From positions 1 to 59,138 of the forward strand of contig NZ_BMHH01000025.1 in NCBI RefSeq assembly GCF_014640615.1: a stretch of 59,138 bases of DNA, read 5' to 3'. Source of the stretch: Paramesorhizobium endophyticum. Lineage in GTDB: Bacteria; Pseudomonadota; Alphaproteobacteria; Rhizobiales; Rhizobiaceae. Below, piece by piece: positions 1 through 59,138 of this stretch. The notes under the pieces are model-generated. The model made no database searches. It saw only the letters and a program-made list of their open reading frames with translations, and was not told the DNA's origin. The number at the start of each line of letters is the position of its first letter. Position 1 is the stretch's first letter. The position numbers and the translations under genes are program-made.

Positions 1-22
1 TCAGGGCAGACCCCGAAAATAT

Positions 23-105
23 TCCCCTCAGCCACAAACGGCTCAAGGCAAGATGGGCCGACCAGGATTTCCTCACCCTCATTACTCATATGCGATAGCC
101 CTACC
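23..105. repeat. Left copy of 83-bp end repeat
   Basis: These 83 bases are the exact reverse complement of 59056-59138. On the inner side the repeat joins half of an R2-type GC hairpin (arm around 101-121). Positions 1-22 continue outward and cannot be compared because the right copy reaches the window edge. Probably the terminus of an insertion sequence or another repeat present at both ends; no transposase is visible. Confidence 0.9.
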
Positions 106-137
106 GCAAGGGGGAGGGAGGGCGCCAAGCGGCCCCA

Positions 138-1043
138 TCACCCCACCCAGAACACCCCATCCAGCGCCACCACTCCCTGCGTCGCCACCAGCCCGCGCGC
201 GACAAGATCTTCCAGATGCGCCAGCACCGAAAGCCCCGCTGCCCCATGCAGGCGCGGGTCGGTGTCGCGGTAGATGGCCTTCACCATATCCGGAATCGTC
301 CGGTCGCCACTCCGCACGCGCTCCAATATCGCCCGCTCGCGCATGCGGCGGTGGGTGCGCAGGCCGTGCAGGAAGGCTTGCGGGTTTGTCACCGGCCCGC
401 CATGGCCGGGGAGATAGATTTCGTCGTCGCGTTCGAGCAGCCGGTCGAGCGAGGCCATGTAATCCGCCATCGCCCCATCGGGCGGCGCGACGATGGTGGT
501 CGCCCAGGCCATGACATGGTCGGCGGAAAAGACGATGCCGGTGCCCTCGAGCGCTAAGGCCATGTGGTTGGCCGTATGCCCCGGCGTGTGGATGCCCCGG
601 AGCGTCCAGCCGTCGCCATCGATGACCTCGCCATCGGCAAGGCGGATGTCCGGCGCAAATTCCGTGTCAGCGCTGGCGTCGAGCGCGTTGACCTCGCCGA
701 CATGCAGCGGGCGGGCAGGGCGGTGCGGGCCTTCCGCGGCGATTGTCCCGCCGGTCGCCTGCTTCAGCCGCGCGGCGAGGGGGGAATGGTCGCGATGGGT
801 GTGGCTGACGAAGATATGGCTGACCGGCCGTCCGGCGATGGCCTTGAGCAGCGCCGCCAGATGGGCCTCGTCCTCCGGCCCCGGATCGATCACCGCCAGC
901 GTCTCCCGCCCCACGATATAGCTGTTGGTGCCGTGGAAGGTGAACGGCCCCGGATTGTTGACCGTCAGCCGCTTCACGCCGGGCGCGACGTCCACTGCAT
1001 GGCCGTATTGGGGGATAAACGAATTGTCGAAAACGAGCGTCAT
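138..1043 (-). CDS. MBL-fold metallo-hydrolase (LACTB2/RNase Z-like)
   Basis: A 301-residue metallo-beta-lactamase-fold hydrolase, probably cytoplasmic because no signal peptide is seen. The metal-binding motif HTHRDH lies at about residues 81-86. The further metal ligands are in HTPGHTANH (about 152-160) and LPGHG (about 212). The C-terminal roughly 70 residues look like the winged-helix tail (MRERAILERVRSG and following) seen in LACTB2-like members. The substrate cannot be told from sequence; family members act on thioesters, RNA or lactones. The gene is divergent from bioY and stands alone. Confidence 0.9.
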   Translation of the reverse strand: MTLVFDNSFIPQYGHAVDVAPGVKRLTVNNPGPFTFHGTNSYIVGRETLAVIDPGPEDEAHLAALLKAIAGRPVSHIFVSHTHRDHSPLAARLKQATGGTIAAEGPHRPARPLHVGEVNALDASADTEFAPDIRLADGEVIDGDGWTLRGIHTPGHTANHMALALEGTGIVFSADHVMAWATTIVAPPDGAMADYMASLDRLLERDDEIYLPGHGGPVTNPQAFLHGLRTHRRMRERAILERVRSGDRTIPDMVKAIYRDTDPRLHGAAGLSVLAHLEDLVARGLVATQGVVALDGVFWVG

Positions 1044-1103
1044 GGGATGAGTACTCTTTACCGCAGGGCTATTTCCCTAATATACCTTTAGCGAAATGAA
1101 GCC

Positions 1104-1146
1104 GCATGATCTTGTCCAAAAAGTCTGCAACTTTTTGGGATCATGC
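1104..1146. repeat. R8 palindrome (GCATGATC arms)
   Basis: A palindrome with outer arms GCATGATC/GATCATGC and inner arms CCAAAAAGT/ACTTTTTGG. A related copy is at 53056-53098. Here it sits just upstream of bioY, between divergent genes, in a frame that stays open into bioY. Confidence 0.85.
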
Positions 1147-1177
1147 TTATGCTAACAGCCCTCTGGAGAACGAGCCC

Positions 1178-1777
1178 ATGAATCCTGCCCGCACCCCCGC
1201 CGCGACCGCCTCCCTGGCGGAACGCTTTCTTCCCGAGGGCCAGCTTGCCCGCGCCTTCACGCTCGTCTCGATGGCGCTCGTCGGCACGGCGCTCCTGACG
1301 CTCGCGGCCAAGACCAAGGTCGATCTGGTCTATGTCAATGTGACGATGCAGACCCTCGCCCTCTTCGCCATATCGGCCGCCTATGGCTCGCGCCTCGCGG
1401 TTGCCACCGTGGCGCTCTACCTGCTGGAAGGCGCCCTCGGCCTGCCGGTCTTCACCGGAACGCCCGAAAAGGGCATCGGCCTTGCCTACATGGTCGGCCC
1501 GACGGGCGGCTATCTCCTCGGCTATCTCGCCGCCGCCTGGATCGTCGGCCGCGCCGCGGATAGGGGCTTTTCGCGTAATCCCTTCGCGCTTTCCGGCTTC
1601 ATGCTGGCGGGCGAAGCGGTACTGCTCGGACTGGGTGCGCTGTGGATGGTCTATCTCTTCGGCCTCGAAAAGGGCCTGACCTACGGCTTCGGCATGTTCA
1701 TCGTCGGCGACCTCGTCAAGCTGGCGCTCGCCGCCTGCCTCATCCCGGCGCTGGGCGCGCTCTTCAAGCGCCGCTGA
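1178..1777 (+). CDS. bioY: Biotin transporter BioY
   Basis: A 199-residue inner-membrane protein of the BioY family, the substrate-binding S-component of biotin ECF transporters. It has about six hydrophobic segments and the family stretch GLPVFTG...GLAYMVGPTGGYLLGY (about residues 87-115). The start at 1178 is chosen because CTGGAGAA lies just upstream; the frame stays open further upstream only because the R8 palindrome is translatable. No bioM or bioN gene is adjacent, so BioY may work alone or with a shared energy module, as in other alphaproteobacteria. A terminator follows. Confidence 0.95.
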   Translation: MNPARTPAATASLAERFLPEGQLARAFTLVSMALVGTALLTLAAKTKVDLVYVNVTMQTLALFAISAAYGSRLAVATVALYLLEGALGLPVFTGTPEKGIGLAYMVGPTGGYLLGYLAAAWIVGRAADRGFSRNPFALSGFMLAGEAVLLGLGALWMVYLFGLEKGLTYGFGMFIVGDLVKLALAACLIPALGALFKRR

Positions 1778-1795
1778 GCCCCATCAAGACCAAAC

Positions 1796-1826
1796 AAAAA
1801 AACCGGGCCTCGCGCCCGGTTTTTTG
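1796..1826 (+). terminator. Rho-independent terminator after bioY
   Basis: The stem ACCGGGC/GCCCGGT with loop CTCGC is flanked by A-rich sequence on the left and a T-run on the right, so it could work in both directions. Confidence 0.85.
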
Positions 1827-1904
1827 TATGGGGCATGGAGTTATCCCACAGCACATCAGTTCTCTTAATTTTCCAGGGCGCAATCACGCGAAAGGAGCGC
1901 CCCG

Positions 1905-3260
1905 ATGGAAAACACCCCCAATCTCAAACTCCCCTACATCCTGCCGAGCCAGGCACAGAAGCATGTGACGCATAATGAGGCGCTGCAGCGTCTCGACACG
2001 GTCGTGCAGCTTGCCGTTCTCGATCGGGATATCGCCACGCCGCCGGCAAGCCCGGCCGAGGGCGCACGCTATATCGTCGCCGCGGGCGCGGCCAGCGACT
2101 GGGCCGGGCACGAAGGCAAGATCGCCTGCCTTCTCGACGGGGCCTGGGAATTTACCGCCCCGGCGGAAGGCTGGATCGCCTGGGTTGCCGACGAGGGCGT
2201 GCTTCTGGCCTGGGACGGCTCGGCCTGGAGGGCTGTGTCGAGCGGCGACGGCGTCACGCTTGAAGAGCTGGCCGACGGCACGGTCAAGGAAATAGGTATC
2301 AACACGGCGACGGACGTGAACAACCGTCTCGCGGTCAAGGCTGATGGCGTCCTGTTCAGCCATGATGACGTGACGCCCGGCACCGGCCATATGTGCGCAA
2401 CGCTCAACAAGGCGGATGCCGCGAAGGATGCCGGTTTCGTGTTCCAGACGAACTGGTCGACGCGGGCGCTGTTCGGCACGCTTGGCGACAACAGCTTCAG
2501 TCTCAAGGTTTCCCCTGATGGCAACAGCTTCAATACGGGTTTCAATGTCCGGCCCGATGATGGCCATGTCGGGCTTGCAGGTTATACCGCCGACGCCAAC
2601 AACGATCTTGGTGTCAAGGGCACGAATGTTCTGTTCGACCGCCGAGCCAACCATATGCGCATCAATATCAACAAGAACGCATCCGCCAACGATGCTTCTA
2701 TCGGCTTCCAAAGCGGATATTCGGCCCGCGCGCTTGCCGGGCTTCTGGGCAATAATAATTTCACGGTGAAAGTATCCCCCGATGGAACGAATTATTTCAC
2801 CGGCCTGACGGTCGACGGCACCAATGGCGTTGTTTCGCAAAACAACCTGCCCAGGGCGGTGGCTGGGATGAATTTCAATCAAACCGTTCCACCCGGCGAT
2901 GCGCACCTGATCTCGCTCAATAGCTCTATCAGCAACCCGATGAATATGTTCGATCCTTCCAGGAGTCGCATTACAGTTCCCGTGACAGGACTGTATCTGG
3001 TAAACTATACGGGTTACTTTTACGTCGAGGCCGGAACCACCATACAAACTCTGCAATTATATAAAAATGGTGCTCCGACTTCGCCAAATGCCGCCGCGAT
3101 TGGAGGGGGGGTCTACATAACGTTGGCATCTTCGATGGGAATACCTCTCAACGCCGGAGACTTTCTCGAATTGCATGGTGGAAGCAGCGGCGTTCAGTCC
3201 GTCGCGATGGGGAGTAATTTTTGCTTTTCGGTAATATATGTAGGGCCGTCGGCGGTGTGA
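1905..3260 (+). CDS. DUF2793 phage/GTA-type fibre protein with C1q-like C-terminus
   Basis: A 451-residue protein. Residues about 5-115 form a DUF2793 domain (LPYILPSQAQKHVTHNEAL start), found in phage and gene-transfer-agent tail-associated proteins. Residues about 133-215 and 227-303 are two copies of one module (compare STRALFGTLGDNSFSLKVSPDG with SARALAGLLGNNNFTVKVSPDG). Residues about 322-451 resemble a C1q/TNF-like jelly roll (ITVPVTGLYLVNYTGYF). A strong RBS (AAAGGAG) precedes the start. The last roughly 300 bases are visibly AT-richer than the rest, which suggests exchange of the tip domain. A role in surface binding is inferred from architecture; no other tail gene is adjacent. Confidence 0.8.
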   Translation: MENTPNLKLPYILPSQAQKHVTHNEALQRLDTVVQLAVLDRDIATPPASPAEGARYIVAAGAASDWAGHEGKIACLLDGAWEFTAPAEGWIAWVADEGVLLAWDGSAWRAVSSGDGVTLEELADGTVKEIGINTATDVNNRLAVKADGVLFSHDDVTPGTGHMCATLNKADAAKDAGFVFQTNWSTRALFGTLGDNSFSLKVSPDGNSFNTGFNVRPDDGHVGLAGYTADANNDLGVKGTNVLFDRRANHMRININKNASANDASIGFQSGYSARALAGLLGNNNFTVKVSPDGTNYFTGLTVDGTNGVVSQNNLPRAVAGMNFNQTVPPGDAHLISLNSSISNPMNMFDPSRSRITVPVTGLYLVNYTGYFYVEAGTTIQTLQLYKNGAPTSPNAAAIGGGVYITLASSMGIPLNAGDFLELHGGSSGVQSVAMGSNFCFSVIYVGPSAV

Positions 3261-3266
3261 GGAATA

Positions 3267-3299
3267 ATAGGAAGGGGCGGGCATGCGGCCCCTTCCTAT
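3267..3299 (+). terminator. Terminator-like hairpin after the DUF2793 gene
   Basis: A perfect 12-bp stem ATAGGAAGGGGC/GCCCCTTCCTAT starts six bases after the stop codon. The T-run that follows is short. Confidence 0.6.
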
Positions 3300-3431
3300 T
3301 TCAAAGGCATGAGCGTCTGTGGGAAACCGCGGATCATGGTGTTGGACAAAGCAAGACCTCCATTGCGCGAATCCATGTGAGCGGTTATAAGCCGCCCACC
3401 GCTGCGGTGATAACATCCTGGCAGCGGCCGT

Positions 3432-3506
3432 TGGGGCGTAGCCAAGCGGTAAGGCAGCGGTTTTTGGTACCGCCATTCCCTGGTTCGAATCCAGGCGCCC
3501 CAGCCA
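3432..3506 (+). tRNA. tRNA-Gln (anticodon TTG)
   Basis: A 75-nt tRNA with acceptor stem TGGGGCG/CGCCCCA, discriminator G and encoded CCA. The anticodon stem GCGGT/ACCGC closes a 7-nt loop TTTTGGT, giving anticodon TTG, which reads CAA. The T-arm has GGTTCGAATCC. No obvious attachment-site duplication was seen nearby. Confidence 0.95.
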
Positions 3507-3787
3507 TGCCTGTTTTCCCTTATTTTTCAATGACTTAGCAAGCATTAGAAAATGCTGAGTGTTACGGTCTTGTGGATGATCCACATGGGGCGGATGCGCC
3601 CGATATGGCGACGTTCGCTACCATTGCGAATCACGCGCTGTGCCGGGCGTCCGGCCGGTGATCTTCAGGCGCGTGAGAAAGCATGTTGTTAATATCCCCT
3701 TCTGTTTGTGTTTCCCCTCTGGACAGCCTTGGGTTGCTCATATTGTTAGCCGCTCGTAAGAAAACTTCTGGGCAATTTGGGGCCAAC

Positions 3788-4243
3788 ATGAAACTGAGAA
3801 TATTGATGGCAGTTGCTGCCATGTCTGTCCTGTCGGGCTGCGGGTCGATCACGCGTGGAACGACGGAAAACGTAACCATTACATCCAGGCCGGACGATGC
3901 AAAAATCAGCACGTCCACCGGGCAGTCCTGCCCGCGTTCTCCGTGCACGATCGAAGTCAAGCGGCGCACCGAGTTCACGGCATTTGCCGAGAAAGAGGGC
4001 TACAAGAAAGGCTCCGTCGAGATCAAGACGAAGGTAGCCGGCGGCGGTGCGGCAGGTCTTGCCGGAAACGTTCTGGTTGGCGGCGTCATCGGAGTGGGCG
4101 TCGATGCGGCAACCGGCGCGGCATTGGATCATTATCCGAACCCGGCCCATATCGAACTGGTCCCGCTTGAAAAAAGCGCCCCTGCAAAGGCAACCAAGCC
4201 GAAAAAGAAAAAGAGCGCGAGCAAGGCAAAGCCGTCCGTGTAA
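3788..4243 (+). CDS. Small lipoprotein with Lys-rich tail
   Basis: A 151-residue predicted lipoprotein. The signal peptide MKLRILMAVAAMSVLSGC ends in a lipobox LSGC, so the cysteine would be lipidated. The body contains an Ala/Gly-rich stretch (AGGGAAGLAGNVLVGGVIGVGVDAATGAA) that could be a glycine-zipper or membrane-associated segment. The C-terminus is strongly basic (KPKKKKSASKAK). The start at 3788 is chosen over 3683 because it begins the signal peptide. Function unknown. Confidence 0.75.
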   Translation: MKLRILMAVAAMSVLSGCGSITRGTTENVTITSRPDDAKISTSTGQSCPRSPCTIEVKRRTEFTAFAEKEGYKKGSVEIKTKVAGGGAAGLAGNVLVGGVIGVGVDAATGAALDHYPNPAHIELVPLEKSAPAKATKPKKKKSASKAKPSV

Positions 4244-4263
4244 CTCTGGTTGCGATAGAAAAA

Positions 4264-4288
4264 CCCGCCGGTGAAGACCGGCGGGCTT
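4264..4288 (+). terminator. Terminator after the lipoprotein gene
   Basis: The stem CCCGCCGGT/ACCGGCGGG with loop GAAG is followed by CTTT, 20 bases after the stop codon. Confidence 0.75.
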
Positions 4289-4294
4289 TGTGCT

Positions 4295-4650
4295 TCAGGT
4301 GGGACGCTTCTTCCATGCCGCTATCACAGCATCCAATATCGGTTGCACTCTATGGCGAGCCTCTTTTCGCCGAACGCCAACCAACAGCATTTGGTCGTAT
4401 TCGGTGAATTGGTGGCGAATGGTGTTCTGCATTGACTGGTCAACAGCCTCTTCTATCGACACGCCTCGCCAGTTCTTCGGCGGGGTGCAGACATAGAGCG
4501 CGAGATAACGAACGGCAAGTTCAGGACACGCGGGAAGCGGTATTCGTCGGTGCCTCCATCGACAAGCAGGCGGTTCTGCTGAGAGACGCCGGTCACGCAT
4601 ATCCTGAAAATCATGCGTGTCGCGCCAGTCTTTTCCCTGCTTTTCTTCAT
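4295..4650 (-). pseudogene. DUF2293-type gene with a probable frameshift
   Basis: The C-terminal part, in the frame ending at 4295, reads like a DUF2293 protein (PPKNWRGVSIEEAVDQSM ... DAVIAAWKK). The plausible N-terminus starting at 4650 (MKKSREKTGATRMIF) lies in another frame. The two join naturally near 4540 (GGTDEYR followed by IPLPACPELAVRY) if one shift is allowed. It could be a real inactivating mutation, a sequencing error, or a shorter gene starting in the distal frame at 4684. Confidence 0.45.
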
Positions 4651-4793
4651 GATGCCGCCCCAATTTCTCCCTATACTTCGACAATTACCACAATAACTCG
4701 CGATTGACATCCATGCCCCGCTGGTTTCCTATCGGGGCGGCAACTTTCGCCGGGGTGTGGAAGCTCAAAGATTGATTGCCTGGGAGGGATGGC

Positions 4794-7700
4794 ATGCCGG
4801 TTCGCGTCGCTAGTCGGTTGGCCCTGAGTATCGCGGCTGCGTTCATGATCGCCACCGGCTCGCTTGCGGCTGAGCGGCAGGTCATCACCACGAAGGATTC
4901 AGACTATATCGGCGCGGACCTCCGCACGGTCCAGAATGTCACGCTGGAACAGTGCGAAGCGGCTTGCCTTGGCGAGAAGGCCTGCCGCGCCTTCACCTAT
5001 AACACCAAGGCCCAATGGTGCTTCCTCAAGTCCGACTTTTCGAAGCTGAACCCTTTTCCGGGCGCGATTGCCGGGAAGGTGGTCGAAGCAGGGGCAGGGG
5101 CGGCGCCGGATATTGGCGCGCCGCCGGCCCTGACTTTCCTGCCCGCCATGGTGACGGACGAGGCGCGGCAGGACCGGCAGCGCATCGTGGCGCTCGATAC
5201 TTCGGGTTCCCCGAGCCCCGTTCTCCCGGACCGGACGCAGCCGCGCGTGCTGCCCCGGCCGGGCGAAGTGCATCCGGCGCCGCTTGAGCCGCGCCTTCCC
5301 GGCCTTCCGCTGGGCGGCCCGCTCGACGGCTATATCAACTCCGTTTCGAAGGCTCCTGATAATGTCGCCCTGTGGTTGGCGCTGGCCAGTGAGGCGCTAA
5401 CAGTCCAGCCCCCGGCGGGAACGCCGCCCGTCTCCTATCAACGGCTCGCCACCTCCGCCGCCTATAATGCCTATCAGCTGTCGCGAACGGCGCTTTCGCG
5501 GGCGAGGGCGCTCGCCTTTCTGGCCGATGGGCTGCAAAAGCGCGAGTTCTACCGTCCCGCGCTTGAAGCCTATAAGGCGAGCCTTGCATTGTCGCCTTCG
5601 CCCCAGGTGCAGGCCAGCTATGACGATTTGAAAGCCCGGCAGGGTTTCCGCGTGCTCGACAACACTATCGATTCCGATAGTGCAAGCCCCCGCGCCTGCG
5701 TCCAGTTTTCCGAGCCGCTGGCGAAGGCGGGCGTCGATTATTCCCAGTTCGTCACGCTCGACAACGCCGCGCCAAAGGCGGTGGATGCGGGCGACCGGCA
5801 GATCTGCATCGAGGGCTTGCAGCACGGCCAGCGCTATGCCGTCACCTTCCGCGCCGGCCTGCCGGATGCGGCTGGCGACAAGCTGGAAAAGCCGGTCACG
5901 CTGAATCTCTATATCCGAGATCGCGCGCCGTCCGTCCGCTTCACCGGCGAGAATTTTGTGCTGCCGTCCTCCATGCGGCGCGGCATTCCGCTCGTCTCGG
6001 TCAACACGCCGGCGGCTGATTTGAAGCTCTACCGCGTCAATGACCGCTCGCTGGCCGAGCTGATGACCGGCTCGCAATTCCTGAAGCAATTGAGCAGCTA
6101 CCAGATCCAGAACATCGAGGACCAACTCGGCGAGCCGGTCTGGCAGGGCAAGCTCGACATTGCTGAGGACCGCAACAAGGATGTGGTGACGAGCATCCCC
6201 ATCGATACGGCGCTGCCGCAAAGAAAGCCCGGCGTCTATGTGCTGACCGCTCTGCCCGATGGTGCGCGCGACGATGGCGGTGCGCGTGCAACGCAATGGT
6301 TCGTGGTGTCGAACATCGGCCTTGCCACCTATGCCGGTGAGGACGGCCTTACCGTCTTCGCCCGCTCGCTGGCGAGCGCCAAGCCGCTGCAGGGGCTGGC
6401 GCTCACCCTGCTTGCCCGCAACAATGAGGTGCTGGGGTCAGGCACGACGGATGCGGATGGCCGCGTCACTTTCGCCCCCGGCCTCACGCGAGGCAGCGCC
6501 GGGCTTGCTCCCGCCGTGCTCACCGCCAAGGATGGCGAGAGCGATTATGTCTTTCTCGACCTGACCCGCACGGGCTTCGACCTCTCCGACCGCGGTGTGG
6601 CGGGCAGGCCCGTGCCGGGGCCCATCGACGTGGTGGCCTGGACCGAGCGCGGCATCTACCGCCCCGGCGAAACCGTCCATGCCACGGCGCTCGCCCGCGA
6701 CCACGCGGCGATGGCGGTGGAGAATTTGCCGCTGACCTTCATCTTCGCCCGGCCCGATGGCGTCGAGGATCGGCGCATGGTGAGCCCCGGCGCTGCGCTG
6801 GGCGGCCATGTGGTGGAACTGCCATTGCCGAAAAATGCCATGCGCGGCACCTGGCACATGCGCATCCATACCGACCCCAAGGCCGCGCCTATCGCCGACA
6901 TTGCCTTTCTGGTGCAGGATTTCGTGCCTGATCGCATCGAGTTCGACCTGTCGAGCGCCGAGCCGGAAATCGCCATTGGAAAGCCTGCGCGGGTGAGCGT
7001 CGATGGCCGCTATCTCTACGGCGCGCCCGCCGCCGGTCTGGCGCTGGAAGGGGAGGTGCGGCTGAAAACATCGCGCGAGCGCGCGGGCTATCCGAACTAT
7101 CTCTTCGGCCTTGCCGATGACGAGTCGGAGGAGGCAAGCCGCATCGACCTGCCTGACCTGCCGGTGCTGGACGCCGGGGGCAAGGCAAGCTTCGACGTCA
7201 ATATCGACGACGCGCCTTCCACCACCCGCCCGCTCATCGCCGATGTGGTGGTGCGCATGCGCGAGATGGGCGGCCGCGCCGTCGAGCGCACGCTTGAACT
7301 GCCCGTAGTGCCGCAGTCGCCGCAGATCGGCATCCGCCCGGAATTTGCCGGGCAGCAGGTTCCGGAAAATTCCACTGCCGCCTTCAAGGTGATCGCCATC
7401 GACCCCACGGGCAAGCGCGAAGGCCTCGCCGGGGCGAAATGGTCGCTCGTCCGGCTGGAGACGAATTACCAATGGTACCGCAATGGCGACCAGTGGAAAT
7501 ATGAGCCGGTGACCTACACCAAACAGGTCGCCAACGGCACGCTGGCGCTCGATCCGGAAGGCGATGGCGCGCCGATTTCCTTCCCCGTCACCTGGGGTCG
7601 CTACCGGCTGGAGGTCAACACCGACGACGCGGCAGGCCCGGCGAGCAGCGTCGAGTTCGACGCGGGTTGGTATGTCGCCGCGCGCTCCACCGAGACGCCC

Positions 7701-10319
7701 GACGGCCTCGAAATCGCCCTCGATAAGGAGAGCTATGCCCCCGGTGATGTTGCAAAGCTTCAAATCTCGCCGCGCTTCGCCGGAGAGGCGCTGATAACAA
7801 TCGGCGCGGACCGGCTGCGGATGGTGAAGACCGTCAGCGTGCCGCAGGGTGGCGCGACCGTCGATATACCGGTCGGCAATGATTGGGGCGCGGGGGCCTA
7901 TGTGACCGCGACGCTCTTCCGCCCCGGCGACGCGCAGGCAACCCGCATGCCGATGCGCGCCATCGGCATCAAATGGCTGAAAATCGATCCGGGCGCGCGC
8001 AAGCTCGCCGTAAACCTGGGTACGCCAGAGAAGACGCAACCGCGCCAGCCTTTGGCTATCCCTATCGAGGTGCCCGGATTGAAAGCAGGCGACACGGCCT
8101 ATGTCACCGTCGCCGCCGTCGATGTCGGTATTTTGAACCTGACCAAATATCAGGCCCCGGACCCGGACGGCTGGTATTTCGGCCAGCGCCAGCTGGGGCT
8201 GGAAATCCGCGATCTCTATGGCCGGTTGATCGACGGCTCGCTCGGCGCCATGGGCAAGATCCGCACCGGCGGCGATGGCGGCGGCATGCTGGCCGAGGGC
8301 AGCCCGCCGACCCAGAAGCTGGTCGCCTTCTTCTCCGGCCCGGTCAAGCTGGACGCCCAAGGCAAGGCCAATGTCAGCTTCGACATGCCGGAATTCAACG
8401 GCACGGTCCGCGTCATGACCACGGCGTGGACAAAAAGCGGCGTCGGCCATGCGGTGAAGGACGTGATCGTCCGCGATCCGGTGGTCGTCACCGCGAGCTT
8501 GCCGGAATTCCTCGCCCCCGGCGACAAATCGCAATTGCGCCTCGACATAGCCAACACGGACGGCCCTGCGGGCGATTATGTGCTGGGCGTGGATGCGCAA
8601 GGCCCGGTCTCGGTGGATATGGCGAATGCGCCGAAGAGTGTGCAACTGGCGCAAGGCGGCAAGGCGAGCCTCACCATTCCCCTGGCCGCGAGCGCGGTGG
8701 GCGCGGGAAGCCTCGCCGTGCGGCTCACCAATGCCGATGGCGTCCATGTCGGGCAGACGCTGAACCTGCCCGTCCGCCCCGCGACCATGCCCGTGGCGAC
8801 CCGGCGCGAGGTGACGTTGAAACCCAATGGCGGCAGTCTCACCATCAACCGCGAGCTCCTGGCGTCGAGCCTCTTGGAGGGCGCTTCGGTGGGTGTCAGC
8901 GTCTCGCGCTATCCCGGCTTCAATATTCCGGCATTGCTCGCCGCGCTCGACCGCTACCCCTATGGCTGCGCCGAGCAGGTGACGAGCCGCGCCATGCCGC
9001 TGCTCTACCTCAACCAATTGTCCGCCATCGCAGGGATGGCCCGGACGCCTGACGTGAAAAAGCGCATCGACGACGCGATAGCGAGCGTGCTTTCCTACCA
9101 ATCCTCCACCGGCAGCTTCGGCCTCTGGAGCCCCGGCTCCGGCGACCTGTGGCTCGACGCCTATATCACCGATTTCCTCACCCGCGCGCGGGAGGAGGGC
9201 TATACGGTGCCGGACGAGGCGATGGGGCAGGCGCTCGACAACCTCCAGAACGCGCTCGCCTACGATACCAATGTGAAGGACCAGGGCAGCGGCATCGCCT
9301 ATGCGCTCTATGTGCTGGCGCGCAACCGCCGCGCCAATGTGGGCGATCTGCGCTATTACGCCGATACGCAATTGAACAATTTCCGCTCGCCGCTCGCCCG
9401 CGCGCAACTGGCCGCCGCCCTGTCGCTCTACGGCGATGCGCCGCTTGCGCAGAGCACTTTCAGTTCCGCCTATCAGCTGGCGCTTTCCACCCCCTCCGAC
9501 CCGGCCCGCGCCGATTACGGGTCCGCCCTGCGCGACAGCGCAGGCATGCTGGCGCTCGCGGCGGAGAGCCGCCCCGTGCCGAACCAGGTGCCGCAGATGA
9601 TCAATCTCGTCCAGTCGCTCCGCAACCAGACAACGGCCCTGAGCACGCAGGACGACGCGTGGATGCTGCTTGCCGCCCGCGCATTAAAAGGCAACGACAA
9701 GACGATCTCCATGCAAGTCAACGGCCGGAAGCAAACCGGCAATTTCGCCGAATCATTGTCCGGGCAGGACGTGCTCGATGCGCCGCAGACCATCGTCAAC
9801 AGGGGCACGAAACCGGTGCAGGCGGTGGTGACGACGCTTGCCGCGCCGAAAGACCCGCTCCCCGCCGGCGGCAATGGCTTCTCCATCACGCGCAGCTTTT
9901 ACACGCTCGACGGCAAGGAGGCGGACGTGATGCAGGCGAAGCAGAACGAGCGCTTCGTCGTGGTGCTGAAGGTAACGGAGAACAATGCTTGGTCTTCGCG
10001 CGTGCTTGTCACCGACCTCCTTCCGGCAGGCTTCGAGATCGACAATCCGAGCCTTGTCTCGAGCGCCGATTTGCAGAATTTCGAATGGCTGGGTCAAACC
10101 GACACCGCCCACAGCGAATTCCGCACCGACCGCTTCGTCGCCGCCTTCGACCGCACGAACTACAGCCCCCGGGAGTTCACGGTGGCCTATGTGGTGCGGG
10201 GGGTGAGGCCGGGGACCTATGCGCTGCCTGCGGCGAGCGTGGAGGATATGTACAGGCCGGAGCTTTCAGCGCGGACGGCGGCGGGGATGATGGAGGTGGG
10301 GGGCGCGCCACAGCCATGA
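4794..10319 (+). CDS. Bacterial alpha-2-macroglobulin with N-terminal PAN domain
   Basis: An 1841-residue secreted or periplasmic protein of the bacterial alpha-2-macroglobulin (YfhM-like) family, which traps attacking proteases through a thioester. The signal peptide is residues 1-26 (no lipobox, unlike E. coli YfhM). A PAN/Apple-like segment with paired cysteines follows (about 27-90), then MG-type domains. The bait region is probably near SLGAMGKIRTGGDGGG (about 1145-1165). An intact thioester motif YGCAEQ is at about 1390. The start at 4794 is preferred over an in-frame TTG at 4776 because GGGAGG lies seven bases upstream. It is followed by PBP1C, the usual partner, with an R1 repeat between them. 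Confidence 0.93.
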   Translation: MPVRVASRLALSIAAAFMIATGSLAAERQVITTKDSDYIGADLRTVQNVTLEQCEAACLGEKACRAFTYNTKAQWCFLKSDFSKLNPFPGAIAGKVVEAGAGAAPDIGAPPALTFLPAMVTDEARQDRQRIVALDTSGSPSPVLPDRTQPRVLPRPGEVHPAPLEPRLPGLPLGGPLDGYINSVSKAPDNVALWLALASEALTVQPPAGTPPVSYQRLATSAAYNAYQLSRTALSRARALAFLADGLQKREFYRPALEAYKASLALSPSPQVQASYDDLKARQGFRVLDNTIDSDSASPRACVQFSEPLAKAGVDYSQFVTLDNAAPKAVDAGDRQICIEGLQHGQRYAVTFRAGLPDAAGDKLEKPVTLNLYIRDRAPSVRFTGENFVLPSSMRRGIPLVSVNTPAADLKLYRVNDRSLAELMTGSQFLKQLSSYQIQNIEDQLGEPVWQGKLDIAEDRNKDVVTSIPIDTALPQRKPGVYVLTALPDGARDDGGARATQWFVVSNIGLATYAGEDGLTVFARSLASAKPLQGLALTLLARNNEVLGSGTTDADGRVTFAPGLTRGSAGLAPAVLTAKDGESDYVFLDLTRTGFDLSDRGVAGRPVPGPIDVVAWTERGIYRPGETVHATALARDHAAMAVENLPLTFIFARPDGVEDRRMVSPGAALGGHVVELPLPKNAMRGTWHMRIHTDPKAAPIADIAFLVQDFVPDRIEFDLSSAEPEIAIGKPARVSVDGRYLYGAPAAGLALEGEVRLKTSRERAGYPNYLFGLADDESEEASRIDLPDLPVLDAGGKASFDVNIDDAPSTTRPLIADVVVRMREMGGRAVERTLELPVVPQSPQIGIRPEFAGQQVPENSTAAFKVIAIDPTGKREGLAGAKWSLVRLETNYQWYRNGDQWKYEPVTYTKQVANGTLALDPEGDGAPISFPVTWGRYRLEVNTDDAAGPASSVEFDAGWYVAARSTETPDGLEIALDKESYAPGDVAKLQISPRFAGEALITIGADRLRMVKTVSVPQGGATVDIPVGNDWGAGAYVTATLFRPGDAQATRMPMRAIGIKWLKIDPGARKLAVNLGTPEKTQPRQPLAIPIEVPGLKAGDTAYVTVAAVDVGILNLTKYQAPDPDGWYFGQRQLGLEIRDLYGRLIDGSLGAMGKIRTGGDGGGMLAEGSPPTQKLVAFFSGPVKLDAQGKANVSFDMPEFNGTVRVMTTAWTKSGVGHAVKDVIVRDPVVVTASLPEFLAPGDKSQLRLDIANTDGPAGDYVLGVDAQGPVSVDMANAPKSVQLAQGGKASLTIPLAASAVGAGSLAVRLTNADGVHVGQTLNLPVRPATMPVATRREVTLKPNGGSLTINRELLASSLLEGASVGVSVSRYPGFNIPALLAALDRYPYGCAEQVTSRAMPLLYLNQLSAIAGMARTPDVKKRIDDAIASVLSYQSSTGSFGLWSPGSGDLWLDAYITDFLTRAREEGYTVPDEAMGQALDNLQNALAYDTNVKDQGSGIAYALYVLARNRRANVGDLRYYADTQLNNFRSPLARAQLAAALSLYGDAPLAQSTFSSAYQLALSTPSDPARADYGSALRDSAGMLALAAESRPVPNQVPQMINLVQSLRNQTTALSTQDDAWMLLAARALKGNDKTISMQVNGRKQTGNFAESLSGQDVLDAPQTIVNRGTKPVQAVVTTLAAPKDPLPAGGNGFSITRSFYTLDGKEADVMQAKQNERFVVVLKVTENNAWSSRVLVTDLLPAGFEIDNPSLVSSADLQNFEWLGQTDTAHSEFRTDRFVAAFDRTNYSPREFTVAYVVRGVRPGTYALPAASVEDMYRPELSARTAAGMMEVGGAPQP

Positions 10320-10336
10320 GAGCGATGCGCCAAGCC

Positions 10337-10495
10337 ACCCCCCTCTGCCCTGCCAGGCATCTCCCCCACAAGGGGGGAGATTACGCCTTCATGACCGCTC
10401 GGCACCAATCGCGAACGATGAAAGATGAGAGGCGTGGCGCATGTCAGCCGATCTCCCCCCTTGTGGGGGAGATGTCCGGCAGGACAGAGGGGGGT
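10337..10495. repeat. R1 hairpin repeat between A2M and pbpC
   Basis: A 159-bp element made of two GC arms (ACCCCCCTCTGCCCTGCC ... and its inverted form ending GGCAGGACAGAGGGGGGT), each arm holding an inner hairpin CTCCCCCACAAGGGGGGAG, with a variable centre. It fills the gap between two genes that are presumably co-transcribed and ends 17 bases before the pbpC start. Confidence 0.95.
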
Positions 10496-10512
10496 GGCCT
10501 GGCGCCACGACC

Positions 10513-12816
10513 ATGAAAAAAGCTACCCTCCTCACCGCCGCGACGTTCCTGACCCTCGCCGCGCTCCTCCTCGCAGCCCTCACCTTCGACCGCCTCCACC
10601 CCCCACCACTCACCCCCGCCCTCTCCACCGAAGTGCTCGACCGCAACGGCCATCTCCTGCGCGCCTTCGCCACCAAGGACGGCCGCTGGCGGCTGAAAAC
10701 CACGCTTGACGATGTCGACCCGCGCCTCGTCAAAATGCTCGTCGCCTATGAGGACCGCCGCTTCTGGTCGCACCACGGCATCGACCCGCTGGCGCTCCTC
10801 CGCGCGGCGGGGCAGCTCGTCACCCATGGCCGCGTCGTCTCCGGCGGCTCGACGCTTTCCATGCAACTCGCCCGCCTCATAGAGCCGCGCCCGGAGCGCA
10901 GCCTCACCGCCAAGCTGCGGCAGATGGCGCGGGCGCTCCAGATCGAGCGGCGGCTCACGAAGCGCGAAATCCTCGAACTTTACCTCACCCTCGCGCCCTA
11001 TGGCGGCAATCTCGAGGGGGTGCGGGCGGCGAGCCTTGCCTGGTTCGGCAAGGAGCCGCGCCGTCTCACCATCGCCGAGGCGGCGCTCTTGGTCGCCCTG
11101 CCGCAATTGCCGGAAAAGCGCCGCCCCGACCGCAATCTCCCCGGCGCCCGCGCCGCCCGCGAGCGGGTGCTAAAGCAAGTCCAGGAAAAGTGTGAAGCGG
11201 TTTTCCGTCCGGACTTGCGCACGAATAAATGCATGGCCGCAACCGGCCTGATAGACGCGCGTGAGATCGAACGCGCCTCGGCGGAAACAATCCCCTCCAC
11301 CCGCCGCGCTTTGCCTGCGCTTGCCGCCCATCTGGCAAATGACGCGGTGCGCGCCAACCCGGCGCCCCGCGTACACAAGGTCACGCTCGACCGCCGCGTT
11401 CAGGAGGGCCTCGAAAGCCTGGCGAAAAACGCCGCCGCCAGCCTCGGCCCGAAGCTCTCCATCGCCATGGTGCTGGCCGACGCCGCCACTGGCGATATAT
11501 TGGGACACGTCGGCTCGGCGGATTATTTCGACGATAGCAGCTGGGGCTGGATCGACATGACCAAAGTGCCGCGCTCGCCCGGCTCGACGCTGAAGCCCTT
11601 CATCTACGGTCTCGCCTTCGAGGACGGCCTTGTGCGGCAGGAGACGATCATCGAAGACCGCCCCGCCAGCTTCTCCGGCTACCGCCCGCACAATTTCGAC
11701 ATGAGCTATCAGGGCGATGTGACGATCCGCGAGGCGCTGCAACTATCTCTAAACGTCCCCGCCATCCGCCTGCTCGACGCGGTCGGGCCGGCGCGGCTGA
11801 TGGTCAGGTTCAGGCGGGCGGGCGTCGAGGCGCAATTGCCGAAGGGAGAAGCACCGGGGCTGGCGATAGGGCTGGGCGGCGTAGGGCTGACATTGCGGGA
11901 TTTGGTGCAGCTTTATGCCGGGCTCGCCAATGAGGGGAGGGTGGTGCGGTTGCGGGATGGGGTGGAGGATGAATGTCGGCGCGAGACACCCCCCTCTGCC
12001 CTGCCGGGCATCTCCCCCACAAGGGGGGAGATTGGCCTTCATGGACGTTCCCGCCAATCGCAAACGTTGAAGGTTGGCGGCATGGCCCATGCCAGCCAAT
12101 CTCCCCCCTTGTGGGGGAGATGCCCGGCAGGGCAGAGGGGGGTGCCTGACGGCTCCGCCAACCTACAATCTCTCTCGCCCCTCCTGACCCCCGCCGCCGC
12201 ATGGACCGTCGCCGACATCCTCTCCGGCGTGCTCCCGCCCAAGGGCAGCCCGAAGCGTGGCATCGCCTATAAGACCGGCACGAGCTATGGCTACCGCGAT
12301 GCGTGGTCGGTGGGCTATGACGGAAGGCATGTGCTGGGCGTTTGGGTTGGCCGGGCCGACAACGCCGCGACACCTGATATCACCGGTTACGCCACCGCCG
12401 CGCCGATCCTGTTCGAGGGCTTCGCCAAATCCGGCCGCGCCCCCGTGCCGTTCCCCCGCCCGCCCGCGGGCGCTGTCCGCATGGCGCGCGACGAACTGCC
12501 TGTCAGCCTGCGCCGTTTCTCCCCCGACGGGCTCGTCGCCGCCGGTGCCCGCGAGGCCGCGCCGCAGATCGTCTACCCACCGGAAGGCGCGCGGGTTGAG
12601 CTTCTCTCCGGTCAATCCGGCGAGCCCGCGCCCCTGATGCTGAAACTGCAAGGCGGCCGCGCCCCGTTCCGCTGGCTCGCCAATGGCCGCCCGCTGCCCG
12701 AGCCCTCCCGCCGCCGCACCACCGCCTGGACGCCGGATGGCGCGGGATATTCGACGCTGACGGTGATCGATGCGGCGGGGAGGGCGGCTACTGTGAAGGT
12801 GTGGATCAGTAAGTGA
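10513..12816 (+). CDS. pbpC: Penicillin-binding protein 1C with two in-frame repeat insertions
   Basis: A 767-residue bifunctional peptidoglycan synthase of the PBP1C family, membrane-anchored at residues about 5-25. The glycosyltransferase domain has EDRRFWSHHGID (Glu at about 80) and GGSTLSMQLARL. The transpeptidase has STLK (Ser358), SLN (412-414) and KTGT (587). A PBP1C C-terminal beta domain covers about 680-767. Residues about 221-236 are encoded by an R7 palindrome in the linker after the GT domain. Residues about 492-544 come from an R1 element in the loop between the SxN and KTG motifs. The frame stays open through both, so the protein is probably made. It partners the upstream A2M gene. 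Confidence 0.93.
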   Translation: MKKATLLTAATFLTLAALLLAALTFDRLHPPPLTPALSTEVLDRNGHLLRAFATKDGRWRLKTTLDDVDPRLVKMLVAYEDRRFWSHHGIDPLALLRAAGQLVTHGRVVSGGSTLSMQLARLIEPRPERSLTAKLRQMARALQIERRLTKREILELYLTLAPYGGNLEGVRAASLAWFGKEPRRLTIAEAALLVALPQLPEKRRPDRNLPGARAARERVLKQVQEKCEAVFRPDLRTNKCMAATGLIDAREIERASAETIPSTRRALPALAAHLANDAVRANPAPRVHKVTLDRRVQEGLESLAKNAAASLGPKLSIAMVLADAATGDILGHVGSADYFDDSSWGWIDMTKVPRSPGSTLKPFIYGLAFEDGLVRQETIIEDRPASFSGYRPHNFDMSYQGDVTIREALQLSLNVPAIRLLDAVGPARLMVRFRRAGVEAQLPKGEAPGLAIGLGGVGLTLRDLVQLYAGLANEGRVVRLRDGVEDECRRETPPSALPGISPTRGEIGLHGRSRQSQTLKVGGMAHASQSPPLWGRCPAGQRGVPDGSANLQSLSPLLTPAAAWTVADILSGVLPPKGSPKRGIAYKTGTSYGYRDAWSVGYDGRHVLGVWVGRADNAATPDITGYATAAPILFEGFAKSGRAPVPFPRPPAGAVRMARDELPVSLRRFSPDGLVAAGAREAAPQIVYPPEGARVELLSGQSGEPAPLMLKLQGGRAPFRWLANGRPLPEPSRRRTTAWTPDGAGYSTLTVIDAAGRAATVKVWISK
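11175..11218. repeat. R7 palindrome inside pbpC
   Basis: A 44-bp palindrome with arms GCAAGTCC/GGACTTGC and inner arms GGAAAA/TTTTCC. In the pbpC frame it encodes KQVQEKCEAVFRPDLR with its edge codons. An identical 44 bases occur at 57671-57714 and a diverged copy at 41688-41730. Confidence 0.95.
11988..12143. repeat. R1 hairpin repeat inside pbpC
   Basis: A complete R1 element of 156 bp with both arms. It is two bases shorter than most intergenic copies, and 156 is a multiple of three. It reads in frame as about 52 residues ([16 protein letters not shown] ... [15 protein letters not shown]). Confidence 0.95.
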
Positions 12817-12892
12817 GATAGTGAGTAGTGATTTCATTATCATTTTAAGATCGAATGAGCGGCACGTTCAATATCGTAGCGGCAGTGTCGTT

Positions 12893-13050
12893 GTAGAGGC
12901 ATGGATCCCAGTGACAAGCACTGGGATGACGGGGTGGAGATGTTTTTCCACTATCGGATATGCTTCTGCCAAGCGGAGCAGCGAAGAGTTTGTCGCCAAC
13001 AGCAAAAGCAACCCGTCATCCCAGTGCTTGTCACTGGGATCCATTCCTCA
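12893..13050. repeat. R5 nested palindrome element
   Basis: About 158 bp. The outer arms are inverted copies of GAGGCATGGATCCCAGTG/CACTGGGATCCATTCCTC. Each arm is itself palindromic (ATCCCAGTG-ACAAG-CACTGGGAT). The 80-base centre is conserved in the second copy at 47252-47412. It lies between the convergent genes pbpC and betB. Confidence 0.9.
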
Positions 13051-13110
13051 ACCGCTCATGACAACAACGATTTCAAAACCGTGTAGGCGGTTCCGTCAGG
13101 GATGAACCGC

Positions 13111-14574
13111 TCAATACGGGCTCTCCACCCTTCCCATCTCCACATACACCGTCTTGATCTGGCTATAATGCTCCAGCGCGGCGATGCCGTTTTCGCGGCC
13201 GATGCCGGATTGCTTGTAGCCGCCGAAGGGGACTTCCACAGGCGTCAGGTTATAGGCGTTGATCCAGCAGGTGCCGGCCTTGATCTGGCTGATCGCGCGA
13301 TGACCGCGGGCGATGTCGGCGGTAAAGACGCCCGCCGCGAGGCCGAATTCGGTATCGTTCGCCCGCGCGATCACCTCATCCTCATCATCGAAGTCGAGGA
13401 TGCTCATGACCGGCCCGAAGATTTCCTCGCGCGCGATGGTCATTTCATCGGTGACATCGGTAAAGATCGTCGGCTCGATGAAGAAACCCTTCTCTAAGCC
13501 CTGCAGATGCGGCACGCCGCCACCGCAGGCAAGCGCGGCACCTTCGGTCTTGCCCATTGCGATATAGCCCAGCACCTTCTCCCGCTGGGCGGCGCTGATG
13601 AGCGGGCCCATTTGCGTTGCCTCGTCCATGGGGTCGCCGATGCGAATGGCGCGGGTGCGCTCGAGGAGCCGAGCGACAAACCGCTCGCGGATGCTCTTAT
13701 GCACGAAAACGCGCGTGCCGTTCGAGCACACTTGCCCGGTGGAATAAAAATTGCCGAGCATCGCGCCGCCGATGGCGCTCTCAATGTCGGCATCCTCGAA
13801 GACGATCAGCGGTGACTTGCCGCCGAGCTCCATCGTCACATGCTTGAGGCTGGCTCCGGCCTGCGCCATGATGCGCTTGCCTGTCGGCACCGAGCCGGTG
13901 AGCGACACCTTGGCCAGCAGCGGATGGTCTACCAACGCCGCCCCGACATCGCCGAAGCCCTGCACCACATTGAACAGCCCGTCCGGCAGTCCCGCTTCCT
14001 TGTAGGCTTCCGCCAGCGCCAGCGCCGAGAGCGGCGTGTTCTCGGACGGCTTGAAGATGAAGGCATTACCCATGGCAAGCGCGGGAGCGGATTTCCACGC
14101 CGCGATCTGGATCGGATAGTTCCACGCGCCGATCCCGACGCACACGCCCAGCGCCTCGCGCCGTGTATAGGCGAAGGAGCCGCCGAGATCGACATATTCG
14201 CCATTGAACCCGGCGATGATGCCGCCAAGGAATTCCAGCGCATCCGCCGCCGAAGCCGCATCCGCCACCAGCGTTTCCTGCAGGGCCTTGCCGGTATCGA
14301 GCGTTTCGAGCTCGGAAAGCTCCCGGTTCTTGGCGCGCAGGATCTCCGCCGTGCGCCGCAGAATGCGCCCGCGCTCGACGGGCTTCAACGCCGCCCATGC
14401 GGGTTGGGCCTTAGCCGCAGCGTTGACCGCCTGCTCGATGATATCAGGGGTGGCGGAGTGGAGCCGCGCGATGGTTTCGCCGGTCGCGGGGTAGATGACG
14501 GGGAGTTCCTTGCCGGATTTGTCCTCCACGAATTCGCCGTTGATGAAGTGCGAGGCTTTCGGTTGTGCGCGCAT
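13111..14574 (-). CDS. betB: Betaine aldehyde dehydrogenase
   Basis: A 487-residue NAD(P)-dependent aldehyde dehydrogenase that oxidises betaine aldehyde to glycine betaine, the last step of osmoprotectant synthesis from choline. Seen: the general-base segment [13 protein letters not shown] (about residues 250-262) and the catalytic cysteine in [14 protein letters not shown] (about 285). N-terminus [13 protein letters not shown] and length fit BetB. It is the last gene of betI-betA-betB; an R1 repeat fills the 217-bp gap to betA. Confidence 0.95.
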
Positions 14575-14612
14575 GAAAAGGCTCCTGATATTGAAAACAT
14601 AGCGGCTGCGAT

Positions 14613-14770
14613 ACCCCCCTCTGTCCTGCCGGACATCTCTCCCACAAGGGGGGAGATTGGCTGTGAGAGCTGCTTTCGCTAATCACGAACGCAGCAGAAT
14701 AAAGTACCGTCACCCATGCAGGCCAATCTCCCCCCTTGTGGGAGAGATGCCCGGCAGGGCAGAGGGGGGT
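14613..14770. repeat. R1 hairpin repeat between betA and betB
   Basis: A 158-bp complete R1 element with arms starting ACCCCCCTCTGTCC and ending AGAGGGGGGT. It occupies most of the intercistronic gap of the bet operon. Confidence 0.95.
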
Positions 14771-14791
14771 GTCCTGGCACCGCCGCCGGCC

Positions 14792-16450
14792 TCACCGATC
14801 CGACACCCGCCACCGCGGATTATCCCATGGCTCCTGGTTCGACCGCGGCAATGGATCGACCCCCAGAATATGGTCCGCCGCCTTCTCGCCGGTCATGATC
14901 GAAGGCGCGTTCAGATTCCCATTGGTGATGCGCGGGAAGATGGAGGAATCCGCGACGCGCAAGCCTTCCACCCCGATCACCCGGCATTCCGGATCGACCA
15001 CGCTCATTGGATCATCAGCCGCCCCCATCTTGCACGTGCCGCAGGGGTGAAAGGCGCTTTCCGCGTGCTCACGGATGAAATCGTCGATCTCCTCGTCGCT
15101 CTCAACATGCGCGCCCGGCTGGATCTCCCGGCCCCGATAGGGATCGAATGCCGCTTGCCCGAAAATCTCCCGCGTCAGCCGCACACAATGGCGGAAATCG
15201 CTCCAGTCGTCCGGATGCGACATGTAGTTGAAGCGGATGACGGGTTTTTCCATCGGGTCGGCGGAGCGCAGGGTGACGGAGCCGCGCGATTTCGACCGCA
15301 TCGGCCCGACATGCGCCTGGAAGCCGTGCCCGTCCGCCGCTGCCTTGCCGTCATAGCGGATGGCGACGGGCAGGAAATGATACTGAATGTCAGGATATTC
15401 CACCCCCGGCTTCGAGCGCACGAAGGCGGCGGATTCGAAATGGTTGGTCGCGCCGTGACCGTTCTTGAAGAACAGCCACTGCGCCCCGATCAGCGCCTTG
15501 GAGAACAGGTTGAGCCGGGAATAGAGCGTGATCGGCTCTAAGCATTCCTGCTGGATATAGACCTCCAGATGGTCCTGCAAATTCTGCCCCACGCCCGGAC
15601 GGTCGGCGACCACCTCTAGGCCATGCTGCCGCAAATGCGCGGCGGGGCCGATGCCCGACAGCATCAGCAGCTTCGGCGAGTTGATGGACGAGGCCGAGAC
15701 GATCACCTCGCGCCGCGCCTTGACGATCTGGATTTTCCCGCCGCTCTGCACCTCGACGCCGGTGGCGCGCCCGTTCTCGATCACGATCTTCCGCGCCAGC
15801 CCCCTGATGAGATTGACATTCGGCCGCTTCAGCGCCGGGCGCAGATAGGCATTGGCCGCGGACCAGCGCCGCCCCTTGTAGATCGTCTGCTCCATGGCCC
15901 CGAAGCCTTCCTGCTTCGCGCCATTATAATCCTGTGTCACCTCGAAGCCCGCCTGCCGCCCCGCTTCGACAAAGGCATGGAACAGCGGGTTGCGTCGGCT
16001 GCCGCGCTGCACATGAAGCGGCCCATCCGCACCGCGCCAGCCTTCCTCGCCGCCATGCGAATGTTCCATCCGCTTGAAATAGGGCAGCACATCCGCATAC
16101 GCCCAGCCGCGCGCGCCCGCCTCCGCCCAATGGTCGAAATCACGGGCATGGCCGCGCACATAGACCATGCCGTTGATGGAAGAGGAGCCGCCGATCACCT
16201 TGCCGCGCGGCGTGACGAGACTGCGCCCGCCAAGGTGAGGCTCCGGCTCCGAGGCGAAGCCCCAATCATAGGCCGCCATGTTCATGGGGAATGAGAGAGC
16301 GGCGGGCATCTGGATGAGCGGCCCCATATCCGTCCCGCCATATTCGATGACGATGACGGAGTGCCTGCCATTGTCAGACAGGCGATAGGCCAGCGCCGAA
16401 CCTGCCGATCCGGAACCGATAATGACGAAATCCGCTTCCATCCGGCTCAT
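14792..16450 (-). CDS. betA: Choline dehydrogenase
   Basis: A 552-residue FAD-dependent GMC oxidoreductase that oxidises choline to betaine aldehyde, normally membrane-associated. Seen: the N-terminal dinucleotide-binding motif [18 protein letters not shown], the GMC signature [14 protein letters not shown] (about residues 84-97), and the C-terminal catalytic His segment [10 protein letters not shown] (about 467). The start at 16450 overlaps the betI stop by ATGA, which implies translational coupling. No betC (choline-sulfatase) is present in this copy of the operon. Confidence 0.96.
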
Positions 16451-17025
16451 GCCTTCAACTGAACAATGATGTAATCTTCGACAAGCGCCACCGCCGACGC
16501 CGCATCCGGCGCGCCATCCCCCAGCGCGTGGCGGATATAGAGCCCGTCGATCATCGCGCCCGCGCCTTCGGCGATGCGCGTGGCCTTCTCCCGCCCGCAA
16601 AGCTGAGCGAGCGCGTCGGCGAGGTTGGAATGCAGCCGCCTGGCATAGACCCGCAACAGCCGCCGCGTTTCATCCGATTGCTGCGCGTGGACATAGAAGG
16701 TGAGCCAGGCCGCGACGGTATGCGGCGCGAATTGCTTGGGCGAGAAATTGACCGCTATGATGGCCGACACCCGTTCGCGTGGGCCGGACGCCTCCCGCAG
16801 CGCCGCGCGCAAATCCTGCCCGAGTTCGGCAAGGAGATGCCGCATCGTGGCGAGCAGCAATTGCTCCTTGCCGCCGAAATAATGATGCGCCAGCGCCGGC
16901 GAAACGCCCGCCTCATGGGCAATCTGCGCTACTGTCACATCGAGCGAGCCGCGCTCCCCGATCGTGCGTATCGCCGCATCGATCAGCTCCCGCCGCCGCA
17001 TGGGCTCCATTCCGATCTTGGGCAT
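16447..17025 (-). CDS. betI: TetR-type repressor BetI
   Basis: A 192-residue TetR-family regulator. The HTH is at about residues 27-52 ([28 protein letters not shown]), typical of BetI. BetI represses bet genes and releases DNA when choline is present. It is the first gene of the betI-betA-betB operon, and a perfect palindromic operator lies 39 bases upstream of its start. Confidence 0.93.
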
Positions 17026-17064
17026 AGGTTGGGTCCAGATTGTTGTGCTGGCGGCAATTTAGGT

Positions 17065-17084
17065 TTGATTGACTAATCAATCAA
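17065..17084. promoter_or_regulatory. Probable BetI operator
   Basis: A perfect inverted repeat TTGATTGA-CTAA-TCAATCAA upstream of betI. It resembles the TTGATTGG...TCAATA-type box bound by E. coli BetI. The flanking TAAAAAAG and AT-rich sequence fit a promoter. Confidence 0.75.
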
Positions 17085-17105
17085 TAAAAAAGCTGGGAAA
17101 TGTCA

Positions 17106-17122
17106 GCGGGACAGAGGGGGGC
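17106..17122. repeat. Fragment of an R1 arm
   Basis: GCGGGACAGAGGGGGGC matches the right end of R1 elements; the rest of the element is absent. It lies in the gap between betI and the asparaginase gene. Confidence 0.6.
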
Positions 17123-17269
17123 GACGTAGAGCGCCAGCGTTTCCATTCATCGTTGAATGCTTTCAAGCGCAACATACAATAGTGCCAGTGCTTGTCCCTT
17201 ATTCCCCTCCACCCCCATCGCCGCTATACAGTTCCCCGAACAAACTCCGAAAATACGAAAGCGCGCATT

Positions 17270-18289
17270 ATGAGCAATCCTGAACTCGTCGAGGTTTATC
17301 GTGGACCCGTGGTGGAAAGCCGCCATCGCGGGGCGGTCGCGGTGGTCGATGGCGACGGGCGCACGGTGTTTTCGCTGGGCGATGTCGAGCGGCCCGTCTT
17401 CCCGCGCTCGGCGATCAAGGCGATTCAGGCGCTGCCGCTGGTCGAGAGCGGCGCGGCGGATGTCTTCGGCTTCGACAACAAGGACCTCGCCATGGCCTGC
17501 GCCTCGCATTCCGGCGAGCCGGAGCATGTGGCGCGTGCCGCGTCGATGCTCGAGCGAGCCGGGCTGGATGCCTCGGCGCTCGAATGCGGCGTCCATTGGC
17601 CGTTCGAACTGCCGGTGACCTTGAAGCTCGCCAAAAGCGGGCAGGAGCCGACGCCGCTTCACAACAATTGCTCCGGCAAGCATTCCGGCTTCCTCGCCAC
17701 CTGCATGCATTGCGGCTTCGAGACGAAGGGCTATGTCGCGCTGGGGTCTCAGATTCAGGAACTGGTGCGCGAGACCATGGAGTCCGTCACCGGCGCGCCC
17801 CATGCCGTCGATCTCTGCGGCACCGATGGCTGCTCGATCCCGACCTATGCCATCCCGCTCGTCGCGCAGGCGCGGGGCTTTGCCCGTATGGCGACCGGCA
17901 ACGGCCTCGCCCCCGAACGGGCGAAGGCGGCGCGGCGGCTGGTGGAAGCTTGCATGGCCGAGCCATTCTATGTGGCCGGCTCGAAGCGCGCCTGCACGGC
18001 CATGATGAACATGGCCCCCGGCCGCGTCTTCGTGAAGACGGGCGCGGAAGGCGTCTTCACCGGCGCGGTGCCGGAACTCGGCCTCGCCTTCGCGCTCAAA
18101 TGCGATGACGGCGCGACGCGGGCTTCCGAATCCATGGTTGCAAGCGTCCTCTCTCGCATCTTCGCCGCCGAACCGGACTTGAGCGCAAAGTTCGACCGCT
18201 TCGCCACCCGCGAGTTGAAGAACTGGAACGGCATTCCGCTTGGCACCGTCGCTTCCACGGAAGCATTGACGGGCGCGCGGATCGGGTAA
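17270..18289 (+). CDS. L-asparaginase, ReAII/asparaginase II family
   Basis: A 339-residue protein of the Rhizobium etli type II asparaginase family (PF06089), which hydrolyses asparagine to aspartate and ammonia. Conserved blocks seen: RSAIKAIQALPL (about residues 45-56), CASHSGEPEHV (76-86), NNCSGKHSGFLATC (133-146) and DGCSIPTYAIPL (189-200). These hold the Ser-Lys and cysteine residues found at the active site in this family. The start at 17270 begins the conserved N-terminus. It appears monocistronic and is flanked by repeat-bearing gaps. Confidence 0.92.
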   Translation: MSNPELVEVYRGPVVESRHRGAVAVVDGDGRTVFSLGDVERPVFPRSAIKAIQALPLVESGAADVFGFDNKDLAMACASHSGEPEHVARAASMLERAGLDASALECGVHWPFELPVTLKLAKSGQEPTPLHNNCSGKHSGFLATCMHCGFETKGYVALGSQIQELVRETMESVTGAPHAVDLCGTDGCSIPTYAIPLVAQARGFARMATGNGLAPERAKAARRLVEACMAEPFYVAGSKRACTAMMNMAPGRVFVKTGAEGVFTGAVPELGLAFALKCDDGATRASESMVASVLSRIFAAEPDLSAKFDRFATRELKNWNGIPLGTVASTEALTGARIG

Positions 18290-18304
18290 AGGCGCTTTTT
18301 CCAG

Positions 18305-18337
18305 ACGTCCTTCTCGGGACAAGCCCGAGAATGACGG
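18305..18337. repeat. R9 palindrome (TTCTCGGG/CCCGAGAA)
   Basis: A short palindrome TTCTCGGG-ACAAG-CCCGAGAA followed by TGACGG. A second copy, in the opposite orientation, is at 49353-49381. Confidence 0.7.
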
Positions 18338-18394
18338 CGAGGGGTTGTTTCATGCTGGTTCTAGCAACTCTGGGATGAGAGAGGGATGGTCTGA

Positions 18395-21300
18395 ATGAGC
18401 GGTGAGACGATCGATCGGGAGCGGCTGCTGGCCATTCTGGAATACTGGCACCGGATAGAATTCTTTATTCCGTTCGATTTGTCCGCCTGCGCCGAACCGC
18501 GGGACGGGCGTGCTCCCTTCTGGATGCATGCCGAAACGCTTGAAAATGATACAGCCTATCTGCGACGGCCGAATATCCCCGAGGGCAAGGAACTCACGGG
18601 GATAAGGCTCTTCTTCGGGGTGTTCGACAAGTCGCAGATGACGGATTCTATTCTGCGTTATTGTGCGCCGGCGAGCGGACTGGCCGCGTTCGAGGACGTG
18701 GAGCGCGGCGACCTCGAAGGCGATACATGCTTTGCCAGCCTTGATCTCGATGCCAACGGTGTTCCGCTTTTCGACCGGTTTTCCATTTCGACCTTGCCAT
18801 GGGCGCTGGGGCGTATAGCGAAGGGCGGGCTCATGGCGCTTTCGCTCGGCGCCTTTGCCGAAAGCATGAAGAAGCTGAAGGAGCTACTGGAGAATTTCAG
18901 GGCGCAGCGCCATCTCGATCGATCCGGAGAGGCGGACGGTGCAGAGGCGATCACCCCGGCGGAGATACTTGCCCTGAATGACCTCCTGCAGGACTGGGCG
19001 GGTTTCAAGCCGGAACCTGGCCGTCCGGTCGCCCTGGCTGAAATCCGGTTTCGCGAGAAGCTGGAGACATCCGTCAGGCAATTGGAGGCGCCTCAGATTA
19101 TTGACATGATCCCCGCCGAGGGCGATGAGGACGAGGAGGATGACGAGCCGGAGGTCGAGCAGGAAATAGGCATCCTCAACAGTTTCTATCTCGAGGACAT
19201 CGAAAAGGCGATTGCCTGCGTCCGTGACGGCGTCGTGCCGGAGGCCATCAGGCAATATCTGACGCCGCTCGAGGCGAATGAACGTCTCGATCTTTATTCC
19301 GATGCGGGACGCCTCGCGATACTGGAAAAGCTCCATCCGAGCCGTGTCAATCGCGGCCGGTGGCCGAGCGACCCCAGCCATGCCATGAGCCTCATGCAGC
19401 AATTCGCCATCAATGCGGCTGGCGAGCTTGGCGGCAAAGACGGCCTATTTTCTGTCAACGGGCCTCCCGGCACCGGTAAAACGACATTGCTGCGGGATGT
19501 GATCGCCGACAACATCGTCAAGCGCGCCCGCGTCCTCGCCGCGCTCCCATCGCCCCGGGACGCCTTCACGGGACGCGGCAAGAAGATGGAGTTCGCCGAC
19601 GGCGCCACGGCGACCATTTCAATCTTGAAGCCGGAATTGACCGGTTTCGAGATGGTGGTGGCGTCCTCGAACAACACGGCTGTCGAGAACATTTCCAAGG
19701 ATTTGCCGAAACGCAAGTCCATTTGGGACCTGTCGTCGGTCGATTATCTGCAACCGGTTGCCCACAAGGTCGCCGCACAAACGAAGAAAGGCGGCTTTCA
19801 ACCTTGCAAGGGGGAGGAGCAGCCTTGGGGCCTCATCTCCTGCGTCCTCGGAAATTTCGCGAACCGCAGGTCATTCGGCAACAAATTCGCCTTCAAGCCC
19901 AGGATGAATGGGGAACACACGACGTGGAAGGACGGCCATGTGTTCCAGAGCATTTACGGTTGGCTGGACAATTATGAGGGGCCATCCTTTGCCGAGGCCG
20001 TCGAAGCGTTCAGGCGCGCGGAGGCGGAGGTCGATGCCGGTATCGCGCGCCACGCACGATATGCGGATCTGTTCGGCGAAGTGGGACTACGGTCGCAAGA
20101 CGACTATTGCCGGGCGGCGTCGGCGCAAGCGAAGTCTGCCGCCGAGGCGTTGGAAACCAGCGGGCGCGCGCATGACGGCATCGGGTTTGAGCTGCAGGCG
20201 ACCGAAGCCAGGCTTTCCGGACTGAAGGAAGAGGAGCGTCTCCTCGATCGGACCAGCCCCGCATGGTGGCATCGATTGTTCCGGACCAGGGCGGGGCAGG
20301 AATACCGGGCGAGCATGGTGGAGAACGCGAAGGCGCAGCTCTCCGTCCGAGGCCGGCAGTCCCTGTTGCGCGAAACGCTGGCAAGCCATGCCGCCGAGAT
20401 GCAGCGGGCGAGCGCGCGGCTTCAGCAATGCGAAGCCGCCCTTGCCGCCCGGCAGCATGAATGGAAGCAGAAGCGGGCGGAGCTGGAGCAATTGGGGGAG
20501 GCTCTGGGAAACCCCGCAATTCCCGGGTCATTGAGCGATCTCGAAACCGACCGGTTCCAGATTTCCGGCCTGTGGCATACCGAAGCGATGGCCACCCTGC
20601 GGTCCGCTCTCTTCGAGGCTGCCTTGCGCCTGCACGCCGCATGGCTTGCCGAGGCGGGGCGCAGCGGTGGAGGTTTCCGCGGCAACATACCCGCAATCAG
20701 CAAGCTGCTTTCGGGCAATTTGCCGGTCGAAAAGGCAGCCATCGCCAGTATCTGGCAAAGCCTGTTCATGATCGTGCCCGTGATATCGACGACCTTTGCG
20801 TCCTTCACCCGCCTGTTCAACGGGGTCGAAGCAGGCGGGATCGGCTGGCTTTTCATCGATGAAGCGGGGCAGGCGGTGCCGCAGGCGGCAGTGGGCGGGC
20901 TGATGCGGGCGCGGCGCGTCATGGCCATCGGCGATCCGCTCCAGATCGAGCCCGTCTTCACCCTGCCGGCGGCCTTCATCAAGGCGCTTGGCGAACTCTC
21001 GCCCCACACGGCCGGCGGAGATTACTCACCGGCGCGCACCTCGGTCCAGACCCTTGCCGACGCCGCCAACCGCTTCGGCACGGCGGTGGCTACCGACGCA
21101 GACGACGATCCACTTTGGATCGGCAGCCCCTTGCGCGTGCATCGCCGCTGCATCGACCCGATGTTCAGCCTCGCCAACCGGATCGCCTATCACGGCAAGA
21201 TGGTGTTCGCGGCGAGGGGACCTTCAGAGGATTTCGCGCCACTTCACGACAGCGCCTGGATTGATATCCGCGGGCGGGTTACGGGCAAGCAGACGGTGCG

Positions 21301-21751
21301 GGAACAGGTGGAGTTCATGGTGCGCGTCCTCCTTGCGACTTACCGCAGCGAGGGCCGTCTGCCGGGCGTCTATATCATTTCCCCTTTCAAGGAAACCAAG
21401 GCTGCCCTCAGGCAGGCGATTGAAAAGGCGTACTGGATCAATCCAGACGGTCGCCACGAGCAACCGAAGGGGCTGGATGATTGGTTGAAAAACCGGATCG
21501 GCACGGTCCACACCTTCCAGGGCAAGGAAGAAGACACCGTCTTCATGGTTCTGGGAACCGATGCCGAGCACCGCGGCGCCGCCGTCTGGGCCGCATCGAA
21601 GCCGAACCTGCTTAACGTCGCGGCGACGCGGGCGCGCTACCGGCTGTTCATCATCGGCGACAGCACGCTCTGGAGCGGCCTGCCCTATTTCAGCGACGCC
21701 GCCGACATGCTGCCGGTTGTGCAGGAGGAGGATTTTCTGGCGCGGCTATGA
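18395..21751 (+). CDS. Large SF1 (UPF1/DNA2-like) helicase with long N-terminal domain
   Basis: An 1118-residue protein. About 340 N-terminal residues match no domain I can name and contain an acidic patch (EGDEDEEDDEPEVEQE, about 244-260). The helicase core then has Walker A GPPGTGKTTL (about 355), the motif II box FIDEAGQAVPQA (about 821), motif III GDPLQIEPV, the segment SPLRVHRRCIDPMF, and motifs V/VI (VHTFQGKEEDTVFMV; NVAATRARYRLFIIGD, about 1073-1088). A roughly 430-residue insert between motifs I and II contains a likely coiled coil (about 580-700). No nuclease or PLD domain follows. Role unknown; such COG1112-type helicases occur in nucleic-acid maintenance and in defence loci. Confidence 0.85.
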   Translation: MSGETIDRERLLAILEYWHRIEFFIPFDLSACAEPRDGRAPFWMHAETLENDTAYLRRPNIPEGKELTGIRLFFGVFDKSQMTDSILRYCAPASGLAAFEDVERGDLEGDTCFASLDLDANGVPLFDRFSISTLPWALGRIAKGGLMALSLGAFAESMKKLKELLENFRAQRHLDRSGEADGAEAITPAEILALNDLLQDWAGFKPEPGRPVALAEIRFREKLETSVRQLEAPQIIDMIPAEGDEDEEDDEPEVEQEIGILNSFYLEDIEKAIACVRDGVVPEAIRQYLTPLEANERLDLYSDAGRLAILEKLHPSRVNRGRWPSDPSHAMSLMQQFAINAAGELGGKDGLFSVNGPPGTGKTTLLRDVIADNIVKRARVLAALPSPRDAFTGRGKKMEFADGATATISILKPELTGFEMVVASSNNTAVENISKDLPKRKSIWDLSSVDYLQPVAHKVAAQTKKGGFQPCKGEEQPWGLISCVLGNFANRRSFGNKFAFKPRMNGEHTTWKDGHVFQSIYGWLDNYEGPSFAEAVEAFRRAEAEVDAGIARHARYADLFGEVGLRSQDDYCRAASAQAKSAAEALETSGRAHDGIGFELQATEARLSGLKEEERLLDRTSPAWWHRLFRTRAGQEYRASMVENAKAQLSVRGRQSLLRETLASHAAEMQRASARLQQCEAALAARQHEWKQKRAELEQLGEALGNPAIPGSLSDLETDRFQISGLWHTEAMATLRSALFEAALRLHAAWLAEAGRSGGGFRGNIPAISKLLSGNLPVEKAAIASIWQSLFMIVPVISTTFASFTRLFNGVEAGGIGWLFIDEAGQAVPQAAVGGLMRARRVMAIGDPLQIEPVFTLPAAFIKALGELSPHTAGGDYSPARTSVQTLADAANRFGTAVATDADDDPLWIGSPLRVHRRCIDPMFSLANRIAYHGKMVFAARGPSEDFAPLHDSAWIDIRGRVTGKQTVREQVEFMVRVLLATYRSEGRLPGVYIISPFKETKAALRQAIEKAYWINPDGRHEQPKGLDDWLKNRIGTVHTFQGKEEDTVFMVLGTDAEHRGAAVWAASKPNLLNVAATRARYRLFIIGDSTLWSGLPYFSDAADMLPVVQEEDFLARL

Positions 21752-21830
21752 GCATTTCTATTGAGACGGAACCAACTGTGCGCCGAAAATTGAGCACTTC
21801 ACGGTTTGATGGAAACTGTGCGATGGCGAT

Positions 21831-21889
21831 CCCCTTACCCCCGTCCTTCGAGGCTCGCTTCGCGAGCGCCTCAGGACGAGGGTAAGGGG
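21831..21889. repeat. R4 hairpin, downstream of the helicase gene
   Basis: The perfect outer arms CCCCTTACCC/GGGTAAGGGG enclose GTCCTTCGAGGC ... GCCTCAGGAC. Further R4 pieces continue to 22014 and end in a conserved tail ATTCCAGCAAAACAAGAA. The 21752-22325 gap holds no gene, only R4 and R3 repeats. Confidence 0.8.
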
Positions 21890-22088
21890 CGTTGCGCTTC
21901 AGGTAAGGGGAGGAGCACAGCGTCTCGGGAGCCCTCATGGTGAGGTGCGAATGGAGCGCAGCGGAATTCGCCTCGAACCACGAGGGCGCTTGGCGCTGAT
22001 TCCAGCAAAACAAGAATTGCTGTAGCCCATCAGGTCAGTTGTTGAGGATGAAGGGATGTTGCGGCCAAACAAGTGCATGCCGTGGAAT

Positions 22089-22243
22089 GCCCCTCACCCT
22101 TACCCTCTCCCCGCACGCGGGGCGAGGGGGACATCCGCGTTGCTGCCTCTCCCTTGTTCCCTGCACCTGGCAGAAAGATTAGGCGAGAACGGTCGTGTCC
22201 CCCTCTCCCCGTAAATCACGGGGAGAGGGTAAGGGTGAGGGGC
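22089..22243. repeat. R3 element (CCTCACCCTTACCCTCTCCCCG arms)
   Basis: The arms GCCCCTCACCCTTACCCTC and GAGGGTAAGGGTGAGGGGC are about 155 bp apart, with inner sequence TGCACCTGGCAGAAAGA shared, in inverted form, with the copy at 48787-48940. Confidence 0.9.
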
Positions 22244-22261
22244 TATCCATGACATTCCAGC

Positions 22262-22320
22262 AACCCTCATCCTGAGCTTGTCGAAGGGCGAGGCGGCTTG
22301 GCGATTCCATCAAAACAGGA
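22262..22320. repeat. R4 partial copy
   Basis: CCCTCATCCTGAGCTTGTCG then AAGGGCGAGG and the tail TTGGCGATTCCATCAAAACA. It abuts the 3' end of the doc gene. Confidence 0.8.
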
Positions 22321-22325
22321 ACTAC

Positions 22326-22706
22326 TCAGATTTTGACTGTGAAATCCCGAAAGAAAGCCGCCGCGCCGTCCTCATCGATCTCACCGGCGGCAACCATGGT
22401 GATGAGGAGGATCACATCCTCATTGGTCGCTTCCAGGCTCAGCCCGTTGAAATAAAGGAAAAGATCGGCTGCGGCAAAACCGGTCCGCTTGTTGCCGTCA
22501 ATGAAGGGATGGTTTTTTACGATCTTATAAAGATAGGCTGCGGCGAGTTCATAAAGGTCCGGCGCTTCATAAGCATGCTTGTTCAGCGGCCTGCCTAGTG
22601 CGGATTCGAGCGCATCTTCGTCCCGCAAGCCAGCTGCGCCGCCGTGGAGGCGCAACTGCTCGTTATGCATAGCCTCCACGAACTCCCGCGAGTGGAATTC
22701 GATCAT
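22326..22706 (-). CDS. doc: Doc-type toxin (Fic fold, death-on-curing family)
   Basis: A 126-residue Fic/Doc protein. Doc toxins phosphorylate EF-Tu and stop translation. The motif HPFIDGNKRTGF (residues 66-77) carries the catalytic His, the Asp and the GNKR phosphate-binding residues, so it looks intact. The N-terminus LRDEDALESALGRP is typical of Doc. The start overlaps the antitoxin stop by ATGA, giving coupled translation as third gene of the operon. Confidence 0.93.
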   Translation of the reverse strand: MIEFHSREFVEAMHNEQLRLHGGAAGLRDEDALESALGRPLNKHAYEAPDLYELAAAYLYKIVKNHPFIDGNKRTGFAAADLFLYFNGLSLEATNEDVILLITMVAAGEIDEDGAAAFFRDFTVKI

Positions 22707-22933
22707 TTGGCGAGAACGCGATAGGCTGCCTCGTATTTCTTCATGCGCTCGCGGGCGATCTGCATTTTCTTTACGAATTCTTCCGGATTTTCCGTGAGCG
22801 GGCGCAGCTTCAGCCCGTCGGCCTCCTCGATGAGAAGCACCGTGTCGCCAGCATGGATATTATGCCGGTCGAGCACTTCCTTCGGCAGGATAACACCTTC
22901 CGAATTGCCGATTTTGCGAACAGTAAGGTTCAT
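22703..22933 (-). CDS. AbrB/MazE-type antitoxin for Doc
   Basis: A 76-residue antitoxin. Residues 1-48 form an AbrB/SpoVT swapped-hairpin DNA-binding domain (RKIGNSEGVILPKEVLD ... HAGDTVLLIEEADGLKL). Residues about 50-76 (PEEFVKKMQIARERMKKYEA) are the predicted toxin-binding helix. It overlaps the downstream doc start and the upstream 39-codon gene stop, each by ATGA. Confidence 0.9.
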   Translation of the reverse strand: MNLTVRKIGNSEGVILPKEVLDRHNIHAGDTVLLIEEADGLKLRPLTENPEEFVKKMQIARERMKKYEAAYRVLAK

Positions 22934-23049
22934 GGCGATGTCCCCGTTTCGGCAAGCTTTTGCAGTGCGGCCCTGTATTGGTCCATGACCTCACGCGCGG
23001 CCTGCATCTGCCGCTCGAAATCATCGGGGCGTTTCAGGGCAGCGACCAT
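22930..23049 (-). CDS. 39-residue antitoxin-tail peptide, first gene of the Doc operon
   Basis: A small gene encoding MVAALKRPDDFERQMQAARE followed by VMDQYRAALQKLAETGTSP. It aligns without gaps to the antitoxin's C-terminal tail (P-E/D-E/D-F, MQ.ARE.M..Y.AA, LA-K/E) but lacks the DNA-binding domain. Support for translation: the RBS GTGAGG lies five to six bases before the ATG, the TGA overlaps the antitoxin ATG, and an operator-like palindrome sits just upstream. It probably encodes a stand-alone toxin-binding segment; a decayed duplicated antitoxin is the alternative. Confidence 0.65.
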   Translation of the reverse strand: MVAALKRPDDFERQMQAAREVMDQYRAALQKLAETGTSP

Positions 23050-23062
23050 GTCGACCTCACTT

Positions 23063-23082
23063 GTTATAACGCATGATATAAC
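23063..23082. promoter_or_regulatory. Operator-like palindrome of the Doc operon
   Basis: GTTATA and TATAAC, eight bases apart, are centred 14-33 bases upstream of the 39-codon gene. AbrB-type antitoxins commonly autoregulate at such AT-rich palindromes. The site also overlaps a plausible -10 region. Confidence 0.55.
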
Positions 23083-23099
23083 ATGGGAAGCGGCAGGTT

Positions 23100-23510
23100 T
23101 CAATCGTTGGTATCATTCCCCGGCAACCCCTCGAAAGCCTTCGCCGCCCAAGGCGCCGCCGAGCGGCACCAGATCTGCCGCTTCGGTGCGAATTCCCGGC
23201 GCTGGTCGATGCTGCCCCAGCGGATGCCCCAGGGCGCGTTTTCGGTGTCCTCGCCGCTGGTGAAGAGGGGCGAGCCGCACTCCGGACAGAAATATTGCAA
23301 GCGTTTTTTCCCGCTTGTCCCCGTCTTCAGATAAACCTTGGGCGCGTTGCCGGTCAGCCGGATGCCGCCGGGAGAGGCTCGCACCGTTACGCGATAGGGC
23401 GACCCGGTCAGCCGCTGGCAATCGGTGCAATGGCAGATGGTGATCCGCTCCGGATCGATCTCCGCCTCATAAGTGACATGCCCGCAATGGCATTGCCCAG
23501 TAATTTTCAT
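23100..23510 (-). CDS. GFA/CENP-V family zinc protein
   Basis: A 136-residue protein of the glutathione-dependent formaldehyde-activating enzyme (GFA/CENP-V) fold. Zinc ligands are visible in CHCGHVTYEA (about residues 6-8), CHCTDCQR (about 27-32) and CPECGSPLF (about 77-80). Whether it acts on S-hydroxymethylglutathione is unproven; many members have unknown substrates. The start at 23510 is chosen because AAAGG lies eight bases upstream; an in-frame GTG three codons earlier is less likely. Confidence 0.88.
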   Translation of the reverse strand: MKITGQCHCGHVTYEAEIDPERITICHCTDCQRLTGSPYRVTVRASPGGIRLTGNAPKVYLKTGTSGKKRLQYFCPECGSPLFTSGEDTENAPWGIRWGSIDQRREFAPKRQIWCRSAAPWAAKAFEGLPGNDTND

Positions 23511-23549
23511 CGTCGGCACCTTTCAGGACGCGCTGCTGCGGGAGCCCGA

Positions 23550-23825
23550 CTACTGCTTCGGCAGGCCCTGATCGCGGATTTCAGTCAACCGGTCGTAGAT
23601 TTTGAATAGCAGGATCAGGCTCTCGCAGAAAACGCGCCATGCTATCAGGGTCCCGACGAGCATAAGGAGGCTCCCGACGATATTGGGAAGCGTGGCGTCC
23701 GAAAAACTCCTTTGGTAAGCGAATATGGGTACAAGCACGACGCCAGCCACGCCGACCCAGAAGACGATCTTGACCAGTACGGGCGTCAGGAATTTTTCAA
23801 AGACAAAGAAATCCTTGATTGCCAT
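23550..23825 (-). CDS. DUF4282 membrane protein
   Basis: A 91-residue protein with two predicted membrane helices (about residues 17-38 and 48-72) in the DUF4282 pattern: N-terminal MAIKDFFVFEKFLTPVLVKI and C-terminal WRVFCESLILLFKIYDRLTEI. The start at 23825 has GGAGGGT upstream. Function unknown. Confidence 0.8.
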   Translation of the reverse strand: MAIKDFFVFEKFLTPVLVKIVFWVGVAGVVLVPIFAYQRSFSDATLPNIVGSLLMLVGTLIAWRVFCESLILLFKIYDRLTEIRDQGLPKQ

Positions 23826-23933
23826 GGAGCTACCCTCCGCAAAAACAATCGCAACCTGCAATATAGGTCAGGAAAATGGCAGGTCCATGCAAAACATGAT
23901 CGAGAGTTGCAGGCCTTGGGAATTATGCGGCGA

Positions 23934-24926
23934 TTAAAGCCATCCCTTCTTGCGGAAATAGACGAGCGGAAGGATGGCGGAGATTACCATCAAGATGAGG
24001 GCCATCGGATAGCCCCATGTTTCCTTGAGCTCCGGCATGAAATGGAAGTTCATCCCGTAGATCGAGGCGATCAGCGTCGGAGGCATGAAGCCGACCGCAG
24101 CCACCGAGAATATCTTGATGATCGCGTTCTGTTCGACCGAGATGAGGCCGACCACCGTATCGAGCAGGAAATTGATCTTGTTCGAGAGGAAATCGACATA
24201 GTTTTCCAGCGATTGCGCGTCCCGCTCCAGCGACTTGATCCAGGCTCTCTTGTCCTTGTCCGCGCCGCTCGCCGGCAAATTGGTGGTGACATAGACTAGC
24301 AGGCGGCCGATGCCGGCCAGGCTCTCGCGCACCTTGGAGAGAAACGCCCCCTGGCCGCCGATATGCGTCAGGAGCAGGCGGAAATCCTTGTTGGTCATCG
24401 GGCGCTCATGGGCGCGTATGTGAAAGATCGACTGCGATTCCTCCTCGATCTTCTCCGACACCGCCTCCAATATGTCGGCCAGCCGGTCCGTCGCCGCTTC
24501 CAGAAGGCCGAGCAGGATCGCAAGGCCGGAACATTTCGCATCGATCAGCCCATTGCCCGGCTTCATCGCGCGCTCGATATAGAGCCCGAACGCCCTGGGT
24601 TCACTATAGCGGGCCGTGACCAGCAGCTTGCCCGAAAGCACGAAGGAGATCGGCGCGGTTTTACGATGATCCTTGCCCACGGTATAAAGAATGGGCGCGG
24701 TCAGATATTGCGCGCCGTTCTCCATGTAGAACCGGCTCGATTCGGCGATATCTACCATGTCCGCATGGGTCGGAATATCGGCCCCGATCCATGTTTCGAC
24801 CGTCTTTTCCTCGTCCGGCGTCGGATTGAGCAGGTCGATCCACACGGCATTGATGGGCAGCGAGCTTCCCGCTTCCTCCTCGACCAGTATCAGATGGTCG
24901 GTATCCAGGCAGTAGATTCGGATCAT
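23934..24926 (-). CDS. corA: CorA-type magnesium/metal ion transporter
   Basis: A 330-residue CorA-family channel. The long cytoplasmic N-terminal part precedes two C-terminal membrane helices, and the signature YGMNF is at the end of TM1 (about residues 292-296). The C-terminal LVYFRKKGWL is typical. It forms pentamers in the inner membrane for Mg2+ (also Co2+ or Ni2+) uptake. It looks monocistronic, and no riboswitch is evident upstream. Confidence 0.95.
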   Translation of the reverse strand: MIRIYCLDTDHLILVEEEAGSSLPINAVWIDLLNPTPDEEKTVETWIGADIPTHADMVDIAESSRFYMENGAQYLTAPILYTVGKDHRKTAPISFVLSGKLLVTARYSEPRAFGLYIERAMKPGNGLIDAKCSGLAILLGLLEAATDRLADILEAVSEKIEEESQSIFHIRAHERPMTNKDFRLLLTHIGGQGAFLSKVRESLAGIGRLLVYVTTNLPASGADKDKRAWIKSLERDAQSLENYVDFLSNKINFLLDTVVGLISVEQNAIIKIFSVAAVGFMPPTLIASIYGMNFHFMPELKETWGYPMALILMVISAILPLVYFRKKGWL

Positions 24927-25032
24927 GGTTTCTCGCGAATGATGGAAGCGGGAGTCTATGCCTGCAACGCTTTAAAATGGAATAATGGCGAGATCATCGA
25001 AGGCAGTGGCGAGGCGGCCGGCAAAATTCCAG

Positions 25033-27174
25033 CTATTTGCGGTCAGGAATCCCCTCCAGCAGCGCATCCATCAGCCTCTCCGCCGCCTCGCCGAGGACAG
25101 TGCCCGGCGGGAAGATGTCAGTGGCGCCGGCTTGTCTCACCGCCTCGTGGTCCTGCGGCGGGATGACGCCGCCCACGACAATAAGGATATGATCGCCGCC
25201 GCGTCCCTTAAGCGCCGCCTTCAGCTCCGGCACCAGCGTCAGGTGGCCCGCCGCAAGGGAGGAGACGCCGAGAATATGCGCGCGGGATTTGACCGCGAGA
25301 TCCGCCACCTCCTCCGGTGTCTGGAACATCGCGCCCACGGTCACGTCGAAGCCAAGGTCACCGAAGGCGGTGGCGATTACCTTCTGCCCTCGGTCGTGCC
25401 CGTCCTGCCCCATCTTGGCGATGAGGAGGCGCGGGCGCTCTCCGGCACGCTTCTCGAATGCCGCCACCTTTTCAAGCACCCGCTCCGCCGCCTTGTTCGG
25501 CCCCAGCGCCTTGCGGTAGACGCCGGAGATGGTGCGCACCTCGGCCACATGCCGGCCGAACGCCTTTTCGAGCGCCAGGGAGATTTCGCCCACTGTCGCC
25601 TTGGCGCGCGCCGCATGGATGGCGAATTCGAGGAGGTTGCCTTCGCCCGATTGTGCCGCCGCCGTCAGCCGGTCAAGGGCGGCCTCCACCGCGCCCACAT
25701 CGCGCGTGCCCTTCAACGTCTGCAATTTGGCGAGCTGGCGGGCGCGCACTTCCGCATTGTCGATCTTGAGCACGTCCACGGCAATGTCCTCAGCCGGTCG
25801 GAACATATTGACGCCGATGACGGGCTGCTCACCGCTGTCGATGCGCGCCTGCGTCCGCGCAGCCGCTTCCTCGATACGCATTTTCGGAATGCCGCGCTCG
25901 ATGGCCTTGGCCATGCCGCCGAGCTTTTCAACCTCCTCGATATGCTGGAGCGCCCGGACGGCTAGATCATGCGTCAGCCGCTCCACATAGGCCGAGCCGC
26001 CCCAGGGATCGATAATGTCAGTCGTGCCGGATTCTTTCTGCAGCAGAAGCTGCGTGTTGCGGGCGATCCGCGCCGAATGGTCCGATGGCAGCGCCAGCGC
26101 TTCGTCGAAGGCGTTGGTGTGCAGCGATTGCGTGCCGCCGCCCGTCGCCGCCATCGCCTCCACCATCGTGCGGATGATATTGTTGTGCGGGTCCTGTGCG
26201 GTGAGCGACCAGCCCGAGGTCTGGCAATGCGCCCGCAAGGCCAGCGAGCGCTCGTCCCTTGGGTCGAAATTCTTCTTCATGAGCAGCGCCCAGAGCAGCC
26301 GCGCCGCCCGGAGCTTCGCCACCTCCATGTAGAAATTCATGCCGATGGCCCAGAAGAAGGACAGCCGCGGCGCAAACTTATCGATATCGAGCCCCGCCGC
26401 CAGCCCCGCCCGCGCATATTCGATGCCGTCGGCGAGCGTGTAGGCCAGTTCCAGATCGGCGGACGCCCCCGCCTCCTGCATGTGATAGCCGGAAATGGAG
26501 ATGGAGTTGAATTTCGGCATATGCTTCGCCGTATAGGCGAAAATGTCCGACACGATCCGCATCGAGGGCGCGGGCGGATAGATATAGGTGTTGCGGACCA
26601 TGAACTCCTTGAGAATGTCGTTCTGGATGGTCCCGACCAGTTGCTCCTGCCCGACGCCCTGTTCCTCCGCCGCCACGATGAAAAGCGCCAGGACAGGCAG
26701 CACCGCGCCGTTCATGGTCATGGAAACGGTCATCTCACCGAGCGGAATGCCGTCGAAGAGCTGGCGCATGTCGAGAATGGAGTCGATCGCCACCCCCGCC
26801 ATGCCGACATCGCCCGCCACGCGCGGATGATCGCTGTCATAGCCGCGATGGGTGGCAAGATCGAAGGCCACCGACAGGCCCTTCTGTCCCGCCGCGAGGT
26901 TGCGCCGGTAGAACGCGTTCGATTCCTCCGCCGTCGAAAACCCCGCATATTGCCGGATCGTCCACGGCTGCTGCACATACATGGTGGGGTAGGGGCCCCG
27001 GATGAAGGGCGGCATCCCCGGATAGGTGTCGAGATAGGGCAGGGATTTGAGATCGGCCTGCGTATAGGCGCGCTTGATCCTGATACCCTCGGGCGTTTTC
27101 CACCTGTCCGCGCCGGGTTTGGGCGCTTTGGCTTTCGGGTCGGCCCAGGGGATTTGGGTGAAATCGGGGATCAT
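25033..27174 (-). CDS. mutB: Methylmalonyl-CoA mutase, large (catalytic) subunit
   Basis: A 713-residue subunit (also called ScpA; BhbA in Sinorhizobium) that converts methylmalonyl-CoA and succinyl-CoA into each other, used in propionate, branched-chain amino acid and PHB-related metabolism. The substrate-binding barrel covers about 1-560 (for example [17 protein letters not shown]). The C-terminal cobalamin domain has the DxHxxG motif in [20 protein letters not shown] (about 594-613). It follows the small-subunit gene, with an R1 repeat between. Confidence 0.97.
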
Positions 27175-27231
27175 GGTGCCTCCTCCATGAGCCGGAGTAT
27201 TTTATTCTCAACGGAAATGCCGGCTCCAGGC

Positions 27232-27389
27232 ACCCCCCTCTGCCCTGCCGGGCATCTCCCCCTCAAGGGGGGAGATTGGCTGTCAGTTCCGCTTTCGCTA
27301 ATCGCCAACGCAGAAAAATAGAGTGCCGTCATCGATAAAGGCCAATCTCCCCCCTTGTGGGGGAGATGTCCGGCAGGACAGAGGGGGGT
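27232..27389. repeat. R1 hairpin repeat between mutA and mutB
   Basis: A 158-bp complete R1 element lying in the gap between the two mutase genes. Confidence 0.95.
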
Positions 27390-27409
27390 GAAATCGAAGA
27401 GCGCCTTCA

Positions 27410-28846
27410 TCAATCGCTTCCCACCATCTCATCCAGCCGCGTAAAAACCAGCGGCTCGCAATGCACCGCTCCATCATCCGGCAATGTCCTGCGCTCCGCA
27501 TCGAGCACCGTCACCGGGTAATCCTCCTTGAGCGCATGCACGGTCGTGCCGACGATTTCGCGCTCGCCGCTGCGATAGGCCTCGGCCCGCTTTTCCCGGC
27601 ATTCGGCGATCCGCGCCTGAAAATGGCCGTTGACGAGGCTTTTCAAAATGCCGCCCTCGCGCTCAAGCGCCTGGAACGCATTCCATGCCGCCTCGCAAAG
27701 GCATTCGGTCAGCATCTCGACCCCGCCCGACCCACTGGCGGGATCGCCGACGAAGCCGAGATTGGATTCCCGGGAGAGGATCAGTTGCGTGTTGCGGGCA
27801 AGCCGCCGCGCGGCCGGATCGGGCAGGCCATGCGTGATGGTGTGCGGCAGGATGGAGATGCCGTCCGCTCCGCCGATCGCCGCGGCAAAGCCGGCAATGG
27901 TGGTGCGCAGGATGTTGGTTTCGACGTCCCGCGCGCTCATCATCCGCATCGAGGTTTCCGCGTGGATCGCGGCAGGCGAGGGCGGGATGCCGCATGCCTC
28001 CTGCAGCCGCGCCCACAGCCGCCGCAAGGCGCGCAGCTTGGCGATGGTGACGAACTGGTCCTGGTCGGCCGAGATGGCAAAGCCGATATGCGGCGTTGCA
28101 TAGACGACCGGCTGGCGCGCCTCCTCGAACATCCTGAGATAGCTGACAGCGACGGACAGCATCGCGCCCAATTCCTGCGCCTCGCTCGCGCCCGCATTAT
28201 GATAGGGCCGCCCATCGGCCTCCAGCACGATGCCGGGCAGGCCGGTGGCGAAGAAATTGCCGAGCGCCTGCGGCAGCGACGCCTTCAGCGCCTCAACGCT
28301 CATGCGCAGCCATCCGCATGAGGCAAGCGTCGCGGTAGGGTCGATGCCTAGGGAAAAGCTCGTGCGGGCCGGATCGATGCGCCGGAAGCGCAGATAATCC
28401 GCCAGCCACTCCGCGCAGGCGCGGCTGTTGGGATGCGCATCCATCCGCAGATGCAGGCCATCGAGCTCGATATCCTCGAACAGGCGGTCGATCGTATCGG
28501 GACCGGGGGGAAGGCCGAAGCCGAACGCATTCTGCGCGCCCTCGAACACCAGCGCCACGCCATTGGCGCCGTTCTCGATATCGTCCCTGAGCTGCCGGTT
28601 GGCGCGGGCCGGATCGGGATCGTCCGCCCGCTGGATGATGCGCCATGGCCGGTCCGGTGCCGCGCGGAGAAGAGGCTGCGCATTCCTGTCCCGCTCATAA
28701 AGCGGCTCGATGACAATGCCGTCACCGGTTTGCGAGGTCAGCGCCTCCTCGAAGCTTTCGCCCTTCAACGCCTTTTCGGCGAGCCTGACCCAGCGGTCGT
28801 AATCTTCAGGCGGGAAGAGACCTTCCTTCAATATGCTCGGATCCAT
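27410..28846 (-). CDS. mutA: Methylmalonyl-CoA mutase, small subunit
   Basis: A 478-residue protein related to the mutase barrel domain (ISADQDQFVTIAKLRALRRLW, about 258-278; VETNILRTTIAGFAAAIGGADGISILPH, about 311-338). It lacks a C-terminal cobalamin domain, as in short rhizobial MutA proteins, so it is probably the non-catalytic partner of the downstream subunit. The start at 28846 has a strong RBS (GGAGGTG); the frame upstream is not supported. Confidence 0.93.
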   Translation of the reverse strand: MDPSILKEGLFPPEDYDRWVRLAEKALKGESFEEALTSQTGDGIVIEPLYERDRNAQPLLRAAPDRPWRIIQRADDPDPARANRQLRDDIENGANGVALVFEGAQNAFGFGLPPGPDTIDRLFEDIELDGLHLRMDAHPNSRACAEWLADYLRFRRIDPARTSFSLGIDPTATLASCGWLRMSVEALKASLPQALGNFFATGLPGIVLEADGRPYHNAGASEAQELGAMLSVAVSYLRMFEEARQPVVYATPHIGFAISADQDQFVTIAKLRALRRLWARLQEACGIPPSPAAIHAETSMRMMSARDVETNILRTTIAGFAAAIGGADGISILPHTITHGLPDPAARRLARNTQLILSRESNLGFVGDPASGSGGVEMLTECLCEAAWNAFQALEREGGILKSLVNGHFQARIAECREKRAEAYRSGEREIVGTTVHALKEDYPVTVLDAERRTLPDDGAVHCEPLVFTRLDEMVGSD

Positions 28847-28896
28847 GTCTACACCTCCGTAGCGTTTGGTCCCCCAGCCATTTGGCCGCCAGAGTA

Positions 28897-29790
28897 TCAG
28901 AAGCTGAGCGCAGGGGAAGCCCATGCCGGGCCGCGGCGTTCTTCTTCCTTCAAGCTGTTCGATCCGAAATGCACCCGAAGCCCGGTGAGGACGCGGTGGG
29001 CGGTCAGCGGATTTGAGTCTTCCACCGTGGCCCTGTCATAGCGATAGCCCGCGAAAGCCGTGACGGGCGTGCCGGTAAAGCGATAATTGGCGATGGCAGA
29101 GAGCGAATAGAGATCGGCGTCTACGCCATAGGCCGACAGCCGGTTGAACGCGCCCTCGAAATCATAGCGCGTGTCGTCATTGGCATAGACGCGCGCCCCA
29201 AGCGCCGCCGTCAGATGATCCGCTTCGATATCCGAATAGGACACCCGGCCATAGCCGGCCCGTCCGTAAAGGGTGGCGTCGCTGGTATAGACCGCGCCTT
29301 CGAGGCCGCCGATGAGGTCGGTCGCATATTTGTCGGCATCGAGATAGTCATGCAGCAGGTTGAACGCGGTCGAGCCGAACCGCGAGGCGGAGACGAAACC
29401 GCCAAACGCGAAGGCGTCCGGTTCGCGGTAATAGGCGTGAAGCGTGCCGCCCAGCGTGTTGGCCTGCCCGAGATCGCTGATGTCGCCCCTGTTATACCCG
29501 GCATCCACCTGCGTGTTGAACCCGGTGCCGAGATCCGCATTGACCGAGCCGCGCAAGGCCCAGGACCGGATGTTCGCGCTATCGTCCCCTGCGCTTGCCC
29601 GGCCATAGGAGAAGCTGCCTTCGGCAAACCCCGAAACGCCGGAAATGCCCGCCGCCGGTTCCTCGGGCATGTAGACGATATCCTCCGCCGGCTGCCCGAA
29701 GATCGGGCTGTCCATATCGGCAGCGCTGGCGCCGGAAGAGACTAATACAGTTGTCGCTAATAATAGAAGATAAGACTGACGATACGTCAT
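28897..29790 (-). CDS. Outer-membrane beta-barrel protein
   Basis: A 297-residue predicted outer-membrane protein. A signal peptide (residues 1-23, ending GASAA) is followed by about 50 linker residues, then repeated amphipathic strands with aromatic girdles (GFAEGSFSYGRAS; WALRGSVNADLGTGFNTQVDAGYNRG; YGRAGYGRVSYSDIEAD) over about 55-285. It is probably a porin-like barrel whose ligand is unknown. It lies 50 bases upstream of mutA on the same strand; a shared transcript is possible. Confidence 0.7.
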   Translation of the reverse strand: MTYRQSYLLLLATTVLVSSGASAADMDSPIFGQPAEDIVYMPEEPAAGISGVSGFAEGSFSYGRASAGDDSANIRSWALRGSVNADLGTGFNTQVDAGYNRGDISDLGQANTLGGTLHAYYREPDAFAFGGFVSASRFGSTAFNLLHDYLDADKYATDLIGGLEGAVYTSDATLYGRAGYGRVSYSDIEADHLTAALGARVYANDDTRYDFEGAFNRLSAYGVDADLYSLSAIANYRFTGTPVTAFAGYRYDRATVEDSNPLTAHRVLTGLRVHFGSNSLKEEERRGPAWASPALSF

Positions 29791-29822
29791 GATGCCCGCT
29801 ACCCCCACTTGGTAAATCAGCA

Positions 29823-29840
29823 TATGTGTAAAAACACATA
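29823..29840. promoter_or_regulatory. Palindrome upstream of the barrel gene
   Basis: The perfect inverted repeat TATGTGT-AAAA-ACACATA starts 33 bases before the barrel start codon in AT-rich sequence. It may be an operator; the regulator is unknown. Confidence 0.4.
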
Positions 29841-29952
29841 GTTAACCGTAGGTTTAAGAGGGATGGTTTTTCTCAACCCGGTTTGGGGGAAGTACATTCG
29901 GCTGTCGGCGGAAACAGTATTTCTCTCTATCTCTGCCGAAGAAAGGCTCGCG

Positions 29953-30099
29953 CCTTCCCTCCCCCTTGCGGGGAGGGTGGCCCGAAGGGTCGGGTGGGGG
30001 TGGTGACGTTTACGCCATTGTCTCCAGCAAAAGCGCAAACGTCACCACCCCCATCCGCCCGCTGACGCGGGCACCTTCCCCGCAAGGGGGAAGGAGGGG
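29953..30099. repeat. R2 element (CCCCCTTGCGGGG arms)
   Basis: The outer arms CCTTCCCTCCCCCTTGCGGG ... CCCGCAAGGGGGAAGGAGGG enclose GTGGGGGTGGTGACGTTT and its inverted form. No gene lies in the 29791-30118 gap. Confidence 0.9.
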
Positions 30100-30118
30100 C
30101 GCTAAACCGTCCTGCTGA

Positions 30119-30490
30119 TCAGACGAACTGCCCCAGCCCGGGGATCGAATTCACCACATCGTCCACCGGACCCGCGCCGGCCTTCTCCCGCGCATAACCG
30201 ATGGTCTGCTTGGAGACGCCGGAAATCTCGCTCATGCCGAGGCCCATGCCCATCAGTTGCGAGCCGAGGCCCATGACGCCGCCCATCATGCTGGAGAGGA
30301 ACCCGCCACCGCCTTCAGCCTGCGCGGCGGCAACCGCCTCGCGCGCGCCGGGAATGGCGTCGATGAGGGCGGAAACCTTGTCCGCCGGGCCTTCCTTTTC
30401 CAGGAAAGCGAGAATAAGCCCGACCGCCTTGGTGGCCGTGGCAGGGTCGATGCCGACATTCGAGCTGATGCGCGCGATGAGTTCGTCCAT
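30119..30490 (-). CDS. Small helical protein (DUF2267/DUF2780-like)
   Basis: A 123-residue protein beginning MDELIARISSNVGIDPATAT with a helical N-terminal half. A glycine/methionine-rich middle (GGGGFLSSMMGGVMGLGSQL, about 66-85) is followed by a conserved-looking tail ending SIPGLGQFV. The start has GGAGG eight bases upstream. Similar small proteins are common in Rhizobiales and often labelled DUF2267 or DUF2780; I cannot choose between them. Function unknown. Confidence 0.7.
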   Translation of the reverse strand: MDELIARISSNVGIDPATATKAVGLILAFLEKEGPADKVSALIDAIPGAREAVAAAQAEGGGGFLSSMMGGVMGLGSQLMGMGLGMSEISGVSKQTIGYAREKAGAGPVDDVVNSIPGLGQFV

Positions 30491-30592
30491 GGGGAATCCT
30501 CCAGAATTTGACGTTTACGTAATATGCATTTGGGGCGATGGAATGCAAGCGGGTCTGAGAGGGGCTTTTCGGTTGCCGTTAACACTCAACGG

Positions 30593-30714
30593 AACAGATT
30601 GGAATGCGTGCCGGTGCGCTCGAAATGGACGCTCCTGCCATCCAGTTTGTAAATCAGCAGCCAATCCGGCTCTATGTGCAGATCGCATCACGGCGGAACT
30701 CGCTGGAATAGGAC
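30593..30714 (-). pseudogene. Remnant of a YafQ/RelE-type toxin gene
   Basis: The downstream frame encodes DLHIEPDWLLIYKLDGRSVH, then FERTGTHSNLFR and a stop: the C-terminal third of YafQ with its IEPDWLLIY and RTGTHS motifs. The upstream frame encodes EPSYSSEFRRDA, the YafQ N-terminus. About 50 central residues are missing, and the two pieces are in different frames with a stop at the junction, so no toxin can be made. It lies directly after the antitoxin gene. Confidence 0.7.
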
Positions 30715-30725
30715 GGCTCGCGCAC

Positions 30726-30959
30726 TCAGATGCTCAATTGTCTGAACAAATCTTCGGCGTCGCTGGCTTTGTGGACGTCCCCGCCACACGCTGTCTTCTC
30801 CATGGTCTCCACAGTCAAGGTATTAAGCACCTTCACCAGCGGGGGAAGGTCGCTGTAGTCGATTTCGCTATCCGGCCTTTCCGCCAACGCCCTGAGTTCC
30901 GCCTTGCGTTCTTCCGTCAGCGGAGGCAACTCGCTTCTTTTATATCTAACCATGCTCAT
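30726..30959 (-). CDS. Chimeric orphan antitoxin (DinJ-like tail)
   Basis: 77 residues. The N-terminal part MSMVRYKRSELPPLTEERKA and following PDSEIDYSDLPPL resembles the start of small antitoxins of another family. The C-terminal part (TLTVETMEKT ... DAEDLFRQLSI) resembles the end of DinJ/RelB, the partner of YafQ. It looks like a fusion created by deletion. GGAG lies six bases before the start at 30959. Its toxin partner is broken, so it is an orphan. Confidence 0.6.
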   Translation of the reverse strand: MSMVRYKRSELPPLTEERKAELRALAERPDSEIDYSDLPPLVKVLNTLTVETMEKTACGGDVHKASDAEDLFRQLSI

Positions 30960-31110
30960 AGCGTCTCCGTTCCTTTCGGTCATCCCACTCGGAATATCGC
31001 TCCATTCGATTATTGTAGCACTCTTTTGAAGCCGTAGGCGCAATGCTTTTGTTGCACTGGCGATTCACGTTATTGCATTTAATTTTATATGGAAACGCTG
31101 GCGGGACAGC

Positions 31111-31269
31111 GCCCCCCTCTGCCCTGCCGGGCATCTCCCCCGCATGGGGGGAGATTGGCTGGCACCGCTTGCTCCGCCCATTCTGCAACGGTGGCGATTG
31201 GCGCCGCGGGTCGATGAAGACGCAATCTCCCCCCTTGCGGGGGAGATGTCCGGCAGGACAGAGGGGGGC
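31111..31269. repeat. R1 hairpin repeat
   Basis: A 159-bp R1 element upstream of the HerA-like gene. Its right flank GCGCCTCGCGATTATATCAA mirrors, inverted, the left flank of the copy at 35360. Apart from this element, 30960-31457 holds no recognisable gene. Confidence 0.95.
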
Positions 31270-31457
31270 GCCTCGCGATTATATCAAAACATGAGCCGCT
31301 ATAGCGTTAAGGGTGTCAAAGCCGGATTGGTTCGCCGATTGGCGGCTTGCACGACGGGCGCGCGCCTATCGCGGAAGCAGAATATTCTTCATTGTCCGCA
31401 TCCCCGGCTCCCACTATACCATCCCCATGGCCCTGCGATGACGAAATGAGGACGCCC

Positions 31458-32963
31458 ATGCCCGCCGACAGCATATTTCTTGGCGCAAGCCGCAAGCCTG
31501 ACGATAGCTATCAGCAGCCGGAGCATCTGTTGCTGAAATATGGTAACCGCCACGGCCTCGTGACCGGCGCGACGGGCACCGGCAAGACGGTCACCCTCCA
31601 GGTGCTGGCGGAAGGCTTTTCCGCTGCCGGGGTTCCGGTCTTCTGCGCCGATATCAAGGGCGATCTCTCCGGCATCGCGGCGGAAGGCGAGGTCAAGGAG
31701 GGGCTCATGCAGCGGGCGGACGATGTCCGGCTCACCGAATATGATCTTCTGCCGATGCCCGTCATCTTCTGGGATATTTTCGGCGAAAAGGGCCATCCGA
31801 TCCGCGCCACCATCACCGAAATGGGGCCGCTGCTCCTCTCGCGCCTCATGAATTTGACGGAGGCGCAGGAGGGGGTGCTCAACATCGCTTTCCGCCTTGC
31901 AGACGAGGAAGGGCTTCTCCTGCTCGACATGAAGGATTTGCAGGCGCTGCTCGCCCATATGGCGGAGCGCTCCTCCGAACTGTCAGGGCAATATGGCAAT
32001 GTGACGAAGGCCTCGGTCGGCGCGATCCAGCGCTCGCTCCTGGTGCTGGAGCAGCAGGGCGGCGATAAGTTCTTTGGCGAGCCGGCGCTGAAGGTTTCGG
32101 ACATTATGCGCACCACCTCCGATGGCCAGGGCGTGGTCAATGTGCTCGCCGCGGACAAGCTGATGATGAACCCGCGGCTTTATTCGACCTTCCTGCTCTG
32201 GCTCCTGTCCGAGCTTTTCGAGGAACTGCCGGAGGTGGGCGATCCGGAAAAGCCGCGCCTCGTCTTCTTTTTCGACGAAGCCCATCTTCTCTTCAACGAA
32301 GCCCCCAAGGCCCTGCTCGAGCGCGTGGAGCAGGTGGTGCGGCTCATCCGCTCGAAGGGCGTCGGCATCTATTTCGTTTCGCAGAACCCGCTCGACGTGC
32401 CCGAGACGGTGCTCGCCCAGCTCGGCAACCGCGTCCAGCACGCCTTGCGCGCCTATACGCCGCGCGAGACCAATGCGGTGCGGACGGCGGCGGAGACGTT
32501 CCGACCCAACCCGGACTTCGACACTTTCAAGGCGATCACAAGTCTCGGCACCGGCGAGGCGCTTGTCTCTACCTTGCAGGAAAAGGGCGTGCCCTCCATG
32601 GTCCAGCGCACGCTCATCCGCCCGCCCGCCTCGCGCATCGGCCCGCTGGAGCCGCAGGAGCGGGCGCAGATCATGGCCGCCAGCCCCGTCGCCGGGCTGT
32701 ATGACCACGCGGTCGATCCGGAATCCGCCTACGAGATCCTCCAGCGCAAGGCGCAGGAGAGCGCCAAGGTGCAGGAGACCGAGGAGGAGGGTGGCAATGG
32801 CTGGGGCGGGATGCTGGGGGACGTGCTCGGCACCGGCGGCGGCAGCCGCCGTTCGGGCCGCCAGTCCGTCGTGGAAGCGGCGATGAAATCCGCCGTCCGC
32901 TCCGCCGCCTCGTCGCTGGGCCGTGCGCTGGTGCGCGGCGTGCTGGGAAGTTTGAGACGGTAG
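31458..32963 (+). CDS. HerA-like ATPase, DUF853 (YjgR) family
   Basis: A 501-residue cytoplasmic P-loop ATPase of the HerA/FtsK superfamily. Walker A is GATGTGKTV (about residues 38-46), Walker B is LVFFFDEAHLLF (about 267-278), and the arginine-finger region is VYFVSQNPLDVPETVLAQLGNR-like (about 304-325). The DUF853 family has a helicase-like fold with no defined role. The start at 31458 has GAGG six bases upstream. The stop codon TAG merges with an R6 tandem repeat. Confidence 0.9.
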   Translation: MPADSIFLGASRKPDDSYQQPEHLLLKYGNRHGLVTGATGTGKTVTLQVLAEGFSAAGVPVFCADIKGDLSGIAAEGEVKEGLMQRADDVRLTEYDLLPMPVIFWDIFGEKGHPIRATITEMGPLLLSRLMNLTEAQEGVLNIAFRLADEEGLLLLDMKDLQALLAHMAERSSELSGQYGNVTKASVGAIQRSLLVLEQQGGDKFFGEPALKVSDIMRTTSDGQGVVNVLAADKLMMNPRLYSTFLLWLLSELFEELPEVGDPEKPRLVFFFDEAHLLFNEAPKALLERVEQVVRLIRSKGVGIYFVSQNPLDVPETVLAQLGNRVQHALRAYTPRETNAVRTAAETFRPNPDFDTFKAITSLGTGEALVSTLQEKGVPSMVQRTLIRPPASRIGPLEPQERAQIMAASPVAGLYDHAVDPESAYEILQRKAQESAKVQETEEEGGNGWGGMLGDVLGTGGGSRRSGRQSVVEAAMKSAVRSAASSLGRALVRGVLGSLRR

Positions 32964-33028
32964 TCAGTAGCGAAATAGTGAGTAGTGAGATAGTTTTTCT
33001 AGCTCACTACTCACTACTCACTATCTCA
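32961..33028. repeat. R6 TGAGTAG-type repeat between convergent genes
   Basis: Tandem units TGAGTAG and TGAGATAG run away from the HerA-like gene, beginning at its stop codon. An inverted set runs from the L,D-transpeptidase stop. The arms (AGTGAGTAGTGAG/CTCACTACTCACT) can form a hairpin around TTTTT and may act as a two-way terminator. Confidence 0.85.
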
Positions 33029-33760
33029 CATCACCAGCACCGGCGTCTTCGCCGGCACGCGGTCGTAGAGATCGATGATGTCCTGGTTGATCAGGCGCAC
33101 GCAGCCGGAGGACATGGCCTTGCCGATGGACCACCATTCCGGATTGCCGTGCAGGCGATAGAGCGTGTCCTCGCCATTCTGGAAGAGGTACATCGCCCGC
33201 GCGCCGAGCGGGTTCTTGAGGCCGGGGGCCATGCCGCCATTGGCGGCGCTGTATTGGACGAGTTCCGGCTGGCGGGCGATCATGTCGTCGGGCGGCGTCC
33301 AGCGCGGCCATTTGCGCTTGTACTGGATGACGGCGCGGCCCGACCAGGCAAAGCCCTGGCGTCCGATGCCGACGCCGTAGCGGATGGCCTGCCCGCCTTC
33401 GCGGACGAGATAGAGGAAGCGGTTGGCCGTATCGACCACGATCGTGCCGGGTTGCTCGCCCGTGGGATCTGGAACGATCTGGCGCAGATATTTGGGGTCC
33501 ATCTTCTGGATCGGAATGGCCGGAAGGTCGAAGCCGCCGTCCTGCATCGGCCCGTACATCGCCGCATAGGAACCGAGCGCGGAAGCGGTCTCGGGCGAGG
33601 GTTGTACCGGGGCAGCGGGCGGCCTCGGCGCAATCGGTAACCCGTCGGGGCCGATATCGATGATCGGTACATTCCTGGCGACCGTGGTACAGCCGGAAAG
33701 GCCGACGGCGGCTACGGCGCCCAAGGCCAGAAACGAACGGCGGGAAAGTTTGTTATCCAT
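33026..33760 (-). CDS. L,D-transpeptidase (YkuD) with Tat-like lipoprotein signal
   Basis: A 244-residue envelope enzyme that crosslinks peptidoglycan or attaches proteins to it. The N-terminus has a twin-arginine-like signal RRSFLALGAVAAVGLSGC with a lipobox, so it may be lipidated. The YkuD domain covers about 105-244, with the catalytic motif in GKAMSSGCVRLINQDI (Cys at about 221) and the upstream conserved His in YRLHGN. Its stop codon TGA begins an R6 repeat. Confidence 0.93.
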   Translation of the reverse strand: MDNKLSRRSFLALGAVAAVGLSGCTTVARNVPIIDIGPDGLPIAPRPPAAPVQPSPETASALGSYAAMYGPMQDGGFDLPAIPIQKMDPKYLRQIVPDPTGEQPGTIVVDTANRFLYLVREGGQAIRYGVGIGRQGFAWSGRAVIQYKRKWPRWTPPDDMIARQPELVQYSAANGGMAPGLKNPLGARAMYLFQNGEDTLYRLHGNPEWWSIGKAMSSGCVRLINQDIIDLYDRVPAKTPVLVM

Positions 33761-34108
33761 TCTTGAACCAGACTTTTTCTTGGGGGGAGGCTTTTATAAG
33801 CTTCTTTTGGTTAAGGAACTCCAATGAGCTGCGAACGGGCTCTTAACGCATGACGAATATGGCCACGACTGGTTAACAATCGGGCGCAAAAATGGCTTCA
33901 CGGCGCTGTGATACTCATGCAACAGTATAGAGAACGCGCATGCTTCGTAAGCGAAGCCGTCTGTTCACAACTCGGTGAAAAAGGGCGGGGTTTTTAAATT
34001 AGGTTCCTATTCCTCTCTTAAGCATTGCCCGCTGCCGCCGGTCGGCCTATGTAACCTGCGTGATCGTTTTCGGGCTGGTCCGTTCAGCCCCATCAGAGGA
34101 GAGTTCCC
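33761..34108. other. Intergenic region between ldt and sodB
   Basis: 348 bases between divergent genes. It must hold the promoters of both. I see no repeat family member, no small gene and no clear operator. AGAGGAGAG just before sodB is its ribosome-binding site. Confidence 0.6.
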
Positions 34109-34711
34109 ATGGCTTTCGAATTGGCTCCGCTGCCATATGCCTATGACGCGCTTGCGCCCTATATGTCGGCCGAGACGCTGGAATACCACCACGACAAGCA
34201 CCACCAGACCTATGTGACCAACCTCAACAAGCTGGTGGAAGGCACCCCGTTTGCGGGCAAGCGCGTCGAAGAGATCGTCAAGGAAAGCTACGGCACGAAC
34301 CAGGCCGTCTTCAACAATGCCGGCCAGGACTACAACCACAACCATTTCTGGAAGTGGATGAAGAAGGACGGCGGCGGCAACAAGCTGCCGGGCAAGCTGC
34401 AGGCGGCGATCGATTCCGACCTCGGCGGCTACGACAAGTTCCGCGCCGACTTCATCGCCGCCGGCACGGCGCAGTTCGGCTCCGGCTGGGCCTGGCTGGC
34501 GTTCAAGGACGGCAAGCTTGAGATCACCAAGACCCCAAACGGCGAGAACCCGCTCGTCCATGGCGGCACGCCGCTCCTGGGCGTCGATGTGTGGGAGCAC
34601 TCCTACTACATCGACTACCGCAACGCCCGCCCGAAATATCTGGAAGCCTTCGTCGACAATCTCGTGAACTGGGAATATGTCGAGGAGCTCTACGAGAAGG
34701 CGGCTGGTTGA
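34109..34711 (+). CDS. sodB: Fe/Mn superoxide dismutase
   Basis: A 200-residue cytoplasmic superoxide dismutase. Metal ligands are seen in LEYHHDKHHQTYV (His at about 27), NHNHFW (His at about 79) and DVWEHSYYIDY (Asp and His at about 162-166). The Gln in NNAGQDYNHNHFW is at the position typical of iron-type enzymes, so Fe is likely, although cambialistic use cannot be excluded. A terminator follows. Confidence 0.96.
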   Translation: MAFELAPLPYAYDALAPYMSAETLEYHHDKHHQTYVTNLNKLVEGTPFAGKRVEEIVKESYGTNQAVFNNAGQDYNHNHFWKWMKKDGGGNKLPGKLQAAIDSDLGGYDKFRADFIAAGTAQFGSGWAWLAFKDGKLEITKTPNGENPLVHGGTPLLGVDVWEHSYYIDYRNARPKYLEAFVDNLVNWEYVEELYEKAAG

Positions 34712-34735
34712 TCGCTTCTCAGTGCGTTCATGTGA

Positions 34736-34761
34736 AAAGCCCCGACATCGGGGCTTTTCCT
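34736..34761 (+). terminator. Terminator after sodB
   Basis: The stem AAGCCCCGA/TCGGGGCTT with a short loop is followed by TTCCTTT. Confidence 0.8.
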
Positions 34762-34890
34762 TTAATATGATAATTTTATTCAGTTTTATCACAACTATGT
34801 GAGAACGGGTTTCCGTTCGGCCTTCGCTCTATGCCTCCCCATGGCCTTCGATCATATTCAGGCGACTTGCCAATCTTTCGAGGGGAAATC

Positions 34891-35328
34891 ATGCGTAAAC
34901 TGGTCGCTGCCGCCGCTCTGTTCATCGCCACCGCCGGTCTTGCCCATGCCGATGTCGTCGCCGACCGCGAAGCCATCATGAAGGGCCTGGCGAGATCCGT
35001 GGGCCAGCTCGCGCCGATGGTGAAGGGCGCCAAACCCTTCGACGCCGCCGCTGCCTCCGACGCGCTCTCCCAGCTCAACGACTACGCCCAGAAGCTCGAT
35101 GTCGATGCGCTGTTCCCGAAGGGTTCCGATACCGGCGAGACGGAAGCCTCGCCGAAGATCTGGGAAAACATGGCCGATTTCAAAGCCCGGAACGAGAAGT
35201 TCAAGACCGATGTAGCGGCCGCCGTTGCCGCCAAGCCGCAGGATCTGGATAGCCTGAAAGCCCAGTTCCAGGTGATCTCAGCCAATTGCGGCAGCTGCCA
35301 CCAGCAATTCCGGGTGAAGAAGAATTAG
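34891..35328 (+). CDS. Cytochrome c-prime family protein
   Basis: A 145-residue periplasmic cytochrome c' (c556-like) with signal peptide MRKLVAAAALFIATAGLAHA. The single haem site CGSCH lies near the C-terminus (about residues 134-138), as usual for the four-helix c' fold. Members bind NO or carry electrons; the role here is not clear. The RBS AGGGGAAA precedes the ATG at 34891. A diheme cytochrome gene follows after an R1 repeat. Confidence 0.93.
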   Translation: MRKLVAAAALFIATAGLAHADVVADREAIMKGLARSVGQLAPMVKGAKPFDAAAASDALSQLNDYAQKLDVDALFPKGSDTGETEASPKIWENMADFKARNEKFKTDVAAAVAAKPQDLDSLKAQFQVISANCGSCHQQFRVKKN

Positions 35329-35359
35329 GTTTGATACGGTTTTGATGGAAGCGCGAGGC

Positions 35360-35533
35360 GCCCCCCTCTGTCCTGCCGGACATCTCCCCCGCGAGGGGGG
35401 AGATTGGCTGATGGGTCCATCGGCCTCTACCTTGCAACCTCGGCGATTAATGCCGAGCGCCGATGAAGGCGTGATCTCCCCCCTTGTGGGGGAGATGCCG
35501 CCCTTCGACAGGCTCAGGAGGGCAGAGGGGGGT
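35360..35533. repeat. R1 element carrying an R4 module
   Basis: A 174-bp R1 copy whose right arm is interrupted at GAGATGC/GGCAG by an R4 core (CGCCCTTCGACAGGCTCAGG). It lies between two cytochrome genes on the same strand. Confidence 0.9.
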
Positions 35534-35580
35534 ACTGTCCCGCCGGCATCTCCATCGAAAAACAAAAGGCGCTGACGGCC

Positions 35581-36519
35581 ATGCTCCGCAAGCTCACCGT
35601 CCTTGCCCTAGTCCTGATAGCCCTCGCCTCGGCGGGCTTCTGGTTCCTCACCGCGCCGCAGCGGGTCGATGCGAAGGTTCTGGCGAATCTCGCGCCCGGT
35701 GATGCCGCCAATGGCGAGCGGATGTTCTGGGCGGGCGGCTGCGCTTCCTGCCATGCCGCGCCGGGAGCGGAGGGGGATGCGAGGCTCGTGCTGGCGGGCG
35801 GAGGCGAAATCCTCTCTCCCTTCGGCGCTTTCGTCGCTCCCAACATCTCGCCTTCGCCGCAGGGCATCGGCGCTTGGGAATTCGACGACTTCGCCAACGC
35901 CATGCTGCGGGGCGTCGGGCCGGATGGGAGCCATCTCTACCCCTCCTTTCCCTATACGTCCTATATCCGCATGAAGCCGCAGGACGTGGCGGACCTCTTC
36001 GCCTATCTGAAGACTCTGCCGCAATCCGACAACGTCGCGCCCCCGCACCGGCTCGCCTTCCCCTATAACATCCGGCGCGGCATCGGCTTGTGGAAGCTTC
36101 GCTATCTCTCGCCCGATCCGGTGGTCGCGCTCGATAATCCCCCGGACACCGTCAAGCGCGGGCAATATCTGGTGGAAGGACCGGGCCATTGCGGCGAATG
36201 CCATACGCCGCGCGATATGTTCGGCGGGCTGGAAAAATCGCGCTGGCTGTCAGGAGCCGTTTCGCCTGAGATCGGCGAGGACGGCAAGCAGGGCATCGTC
36301 CCCAACATCACCAGCGGGGAGGGCGGTATTTCAAGCTGGAGCGAGGGCGATATCGCCTATTCGCTGGAAAGCGGCTTCACGCCCGATTTCGATTCGCTCG
36401 GCGGTTCCATGGCCGATGTGGTGGCGAATATGAGCAAGCTCCCCGCCAGCGACCGCGAAGCTATCGCGGCGTATCTGAAGGCGATTCCGGGGCATGGGGA
36501 TGGGTATAAGGCGAAATAG
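35581..36519 (+). CDS. Diheme cytochrome c
   Basis: A 312-residue protein with an N-terminal membrane anchor or signal (about 5-22) and two haem sites, CASCH (about 57-61) and CGECH (about 204-208). It resembles the cytochrome subunits that take electrons from membrane-bound or periplasmic dehydrogenases. The distal Met ligands could not be placed with certainty. It may be co-transcribed with the cytochrome c' gene upstream. Confidence 0.88.
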   Translation: MLRKLTVLALVLIALASAGFWFLTAPQRVDAKVLANLAPGDAANGERMFWAGGCASCHAAPGAEGDARLVLAGGGEILSPFGAFVAPNISPSPQGIGAWEFDDFANAMLRGVGPDGSHLYPSFPYTSYIRMKPQDVADLFAYLKTLPQSDNVAPPHRLAFPYNIRRGIGLWKLRYLSPDPVVALDNPPDTVKRGQYLVEGPGHCGECHTPRDMFGGLEKSRWLSGAVSPEIGEDGKQGIVPNITSGEGGISSWSEGDIAYSLESGFTPDFDSLGGSMADVVANMSKLPASDREAIAAYLKAIPGHGDGYKAK

Positions 36520-36560
36520 GGGGTGTAGGTTTAAAGTGGAACGCTGGCGGGACGGGCTCG

Positions 36561-36710
36561 CACCCTCCTTCCCCCTTGCGGGGAAGGAGGGTGCGTTAGC
36601 GGGCGGATGGGGGTGGTGACGTTTGCGCTACGGTCTTCGAAGCAAGCGCAAACGTCACCACCCCCACCCGACCCTTCGGGTCACCCTCCCCGCAAGGGGG
36701 AGGGAGGGTG
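36561..36710. repeat. R2 element
   Basis: The outer arms CACCCTCCTTCCCCCTTGCG ... CGCAAGGGGGAGGGAGGGTG enclose inverted copies of GTGGTGACGTTTGCGCT. It lies in the gap between convergent genes. Confidence 0.9.
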
Positions 36711-36748
36711 AGAGCCGTCCCGCGCCGGCGTTTCAATTCATAAAGAAC

Positions 36749-37075
36749 TTACCGCACCCGGCAGAATGCCGCCCGGGGTGCGCCGAAGTCACCATATTTG
36801 CTCTGCATCGTATAGAGCCAGCCCCGGCATTCCTCCATCGAGGTGAAGCAGCGGAACCGGTCGACGGGCACACGGGCATCGTCATCGCTGATGAAGGGCG
36901 ATTCCTTCTCGCCGCTGAAGATGCCGACGATCACGCCGCTGCCGGCAGGGGGCGTGTTGCAGCGCTGCCCGGCATTCTCAGGCACATTCTTGAGCACGGC
37001 AGCCTCCGCCGCAACCGAAGCCGCGAACAGCACCGCCGCCGCGCCGAGAAAAAAGGCAAGAACGATCTGTTTCAT
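36749..37075 (-). CDS. Small secreted cysteine-containing protein
   Basis: A 108-residue hypothetical protein with a signal peptide (MKQIVLAFFLGAAAVLFAAS, cleavage near residue 24). Four cysteines in the mature part (about 39, 75, 83 and 105) could form two disulfides. I do not recognise the family. It stands alone between repeat-filled gaps. Confidence 0.6.
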   Translation of the reverse strand: MKQIVLAFFLGAAAVLFAASVAAEAAVLKNVPENAGQRCNTPPAGSGVIVGIFSGEKESPFISDDDARVPVDRFRCFTSMEECRGWLYTMQSKYGDFGAPRAAFCRVR

Positions 37076-37182
37076 GATCCTGGAGCCTCTACTGTCGAAT
37101 CACAGGATAACCGCAATCGAGCCGGATTGTTCCTGTTTTGCCGGGCATGGCTAATGTCTTCTTAGGGTTTGCTGGAAGCGCG

Positions 37183-37440
37183 AGCCACCCCCTCTGTCCT
37201 TCTGAGCTTGTCGAAGGGCGGGTATCTCCCCTCACGAGTTTGCACCTTCATAGACGCGCGCAACCGACTGTGCGCCCTTCACCCCCGTGGTTCGAGGCTC
37301 CCCTTCGACAAGCTCAGGGTCGCACCTCACCATGAGGGTGAAGGGTTGGAACGCCGCAGTAGCCCTCATCCTGAGGTGCGTAGTGAAGCGCAGCGGAACG
37401 AAGCCTCGAAGGGCGAGGGCCTTGGCGGTTCCATTAAAAC
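37183..37440. repeat. R4/R1 mosaic repeats
   Basis: Contains an R1 arm start (CACCCCCTCTGTCC) interrupted by the R4 core (TTCTGAGCTTGTCGAAGGGC), then two inverted R4 units around 37290-37415 and the R4 tail TTGGCGGTTCCATTAAAACA. No gene lies in 37076-37450. Confidence 0.85.
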
Positions 37441-37450
37441 AAGAACTACC

Positions 37451-39571
37451 TTAAGCCACCTCCGCAGCCTTCACCCCCGTCTTCCCCGTCACCTTCAGCA
37501 CGAAAGCATAATTATGCGCGATTTCCTCCAGCCGTGAGAAACGCCCCGACGCGCCCGCATGGCCTGCATCCATGTTGATGCGGAAGAGGACCGGGTTGTC
37601 GTCCGTTTTCAGCTCGCGAAGCTTCGCCACCCATTTCGCCGGCTCCCAATAGGTGACGCGCGGGTCGGTGAGGCCGGCGACTGCCATGATGGGGGGATAG
37701 GCCTGGGACGAGACATTGGAATAGGGGCAATAGGAAGCGATATAACGGTAATCCGCCTCCGAGGTGGCCGGGTTGCCCCACTCAGGCCATTCGAGCGGCG
37801 TCAGCGGCAGGGTCTCATCGAGGATCGTGTTGAGCACGTCCACGAACGGCACCTCGGCGATGATGCCACCGAACGCGTCAGGAGCCATGTTGGCGACCGC
37901 GCCCATCAGCAAACCGCCCGCCGAGCCGCCCTGCGCGACGATGCGGTCATGGCCGGTGAAGCCTTCCGCCACCAGATGCCTCGCCGCGGCGATGAAATCG
38001 GTGAAGGTGTTCTTTTTCCTGTCGCGCTTGCCGTTCTCGTACCAGGCAAAACCCTTGTCCTTGCCGCCGCGGATATGCGCGATGGCATAGACGAAGCCGC
38101 GGTTCACCAGCGACAGGCAATTGGTGTTGAAGCTCGCCGGAATGGTCATGCCATAGGAGCCGTAGCCGTAAAGCAGGCAGGGGGCCGAGCCGTCGAGCGG
38201 CGTATCCTTGCGATAGAGGATCGAGACGGGGACCAGTTCGCCGTCAGGCGCGGGCGCGAGCAGCCGCCGCGTCACATAATCCGCCGGATTGTGCCCTGAC
38301 GGCACCTCCTGCGTCTTCAGGAGCGTGCGCTCGCGCGTGCGCATATTGTAGTCGAATTCCTGCGCCGGGGTCGTCATCGAGGAATAGGTGAAGCGGATGA
38401 TTTCGGTGTCATATTCCGCGCTGCCGACGAGGCCCAGCGAATAAGCTTCTTCCTCGAAGGCGATGGCGTGTTCCTCGCCGGTTTTGCGGTCGCGCACGAT
38501 GATTCGAGGCAGCCCTTCCGCGCGCTCCAGCCAGACGAGGAAATCGCGATAGGCCGAGTGGCTCAGGATGATCGTGCCGGGCTTCTCCGGCACCACTTCG
38601 GTCCAGTTCTCACGCTCCGGGCGATCGACCGGCGCGCTCATGATCTTGAAATCCTTCGCGCCGTCCGCATTCGTCAGGATGTAGAAGACATCCCCGCCTT
38701 CGGTGAGGCTGTATTCCACGCCGGTTTCGCGCTTGGCCACCAGGCGCGGCGGGGTGAGGGGCGCGTTCGCCGGAACGATCCATTCCTCCGACGTTTCATG
38801 GTCGCCAATGGAGATAAATATGAAATCGTCGAGGGCGGACCCGCTGACGCTCATGAAGAAGCCGGGATCGGGCTCCTCGAACACCAGCCGGTCGTCCGCC
38901 TGCGGCGTGCCGACCTTGTGGTAATAGAGTTTTGAAGGGCGATGGTTCTCGTCCACCCGCGTGTAAAAGAAGCCCTCGCTCGCCGCGTCCCAGACGCCGC
39001 CGCCGCTGGTGTCGAGAATGGCGTCGTCGAGATCAACAAGCGTGTCGAGATCGCGCACCTTCAGCGTATAGAATTCCGATCCCTTGTCGTCGAATCCCCA
39101 GGCAAGCCGCCGGTGATTGGGGGAGTGGTCGGCGGAAGAGAGGCGGAAATAGGTCTTGCCCTCCGCTTCCTTGTCGCCGTCGAGCAGCACGGTCTCCTCA
39201 CCGCCCTCGCGCGGAAGCCGGAAAAGGCGCGGCTGCTCGCCGCCGATGCGATAGGACGAGCCATAGGCAAAGGGGCCGTCCTTGTAGGGCACCGACGAAT
39301 CATCCTCCCTGATTCGCCCCTTCATTTCCGCGAACAGCGCCTCGCGCAGCTCCCGCATGTCGTCCATCATGCCTGCGTAATAGCTGTTCTCGGCGTCGAG
39401 ATGCGCGCGGATATCGGGGGCGAGCAGGGACGGGTCCTTGAACACCTCCTGCCAATTGTCTGCGCGGAGCCAGGCATAATCGTCGGTGCGGGTGATTCCG
39501 TGGCGGGTGTTGCTGACGGGGTGTTTGGCGGCGATGGGGGCGGCGAGGGTGGGGTAGGAGGGTTTGGTCAT
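37451..39571 (-). CDS. ptrB: Oligopeptidase B (S9A prolyl-oligopeptidase family)
   Basis: A 706-residue serine oligopeptidase that cleaves short peptides after basic residues. The N-terminal beta-propeller covers about 70-410. The C-terminal alpha/beta-hydrolase domain carries the nucleophile in QGGSAGGLLMG (Ser at about 549); Asp lies in GLTDPRVTYWEPAKW and the probable His in MDAGHAGASGRF (about 677). Length and motifs fit PtrB. No signal peptide is seen. Confidence 0.94.
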   Translation of the reverse strand: MTKPSYPTLAAPIAAKHPVSNTRHGITRTDDYAWLRADNWQEVFKDPSLLAPDIRAHLDAENSYYAGMMDDMRELREALFAEMKGRIREDDSSVPYKDGPFAYGSSYRIGGEQPRLFRLPREGGEETVLLDGDKEAEGKTYFRLSSADHSPNHRRLAWGFDDKGSEFYTLKVRDLDTLVDLDDAILDTSGGGVWDAASEGFFYTRVDENHRPSKLYYHKVGTPQADDRLVFEEPDPGFFMSVSGSALDDFIFISIGDHETSEEWIVPANAPLTPPRLVAKRETGVEYSLTEGGDVFYILTNADGAKDFKIMSAPVDRPERENWTEVVPEKPGTIILSHSAYRDFLVWLERAEGLPRIIVRDRKTGEEHAIAFEEEAYSLGLVGSAEYDTEIIRFTYSSMTTPAQEFDYNMRTRERTLLKTQEVPSGHNPADYVTRRLLAPAPDGELVPVSILYRKDTPLDGSAPCLLYGYGSYGMTIPASFNTNCLSLVNRGFVYAIAHIRGGKDKGFAWYENGKRDRKKNTFTDFIAAARHLVAEGFTGHDRIVAQGGSAGGLLMGAVANMAPDAFGGIIAEVPFVDVLNTILDETLPLTPLEWPEWGNPATSEADYRYIASYCPYSNVSSQAYPPIMAVAGLTDPRVTYWEPAKWVAKLRELKTDDNPVLFRINMDAGHAGASGRFSRLEEIAHNYAFVLKVTGKTGVKAAEVA

Positions 39572-39620
39572 GGGGGTCTCTGGGGTGGGGGGTATCTATA
39601 GTGAAAGGGGCGCCGGTTCG

Positions 39621-39829
39621 CGCCCTCCTTCCCCCTTGCGGGGATTGAGGAGCGTTCGGCCGAAGGCCGAGGAAAAGCCAACGATTTGGCTTTTCCAGCG
39701 ACGAACCCCGCGTTAGCGGGCGGATGGGGGTGGTGACGTCCGCGCTTGCTTCGAAGACCGTGGCGCCAAGCGTCGCCACCCCCACCCGACCCTTCGGGCC
39801 ACCCTCCCCGCAAGGGGGAGGGAGGGTGC
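39621..39829. repeat. R2 element with inner hairpin insert
   Basis: R2 outer arms with an extra roughly 65-bp module holding CGTTCGGCCGAAGGCCGAGG and AAAAGCCAACGATTTGGCTT. The same module occurs in the 53182-53386 copy. Confidence 0.9.
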
Positions 39830-39843
39830 TAAACCATTAACGC

Positions 39844-40263
39844 TCAATCCTCATCAAACACCAGCGCATGTCCGTTCATGCAATAGCGCAGGCCCGTTGG
39901 CGGCGGGCCATCGGGGAAAAGATGGCCCAGATGCGCGTCGCAATCGGCGCAGCGGATTTCCGTGCGCACCATGCCGTAGGAAAGATCCTCGAAGGCCTCC
40001 ACCGCGTCCGGCTCGATCGGCTGGTAGAAGCTGGGCCAGCCGGTGCCGGACTCATATTTCGCCTCCGAGCGGTAGAGCGGACGCCCGCAGCAGACGCATT
40101 TATAGGTGCCCTTCAGGCTGCTGTCGAAGTTGGGGCTGGAGAAGGCGCGCTCGGTGCCGTGCTGCCGGGTGATCTGGTACTGGATCGGAGTCAGCTGCTC
40201 GCGCCATTCGTCATCGCTCTTGACTATTTTCAGCGGCTTTCGCCGGGTCTCGGTCGCGCTCAT
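39844..40263 (-). CDS. msrB: Peptide-methionine (R)-S-oxide reductase
   Basis: A 139-residue MsrB that reduces methionine-R-sulfoxide in proteins. Zinc-binding CxxC pairs are in CVCCGRPL (about 48-51) and [10 protein letters not shown] (about 97-100). The catalytic cysteine is in [13 protein letters not shown] (about 129). The start at 40263 has AAAGGAAC upstream; the longer frame is not supported. Confidence 0.95.
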
Positions 40264-40826
40264 GGCTGTTCCTTTCCAAGATGGGAGCGCCCCATATTTA
40301 TGTGCCGGAGGCGGCTTCGGCAACGGCAAGCATGCGCTGCGCTGTTTCTTATTGTCGCATCCGCGCTCTCATTGTCCCGTCACAATCATTCGGAGTGCGT
40401 TTTGGCGGGAATTATTTTCACTTCGCCAGAAATTTGACGTAATGATCCGCTTTTTCATGGAAGCTACATCGACTGTTGGAGGCTGCGCTTAACCGATCCC
40501 ACCGATTCACTTGAAAATATATTAAATAGATTTTGGATCAAATATTGGGGTAACTTCTATGTTATATTCCAGCGATATCCCATGGATACATGAATAGTTA
40601 TGAAATTAAGGATATATAATTTTACTTTATTAAATATTGGAAAGAAACGCAAAGTTGTAGTACAAATTAATTGACAGATTGGTTTTCCTTGGCGATATGG
40701 TCGCCTCGCGCGGGATGGGCTAGGCACAGCCAAACGAATTGATCTGCTGCCAGCATTCGAAGAGTGGATGCCCTCGGCGGAAATGTCTTCGGATATTTCC
40801 AATGGGTGTATAATGAGGGAAGATAG
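40264..40826. promoter_or_regulatory. AT-rich region upstream of mucR
   Basis: 563 bases with no convincing gene. From about 40500 to 40700 the DNA is clearly AT-richer than the rest of the window, with runs of A and T. MucR/Ros proteins bind AT-rich sites containing T-A steps and usually repress their own gene, so this is a likely autoregulatory region; no exact site can be set. Confidence 0.45.
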
Positions 40827-41255
40827 ATGGAACATCTTGAAATTAACGAAGCTGCTGAGGACGTACTGCTCGGTCTGACCGCAGAAGTTGTTGCTGCCTA
40901 TGTCAGCAACAACTCAGTGAGAGCAGGGGAATTGCCTACACTGATTGCGGAAGTTCATGCCGCGTTTGGTCGTGTCGGTACCCGCGAAGAAGCGATGGCG
41001 GTGGTCGAGAAGCCGAAACCGGCCGTCAATCCCAAGCGGTCTATTTTCGACGACTATATCATCTGCCTGGAAGACGGTAAGAAGTTCAAGTCGCTGAAGC
41101 GTCACCTGATGACGCATTACGGCATGACGCCGGAACAGTACCGCGAGAAGTGGGATCTGGATCCGAGCTATCCGATGGTCGCGCCGAACTACGCAGCTGC
41201 CCGTTCGCAGCTCGCCAAGAACATGGGCCTCGGCCGCAAGCGCAAGCGCGCCTGA
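40827..41255 (+). CDS. mucR: MucR/Ros-family zinc-finger regulator
   Basis: A 142-residue prokaryotic zinc-finger protein. Residues about 1-55 form the oligomerisation part. The finger is ICLEDGKKFKSLKRHLMTHYG (Cys and Asp, then two His), the CxxD form known in several rhizobial MucR proteins. MucR is an H-NS-like global regulator of exopolysaccharide, motility, virulence and cell-cycle genes. It is followed by a terminator and an R6 repeat, and its neighbourhood matches the conserved mucR block of Rhizobiales. Confidence 0.96.
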   Translation: MEHLEINEAAEDVLLGLTAEVVAAYVSNNSVRAGELPTLIAEVHAAFGRVGTREEAMAVVEKPKPAVNPKRSIFDDYIICLEDGKKFKSLKRHLMTHYGMTPEQYREKWDLDPSYPMVAPNYAAARSQLAKNMGLGRKRKRA

Positions 41256-41277
41256 GCCACGCCCCATGGCAACGACT

Positions 41278-41307
41278 TAAAAAACGGCGCTTCGACGCCG
41301 TTTTTTA
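41278..41307 (+). terminator. Terminator after mucR
   Basis: AAAAAACGGCG-CTTCGA-CGCCGTTTTTT: a symmetric stem with A and T runs on both sides. Confidence 0.9.
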
Positions 41308-41401
41308 TTGAGTGAGTAGTGAGATAGTGAGTAGTGAGATAGTGGGGCGGGCCATCTTTTCACTACTCACTACTCACTACTCACTACTCACTACTCACTG
41401 T
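41308..41401. repeat. R6 TGAGTAG-type repeat cluster
   Basis: Direct units TGAGTAG/TGAGATAG (41312-41343) face at least five inverted CTACTCA units (41358-41399), around GGGGCGGGCCATC. The inverted block supplies the TGA stop of the gene on the minus strand. It lies between the convergent mucR and the 91-residue gene. Confidence 0.9.
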
Positions 41402-41670
41402 CTTATCCTCTCCATCGCCTGCTTCAGCGCGATATGCCGGTTGAGATCATAGCTCCAGTGGCCTGATGTGCCCTTGAGCCGTTCGCGCTCGATGAGGCGC
41501 TTCAGCCGGCGGATGGCCGTGCGTTTTTCCTCTTGCGATGCGGCGAGAACGGCGTCCAGATCGATGCCGCAAAGGATTTGCAGCGCCGCGCGCTGCATGG
41601 CTTCTCCGCGCTGCTTTTCCTTCAGTGTAAGAAATTCCCGGGCTTGCCTGACAAGATGATGAGAGGTCAT
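41395..41670 (-). CDS. Conserved 91-residue hypothetical protein
   Basis: A mostly helical, charged small protein (MTSHHLVRQAREFLTLKEKQ ... AASQEEKRTAIRRLKRLIER ... HIALKQAMERIRQ). The family is unknown to me. The start at 41670 is the first codon outside the R7 palindrome that precedes it; the longer frame would include that repeat. Its TGA stop is contributed by R6. Confidence 0.6.
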   Translation of the reverse strand: MTSHHLVRQAREFLTLKEKQRGEAMQRAALQILCGIDLDAVLAASQEEKRTAIRRLKRLIERERLKGTSGHWSYDLNRHIALKQAMERIRQ

Positions 41671-41687
41671 GAGGTCCGTCCGTTGGA

Positions 41688-41730
41688 GCAAGTCCAGGAA
41701 AAGTGCAAACCAGCTTCCGTTTGAACTTGC
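41688..41730. repeat. R7 palindrome, diverged copy
   Basis: GCAAGTCCAGGAAAAGTGC on the left arm and GAACTTGC on the right; the centre differs from the two identical copies in pbpC and at the terminase junction. It lies just upstream of the 91-residue gene. Confidence 0.8.
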
Positions 41731-41935
41731 GAAAGTGAAGTGTTGGACAAACAGTTTGACGCTGTCGGGCAATGTGGAGGATTAATTCCTACTTCTGCTT
41801 CTTCCCCCAAAGAAATAATCCTTGCTGCACAAAAGCTTAATTAGAATTCGCGCGAGAATTAATAAAAAATTTATCCTCGCAATGCTCATCGGTTGTATAA
41901 GAAGATATTCCTAGTTCCAGCAGGGGGAAATGAGA

Positions 41936-42400
41936 ATGTCTTTGGGGGTTTCCGGTGTGATCCATACGCAGTCCGAGGCGATCGACGCGCTTGTGACGCT
42001 GGCTGTCAGGCATGGGCGTTCGCTGGCCATCGACCGGCCTCCGGCGATGGGGGAGAGACGGCGAAGGCACGTTCCGCGGGGGCGGATGGTCGAGGTCTGC
42101 GATGCTTTCATCGACATCCTCGCCGCTTTTTACGGGGTTTCCGGCCATGAGCTGCGCTCGGGCGAGCGCTGCCGGCGCGAGGTGGCGCGGGTGCGGCAGA
42201 TCGGCATGTATGTGGCGCACACGCTCTTCGGCATGTCGATGACCGAGGTGGCGCGAGGCTTTGGACGCGACCGTTCGACCGTCATGCATGCCTGCCACCT
42301 GATCGAGGACGCGCGAGAGAGCAAGGAGTTCGACCTGGTCGTCGCGGCCTTCGAGCGCCTGGCCGCCGCCACCTTCCTCAATGAAGGGAGGAACGGATGA
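41936..42400 (+). CDS. DnaA domain IV-like HTH protein
   Basis: A 154-residue protein. Its second half (about 85-150) resembles the DNA-binding domain IV of DnaA, with VARVRQIGMYVAHTLFGMSM and the signature GRDRSTVMHACHLIED. No AAA+ domain is present, so it is not an initiator itself. Such proteins are conserved beside mucR in Rhizobiales and may affect replication or transcription. The start at 41936 is preferred because AGGGGG lies eight bases upstream; an ATG at 41930 is too close to it. Stop overlaps the next start (ATGA). Confidence 0.8.
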   Translation: MSLGVSGVIHTQSEAIDALVTLAVRHGRSLAIDRPPAMGERRRRHVPRGRMVEVCDAFIDILAAFYGVSGHELRSGERCRREVARVRQIGMYVAHTLFGMSMTEVARGFGRDRSTVMHACHLIEDARESKEFDLVVAAFERLAAATFLNEGRNG

Positions 42401-42942
42401 TGAAACGGGATGTGAGCGTCTTCACCATCGAGATCGACGGGGAAAAGCAATCCGTCGCGGTCAATCTCGCCGAGTCGCCGCTGAGCCAGCTCTACCGGCG
42501 CAAGGGCGCGGACGGAAAGCCATTTCTCGCGGCGGAGGAGTTCGTGGCGGGAGAGCGGCTGCGCGCCGATTTCACGCGGGGTCAGCTTATGCCGCGCGTA
42601 AGCGCCAATTGGGAAACCAGCGTGGCCGGGCGAGGCCGCACCGGCGCCAACGGCACGGCAGACCTGACCGACGCGGCGCTTGCCGCGCGGTTCCGCGTGG
42701 AAAAGGCGATTGAGAGCGTCGGGCCGGAGCTGTCGGGCGTGCTCGTCGATGTCTGCTGTTTCCTGAAGGGCCTCGAAACCGTCGAGCGCGAACGCCACTG
42801 GCCGGTGCGCTCGGCAAAGCTGCTGCTGAAAGCCGCCCTCGGCGCGCTCGACCGGCACTACCACCCGCCGGCTGCCGCAAGGCAAGGCCGCCCGCGCATC
42901 CTGCAATGGGGCATGGAGGATTATAGGCCGGAGATAAGGTAG
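42397..42942 (+). CDS. DUF6456 protein
   Basis: A 181-residue protein. The conserved DUF6456-like part is about residues 45-165 (AAEEFVAGERLRADFTRGQL; AKLLLKAALGALDRHY). It starts inside the stop of the DnaA-like gene, so the two are translationally coupled. Function unknown; the pairing suggests a shared DNA-related role. Confidence 0.8.
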   Translation: MMKRDVSVFTIEIDGEKQSVAVNLAESPLSQLYRRKGADGKPFLAAEEFVAGERLRADFTRGQLMPRVSANWETSVAGRGRTGANGTADLTDAALAARFRVEKAIESVGPELSGVLVDVCCFLKGLETVERERHWPVRSAKLLLKAALGALDRHYHPPAAARQGRPRILQWGMEDYRPEIR

Positions 42943-42997
42943 TTACCCGGTAACGTGGCGGCCGGCAGATCAATCCGGGGTAACGCGGTGACTGTGA

Positions 42998-43035
42998 GAT
43001 CACCCCCTCTGCCCGGCAGGGCAGAGGGGGTGATC
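42998..43035. repeat. Minimal R1 palindrome
   Basis: GATCACCCCCTCTGCCC-GGCA-GGGCAGAGGGGGTGATC: only the outermost ends of R1 arms remain, directly facing each other. It is probably a deletion product of a full element. Confidence 0.85.
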
Positions 43036-43061
43036 AAGGGCGCCTGCCCTCAACCCTTGCC

Positions 43062-43499
43062 TCAACGCGCCGCTGGTTCCCCCGCCAGCGCCCCTTGCGC
43101 CTCGGCGCGGATACGGGCGATCATGGCGCGCAGGCCGTTGGAGCGCTGCGGCGTCAGATGTTCGTTGAGCCCGAGCGTTTTGAGAATACTGTCGGGATCC
43201 ACTGCGAGAATCTCCGAAGCCCTGCGCCCCGAATAAAGCGCCAGCACGATGGCGGCGAGCCCACGCACGATATGCGCGTCGGAATCGCCGAGGAAGGTGA
43301 TCACCGGATCGGCTCCCTCGCCGATGTCGGTCTTGAGCCAGACCTGGCTGACGCAGCCCTGCACCTTGTGCGCCGCATCGCGGGCGTCGTCAGGATAAGG
43401 TTTCAGTTCGCGCCCGAGGTCGATCACATAGCGGTAGCGGTCTTCCCAATCGTCGAGAACGTCGAAATCGGCAATGATGTCGTCAATGGTCTGAGTCAT
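43062..43499 (-). CDS. sufE: Cysteine desulfuration protein SufE
   Basis: A 145-residue SufE that accepts sulfur from the SufS desulfurase for Fe-S cluster assembly. The acceptor cysteine is in KVQGCVSQVWL (about 48). N-terminus IIADFDVLDDWEDRYRYVIDLG is typical. An ATG three codons upstream (43508) is also possible; neither has a clear RBS. The other suf genes are not in this window. Confidence 0.94.
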   Translation of the reverse strand: MTQTIDDIIADFDVLDDWEDRYRYVIDLGRELKPYPDDARDAAHKVQGCVSQVWLKTDIGEGADPVITFLGDSDAHIVRGLAAIVLALYSGRRASEILAVDPDSILKTLGLNEHLTPQRSNGLRAMIARIRAEAQGALAGEPAAR

Positions 43500-43551
43500 G
43501 GGCTTCATATAAGCATTTTGCAGGCAGGTGGAAATATAAATGCGACGTAGT

Positions 43552-43690
43552 GGTCCCTTCCCCCTCGTGGTTCGAGGCTCATTCCGCTTCGCTTCAATCG
43601 CACCTCACCACGAGGGGGAAGGGACCACTACGTCGCAGTAGCCCTCATCCTGAGGTGCGGAGTGGAACGAAGCCTCGAAGGACGAGGGCG
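43552..43690. repeat. R4 inverted unit
   Basis: The arms TCCCTTCCCCCTCGTGGTTC and CACGAGGGGGAAGGGACCAC face each other, followed by an R4 half with CCTCATCCTGAGGTGCGGAG. Confidence 0.85.
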
Positions 43691-43698
43691 CCTGGCGC

Positions 43699-44058
43699 TT
43701 AATTATGACCAGCTTTTTCCGCGGCCTCACGCAATGTTGGCACGGGAACCCCGCCATCTGCCGTCTTCGCCGCCTCGTTCCCGAGATTCTGGATCGCATT
43801 CGAAATCGCGGACTTGCCCGTTTCGCAAAGCAGCGGATTCTTTTCGCAGAACGTGGTGAGGTCGGCGAGCTTCTCCTTGGCCGTAGACAAGGTCTGGATC
43901 GCCTTCTCAGCAGTCTTGTCCGGTTCGGTCGCCGGATTGCCGATGGGCTCGGCGCTCACCCACTGATCCATCTCGGCCTTCAACCCGGCGAGCGGCGTGT
44001 GCGGCAGCACCACGAATGCCAGCGTCAGCCAGAAGACCGTCTTTAGAAGAAACCGCAT
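43699..44058 (-). CDS. DUF5330 protein
   Basis: A 119-residue protein with an N-terminal membrane segment or signal (MRFLLKTVFWLTLAFVVLPH). It has the DUF5330 core, with KLADLTTFCEKNPLLCETGK holding two cysteines (about 71 and 78). Probably envelope-located; function unknown. It is part of the conserved mucR-sufE block. Confidence 0.85.
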   Translation of the reverse strand: MRFLLKTVFWLTLAFVVLPHTPLAGLKAEMDQWVSAEPIGNPATEPDKTAEKAIQTLSTAKEKLADLTTFCEKNPLLCETGKSAISNAIQNLGNEAAKTADGGVPVPTLREAAEKAGHN

Positions 44059-44156
44059 ATGTCTGCCTTTATTCTCAATTACGCGGATACCATGCCAGAG
44101 GCAGAAAAAGATCGGATTGAAAATGCCGGGCAGTTTTGATTCAAATTTGAATGAAA

Positions 44157-44399
44157 TTATGTCCGGTGGAAGGCAATGAGCCGCGATATCGCCGCATTCT
44201 CCGCCGTCTGGACAACCCTCTGTTTACCATAGGCTAAAAAGCGCCGCCCCCGCCCATCAAATCCGCCGTTGAGGGCGGCCAGGGCCTCGTACTTTATCCT
44301 TTCCTTAAAGCCTCCCGCGCCAATCTCCGACATACGAGCCGGAATCGTCTCAAGCATCTTGATTAGGTGCTGTGGCAATCCGGCGAGCACAAAACGCAT
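44157..44399 (-). CDS. Possible 80-residue hypothetical protein
   Basis: An open frame MRFVLAGLPQHLIKMLETIP ... AISRLIAFHRT in the gap between DUF5330 and the kinase gene. No RBS is visible and I recognise no family. It may be a chance frame in the 44059-44480 gap, which otherwise holds no feature. Confidence 0.25.
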   Translation of the reverse strand: MRFVLAGLPQHLIKMLETIPARMSEIGAGGFKERIKYEALAALNGGFDGRGRRFLAYGKQRVVQTAENAAISRLIAFHRT

Positions 44400-44480
44400 T
44401 GTAGTGAGTACGGCAGAGTGCACGCCATCCTTCTGAAATCCCATGAATTCGCAGGCGCTTTCGCGCGTGGCTGTGCACGC

Positions 44481-46262
44481 ATGTTCGATAGTCTTTGCCG
44501 CCGCTGGGCGCCCTCGGGCGATGCCGCGCTGCGGCGCATGATCGCCGTGTTCTGGGCCATGCCCTTCGCGCTGCTGGCCGCCTTCGTCGTCAGCGGCGCA
44601 GTGAAGGGTCCGCTGGAAGCGGGGCTGGCCTTCGCCATCTTCGCCGGTGTGGCGATGATCCTCTCAGCACTCGCCTCGCTGTCGCCCCGTCCCTGGCTCG
44701 TCGCCCTTGCCGGGCTTGCCGTTTATGGCGGGGGGCTTGGCCTCGCCGGTTTCAATGCCGCCGCCAATCCGGCGCTCTGGGTCATGGCCGCTGCGATCCC
44801 CTTCGAGTGCTGGTTCGTCGCGCGCACCGCGCGCAGCATGAATGCCGGCTTCGTTGTCAGCGCATTGGTGTTGGCTGCGTTCCTCGCCAGCGTCCATGCC
44901 GCGCCCGCCGCGTCCATGACGATGGCGGCAGGCCTCACCTTCGCCTATGCCGCCTCGCTCCTTATCCGCGCGATGACCATCCTCGGCTCCAAGGCTGAAA
45001 AGGCCGCGCCCGCCTCGGACAGCGATATCGAGAGCGCCATCGACGGCGTGGTGATCCGCCTTTCGCCTGATGGCGTGGTGCAGTCGCTTTCGCCGCAGGC
45101 GCCTGATGTCTTCGGCGTGCCGCGTCAGGTGATGCAGGGCACCCAGCTTCTCGACCGGGTCCATGTCTCGGACCGCGTGCAGTACATGGCCCTCCTCGCC
45201 GATCTGCGCGAGCATGGCCGCGCCGCTGATGTTGAGGTGCGCCTGCGCCGCGTCGATGTCGATCCCGAAACCGGCGTGCGTTCCGTCGCGTTCCGTCCGT
45301 TCCGCATCAATGCCGTGGCGGCTCCTGCAGGCTTCACCCTCATCGCCCGCGACATATCGCTGGAGGAAGCCACGCGTGAGGCGCTGCAGAAGGCGCGGGA
45401 AGAGGCCGAGAGCCTGGAGCTGGCGCGCACCCGCTTCCTCGCCGCGACGAGCCATGAGCTGCGCACGCCGCTGAACTCCATCATCGGCTTCTCAGACGCG
45501 CTGCTGCACGAAATGCCCTGCCGCTTCCAGAACGAGACGCAGCGCGAATATGTCGGCCTCATCCATCAGGCGGGCACGCACCTCCTCGACGTGGTCAACG
45601 CCATTCTGGAAATGTCGAAGCTGGAATCCGGGGCCTATAGCATCTTCCCCGAGGCCTTCCCGTTCCGCGAGGCGGTTGATCTGTGCTGCGGCGTGATGGG
45701 CCGTCAGGCAGCGCAGAAGGGCGTGATCCTCGGCGAGCGCATCAACGCCCATATCGGCGATCTCGTCGCCGACCGGCGCGCGGTGCAGCAGATCCTGTTC
45801 AACCTCGTTTCCAATGCGGTGAAGTTCACCGACAAGGGCGGCTGCGTCACCATCGACGCCGGGGTGCAGGATATGCGCGGCCAGCGCATGCTGGTCTTCT
45901 CGGTCTCCGACACCGGCATCGGCATGGCGGCGGACGATCTCGTGCGCCTGTGCCGCCCGTTCACCCAGCTCGACAATGCCTATACCCGCGCCCATGAGGG
46001 CACCGGCCTCGGCCTGTCGCTGGTCAAGGGGCTGGTCGATTTGCACGAAGGCACGATGGAAATCGCCAGCCGTCAGGGCGAAGGCACCATCGTCACCGTG
46101 CGGCTGCCGCTCGACGGGCCGCTCTCGCATCGAAACCAAAACCAGAAGGAACAAGCCGGAACGGTGATCGATATCCACCGCATCCAGGCGGAAAGGCGTC
46201 ATGAAGCAAGCGAAAACGACAGCCAAGGGGAGGTCTATGCGCAAACCCGCAAAACGGCGTAG
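44481..46262 (+). CDS. divJ: DivJ/PleC-type membrane histidine kinase
   Basis: A 593-residue sensor kinase. About six membrane helices fill residues 15-170. A PAS domain (about 185-305) and a coiled coil lead to the H-box FLAATSHELRTPLNSIIGFS (His at about 325). The ATPase domain has NLVSNAVKFTDKGG, DTGIGM and GTGLGLSLVKGL. In rhizobia a kinase beside mucR is DivJ, which phosphorylates DivK to time the cell cycle; that name is my inference from position and architecture. No RBS is clear at 44481; an in-frame GTG at 44367 is an alternative. Confidence 0.85.
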   Translation: MFDSLCRRWAPSGDAALRRMIAVFWAMPFALLAAFVVSGAVKGPLEAGLAFAIFAGVAMILSALASLSPRPWLVALAGLAVYGGGLGLAGFNAAANPALWVMAAAIPFECWFVARTARSMNAGFVVSALVLAAFLASVHAAPAASMTMAAGLTFAYAASLLIRAMTILGSKAEKAAPASDSDIESAIDGVVIRLSPDGVVQSLSPQAPDVFGVPRQVMQGTQLLDRVHVSDRVQYMALLADLREHGRAADVEVRLRRVDVDPETGVRSVAFRPFRINAVAAPAGFTLIARDISLEEATREALQKAREEAESLELARTRFLAATSHELRTPLNSIIGFSDALLHEMPCRFQNETQREYVGLIHQAGTHLLDVVNAILEMSKLESGAYSIFPEAFPFREAVDLCCGVMGRQAAQKGVILGERINAHIGDLVADRRAVQQILFNLVSNAVKFTDKGGCVTIDAGVQDMRGQRMLVFSVSDTGIGMAADDLVRLCRPFTQLDNAYTRAHEGTGLGLSLVKGLVDLHEGTMEIASRQGEGTIVTVRLPLDGPLSHRNQNQKEQAGTVIDIHRIQAERRHEASENDSQGEVYAQTRKTA

Positions 46263-47145
46263 CCTCGGTCGCCGCATCGTCGACGCGCTGTTCGCGACCG
46301 TCTCCGCCATGGCCATCGTGGCGGGCGACTTCATCGCGCGCAATCCGGTGGCCACCGGCGGCGCCATCGCCTTCCTCATCACTCTCGGCTTCGTTTCCGC
46401 CAATGCGCTCTGGTACCAGCCGGAGGCGCATCAGGGCGTGTTCTTCAAGACGCGGCCCGAACTGGTCTACAAGCCGTCGCCGCGCGCGCAGACGCTGATC
46501 GGCGAGAGAGCGGCGGCAGCGCCTGCGCCCGCCGCTCCCGCGGTCGAGCAAAATCAGGCCGCCGCACCCGCACCCACACCCACGCCGGTGGCAACGGAAA
46601 TGCCCGCGCCCGCGATTACGCTCGGCCCGGGCGGCGACCCTGAGGTGGCAAGGCTGCAGCAGAAGCTCGCCGCGCTCGGCTTCTACGAAGGCCCCGTCGA
46701 TGGCATGCCTGGCCCGCAAACGCGCAAGGCGCTGGAAACCTGGCGCGACGTGCAGGCAAGGGCAGGCATCGCACCCGCGCCTTCGCCGGTGGAAGGACAG
46801 GCGGAATCGCCCGTCGTCATCCCCGGTACGAGGCCCAAGCGCGCCGAGCAGGAGATCGACCGCACCACCACCACCGCCACCGCCACGCAGCGCCCGCCCG
46901 CCGAATTGAAACCCCAGCCGCAGCCGGCAATGCCGGTTTCATTCTCGGCTTCGTCGGAGGATATCATCAAGGTCCAGGCGGGGTTGAAGGCCTTCGGCAA
47001 CGATCTTATCACCGTCGACGGCGTCCCCGGCAAAAGCACGCAGGATGCGATCCGCGAATTCCAGAAGCTCTTCCGCCTGAAGGTGACGGGGCAGGTGGAC
47101 GCGGAGCTGATTGCAAAGATGCGCGAGATCGGGTTGATAAGTTAG
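46201..47145 (+). CDS. Membrane-anchored peptidoglycan-binding protein
   Basis: 314 residues. A basic N-terminus precedes one membrane helix (about 52-72), then an Ala/Pro-rich linker (about 100-145). Two PG_binding_1-type repeats follow: DPEVARLQQKLAALGFYEGP (about 146) and DIIKVQAGLKAFGNDLITVD (about 256). It probably sits in the inner membrane and touches peptidoglycan. Its start overlaps the kinase gene by 62 bases; an alternative ATG at 46237 has GGGGAGG but too short a spacing. Confidence 0.85.
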   Translation: MKQAKTTAKGRSMRKPAKRRSLGRRIVDALFATVSAMAIVAGDFIARNPVATGGAIAFLITLGFVSANALWYQPEAHQGVFFKTRPELVYKPSPRAQTLIGERAAAAPAPAAPAVEQNQAAAPAPTPTPVATEMPAPAITLGPGGDPEVARLQQKLAALGFYEGPVDGMPGPQTRKALETWRDVQARAGIAPAPSPVEGQAESPVVIPGTRPKRAEQEIDRTTTTATATQRPPAELKPQPQPAMPVSFSASSEDIIKVQAGLKAFGNDLITVDGVPGKSTQDAIREFQKLFRLKVTGQVDAELIAKMREIGLIS

Positions 47146-47251
47146 TAGGGAGCCCCCTATATCCTGCCGCCCTTCTCCGGCTTGTTCCCGAGAATTTGCC
47201 ATAAGGAAAGATAGAAGCGGTGGCTACTTTTTATTGTTGCGGCCAGGCCAC

Positions 47252-47412
47252 TGTAGAGGAATGGATCCCAGTGACAAGCACTGGGATGACGAGATGGAGA
47301 TGTTTTTGCCACTACCGGAAACGCTTCTGCCAAGCGGAGAGGGGTAGGTTTGGCTTGCCAACAGCAACGCAGCCCGTCATCCCAGTGCTTGTCACTGGGA
47401 TCCATTCCTCTA
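47252..47412. repeat. R5 nested palindrome element, second copy
   Basis: Same arms as 12893-13050 (GGATCCCAGTG-ACAAG-CACTGGGAT at both ends) with a similar centre including GCTTCTGCCAAGCGGAG. It fills much of the 47146-47551 gap, which has no gene. Confidence 0.9.
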
Positions 47413-47551
47413 CGTCTCCACGACAACAACAGTCCCAAAACGAAATTCAGGCGATTCATCAAAACAGCAGCACTTCCAGATCCACGGCAGATTCTCGGGG
47501 ACATCCTCGGGCTTAACTCGAGGACGAGAATGAGGACCGGAGGGACACACC

Positions 47552-48766
47552 ATGACCATCTCACCCAGCTTCCGCGAACGTATCGTTCTCTATGCCCTGC
47601 TGACCTCTGTGACCTCCATCAGCATCGACGCTCTGCTGCCGGGTTTGCGTGTGATCGGCGCGGAGGTCGGCGTCTCTCCGCCGCTTTCCACCCAGCACAT
47701 CATTTCCCTGTTCATCTTCGGCATGGTGTTCGGGGAATTGCTGCTCGGTCCGCTCTCCGACGCCATGGGAAGAAAGCGGGCTCTCCTCCTCGGCCTCGCA
47801 GTCTACTGCGCCGGAACGGTGATCGCGATGCTGGCAGGCTCGCTGGAAATGGTGATCCTCGGGCGCTTCCTTCAGGGCGTCGGGGTCTCCGGTCCGAAAA
47901 TCGCGACGCGCGCCATGATCCGCGACCAGTTTGAGGGCGATGCCATGGCGCGCGTGATGTCGTTCATGTTCACATTGTTCATTCTGGTGCCGATGCTCGC
48001 GCCGGCCCTGGGGCAAGCCATCATCGCCGCCGGCGGATGGCGCAGCATTTTCGGCCTCTACCTGGCCACGGCCTGCCTGGCCGGCCTGTGGCTGGTGCTG
48101 CGCCAGGCCGAAACTTTGCCGCCCGAGCGCCGCATTCCTTTCCGGCCGCGGCTCCTGGTGCTGAATGGGCTTCGCATTCTCGGCAATCGGCGCGTGGTGC
48201 TGTTGATCGCGGCGACGGGCTTCGTTTTCGGCGCGCAACTGCTTTACCTCAGCACGGCTGCCGATTTGTTCCTCGACGCCTACGGTATCGAAGAGACCTT
48301 CCCGGTCTATTTTGCGCTCCTCGCCGCGAGCATAGGGCTTGCCTCCTTCCTCAATGCCAGGCTCGTGCAGCGGTTCGGCATGGATGCCATGGCCCGCGCC
48401 GCCTTCATCGGGTTAAGCATGGCGGGGTTGGCGATGCTGCTCGCGGCGTTACTCTGGGGCGGGCGCCCGCCGCTTGCTGTCCTCATGATAACGGGATTTG
48501 CCGCGTTCTTCGCAATCGGCGTGCTGTTCGGAAATCTCAACGCCATGGCCATGCGGTCGCTTGGCCAGGTCGCCGGACTGGGGGCATCGCTGATCGCCTC
48601 CGGTTCGAGCCTCGTCGCTACGCTGTTCGCGGTCGGCATGGGCCATTTCTACGATGGCACCCCGCTCAATCTGGCTTCCGGTTTCTTTCTGGCAGGCGCC
48701 GTTTCGCTCGTCCTGTCGGAGATTTCGGCGCGTGGCTCTGCCGGGCCGGTCGATGCTGTCCGATAG
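47552..48766 (+). CDS. Bcr/CflA-type MFS drug exporter
   Basis: A 404-residue, 12-helix major facilitator of the Bcr/CflA (DHA1) group that exports drugs by proton antiport. The conserved loop 2-3 motif is GPLSDAMGRKRALLLG (about 71-86). The motif C-like segment LQGVGVSGPKIATRAMIRD (about 109-127) is also seen. GGAGGG lies upstream of the ATG. The substrate is unknown. Confidence 0.92.
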   Translation: MTISPSFRERIVLYALLTSVTSISIDALLPGLRVIGAEVGVSPPLSTQHIISLFIFGMVFGELLLGPLSDAMGRKRALLLGLAVYCAGTVIAMLAGSLEMVILGRFLQGVGVSGPKIATRAMIRDQFEGDAMARVMSFMFTLFILVPMLAPALGQAIIAAGGWRSIFGLYLATACLAGLWLVLRQAETLPPERRIPFRPRLLVLNGLRILGNRRVVLLIAATGFVFGAQLLYLSTAADLFLDAYGIEETFPVYFALLAASIGLASFLNARLVQRFGMDAMARAAFIGLSMAGLAMLLAALLWGGRPPLAVLMITGFAAFFAIGVLFGNLNAMAMRSLGQVAGLGASLIASGSSLVATLFAVGMGHFYDGTPLNLASGFFLAGAVSLVLSEISARGSAGPVDAVR

Positions 48767-48786
48767 GCACTTGGAATGTAAGAGTT

Positions 48787-48940
48787 GCCCCTCACCCTTA
48801 CCCTCTCCCCGTGAAGAACGGGAGAGGGGGACACGACCGTTCTCACCTTTTCTTTCTGCCAGGTGCAGGGGAAGAAAAGGGATGGCAACGATGATGTCCC
48901 CCTCGCCCCGCTTGCGGGGAGAGGGTAAGGGTGAGGGGCA
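48787..48940. repeat. R3 element, second copy
   Basis: The arms GCCCCTCACCCTTACCCTCT and AGAGGGTAAGGGTGAGGGGC enclose a centre shared, in inverted form, with 22089-22243. The right arm ends 30 bases before the DUF1491 start. Confidence 0.9.
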
Positions 48941-48969
48941 ATCGCGGCCGGCTACTGAAAGGATTGCCC

Positions 48970-49314
48970 TTGCGCCTCACATCCGATTTCTGGGTCTCCG
49001 CACTCATCCGCCGGGTAAATGGCGAGGGCGGCTTTGCGCATCTGGCGCGGCGCGGTTCGGCGGAGGCGGGGGCTATTTTCATCAAGCTGCGCAAGCCGGA
49101 TGGCGCATATGACCTCTACGGCCCCGCGCCGCAAATCGCCTATGACGCGGCCAAGCCCGATGAGCGCGTGTTCACCCCCATCGCCCGCGACCTGCCCGAA
49201 TGGGAGGCGGACGACAGGGTTCGTGGCGAAGCGCGGTTCGACTCCGACCTCTGGCTGGTCGAGATCGAAGGGCCAATGGTGGCGGAGACGCTTTTCACGG
49301 TTGTGGAGTTTTAG
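48970..49314 (+). CDS. DUF1491 protein, probable TTG start
   Basis: A 114-residue small protein of the DUF1491 family, in which homologues start MRLTSDFWVSALIRR. That conserved start corresponds to a TTG at 48970 with AAAGGA upstream. The frame stays open further upstream only because it runs into the R3 repeat. Function unknown. Confidence 0.8.
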   Translation: MRLTSDFWVSALIRRVNGEGGFAHLARRGSAEAGAIFIKLRKPDGAYDLYGPAPQIAYDAAKPDERVFTPIARDLPEWEADDRVRGEARFDSDLWLVEIEGPMVAETLFTVVEF

Positions 49315-49352
49315 AGCGGATTAGAATTTGTAAGGACTCGCGCGCCCTCCAC

Positions 49353-49381
49353 GCCGTCATTCTCGGGCTTGTCCCGAGAAT
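49353..49381. repeat. R9 palindrome, second copy
   Basis: GTCATTCTCGGGCTTGTCCC then GAGAATC: the same palindrome as 18305-18337 in the other orientation. Confidence 0.7.
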
Positions 49382-49517
49382 CTACCGCGGTCTAATTTGT
49401 CAGGACGGTACTCCGGCAATCCACCTGCAAGCATAGCGCGAATGGCGCGCTATAGTTTCAGCCCGGCCTATACTGTAAAGGAAGTGGTCTCCTCCTCGCC
49501 CCATGTGATTCCCGCCC

Positions 49518-50414
49518 ATGAAGCCCCGCGATCTCGCCGTCTACATCTTCCTTTCCCTCGCCTGGGGCCTTTCTTTTCTTGTCGTGCTCAAGGTCGTGGC
49601 CGCTTTCGGCTTTGTGGCGGCGGTGGCGGTTCGTGCGCTCATTGCCAGCGCGACGCTGTTCCTGATCGCGCGGGCCATGGGGCGGCGGCTGGATTTCTCA
49701 GTGGGCTGGGCGCCGTTCTTCGTCGTTGGTGCCACCACAGTCGCCGGGCAGCTGCTCGGGCTTTCCTATGCCACGCCGCTGATCGGAACTGCGATGGCGG
49801 CTATCCTCGTAGCCTCGATCCCGCTTTTCTCCATGGTCATCAGCCAGATCTGGGGTCTGGAGCGGATGCGGCCGAGCGGCCTCGTCGGCCTCATTCTTGG
49901 CGTGGCGGGCATCGTGCTGCTTGTCGGCTTTCCGGCGGTGCCGGTGACGGGAGAGTTCATCTTCGGCTGCGCCGCCACGCTCGTCGCCTGCTTCTCCGCC
50001 GCCTTCGGCAGCAATTACGCCAGCCACAAGCTGAGATTTGCCGGCTCCTGGGAAGTGACGATCGGCTCCTTCCTGTTCGGCGGGCTCATCGCTGCGCCCT
50101 TCCTCTTCTTCGTGCCGATTCCGGGCATGCCGGCTCCGCTCGACATACTCTATCTGCTCATCTCCGCCTGCGTGATGAGCGCCACCACCTATGTGCTCTA
50201 TTTCCGCCTCGTCGGCTCCATCGGCCCGACCAAGGCGATCAGCGTCGAATTCGCCGTCACCATCGTCGCCGTGCTGGTCGGGGCGCTGCTTTTGAAAGAG
50301 CCGTTGTCGCCGCTGCAATTCGCCGGGGCAGGGGTGATTATTCTCGGCTGCATGCTGGTGCTCGGCCTTTTCCCCACGCAGCGCGCCAAACTGGCCGAAG
50401 CGCCGCCGTCTTAA
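49518..50414 (+). CDS. EamA/DMT-family transporter
   Basis: A 298-residue membrane protein with ten predicted helices arranged as two EamA repeats (about 5-135 and 145-290). Conserved features include the SLAWGLSFLVVLK start and the end-of-repeat segment FAVTIVAVLVGALLLKEPLSPLQFAGAGVI (about 250-280). It probably exports a small metabolite; the substrate is unknown. Its stop overlaps the stop of the convergent hydrolase gene. Confidence 0.9.
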   Translation: MKPRDLAVYIFLSLAWGLSFLVVLKVVAAFGFVAAVAVRALIASATLFLIARAMGRRLDFSVGWAPFFVVGATTVAGQLLGLSYATPLIGTAMAAILVASIPLFSMVISQIWGLERMRPSGLVGLILGVAGIVLLVGFPAVPVTGEFIFGCAATLVACFSAAFGSNYASHKLRFAGSWEVTIGSFLFGGLIAAPFLFFVPIPGMPAPLDILYLLISACVMSATTYVLYFRLVGSIGPTKAISVEFAVTIVAVLVGALLLKEPLSPLQFAGAGVIILGCMLVLGLFPTQRAKLAEAPPS

Positions 50415-51688
50415 TCGAGGCCCGCAATGATCGCGTCGAAGGCCGCCAGCGTATAGGCGACCACTTCGTCGCTGTCGGGCAGGGGCAGGCTGGATTGCAT
50501 GACGATGACAGTCCTCGCCGCCGGATCGATATAGAGCCACTGCCCAAAAATGCCGATCGCCATATAGGCGTTGTGCGCATTGTGGCGGAACCAGAACTGG
50601 TCCCGGTAGCTCCAGCCGCTCATGGCGATCTTGCCTTCGGGGCTCCGTGCGAAGGTCTCCCTGTCGCCGCCTTTGAGCAATTCCGCGAAAAAGCCGGGCG
50701 GAAGGATACGCTGGCCGTTGAACAGGCCCTCATCCAGCAGCATCTGGCCGATTTTCGCCAGATCGACCGCCGTGGCGTTGAAACCCGCGCCGCATGACGC
50801 CGTGCCCGCGCTGTCCACGAGCACATAGGCATCGCGCGCCATGCCCATTTTCGACCAGATGTGCTCTTCGATCATCTTTTCGAGTGGAATGCCGGTGGCG
50901 CGCTCGCAAAGCCAGCCGAGCACATCGGTATTGGCGGTCACATAATGAAACGCTCTGCCATGCTCGCACTTCTTCCTGAGCGTGGGCAGGAATTCACGGA
51001 TGGTCCGGGGGCCTGAATATCCGGTAGGAGAGGGGAAGAAGCCTAGCACCGCGCCGTAGATGGCGACCTCCGATTCCGGATCGGTGTAATCCTCGCAATA
51101 GCGGATGCCGACGGTCATATCCATGACCTGACCGACCGTCGCATCTCCATAGGCGGAACCGAGGAGTTCGGGAATAAGATCGCCCACCCTGGCGTTCCGG
51201 TCGAGCTTTCCTTCCGCGAGGAGTGCGCCCGCCAGCATCCCCGTGAGGGATTTGGTGACGGACATCATCTGGTGGCGGGTGCGCGGGGTTTGCCCGTCGA
51301 AATAGGCCTCATGGACGAGCCTGCCGTCCTTGAGCACGACGAGCGCATCCGCCCGCGTCTCGCGCAACATTTGCGCAAGCGTGCTGGTGCTGACGTCGCC
51401 GGTAAGCGGGTCGCGGAACGAAAAGCCGATCTTCTCCTGATCGAACGGGATCCCGGCATCCATGAAAATGAATTCCAGCCCTTCGCCCGCGTCGATCGTC
51501 TTCGTCGGGAAGAACTCTTCCATATGCTTGAAAGTGTAGCGGTTCTGCTCCGGCGCGAACATGTTCGCCTTGCCGATGTGAAGCGCGGCCCGCGTTTTGC
51601 CTTCGCTCGACATCGCAGCGTCCAGCCCGATGACGGAATCCGCGGCAAGGGCGGCCCCCGAGGGAGCTTCTGTTGCAATCGTCTTCAT
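50411..51688 (-). CDS. Serine hydrolase of the class C beta-lactamase fold
   Basis: A 425-residue protein of the beta-lactamase/esterase (PF00144) family. The catalytic S-x-x-K is in HQMMSVTKSLTGML (Ser at about 139). A YxN-like motif appears as HYVTANTDVL (about 249). No clear signal peptide is seen, so it is probably a cytoplasmic esterase or peptidase-like hydrolase rather than a true beta-lactamase. The start at 51688 has GTGGAG upstream. A palindrome lies in its promoter region. Confidence 0.88.
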   Translation of the reverse strand: MKTIATEAPSGAALAADSVIGLDAAMSSEGKTRAALHIGKANMFAPEQNRYTFKHMEEFFPTKTIDAGEGLEFIFMDAGIPFDQEKIGFSFRDPLTGDVSTSTLAQMLRETRADALVVLKDGRLVHEAYFDGQTPRTRHQMMSVTKSLTGMLAGALLAEGKLDRNARVGDLIPELLGSAYGDATVGQVMDMTVGIRYCEDYTDPESEVAIYGAVLGFFPSPTGYSGPRTIREFLPTLRKKCEHGRAFHYVTANTDVLGWLCERATGIPLEKMIEEHIWSKMGMARDAYVLVDSAGTASCGAGFNATAVDLAKIGQMLLDEGLFNGQRILPPGFFAELLKGGDRETFARSPEGKIAMSGWSYRDQFWFRHNAHNAYMAIGIFGQWLYIDPAARTVIVMQSSLPLPDSDEVVAYTLAAFDAIIAGLD

Positions 51689-51699
51689 GGAAAACTCCA

Positions 51700-51743
51700 C
51701 TAGAGCGGGTCGCGCTCAATCGTACCCATTGCGCTCGCTCTAG
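51700..51743. repeat. Palindrome with CTAGAGCG/CGCTCTAG arms
   Basis: CTAGAGCGGGTCGCGCTCAA ... ATTGCGCTCGCTCTAG, 12 bases upstream of the hydrolase start. It resembles a dispersed rhizobial TCTAGAGC palindrome; only one copy was noticed here. Confidence 0.55.
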
Positions 51744-51900
51744 ATTCCTAGTTTGTCGCATTGTCGCGGTCGTTAAATGAGGCCATTTAACTGCGAAATG
51801 CTTTTATGCCGACGTTATGTTGTAACAGTAAGCTCCGCAAAATAGGGCGTCATTATGGCCGGGTCCCGAGGGCGCGGGGAGGGCGGGCGGCGGAAGGGTG

Positions 51901-53019
51901 CTACCGCGCCGCCTTGAAGGCTGTGATTCCGTCGCTGTTGGCGGCGTCGAGCACGGGCTCGTCATTCTCCGCCGCCATCTCGCGCAGCTTCTGCCGCAGG
52001 AGGGCGGTCATCTCGCCGGCCTTGCCGCGCCGCACAAGGTGCAGCGCGGTTTCGCGGTCGATGGAGCGGTAGAAATACACGAAATCCCGCAGGCTGTGCC
52101 GGTCGCTGCTGATAGGGCCGAGCACGGCGGTCATGATGAGATAGCAATCCTGCGCCGAAAGCCCCAGCGCCTTCAGCGCGATGGGCAGCCGCGAATCCGG
52201 CCACTGCCCGATGATCGCCTGCGCCTGTTCGAAGCTGACGCCCAGCCTGTCCGCCAGCATGTTGCGGAAGAACACGGGGTCGATGAGAAGCGCGGTGTCG
52301 ATCATGGAGTCGGCGGGCGAGGGGGCTTGATCTGGGCGCTGGGTCAGTTCGCTCTCGGACGGAAGGGTCGGCGGGACAATACCCCCCTCTGTCCTGCCGG
52401 ACATCTCCCCCACAAGGGGGGAGATTGCGCTGTCAGTTCTGCTTTCGCCAATCGCCGACGTTGCAAGATAAGCGCCGTCATTAGTGCCAGCCAATCTCCC
52501 CCGGCAGGGCAGAGGGGGGCGCCTCGCGATGACGTCTGAAGTATCGGTTTCCCCCAGCCTCCGCCGCACCTCCATCGACCTGTCAATCACCGGGTCCGCA
52601 AAACTCTCCAGCACGCTCCCGACGATCCCGTCCAGTTCCGGTCGCCGGGCGATGGCGCGGGCATGGGCGAGGCCGTGTTTTCCGATGATCTCCACCAGAT
52701 CGTTGGACGTCAGCACGCTTGAGCGCAGCAGCAGCGGCGCGGCGATTTCCACCGCCTCTCCGCAAAGCGCCAGCACCAGTTTTCGCGGCGCGGTATCCAG
52801 TTGCGACAGGACGGCGGCCACATGGCGCTTGCCGCGCGGGGTCGCGTTTTCGAGGAGCGGCAGCGCCAGGTCTTCGAGTTGTTGTATCTCGCTGCGAGCC
52901 GGGCGCGTGATGCCCGTGAATGCGGTGACGGCGGCTGAAAGAAGATCGTCGGCCTTTCCGCCATCCGCCCAGCCGCTTGCCTGAAGGGTTTCCAGGGCGC
53001 GGAACTCATCGTTTGTCAC
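51901..53019 (-). CDS. DUF2336 protein with in-frame R1 insertion
   Basis: A 372-residue protein of the DUF2336 family, helical repeat-like proteins common in Alphaproteobacteria with no firm role. Conserved parts are about 1-160 (LLLRSSVLTSNDLVEIIGKH; ARAIARRPELDGIVGSVLES) and about 225-372. Residues about 167-213 are encoded by an R1 element ([17 protein letters not shown]). The frame is kept open, so the protein may be made with an extra loop. Confidence 0.82.
   Translation of the reverse strand: MTNDEFRALETLQASGWADGGKADDLLSAAVTAFTGITRPARSEIQQLEDLALPLLENATPRGKRHVAAVLSQLDTAPRKLVLALCGEAVEIAAPLLLRSSVLTSNDLVEIIGKHGLAHARAIARRPELDGIVGSVLESFADPVIDRSMEVRRRLGETDTSDVIARRPPLPCRGRLAGTNDGAYLATSAIGESRTDSAISPLVGEMSGRTEGGIVPPTLPSESELTQRPDQAPSPADSMIDTALLIDPVFFRNMLADRLGVSFEQAQAIIGQWPDSRLPIALKALGLSAQDCYLIMTAVLGPISSDRHSLRDFVYFYRSIDRETALHLVRRGKAGEMTALLRQKLREMAAENDEPVLDAANSDGITAFKAAR
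52381..52520. repeat. R1 element inside the DUF2336 gene
   Basis: A left arm complete from ACCCCCCTCTGTCC; the right arm lacks about 17 bases of its inner hairpin (CAATCTCCCCCGGCAGGGCA instead of the full form). Total about 140 bp against 158 in intergenic copies. Confidence 0.93.
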
Positions 53020-53055
53020 GCAGGTACTCCGGTAATCGCAAGCAACTCGACAGGC

Positions 53056-53098
53056 GCATGATCCGGAAAAGATGCAGGCTTTTCGGGCAGGATCATGC
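53056..53098. repeat. R8 palindrome, second copy
   Basis: GCATGATCCGGAAAAGATGC ... CTTTTCGGGCAGGATCATGC. It lies upstream of the DUF2336 gene. Confidence 0.85.
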
Positions 53099-53181
53099 GA
53101 CCGGCTAAAGGGAGCAATCGACGCTCCGTTGCCTCAAATTATCGCGGAAGACTTAGAAAGTTGTTAACCATGGAACCGCGC

Positions 53182-53386
53182 TTTCCCTCCCCCTTGCGGG
53201 AAGGGTGGCCCGAAGGGTCGGGTGGGGGTGGTGACGTTTGCGCCACGATCTTCGAAGCAAGCGCATCCGTCACCACCCCATCCGCCCGCTAACGCGGGTT
53301 TCGTCGCTGGAAAAGCCAGATCGTTGGCTTTTCCTCGGCCTTCGGCCGAACGCTCCTCAATCCCCGCAAGGGGGAAGGAAGGAGCG
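53182..53386. repeat. R2 element with inner hairpin insert
   Basis: The R2 arms CTTTCCCTCCCCCTTGCGGG ... CCCCGCAAGGGGGAAGGAAGG contain the same inner module (TTCGTCGCTGGAAAAGCC ... TTCGGCCGAACGCTCCTCAA) as 39621-39829. No gene lies in 53020-53391. Confidence 0.9.
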
Positions 53387-53391
53387 TGGCA

Positions 53392-53928
53392 TCACACCGG
53401 CAGCGTCTCGCACCCCGCCTCGCTCAGGAACCGCCGCACCGATGGAACCCAGGTCGGGTCCGGCGTGTAGGCGCGGATCAGCACGAAGCCTTCACTCATC
53501 TCTTCCTCGGCGAGGATGGAGGCGGCGGCTTCTTCGGGCAGGTCTTTCTTCAGGTTCACCATCTGCAGACGGTTGGCGACGACAAGGTCGAGCTTGCCGT
53601 CGGTCGAGGCGCGGTCGTTGACGCTGTAGAGCGTCTCGCCATTGCGGCCATGGACCGACACCGACCAGAACGGCACATTGCCGGTGGCGGTGACCTGCAC
53701 GGGACCATCGGCGAGATCGAAGCGGCACGCGGCAAGCTGGAAGAGCGGGTCGTGGAAGCCCCCATCCTTGCCCGCATCGAGCACATGGAAGCGGTAGGCC
53801 TCGCCCTGCGCCGTGATCCGGCTCCAGGCGTTGCGGTCGGAATAGACAGGCACGAGCAGCAGCACGGCGATATGCACGATGCCCGCTCCGATGAGGCCGA
53901 GGCCCAGGGCATAGACGAGCCTACCCAT
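53392..53928 (-). CDS. DUF1254-type membrane-anchored protein
   Basis: 178 residues with one N-terminal membrane segment (about 7-29). The remainder resembles the beta-rich DUF1254 family partner found next to DUF1214 in Rhizobiales (NVPFWSVSVHGRNGETLYSV, about 84-103). Its start overlaps the end of the DUF1214 gene by eight bases, so the two are probably co-translated. Function unknown. Confidence 0.75.
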   Translation of the reverse strand: MGRLVYALGLGLIGAGIVHIAVLLLVPVYSDRNAWSRITAQGEAYRFHVLDAGKDGGFHDPLFQLAACRFDLADGPVQVTATGNVPFWSVSVHGRNGETLYSVNDRASTDGKLDLVVANRLQMVNLKKDLPEEAAASILAEEEMSEGFVLIRAYTPDPTWVPSVRRFLSEAGCETLPV

Positions 53929-54526
53929 GGCAGCCTCCTTCGCCCGCCACGAGGCTGGCCGAGGGCAGGGTGAGATCGGAAAGCCCGGTGGAGCTGGCGA
54001 TGGGCGTATCGTAGAATGTCATGACCAGCACGAACGGCCCCGCGCCGGACACGGGCAGCCAGTTGCCGGGCTGGGCCTGCGGCGAGACGGTGATGATGAA
54101 GCTGCCGTCCTGATGGCGCAGGAGCTCACGCGAATGGAGCGCGGGCGGCATATCGGTAGGCGAGGGCAGGGGCGAGAGCGAGCGGTCGGCGGCATAGAGC
54201 GTCCAGAAGCGCGCGGGCGGCGTATCGCCGGTGATGCTGTAGGTGCAATTGGCCCGCAAGGGCCGTCCTTTAGCGTCGCGGACGGCATGGAAGGTCACGC
54301 CCTCCGCCGCGCCCAGTTCCAGCGCGCCGCTGCGGGCTTCCCGCGCCTTGGTATAGGGATCGGCCTGCCCCGTGCCCGCTTCCGGATAGGCAGTCCATTG
54401 GCCCGCATGAAGCGCGCCGAAACCCTGCTCCCGGTTGAGCGTATAATAAACGCTCCCCACCCCGCCGCCGATGGCGACGAGGAGAGTCAGGGCCGTGGGG
54501 AGGAGGGTTCGGAGCATGGGGAGCAT
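53921..54526 (-). CDS. DUF1214 protein
   Basis: 201 residues with an N-terminal membrane segment (about 4-24). The DUF1214 core runs to the end (NCTYSITGDTPPARFWTLYA, about 95-114; DGSFIITVSPQAQPGNWLPV, about 137-156). The start at 54526 is chosen because the upstream part of the open frame is only R1 sequence. Forms a pair with the DUF1254 gene. Function unknown, probably periplasmic. Confidence 0.8.
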   Translation of the reverse strand: MLPMLRTLLPTALTLLVAIGGGVGSVYYTLNREQGFGALHAGQWTAYPEAGTGQADPYTKAREARSGALELGAAEGVTFHAVRDAKGRPLRANCTYSITGDTPPARFWTLYAADRSLSPLPSPTDMPPALHSRELLRHQDGSFIITVSPQAQPGNWLPVSGAGPFVLVMTFYDTPIASSTGLSDLTLPSASLVAGEGGCHG

Positions 54527-54556
54527 AACAACAAATGGTTGACGATGGCGCGAGGA

Positions 54557-54714
54557 ACCCCCCTCTGCCCTGCCGGGCATCTCCCCCACAAGGGGGGAGA
54601 TCGGCTGGCATCGCCGAAGGCATTCAGCCTGGAACGTTTGCGATTGGCGGCGTCGTCAATGATAGCGTGATCTCCCCCCTTGTGGGGGAGATGCCCGGCA
54701 GGGCAGAGGGGGGT
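54557..54714. repeat. R1 hairpin repeat between PBP1A and DUF1214 genes
   Basis: A 158-bp complete R1 element in the gap between two genes on the same strand. Confidence 0.95.
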
Positions 54715-54743
54715 ATGCGGGCGCTTCCGTTGAAACATGCGAA

Positions 54744-56903
54744 TCACAGCGCCGAAAGCCTTGTCCGCCCCACAGGCGCGGCCAGCAGCGGGGCGTTGCG
54801 GAAGCGCTGGTTCAGTTCGCGCAGGGCGCGGGTGGTGGCGCTGGAGAGGACGCGGGGGCGCTCCACGAGGCTGTCGTGCTGCGCGGCGTCGCCCTTCTCG
54901 CCCTCCGCCTTGGCGACGAGCTTCGGATCGGGGAAGGGCTTGTCGATGCCGGGGATTGGCTTCAGCTCGATGTTCTGATGCGCATAGTTCATCATGCGCT
55001 GCCATGTCATGGCGGGCAGGATGCCGCCGGTCATCTCCTTGGTCGGGGTGAAATTGTCGTTCCCGTACCAGACCGCCGCCGTGTAATTGCCGGTGAAGCC
55101 GACGAACCAGGCGTCGCGATAGCTCTGCGTCGTGCCGGTCTTGCCCGCCACCCGCGTCATCGGCAGCGCCGCGCGGCGTCCCGTGCCCCATTCTGGCACC
55201 TGCACCAGCATGGAATTCATCTCGGACGCCGCCTTTTCCGAGAGCACGCGCTTCGGCTCCGGCCCGTCGCGGCCCCAGTCCCACAACACGTCGCCCTTGT
55301 GATTCAGGACCTGCGTGAAGGCATGGCGCGTTCCGGCGATGCCGTTGCTGGCGAAGACGTTGAAGCCCGTTGCCTGATCCATGACGGTCATGCCTGAGGT
55401 GCCGAGCACCATGGTCTTGTGCGAGGAGATCGGCGATTCGATCCCCATCGCCTTGGTGAGCTTCACGATGGGCGCCGTCGTCAAATGATCCTTGGCGAGC
55501 CGCACCGGCACCGTGTTGAGCGACTTCACCAGCGCCGTGGTCAGGTTGACCCGGCCCGCGAAGCTGCGCCCGTAATTGCGCGGCGACCAGTTGCCCCAGC
55601 TGATCGGACCGTCGGAAATGACGGTCATCGGCGTCATGCCCGCTTCCATGGCGGCGGCATAGACATAGGGCTTGAACGACGAACCCGCCTGCCGCAGCGC
55701 CCTGGTGGCGCGGTTGAACTGGCTCTCGCCATAATCGCGCCCGCCCACCATGGCGCGCACGCCGCCATCATTGGCGAGCACCACCGCAGCCGCCTGCGTC
55801 ACCTGATATTCCTTGCCATGCTGGCGCAAATGGAACTCGATCGCCTCCTCGGCGGCCTTCTGGATGTTGCGGTCGAGCGTGGTGCGCGCGATCAGCGATT
55901 GCGTCGGCAGGTCGCCGGCGATCTTCTTCACTTCCTCGAACGCCCAGTCGAGGAAGTAATCGGGGCTTTCGTTCTCGGCGCGATCGACGACGCTGGCCGG
56001 GTTGCGCCGCGCGGCGACCACCTGGCCCTCGGTCATCATCCCGCTCTGCACCATGTTGGTGAGCACCACATTGGCGCGGGCGCGGGCGGCGGGCAGGTTG
56101 ATATGCGGCGCATATTTGGTGGGCGACTTGAACAGCCCCGCCAGCATCGCGGCCTCCGCCAGCGACACATCCTTGATGTTCTTGCCGAAATAGAATTCCG
56201 ACGCCGCCGCGATGCCGAAGGTGCCGCCGCCCATATAGGCGCGGTCGAGATAGAGCCGGAGGATCTCCTTCTTGCTCATGTTCATTTCGAGCCAGACGGC
56301 CAGGAACGCTTCCTTGATCTTGCGCTCCAGCGTGCGCTCATTGGAGAGGAACAGATTCTTGGCGAGCTGCTGCGTGATGGTCGAGCCGCCCTGCACCACG
56401 CCATTGGCGCGCGCATTCTGGGACATGGCGCGGGCAAGGCCGACGAAATCAAGGCCGATATGGTCGAAGAAGCGGCGATCCTCGGTCGCCAGCACCGCCT
56501 TCACCACATGGTCTGGCAATTCATCTGTTGGCACCGAATCGCGGTGCAGGATGCCGCGCCGGCCGATCTCGTTGCCATAGCGATCGAGGAAAGTGACGGC
56601 GAAATCGTCCTGCGCGCGCCAGTCCTTCTTGGTTTCCTCGAAAGCCGGAAGCGCCAGCGCCAGCATGAGCACGCAGCCGCCCACGCCCAGCGTGAAACCC
56701 TCGTCCAGCACTTCCACGACGAGCCGCCGGAGCCCGCGCACGCGGAAGCGGCGGAAGAAGATGGTGGTGTTCTCCCAGAACTCGGCCAGCGAAAAGCGTA
56801 AGTTATAGAGCGCGCTGTCGACCCACGCGTCGAGCCAGATCAGCCGCGGGCTGCGGAACGGTCTTTGCGCCGCTTTACGCGGTTTTTTCGGGGAATTGCG
56901 CAT
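54744..56903 (-). CDS. Penicillin-binding protein, PBP1A family
   Basis: A 719-residue bifunctional peptidoglycan synthase. One membrane helix (about 73-90) follows a long basic cytoplasmic tail. The glycosyltransferase has EDRRFFDHIGLD (Glu at about 145) and GGSTITQQLAKNLFLS. The transpeptidase has SSFKPY (active Ser at about 405), SLN (about 463) and KTGTTQSYRDAWFVG (about 592). The start at 56903 (MRNSPKKPRKAAQRP) has GGAG nearby; an ATG at 56969 is possible. It may be co-transcribed with DUF1214/DUF1254. Confidence 0.94.
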   Translation of the reverse strand: MRNSPKKPRKAAQRPFRSPRLIWLDAWVDSALYNLRFSLAEFWENTTIFFRRFRVRGLRRLVVEVLDEGFTLGVGGCVLMLALALPAFEETKKDWRAQDDFAVTFLDRYGNEIGRRGILHRDSVPTDELPDHVVKAVLATEDRRFFDHIGLDFVGLARAMSQNARANGVVQGGSTITQQLAKNLFLSNERTLERKIKEAFLAVWLEMNMSKKEILRLYLDRAYMGGGTFGIAAASEFYFGKNIKDVSLAEAAMLAGLFKSPTKYAPHINLPAARARANVVLTNMVQSGMMTEGQVVAARRNPASVVDRAENESPDYFLDWAFEEVKKIAGDLPTQSLIARTTLDRNIQKAAEEAIEFHLRQHGKEYQVTQAAAVVLANDGGVRAMVGGRDYGESQFNRATRALRQAGSSFKPYVYAAAMEAGMTPMTVISDGPISWGNWSPRNYGRSFAGRVNLTTALVKSLNTVPVRLAKDHLTTAPIVKLTKAMGIESPISSHKTMVLGTSGMTVMDQATGFNVFASNGIAGTRHAFTQVLNHKGDVLWDWGRDGPEPKRVLSEKAASEMNSMLVQVPEWGTGRRAALPMTRVAGKTGTTQSYRDAWFVGFTGNYTAAVWYGNDNFTPTKEMTGGILPAMTWQRMMNYAHQNIELKPIPGIDKPFPDPKLVAKAEGEKGDAAQHDSLVERPRVLSSATTRALRELNQRFRNAPLLAAPVGRTRLSAL

Positions 56904-57131
56904 GATCTCCGCCTTGGTCGAGCGCAGATTCTTCCAATCATCGCGCCGCCGCCCGGGAGTGTGTCGCATTTGAATAAAAACGCAAGGAGCGGGACGAACA
57001 CAGGGTAACTAATTCCTTACGTGTGACATATGAGAAAATATCTAAGCTAGGAAAAAAGTCCTTGACGCCGTGACGGTGGTTTGGTAGGTTTTTGTTATCG
57101 TCGGAAAATTATGGCTGATACAGCGCCAACG

Positions 57132-57209
57132 CCCTCCCTCCCCCTTGCGGGGGTCCGAAGGACGGGTCGAGACCCGTGGCTCGGCCCCCCGCAAGGGGGA
57201 AGGGAGGGC
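57132..57209. repeat. Short R2-type element
   Basis: The arms CCCTCCCTCCCCCTTGCGGG and CCCGCAAGGGGGAAGGGAGG are only 78 bp end to end, with an inner hairpin GGGTCGAGACCC. It lies just upstream of the small terminase gene. Confidence 0.9.
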
Positions 57210-57229
57210 GGCCAACCGGATATCTCCCC

Positions 57230-57691
57230 ATGCCCCCCATTCCCCTTGCGCGCACCCGTGCGGGCTATGACGTCTCGCGTAAATATGGCGTGCCGCATGC
57301 CGAGATCGCCACGCTGCTCAACATCAAGGAAGCCACCTATCTGTGCGGCCTGCGCCGGTTGGGGCTGGACCACGATCCGGCGAAATCCGGTCGCCTTCCC
57401 GATATGGAAGAAATCCTCTCCCGCGTCCGCACGGAACTCATGCGCCTGACGGAAGGCGGCAGGGTGCCGGACAAGGGGGCGGTCGATGCGCTGGTATCGC
57501 TTGCCAAGGCGCTAAAAACGATCATCGATCTCGAGCGCGAGAACGACACGCGCCCCGCGGAAGCCGCTCCGGCGGCGGAAATCAGGCCGGGAGAACTGCG
57601 CGAAGCGCTCGCGCTCATCGACAGGAGGATCGACGAACTTGCCACGCTCCGCGCAGCCGAGATTATCAAAGCAAGTCCAGGAAAAGTGTGA
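57230..57691 (+). CDS. GTA-type small terminase-like protein
   Basis: A 153-residue protein. The N-terminal HTH-like part (GYDVSRKYGVPHAEIATLLN, about 10-29) and position directly before the large terminase fit the gp1-like small terminase of alphaproteobacterial gene-transfer agents. The start at 57230 is chosen because earlier codons lie in the R2 element. The last residues (ASPGKV) and the TGA stop come from the R7 palindrome, so the native C-terminus has been altered. Confidence 0.7.
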   Translation: MPPIPLARTRAGYDVSRKYGVPHAEIATLLNIKEATYLCGLRRLGLDHDPAKSGRLPDMEEILSRVRTELMRLTEGGRVPDKGAVDALVSLAKALKTIIDLERENDTRPAEAAPAAEIRPGELREALALIDRRIDELATLRAAEIIKASPGKV

Positions 57692-58985
57692 AGCGGTTTT
57701 CCGTCCGGACTTGCGAAAAAACAAAATCGGCTTGACGGGCAGGACAGCGATATCCGCCACGAGGGAATGGCTCATCCGGGGCCGTGACGCGCAGCAGCCG
57801 CCGCGCGAGCCATGGCGCACATGGCTGATCATGGGCGGGCGCGGTTCGGGAAAGACCCGCGCTGGCGCCGAATGGGCCGCCGGCATGGCGATGGGCCTTG
57901 CGCCTTTCTCGCATAGGAAATGCGGCCATATCGCGCTGGTGGGCGAAACGCTGGCGGATGTGCGCGAGGTAATGGTCGATGGGCCATCGGGCATCCTCTC
58001 CGTCTCCCGCGCCGAGCGCCCCCGGCTGGAAGCCACGCGTCGGCGGCTGGTATGGGAGAATGGCGCGGTGGCGTCGTTTTTCTCTTCGGAGGACCCTGAC
58101 AGTTTGCGCGGGCCGCAATTCGATGCCGCCTGGTGCGACGAACTGGCCAAATGGAAACATCCGCAGGAAACCTGGGACATGCTGCAATTCGGCCTTCGGC
58201 TGGGAGATGCTCCACGCGCTGTCGTCACTACCACGCCGCGCCCCGTCGCCCTGCTGCGCGCGCTGCTTTCCGACCCGGCGGTTCCCGTGACGCGGATGCG
58301 CACGGCGGAAAACGCCGCCCATCTCGCGCCGGGCTTCATGGCGATGATCGAGGGCCGCTATGCCGGCTCGCGGCTCGGGCGGCAGGAACTGGACGGCGAA
58401 CTCATCGAAGACCGGCCAGACGCGCTCTGGTCGCGCGGGCTGATCGAGGGGATCGTCATGAGCCGGGTTTCGCCGCTGAAACGCATCGTCGTCGCCATCG
58501 ACCCGCCCGCGAGTTCCGGCAAGAGTTCCGACGCCTGCGGCATCGTTGCGGCGGGGATCGACCATGACGGCTTCGGCTGGGTGCTGGCGGATGAAAGCGT
58601 CAGCCGGGCCAAGCCCTATCAATGGGCTCGCGCCGCCATCGCCCTCTACCACCGGCTGGAGGCGGATGTGATCATTGCCGAGGTCAACCAGGGCGGCGAC
58701 ATGGTGAAAGCGGTGATCGCAGCGGAGGACCACATGGTTCCGGTTCGCGCCGTGCGGGCCATGCGCGGCAAATGGCTGCGCGCCGAACCCGTCGCCGCAC
58801 TCTACGAACAAGGCCGCATCCGCCATGCCGGACGGTTCCCGGCGCTGGAAGACGAGATGTGCGACTTCGCTCCCGGCGGCCTCTCCAATGGCCGGTCGCC
58901 CGACAGGCTCGACGCGCTGGTCTGGGCGCTGAACGAACTGATGCTGGGGCGCGAGAAGGTGCCGCGGATCAGGCGGGTGGAGTAG
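57639..58985 (+). CDS. Large terminase (GTA gp2-like), start altered by repeat
   Basis: A 448-residue DNA-packaging ATPase/nuclease. Walker A is in WLIMGGRGSGKTRAGAEW (about 62-79). Walker B is in FDAAWCDELAKW (about 161-172). The RNase H-like nuclease begins at RIVVAIDPPASSGKSSDACG (about 283) and ends with the Asp in SPDRLDALVWAL. Residues about 10-29 (SKQVQEKCEAVFRPDLRKNK) come from the R7 palindrome. The usual YLFEFWA-type N-terminus is missing, so the true start is uncertain: 57639, or a TTG near 57731. The portal gene should follow but the window ends. Confidence 0.85.
   Translation: MPRSAQPRLSKQVQEKCEAVFRPDLRKNKIGLTGRTAISATREWLIRGRDAQQPPREPWRTWLIMGGRGSGKTRAGAEWAAGMAMGLAPFSHRKCGHIALVGETLADVREVMVDGPSGILSVSRAERPRLEATRRRLVWENGAVASFFSSEDPDSLRGPQFDAAWCDELAKWKHPQETWDMLQFGLRLGDAPRAVVTTTPRPVALLRALLSDPAVPVTRMRTAENAAHLAPGFMAMIEGRYAGSRLGRQELDGELIEDRPDALWSRGLIEGIVMSRVSPLKRIVVAIDPPASSGKSSDACGIVAAGIDHDGFGWVLADESVSRAKPYQWARAAIALYHRLEADVIIAEVNQGGDMVKAVIAAEDHMVPVRAVRAMRGKWLRAEPVAALYEQGRIRHAGRFPALEDEMCDFAPGGLSNGRSPDRLDALVWALNELMLGREKVPRIRRVE
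57671..57714. repeat. R7 palindrome at the terminase junction
   Basis: The same 44 bases as 11175-11218. It lies inside the overlap of the small and large terminase frames, ends the first and is read through in the second. Confidence 0.95.
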
Positions 58986-59019
58986 GGGAGGGAGCTTATC
59001 GTCGGAATGCCCGGCGCTC

Positions 59020-59057
59020 ACCCCCCTCTGCCCTGCCGGGCATCTCCCCCACAAGGG
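59020..59057. repeat. Half R1 element
   Basis: A left arm ACCCCCCTCTGCCCTGCCGG through CTCCCCCACAAGGG, then an abrupt change to the end repeat at the tip of the inner hairpin. Confidence 0.9.
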
Positions 59058-59138
59058 TAGGGCTATCGCATATGAGTAATGAGGGTGAGGAAATCCTGGT
59101 CGGCCCATCTTGCCTTGAGCCGTTTGTGGCTGAGGGGA
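59056..59138. repeat. Right copy of 83-bp end repeat
   Basis: Exact reverse complement of 23-105. Begins GGTAGGGCTATCGCATATGA and runs off the window. On the inner side it interrupts an R1 hairpin, whereas the left copy interrupts an R2 hairpin. Confidence 0.9.

Follow-up and report, generated by a model that had tools for sequence, protein, structure and literature searches.

The window, by which we mean the whole 59,138-nucleotide stretch of Paramesorhizobium endophyticum DNA analysed here, carries an AbrB-Doc toxin-antitoxin operon that opens with a gene of only 39 codons. From which antitoxin does this small gene come, how did it reach the front of the operon, and what could a bare antitoxin tail do there?

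Layout of the operon

On the minus strand, the operator (23083-23062) is followed by a ribosome-binding site (RBS), the 39-codon gene, an AbrB-type antitoxin and Doc. The sequence confirms this layout, which the earlier note had described. The features are:

22326..22706, minus strand: Doc toxin of clade A, 126 residues, motif HPFIDGNKR (TIGR01550; clade from Doc clustering)
22703..22933, minus strand: AbrB-type antitoxin, 76 residues (TIGR02609; match to PDB 9VZC chain B)
22706..22789, minus strand: the antitoxin's last 28 codons, its type A Doc-binding tail (profile scores A 68.5 bits, B 12.0 bits)
22930..23049, minus strand: orphan tail gene, 39 residues (open reading frame and tail profile; type B 60.2 bits, type A 26.8 bits)
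22948..23037, minus strand: small-gene segment matching the type B antitoxin, L..DD.FERQM...LAE (aligned at the DNA level to G004 and G005)
22934..22947, minus strand: junction stretch 3' of the B tail, containing the type A antitoxin's SD-like GGGG (SD duplex -8.3 kcal/mol)
23055..23060, minus strand: GTGAGG ribosome-binding site of the small gene (duplex -8.6 kcal/mol)
23062..23083, no strand assigned: palindromic operator TGTTATATCATGCGTTATAACA, TGTTATA-8-TATAACA, 22 bp

Both junctions are ATGA overlaps, at 22930-22933 between the small gene and the antitoxin and at 22703-22706 between the antitoxin and Doc. The small gene has an RBS of its own (GTGAGG, 23060-23055), also as described before, with a duplex energy of -8.6 kcal/mol against a median of -6.5 kcal/mol for the antitoxins of the census described below (n = 53). 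A promoter scan of the operon region found none. The antitoxin scores 79.7 bits on TIGR02609 (doc_partner; curated cut-off 55.9) and the toxin 76 bits on TIGR01550 (curated cut-off 38.65), and by these family matches the two-gene core belongs with the ordinary type II toxin-antitoxin pairs of the AbrB-Doc kind. The toxin carries the Doc-type Fic motif as HPFIDGNKR. This Doc, of type A, is the single one found in the window's genome (G000), which has an assembly label completeness of 99.89%.

Three neighbouring features were recorded alongside the operon. A GFA-family protein (PF04828, E 2.5e-31) is encoded at 23100-23519 on the minus strand, directly before the operator; a GFA-like gene lies at the matching place in G005 and G002, and the ORF lists of G003 and G004 show none. 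In the gap that separates the Doc gene from the following ORF, at 22090-22245, a GC-rich long inverted repeat was seen by eye in two copies (CCCCTCACCCTTACCCTCTCCCCG ... GGGGAGAGGGTAAGGGTGAGGGG), REP-like in appearance. At 18395-21751 on the plus strand, convergent with the Doc operon, lies an ORF of 1118 residues with GPPGTGKTTLL that looks helicase-like by eye.

The small gene encodes an antitoxin tail

The 39-residue gene is confirmed as real, with an intact frame and its own RBS. A profile of antitoxin tails, searched against the upstream stretches of 77 loci and the window (78 sequences; L050, L079 and L080, 3 of the 81 comprising 80 loci and the window, had no recognised antitoxin and were left out), picks the small ORF at E 2e-12, and the same profile found nothing below E 2.2 among 13,235 ORFs of the reversed census sequences; the small ORF is therefore not a product of chance. 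Its peptide matches positions 41-73 only of the 74 in TIGR02609 (E 4.6e-4; 20.5 bits, below the cut-off of 55.9). The AbrB DNA-binding domain is absent from the peptide, Pfam MazE gives no match, and scans of Pfam and NCBIfam return no DNA-binding family above cut-off, the one weak Pfam match being AraC_binding_2 (E 0.083, 13 bits against a cut-off of 27). The claim of a separate, promoter-proximal gene that carries the Doc-binding helix alone, with no DNA-binding domain, thus stands, and the composition of the gene can be regarded as established at the sequence level.

The structural role of this segment can be read from an E. faecalis antitoxin-Doc complex, PDB 9VZC (PMC13034048), which the window's antitoxin matches in chain B (E 0.002, the aligned region including the tail) and the window's Doc matches in chain A (E 3.5e-8). 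In that report, the antitoxin is resolved at residues 52-79 only, as a bent helix in the Doc cleft, with residues 54-64 at the Doc-Doc contact and residues 65-79 forming the main binding part; its authors favour neutralisation through Doc dimerisation rather than through covering of the active site, and describe the DNA-binding part of their antitoxin as divergent from canonical AbrB (PMC13034048). The report also describes half-length helix peptides that were tried against the antitoxin-Doc pair, not as antidotes (PMC13034048). This solved complex supports the earlier idea that the C-terminal antitoxin tail holds Doc, and by alignment the small gene corresponds to this Doc-binding segment of the antitoxin.

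The tail belongs to a rival antitoxin type

We typed tails by the Doc proteins that they accompany. Eighty Doc loci of public genomes and the site census yielded 128 antitoxin-Doc pairs, 124 of them distinct; length filters kept 75 of the 80 Doc loci. Clustering on Doc alone, with the clade split applied only to the 75-member cluster that contains the window, gave four clades, A (n = 29, including the window), B (n = 27), C (n = 9) and D (n = 10); Doc identity averages 71-74% inside the clades and 57% for A against B. One tail profile per Doc clade was then built from the last 28 antitoxin residues. In leave-one-out tests the tail profile predicts the Doc clade in 74 of 75 cases, again in 74 of 75 when near copies are also excluded, in 73 of 75 when tails with at least 22 of 28 identities are excluded, and in 61 of 67 under the strictest exclusion, which left 8 with no possible test. 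Every miss was between B and D, and A and B were not confused in any leave-out test. Tail and Doc are co-inherited and a match of types would therefore arise by descent alone; tail type may also reflect binding specificity for a Doc of like type.

On these profiles the small peptide scores 60.2 bits as B, 42.5 as D, 26.8 as A and 26.4 as C, and the exclusion of its own genus and near copies leaves the result unaltered in kind (B 59.9, A 26.7). The tail of the neighbouring antitoxin gives 68.5 bits as A and 12.0 as B. In a direct comparison with the B antitoxin of G005, from the same genus, the small gene agrees at 20 of 24 residues and 62 of 72 bases, against 12 of 24 residues and 43 of 72 bases for its own neighbour's tail (the G090 row was out of register and was left out of this comparison). 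On its profile scores, then, the small gene is the tail of a rival AbrB antitoxin: it is of type B, and the Doc of its operon is of type A. The earlier note had taken it for a copy of its own antitoxin's tail; the two do align, at 41% identity, and tails of another antitoxin type are far closer. Duplication of the operon's own tail is ruled out by 33 bits in favour of type B.

Origin of the small gene at the site

Two genomes of the same genus, G004 and G005, have an AbrB-Doc pair of type B in the same chromosomal place, downstream of a methylmalonyl-CoA mutase and a transporter gene that we take to be CorA-like. The RBS and start region of the small gene, GAGGTCGA, is common to G004, where its position is that of the B antitoxin's start. 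After the start, the small gene consists of codons preceding and within the B tail, the intervening AbrB domain being missing in frame. The 22-bp operator is found at 22 of 22 bases before the type B antitoxin of G004; it also lies, at 21 of 22 bases, before the type A antitoxin of G001, and since the latter differs by one base only, the operator is uninformative on type B versus type A.

Because G004 and G005 have the full antitoxin that it shortens, the small gene is a remnant by origin. Type B Doc occupies the same site in 27 of 101 genomes, including two of the window's genus, and in ten genera the 4 kb examined hold Docs of more than one clade, which establishes that Doc types are mixed at this site and suggests that replacement there is common. 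From these alignments, the simplest history would be that a resident B antitoxin lost its AbrB domain and that a type A pair took over the remainder of the operon.

The same history admits a reading in which the peptide does nothing: allele replacement truncated the B antitoxin, and what remained in frame persists only because it is young and harmless. Its recent origin from the genus's own B antitoxin (62 of 72 bases) is consistent with this neutral scar, as are the changes on the small gene's branch, 3 nonsynonymous and 3 synonymous only, which mark a young copy and are few enough to suit constraint or neutrality alike. The relatives that bear on it are considered below.

Extra tails in relatives

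The census comprised the window and, of 350 genomes with a mutase match, the other 100 that matched best; the stretches of G276, G237 and G059 were shortened by contig ends. With the tail profile, an extra tail before a complete pair was found in 4 of the 101 genomes: the window, G067, G201 and G041. In the last three the extra tail is fused in frame with the antitoxin, and the window is the sole separate-gene case found. The search of relatives suggested earlier thus recovers the extra tail, and the separate gene in the window only.

All four extra tails score best as B, whereas the resident Doc is of type A in three and of type C in one. No extra tail accompanies any of the 27 type B pairs of the census, and in all four cases the extra tail differs in type from the resident pair. 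This distribution bears on the proposal that the peptide neutralises the Doc of its own operon, altering the balance of toxin to antitoxin with no extra repressor. That proposal can draw on the shared operon with its ATGA coupling and on the 26.8 bits that the peptide retains on the type A tail profile. Against it, the peptide scores 33 bits better as B, A and B were never confused in leave-out tests, and extra tails are absent from type B pairs (0 of 27) and never of the resident's type (0 of 4). We consider the proposal very improbable, and the added neutralisation of the operon's own Doc goes unsupported, as a type B tail sits beside a type A Doc. In G067, a second Doc was considered as the tail's cognate and rejected, being a distant Doc with no adjoining AbrB-type antitoxin in the available stretch.

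A single ancestral extra tail in all four genomes was likewise rejected. The window's tail agrees with its genus's B antitoxin at 62 of 72 bases and with the other extra tails at 42-47 of 72, and therefore the window's extra tail, at least, arose separately. The four extra tails represent at most three independent events, and one pair allows a selection test. This pair, G201 and G041, belongs to one genus and has the extra tail in common beside differing Doc types (A and C). Between the two, the extra tail differs at 5, 5 and 20 sites at codon positions 1, 2 and 3, with a dN/dS of 0.087 (40 codons, Fisher p 2.4e-7); restricted to the 24 tail codons it is 0.095 (p 2.5e-4), and for 40 codons of their AbrB domain 0.14. 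Purifying selection on the extra tail of this genus is strong. G137, the third genome here, carries a decayed tail remnant. Codon-level selection, which the earlier note had raised, is therefore found in the related genus (dN/dS 0.087), and the window's own copy is young, with its 3 nonsynonymous and 3 synonymous changes. Likewise, the suspicion of a decayed remnant holds for the gene's origin, given the full antitoxin in G004 and G005, and does not extend to the conserved extra tail of the related genus.

The fused forms also inform the role of translation. If the small gene were a translated leader, with termination and reinitiation at the ATGA setting antitoxin output, the peptide itself would be irrelevant. 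The overlap and the good RBS (-8.6 kcal/mol) would suit such a leader, but the antitoxin has an SD-like site of its own (-8.3 kcal/mol), and three relatives carry the tail as an in-frame fusion, with conservation at the amino-acid level in the two that can be compared. A leader is, accordingly, an improbable account. The RBSs of the fused N-terminal tails are weak (-3.1, -3.1 and +0.7 kcal/mol). Modelled by AlphaFold2, the fused antitoxin (L012, 116 residues) has a helix at both ends; the model is weak in confidence (mean pLDDT 70, tails 53-71).

Toxin-less two-tail proteins and split remnants

At the same site, some genomes encode a protein of 61-67 residues that consists of two tail-like halves, with neither an AbrB domain nor a Doc. 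Such two-tail proteins occur in 12 of 394 family genomes (11 at E 2.6e-20 or better, and the damaged G223). Nine of the 12 genes are intact (G035, G338, G253, G135, G199, G090, G168, G220 and G276) and three are damaged, G038 having no usual start codon and G223 and G268 being frameshifted. Eleven lie downstream of the mutase, and the G276 copy is at a contig edge. No match to TIGR01550 at E 1e-5 was found in 11 of the 12 genomes; a Doc-family protein of G276 (295-residue frame) was considered as the relevant Doc and set aside as of another kind. A search for two-tail proteins (E 1e-8) in 397 genomes of the order, same-family ones included, returned the window itself only. Five two-tail proteins were scanned; they have no Pfam or NCBIfam model of their own, and two match TIGR02609 below cut-off.

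In G090 the first half of the protein scores best as B (33.3 bits) and the second best as A (45.3 bits), and G220 follows the same order (26.2 and 44.8 bits). These two proteins correspond to the window's two tails minus the AbrB domain between them and minus the toxin behind. In the other two-tail proteins scored the second half is not typable, and in G338 (38.2 against 31.8 bits) and G035 (33.8 against 32.9 bits) the first half scores better as A than as B.

Codon comparisons indicate conservation in most of the solo two-tail pairs compared. Within genera g31 and g34, five of six pairs have dN/dS values of 0.25 to 0.41 (Fisher p 0.0001 to 0.006), the sixth, G135/G199, being indistinguishable from neutral (0.66, p 0.32). 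For the three pairs among G168, G090 and G220, synonymous sites are saturated, with p of 4.1e-5 or less.

A related state is seen in G158 and G272 (L211 and L195, of one genus), which have no Doc at the site and keep a type B tail behind an AbrB domain damaged by an altered motif or an internal stop. Here the tails differ at 12 of 15 synonymous and 9 of 54 nonsynonymous sites (Sd and Nd; p 9e-6), and the AbrB remnants, over 30 codons, have a dN/dS of 0.39 that is not significant (p 0.14). The converse, an AbrB half with no tail, was found in 2 of the 101 genomes. In the genus of G067, G377 and G152 (L159 and L163) hold remnants that consist of an AbrB half and lack both a tail and a Doc at the site.

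Counted over the census, split systems comprise 4 extra tails and 11 solo loci (3 damaged) against 2 tail-less AbrB halves. These counts weigh on the neutral scar. Decayed copies in relatives (G137, G223 and G268) speak for it, but extra B tails are intact in two other lineages, one of them strongly constrained, and among the split systems the tail lacking an AbrB domain is the usual survivor (4 + 11 against 2). We therefore regard the scar as rather unlikely, though it is the main rival for the window's copy itself.

A proposed anti-addiction antidote

With a probability of roughly 0.55, we favour a different explanation, in which the small gene is the remnant of a B antitoxin whose DNA-binding domain was lost in frame, a type A pair lies behind it, and the peptide immunises the cell against type B Doc. 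A resident type B AbrB antitoxin would have lost its DNA-binding domain in frame, and a type A AbrB-Doc pair would then have taken the site behind the shortened gene. The helical peptide would bind Doc of type B instead of the type A Doc encoded in its operon and, having no AbrB domain, would leave the operator untouched. The benefit might arise at the swap itself, when the labile antitoxin is gone and residual type B Doc, which would otherwise kill the recombinant, is cancelled; or it might lie in immunity to type B Doc met later through exchange with relatives that carry it at this site. Fused N-terminal B tails and solo two-tail proteins could be older, settled forms of the same process. 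Binding, neutralisation, benefit and the order of events are inferred.

An anti-addiction role would fit the observation that extra tails are never of the resident's type, the first place of the tail after the operator and the persistence of related tails where Doc is gone. The toxin that the tail matches, type B Doc, is present in relatives and was not found in the window's genome. Among plasmid records there was no match of at least 60% identity to type A or type B Doc, the best being 59.2% to type B Doc in a 4.6-Mb Shinella record, with a mean of 57% between clades A and B; this best match is no closer than the clades are to each other, and a threat from plasmids, on which the reading does not depend, thus finds no support. 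All phage proteins that matched the Doc of the window fell below 60% identity.

Most likely, extra tails and two-tail proteins in general are antidotes to addiction, retained as one Doc system gives way to another, and related bacteria probably keep fused or stand-alone two-tail forms as immunity to a toxin that they no longer carry. More tentatively, and with somewhat less than even odds, replaced antitoxins in bacteria of this family may be trimmed to tails that act like a vaccine, kept first as separate genes, then fused, and finally as a toxin-free, two-type two-tail protein that immunises against more than one Doc.

One site displays a toxin-type swap, the leftover tail, its type and, in a related genus, its conservation, and the idea of anti-addiction can therefore be put to a direct test with two Docs and a 39-residue peptide. 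Two-tail proteins of 61-67 residues could be general Doc inhibitors, and toxin-antitoxin surveys that require a DNA-binding domain or a nearby toxin would be expected to miss them.

Comparison with known systems

In the open-licence papers searched we found no description of a tail-only antitoxin gene, of a rival-type tail in one operon or of a two-tail protein. Three-component systems of the PaaR type have a DNA-binding regulator as their third protein, whereas the window's third protein belongs to no DNA-binding family above cut-off. SpoIISABC (PMC4526809) and PaaR-PaaA-ParE (PMC7167474) resemble the window in having a third small gene in the operon. SpoIISC is described there as a second antitoxin that binds and cancels the toxin of its own system (PMC4526809), whereas the window's third gene matches a rival toxin type.

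The two-gene core is that of an AbrB/MazE-type antitoxin with Doc (TIGR02609), of which TasA-TasB is a described relative (PMC1626090); the core has the usual AbrB antitoxin with its C-terminal tail, Doc and palindromic operator, and the window adds a promoter-proximal gene with only another type's antitoxin tail. The 9VZC system is like the window in both protein sequences and in the C-terminal helix that inserts in Doc; the available account of it has a full-length antitoxin of one type and describes no separate tail gene, in contrast to the extra tail gene here.

For the proposed role, the closest precedent is the anti-addiction described for the chromosomal ccd of Erwinia chrysanthemi, in which a resident antitoxin cancels a related foreign toxin (PMC2654758, PMC7354431). 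That system is a complete toxin-antitoxin pair, whereas here it would be a bare tail, single or doubled, with no DNA-binding domain. Orphan antitoxins (PMC7354431) are toxin-less too, and that review offers remnant or anti-addiction readings for them also, while holding that anti-addiction as their common use remains to be shown. Compared with the orphans described there, the tails reported here allow the type of the missing toxin to be read, have lost the DNA-binding domain and, in relatives, show a measured constraint.
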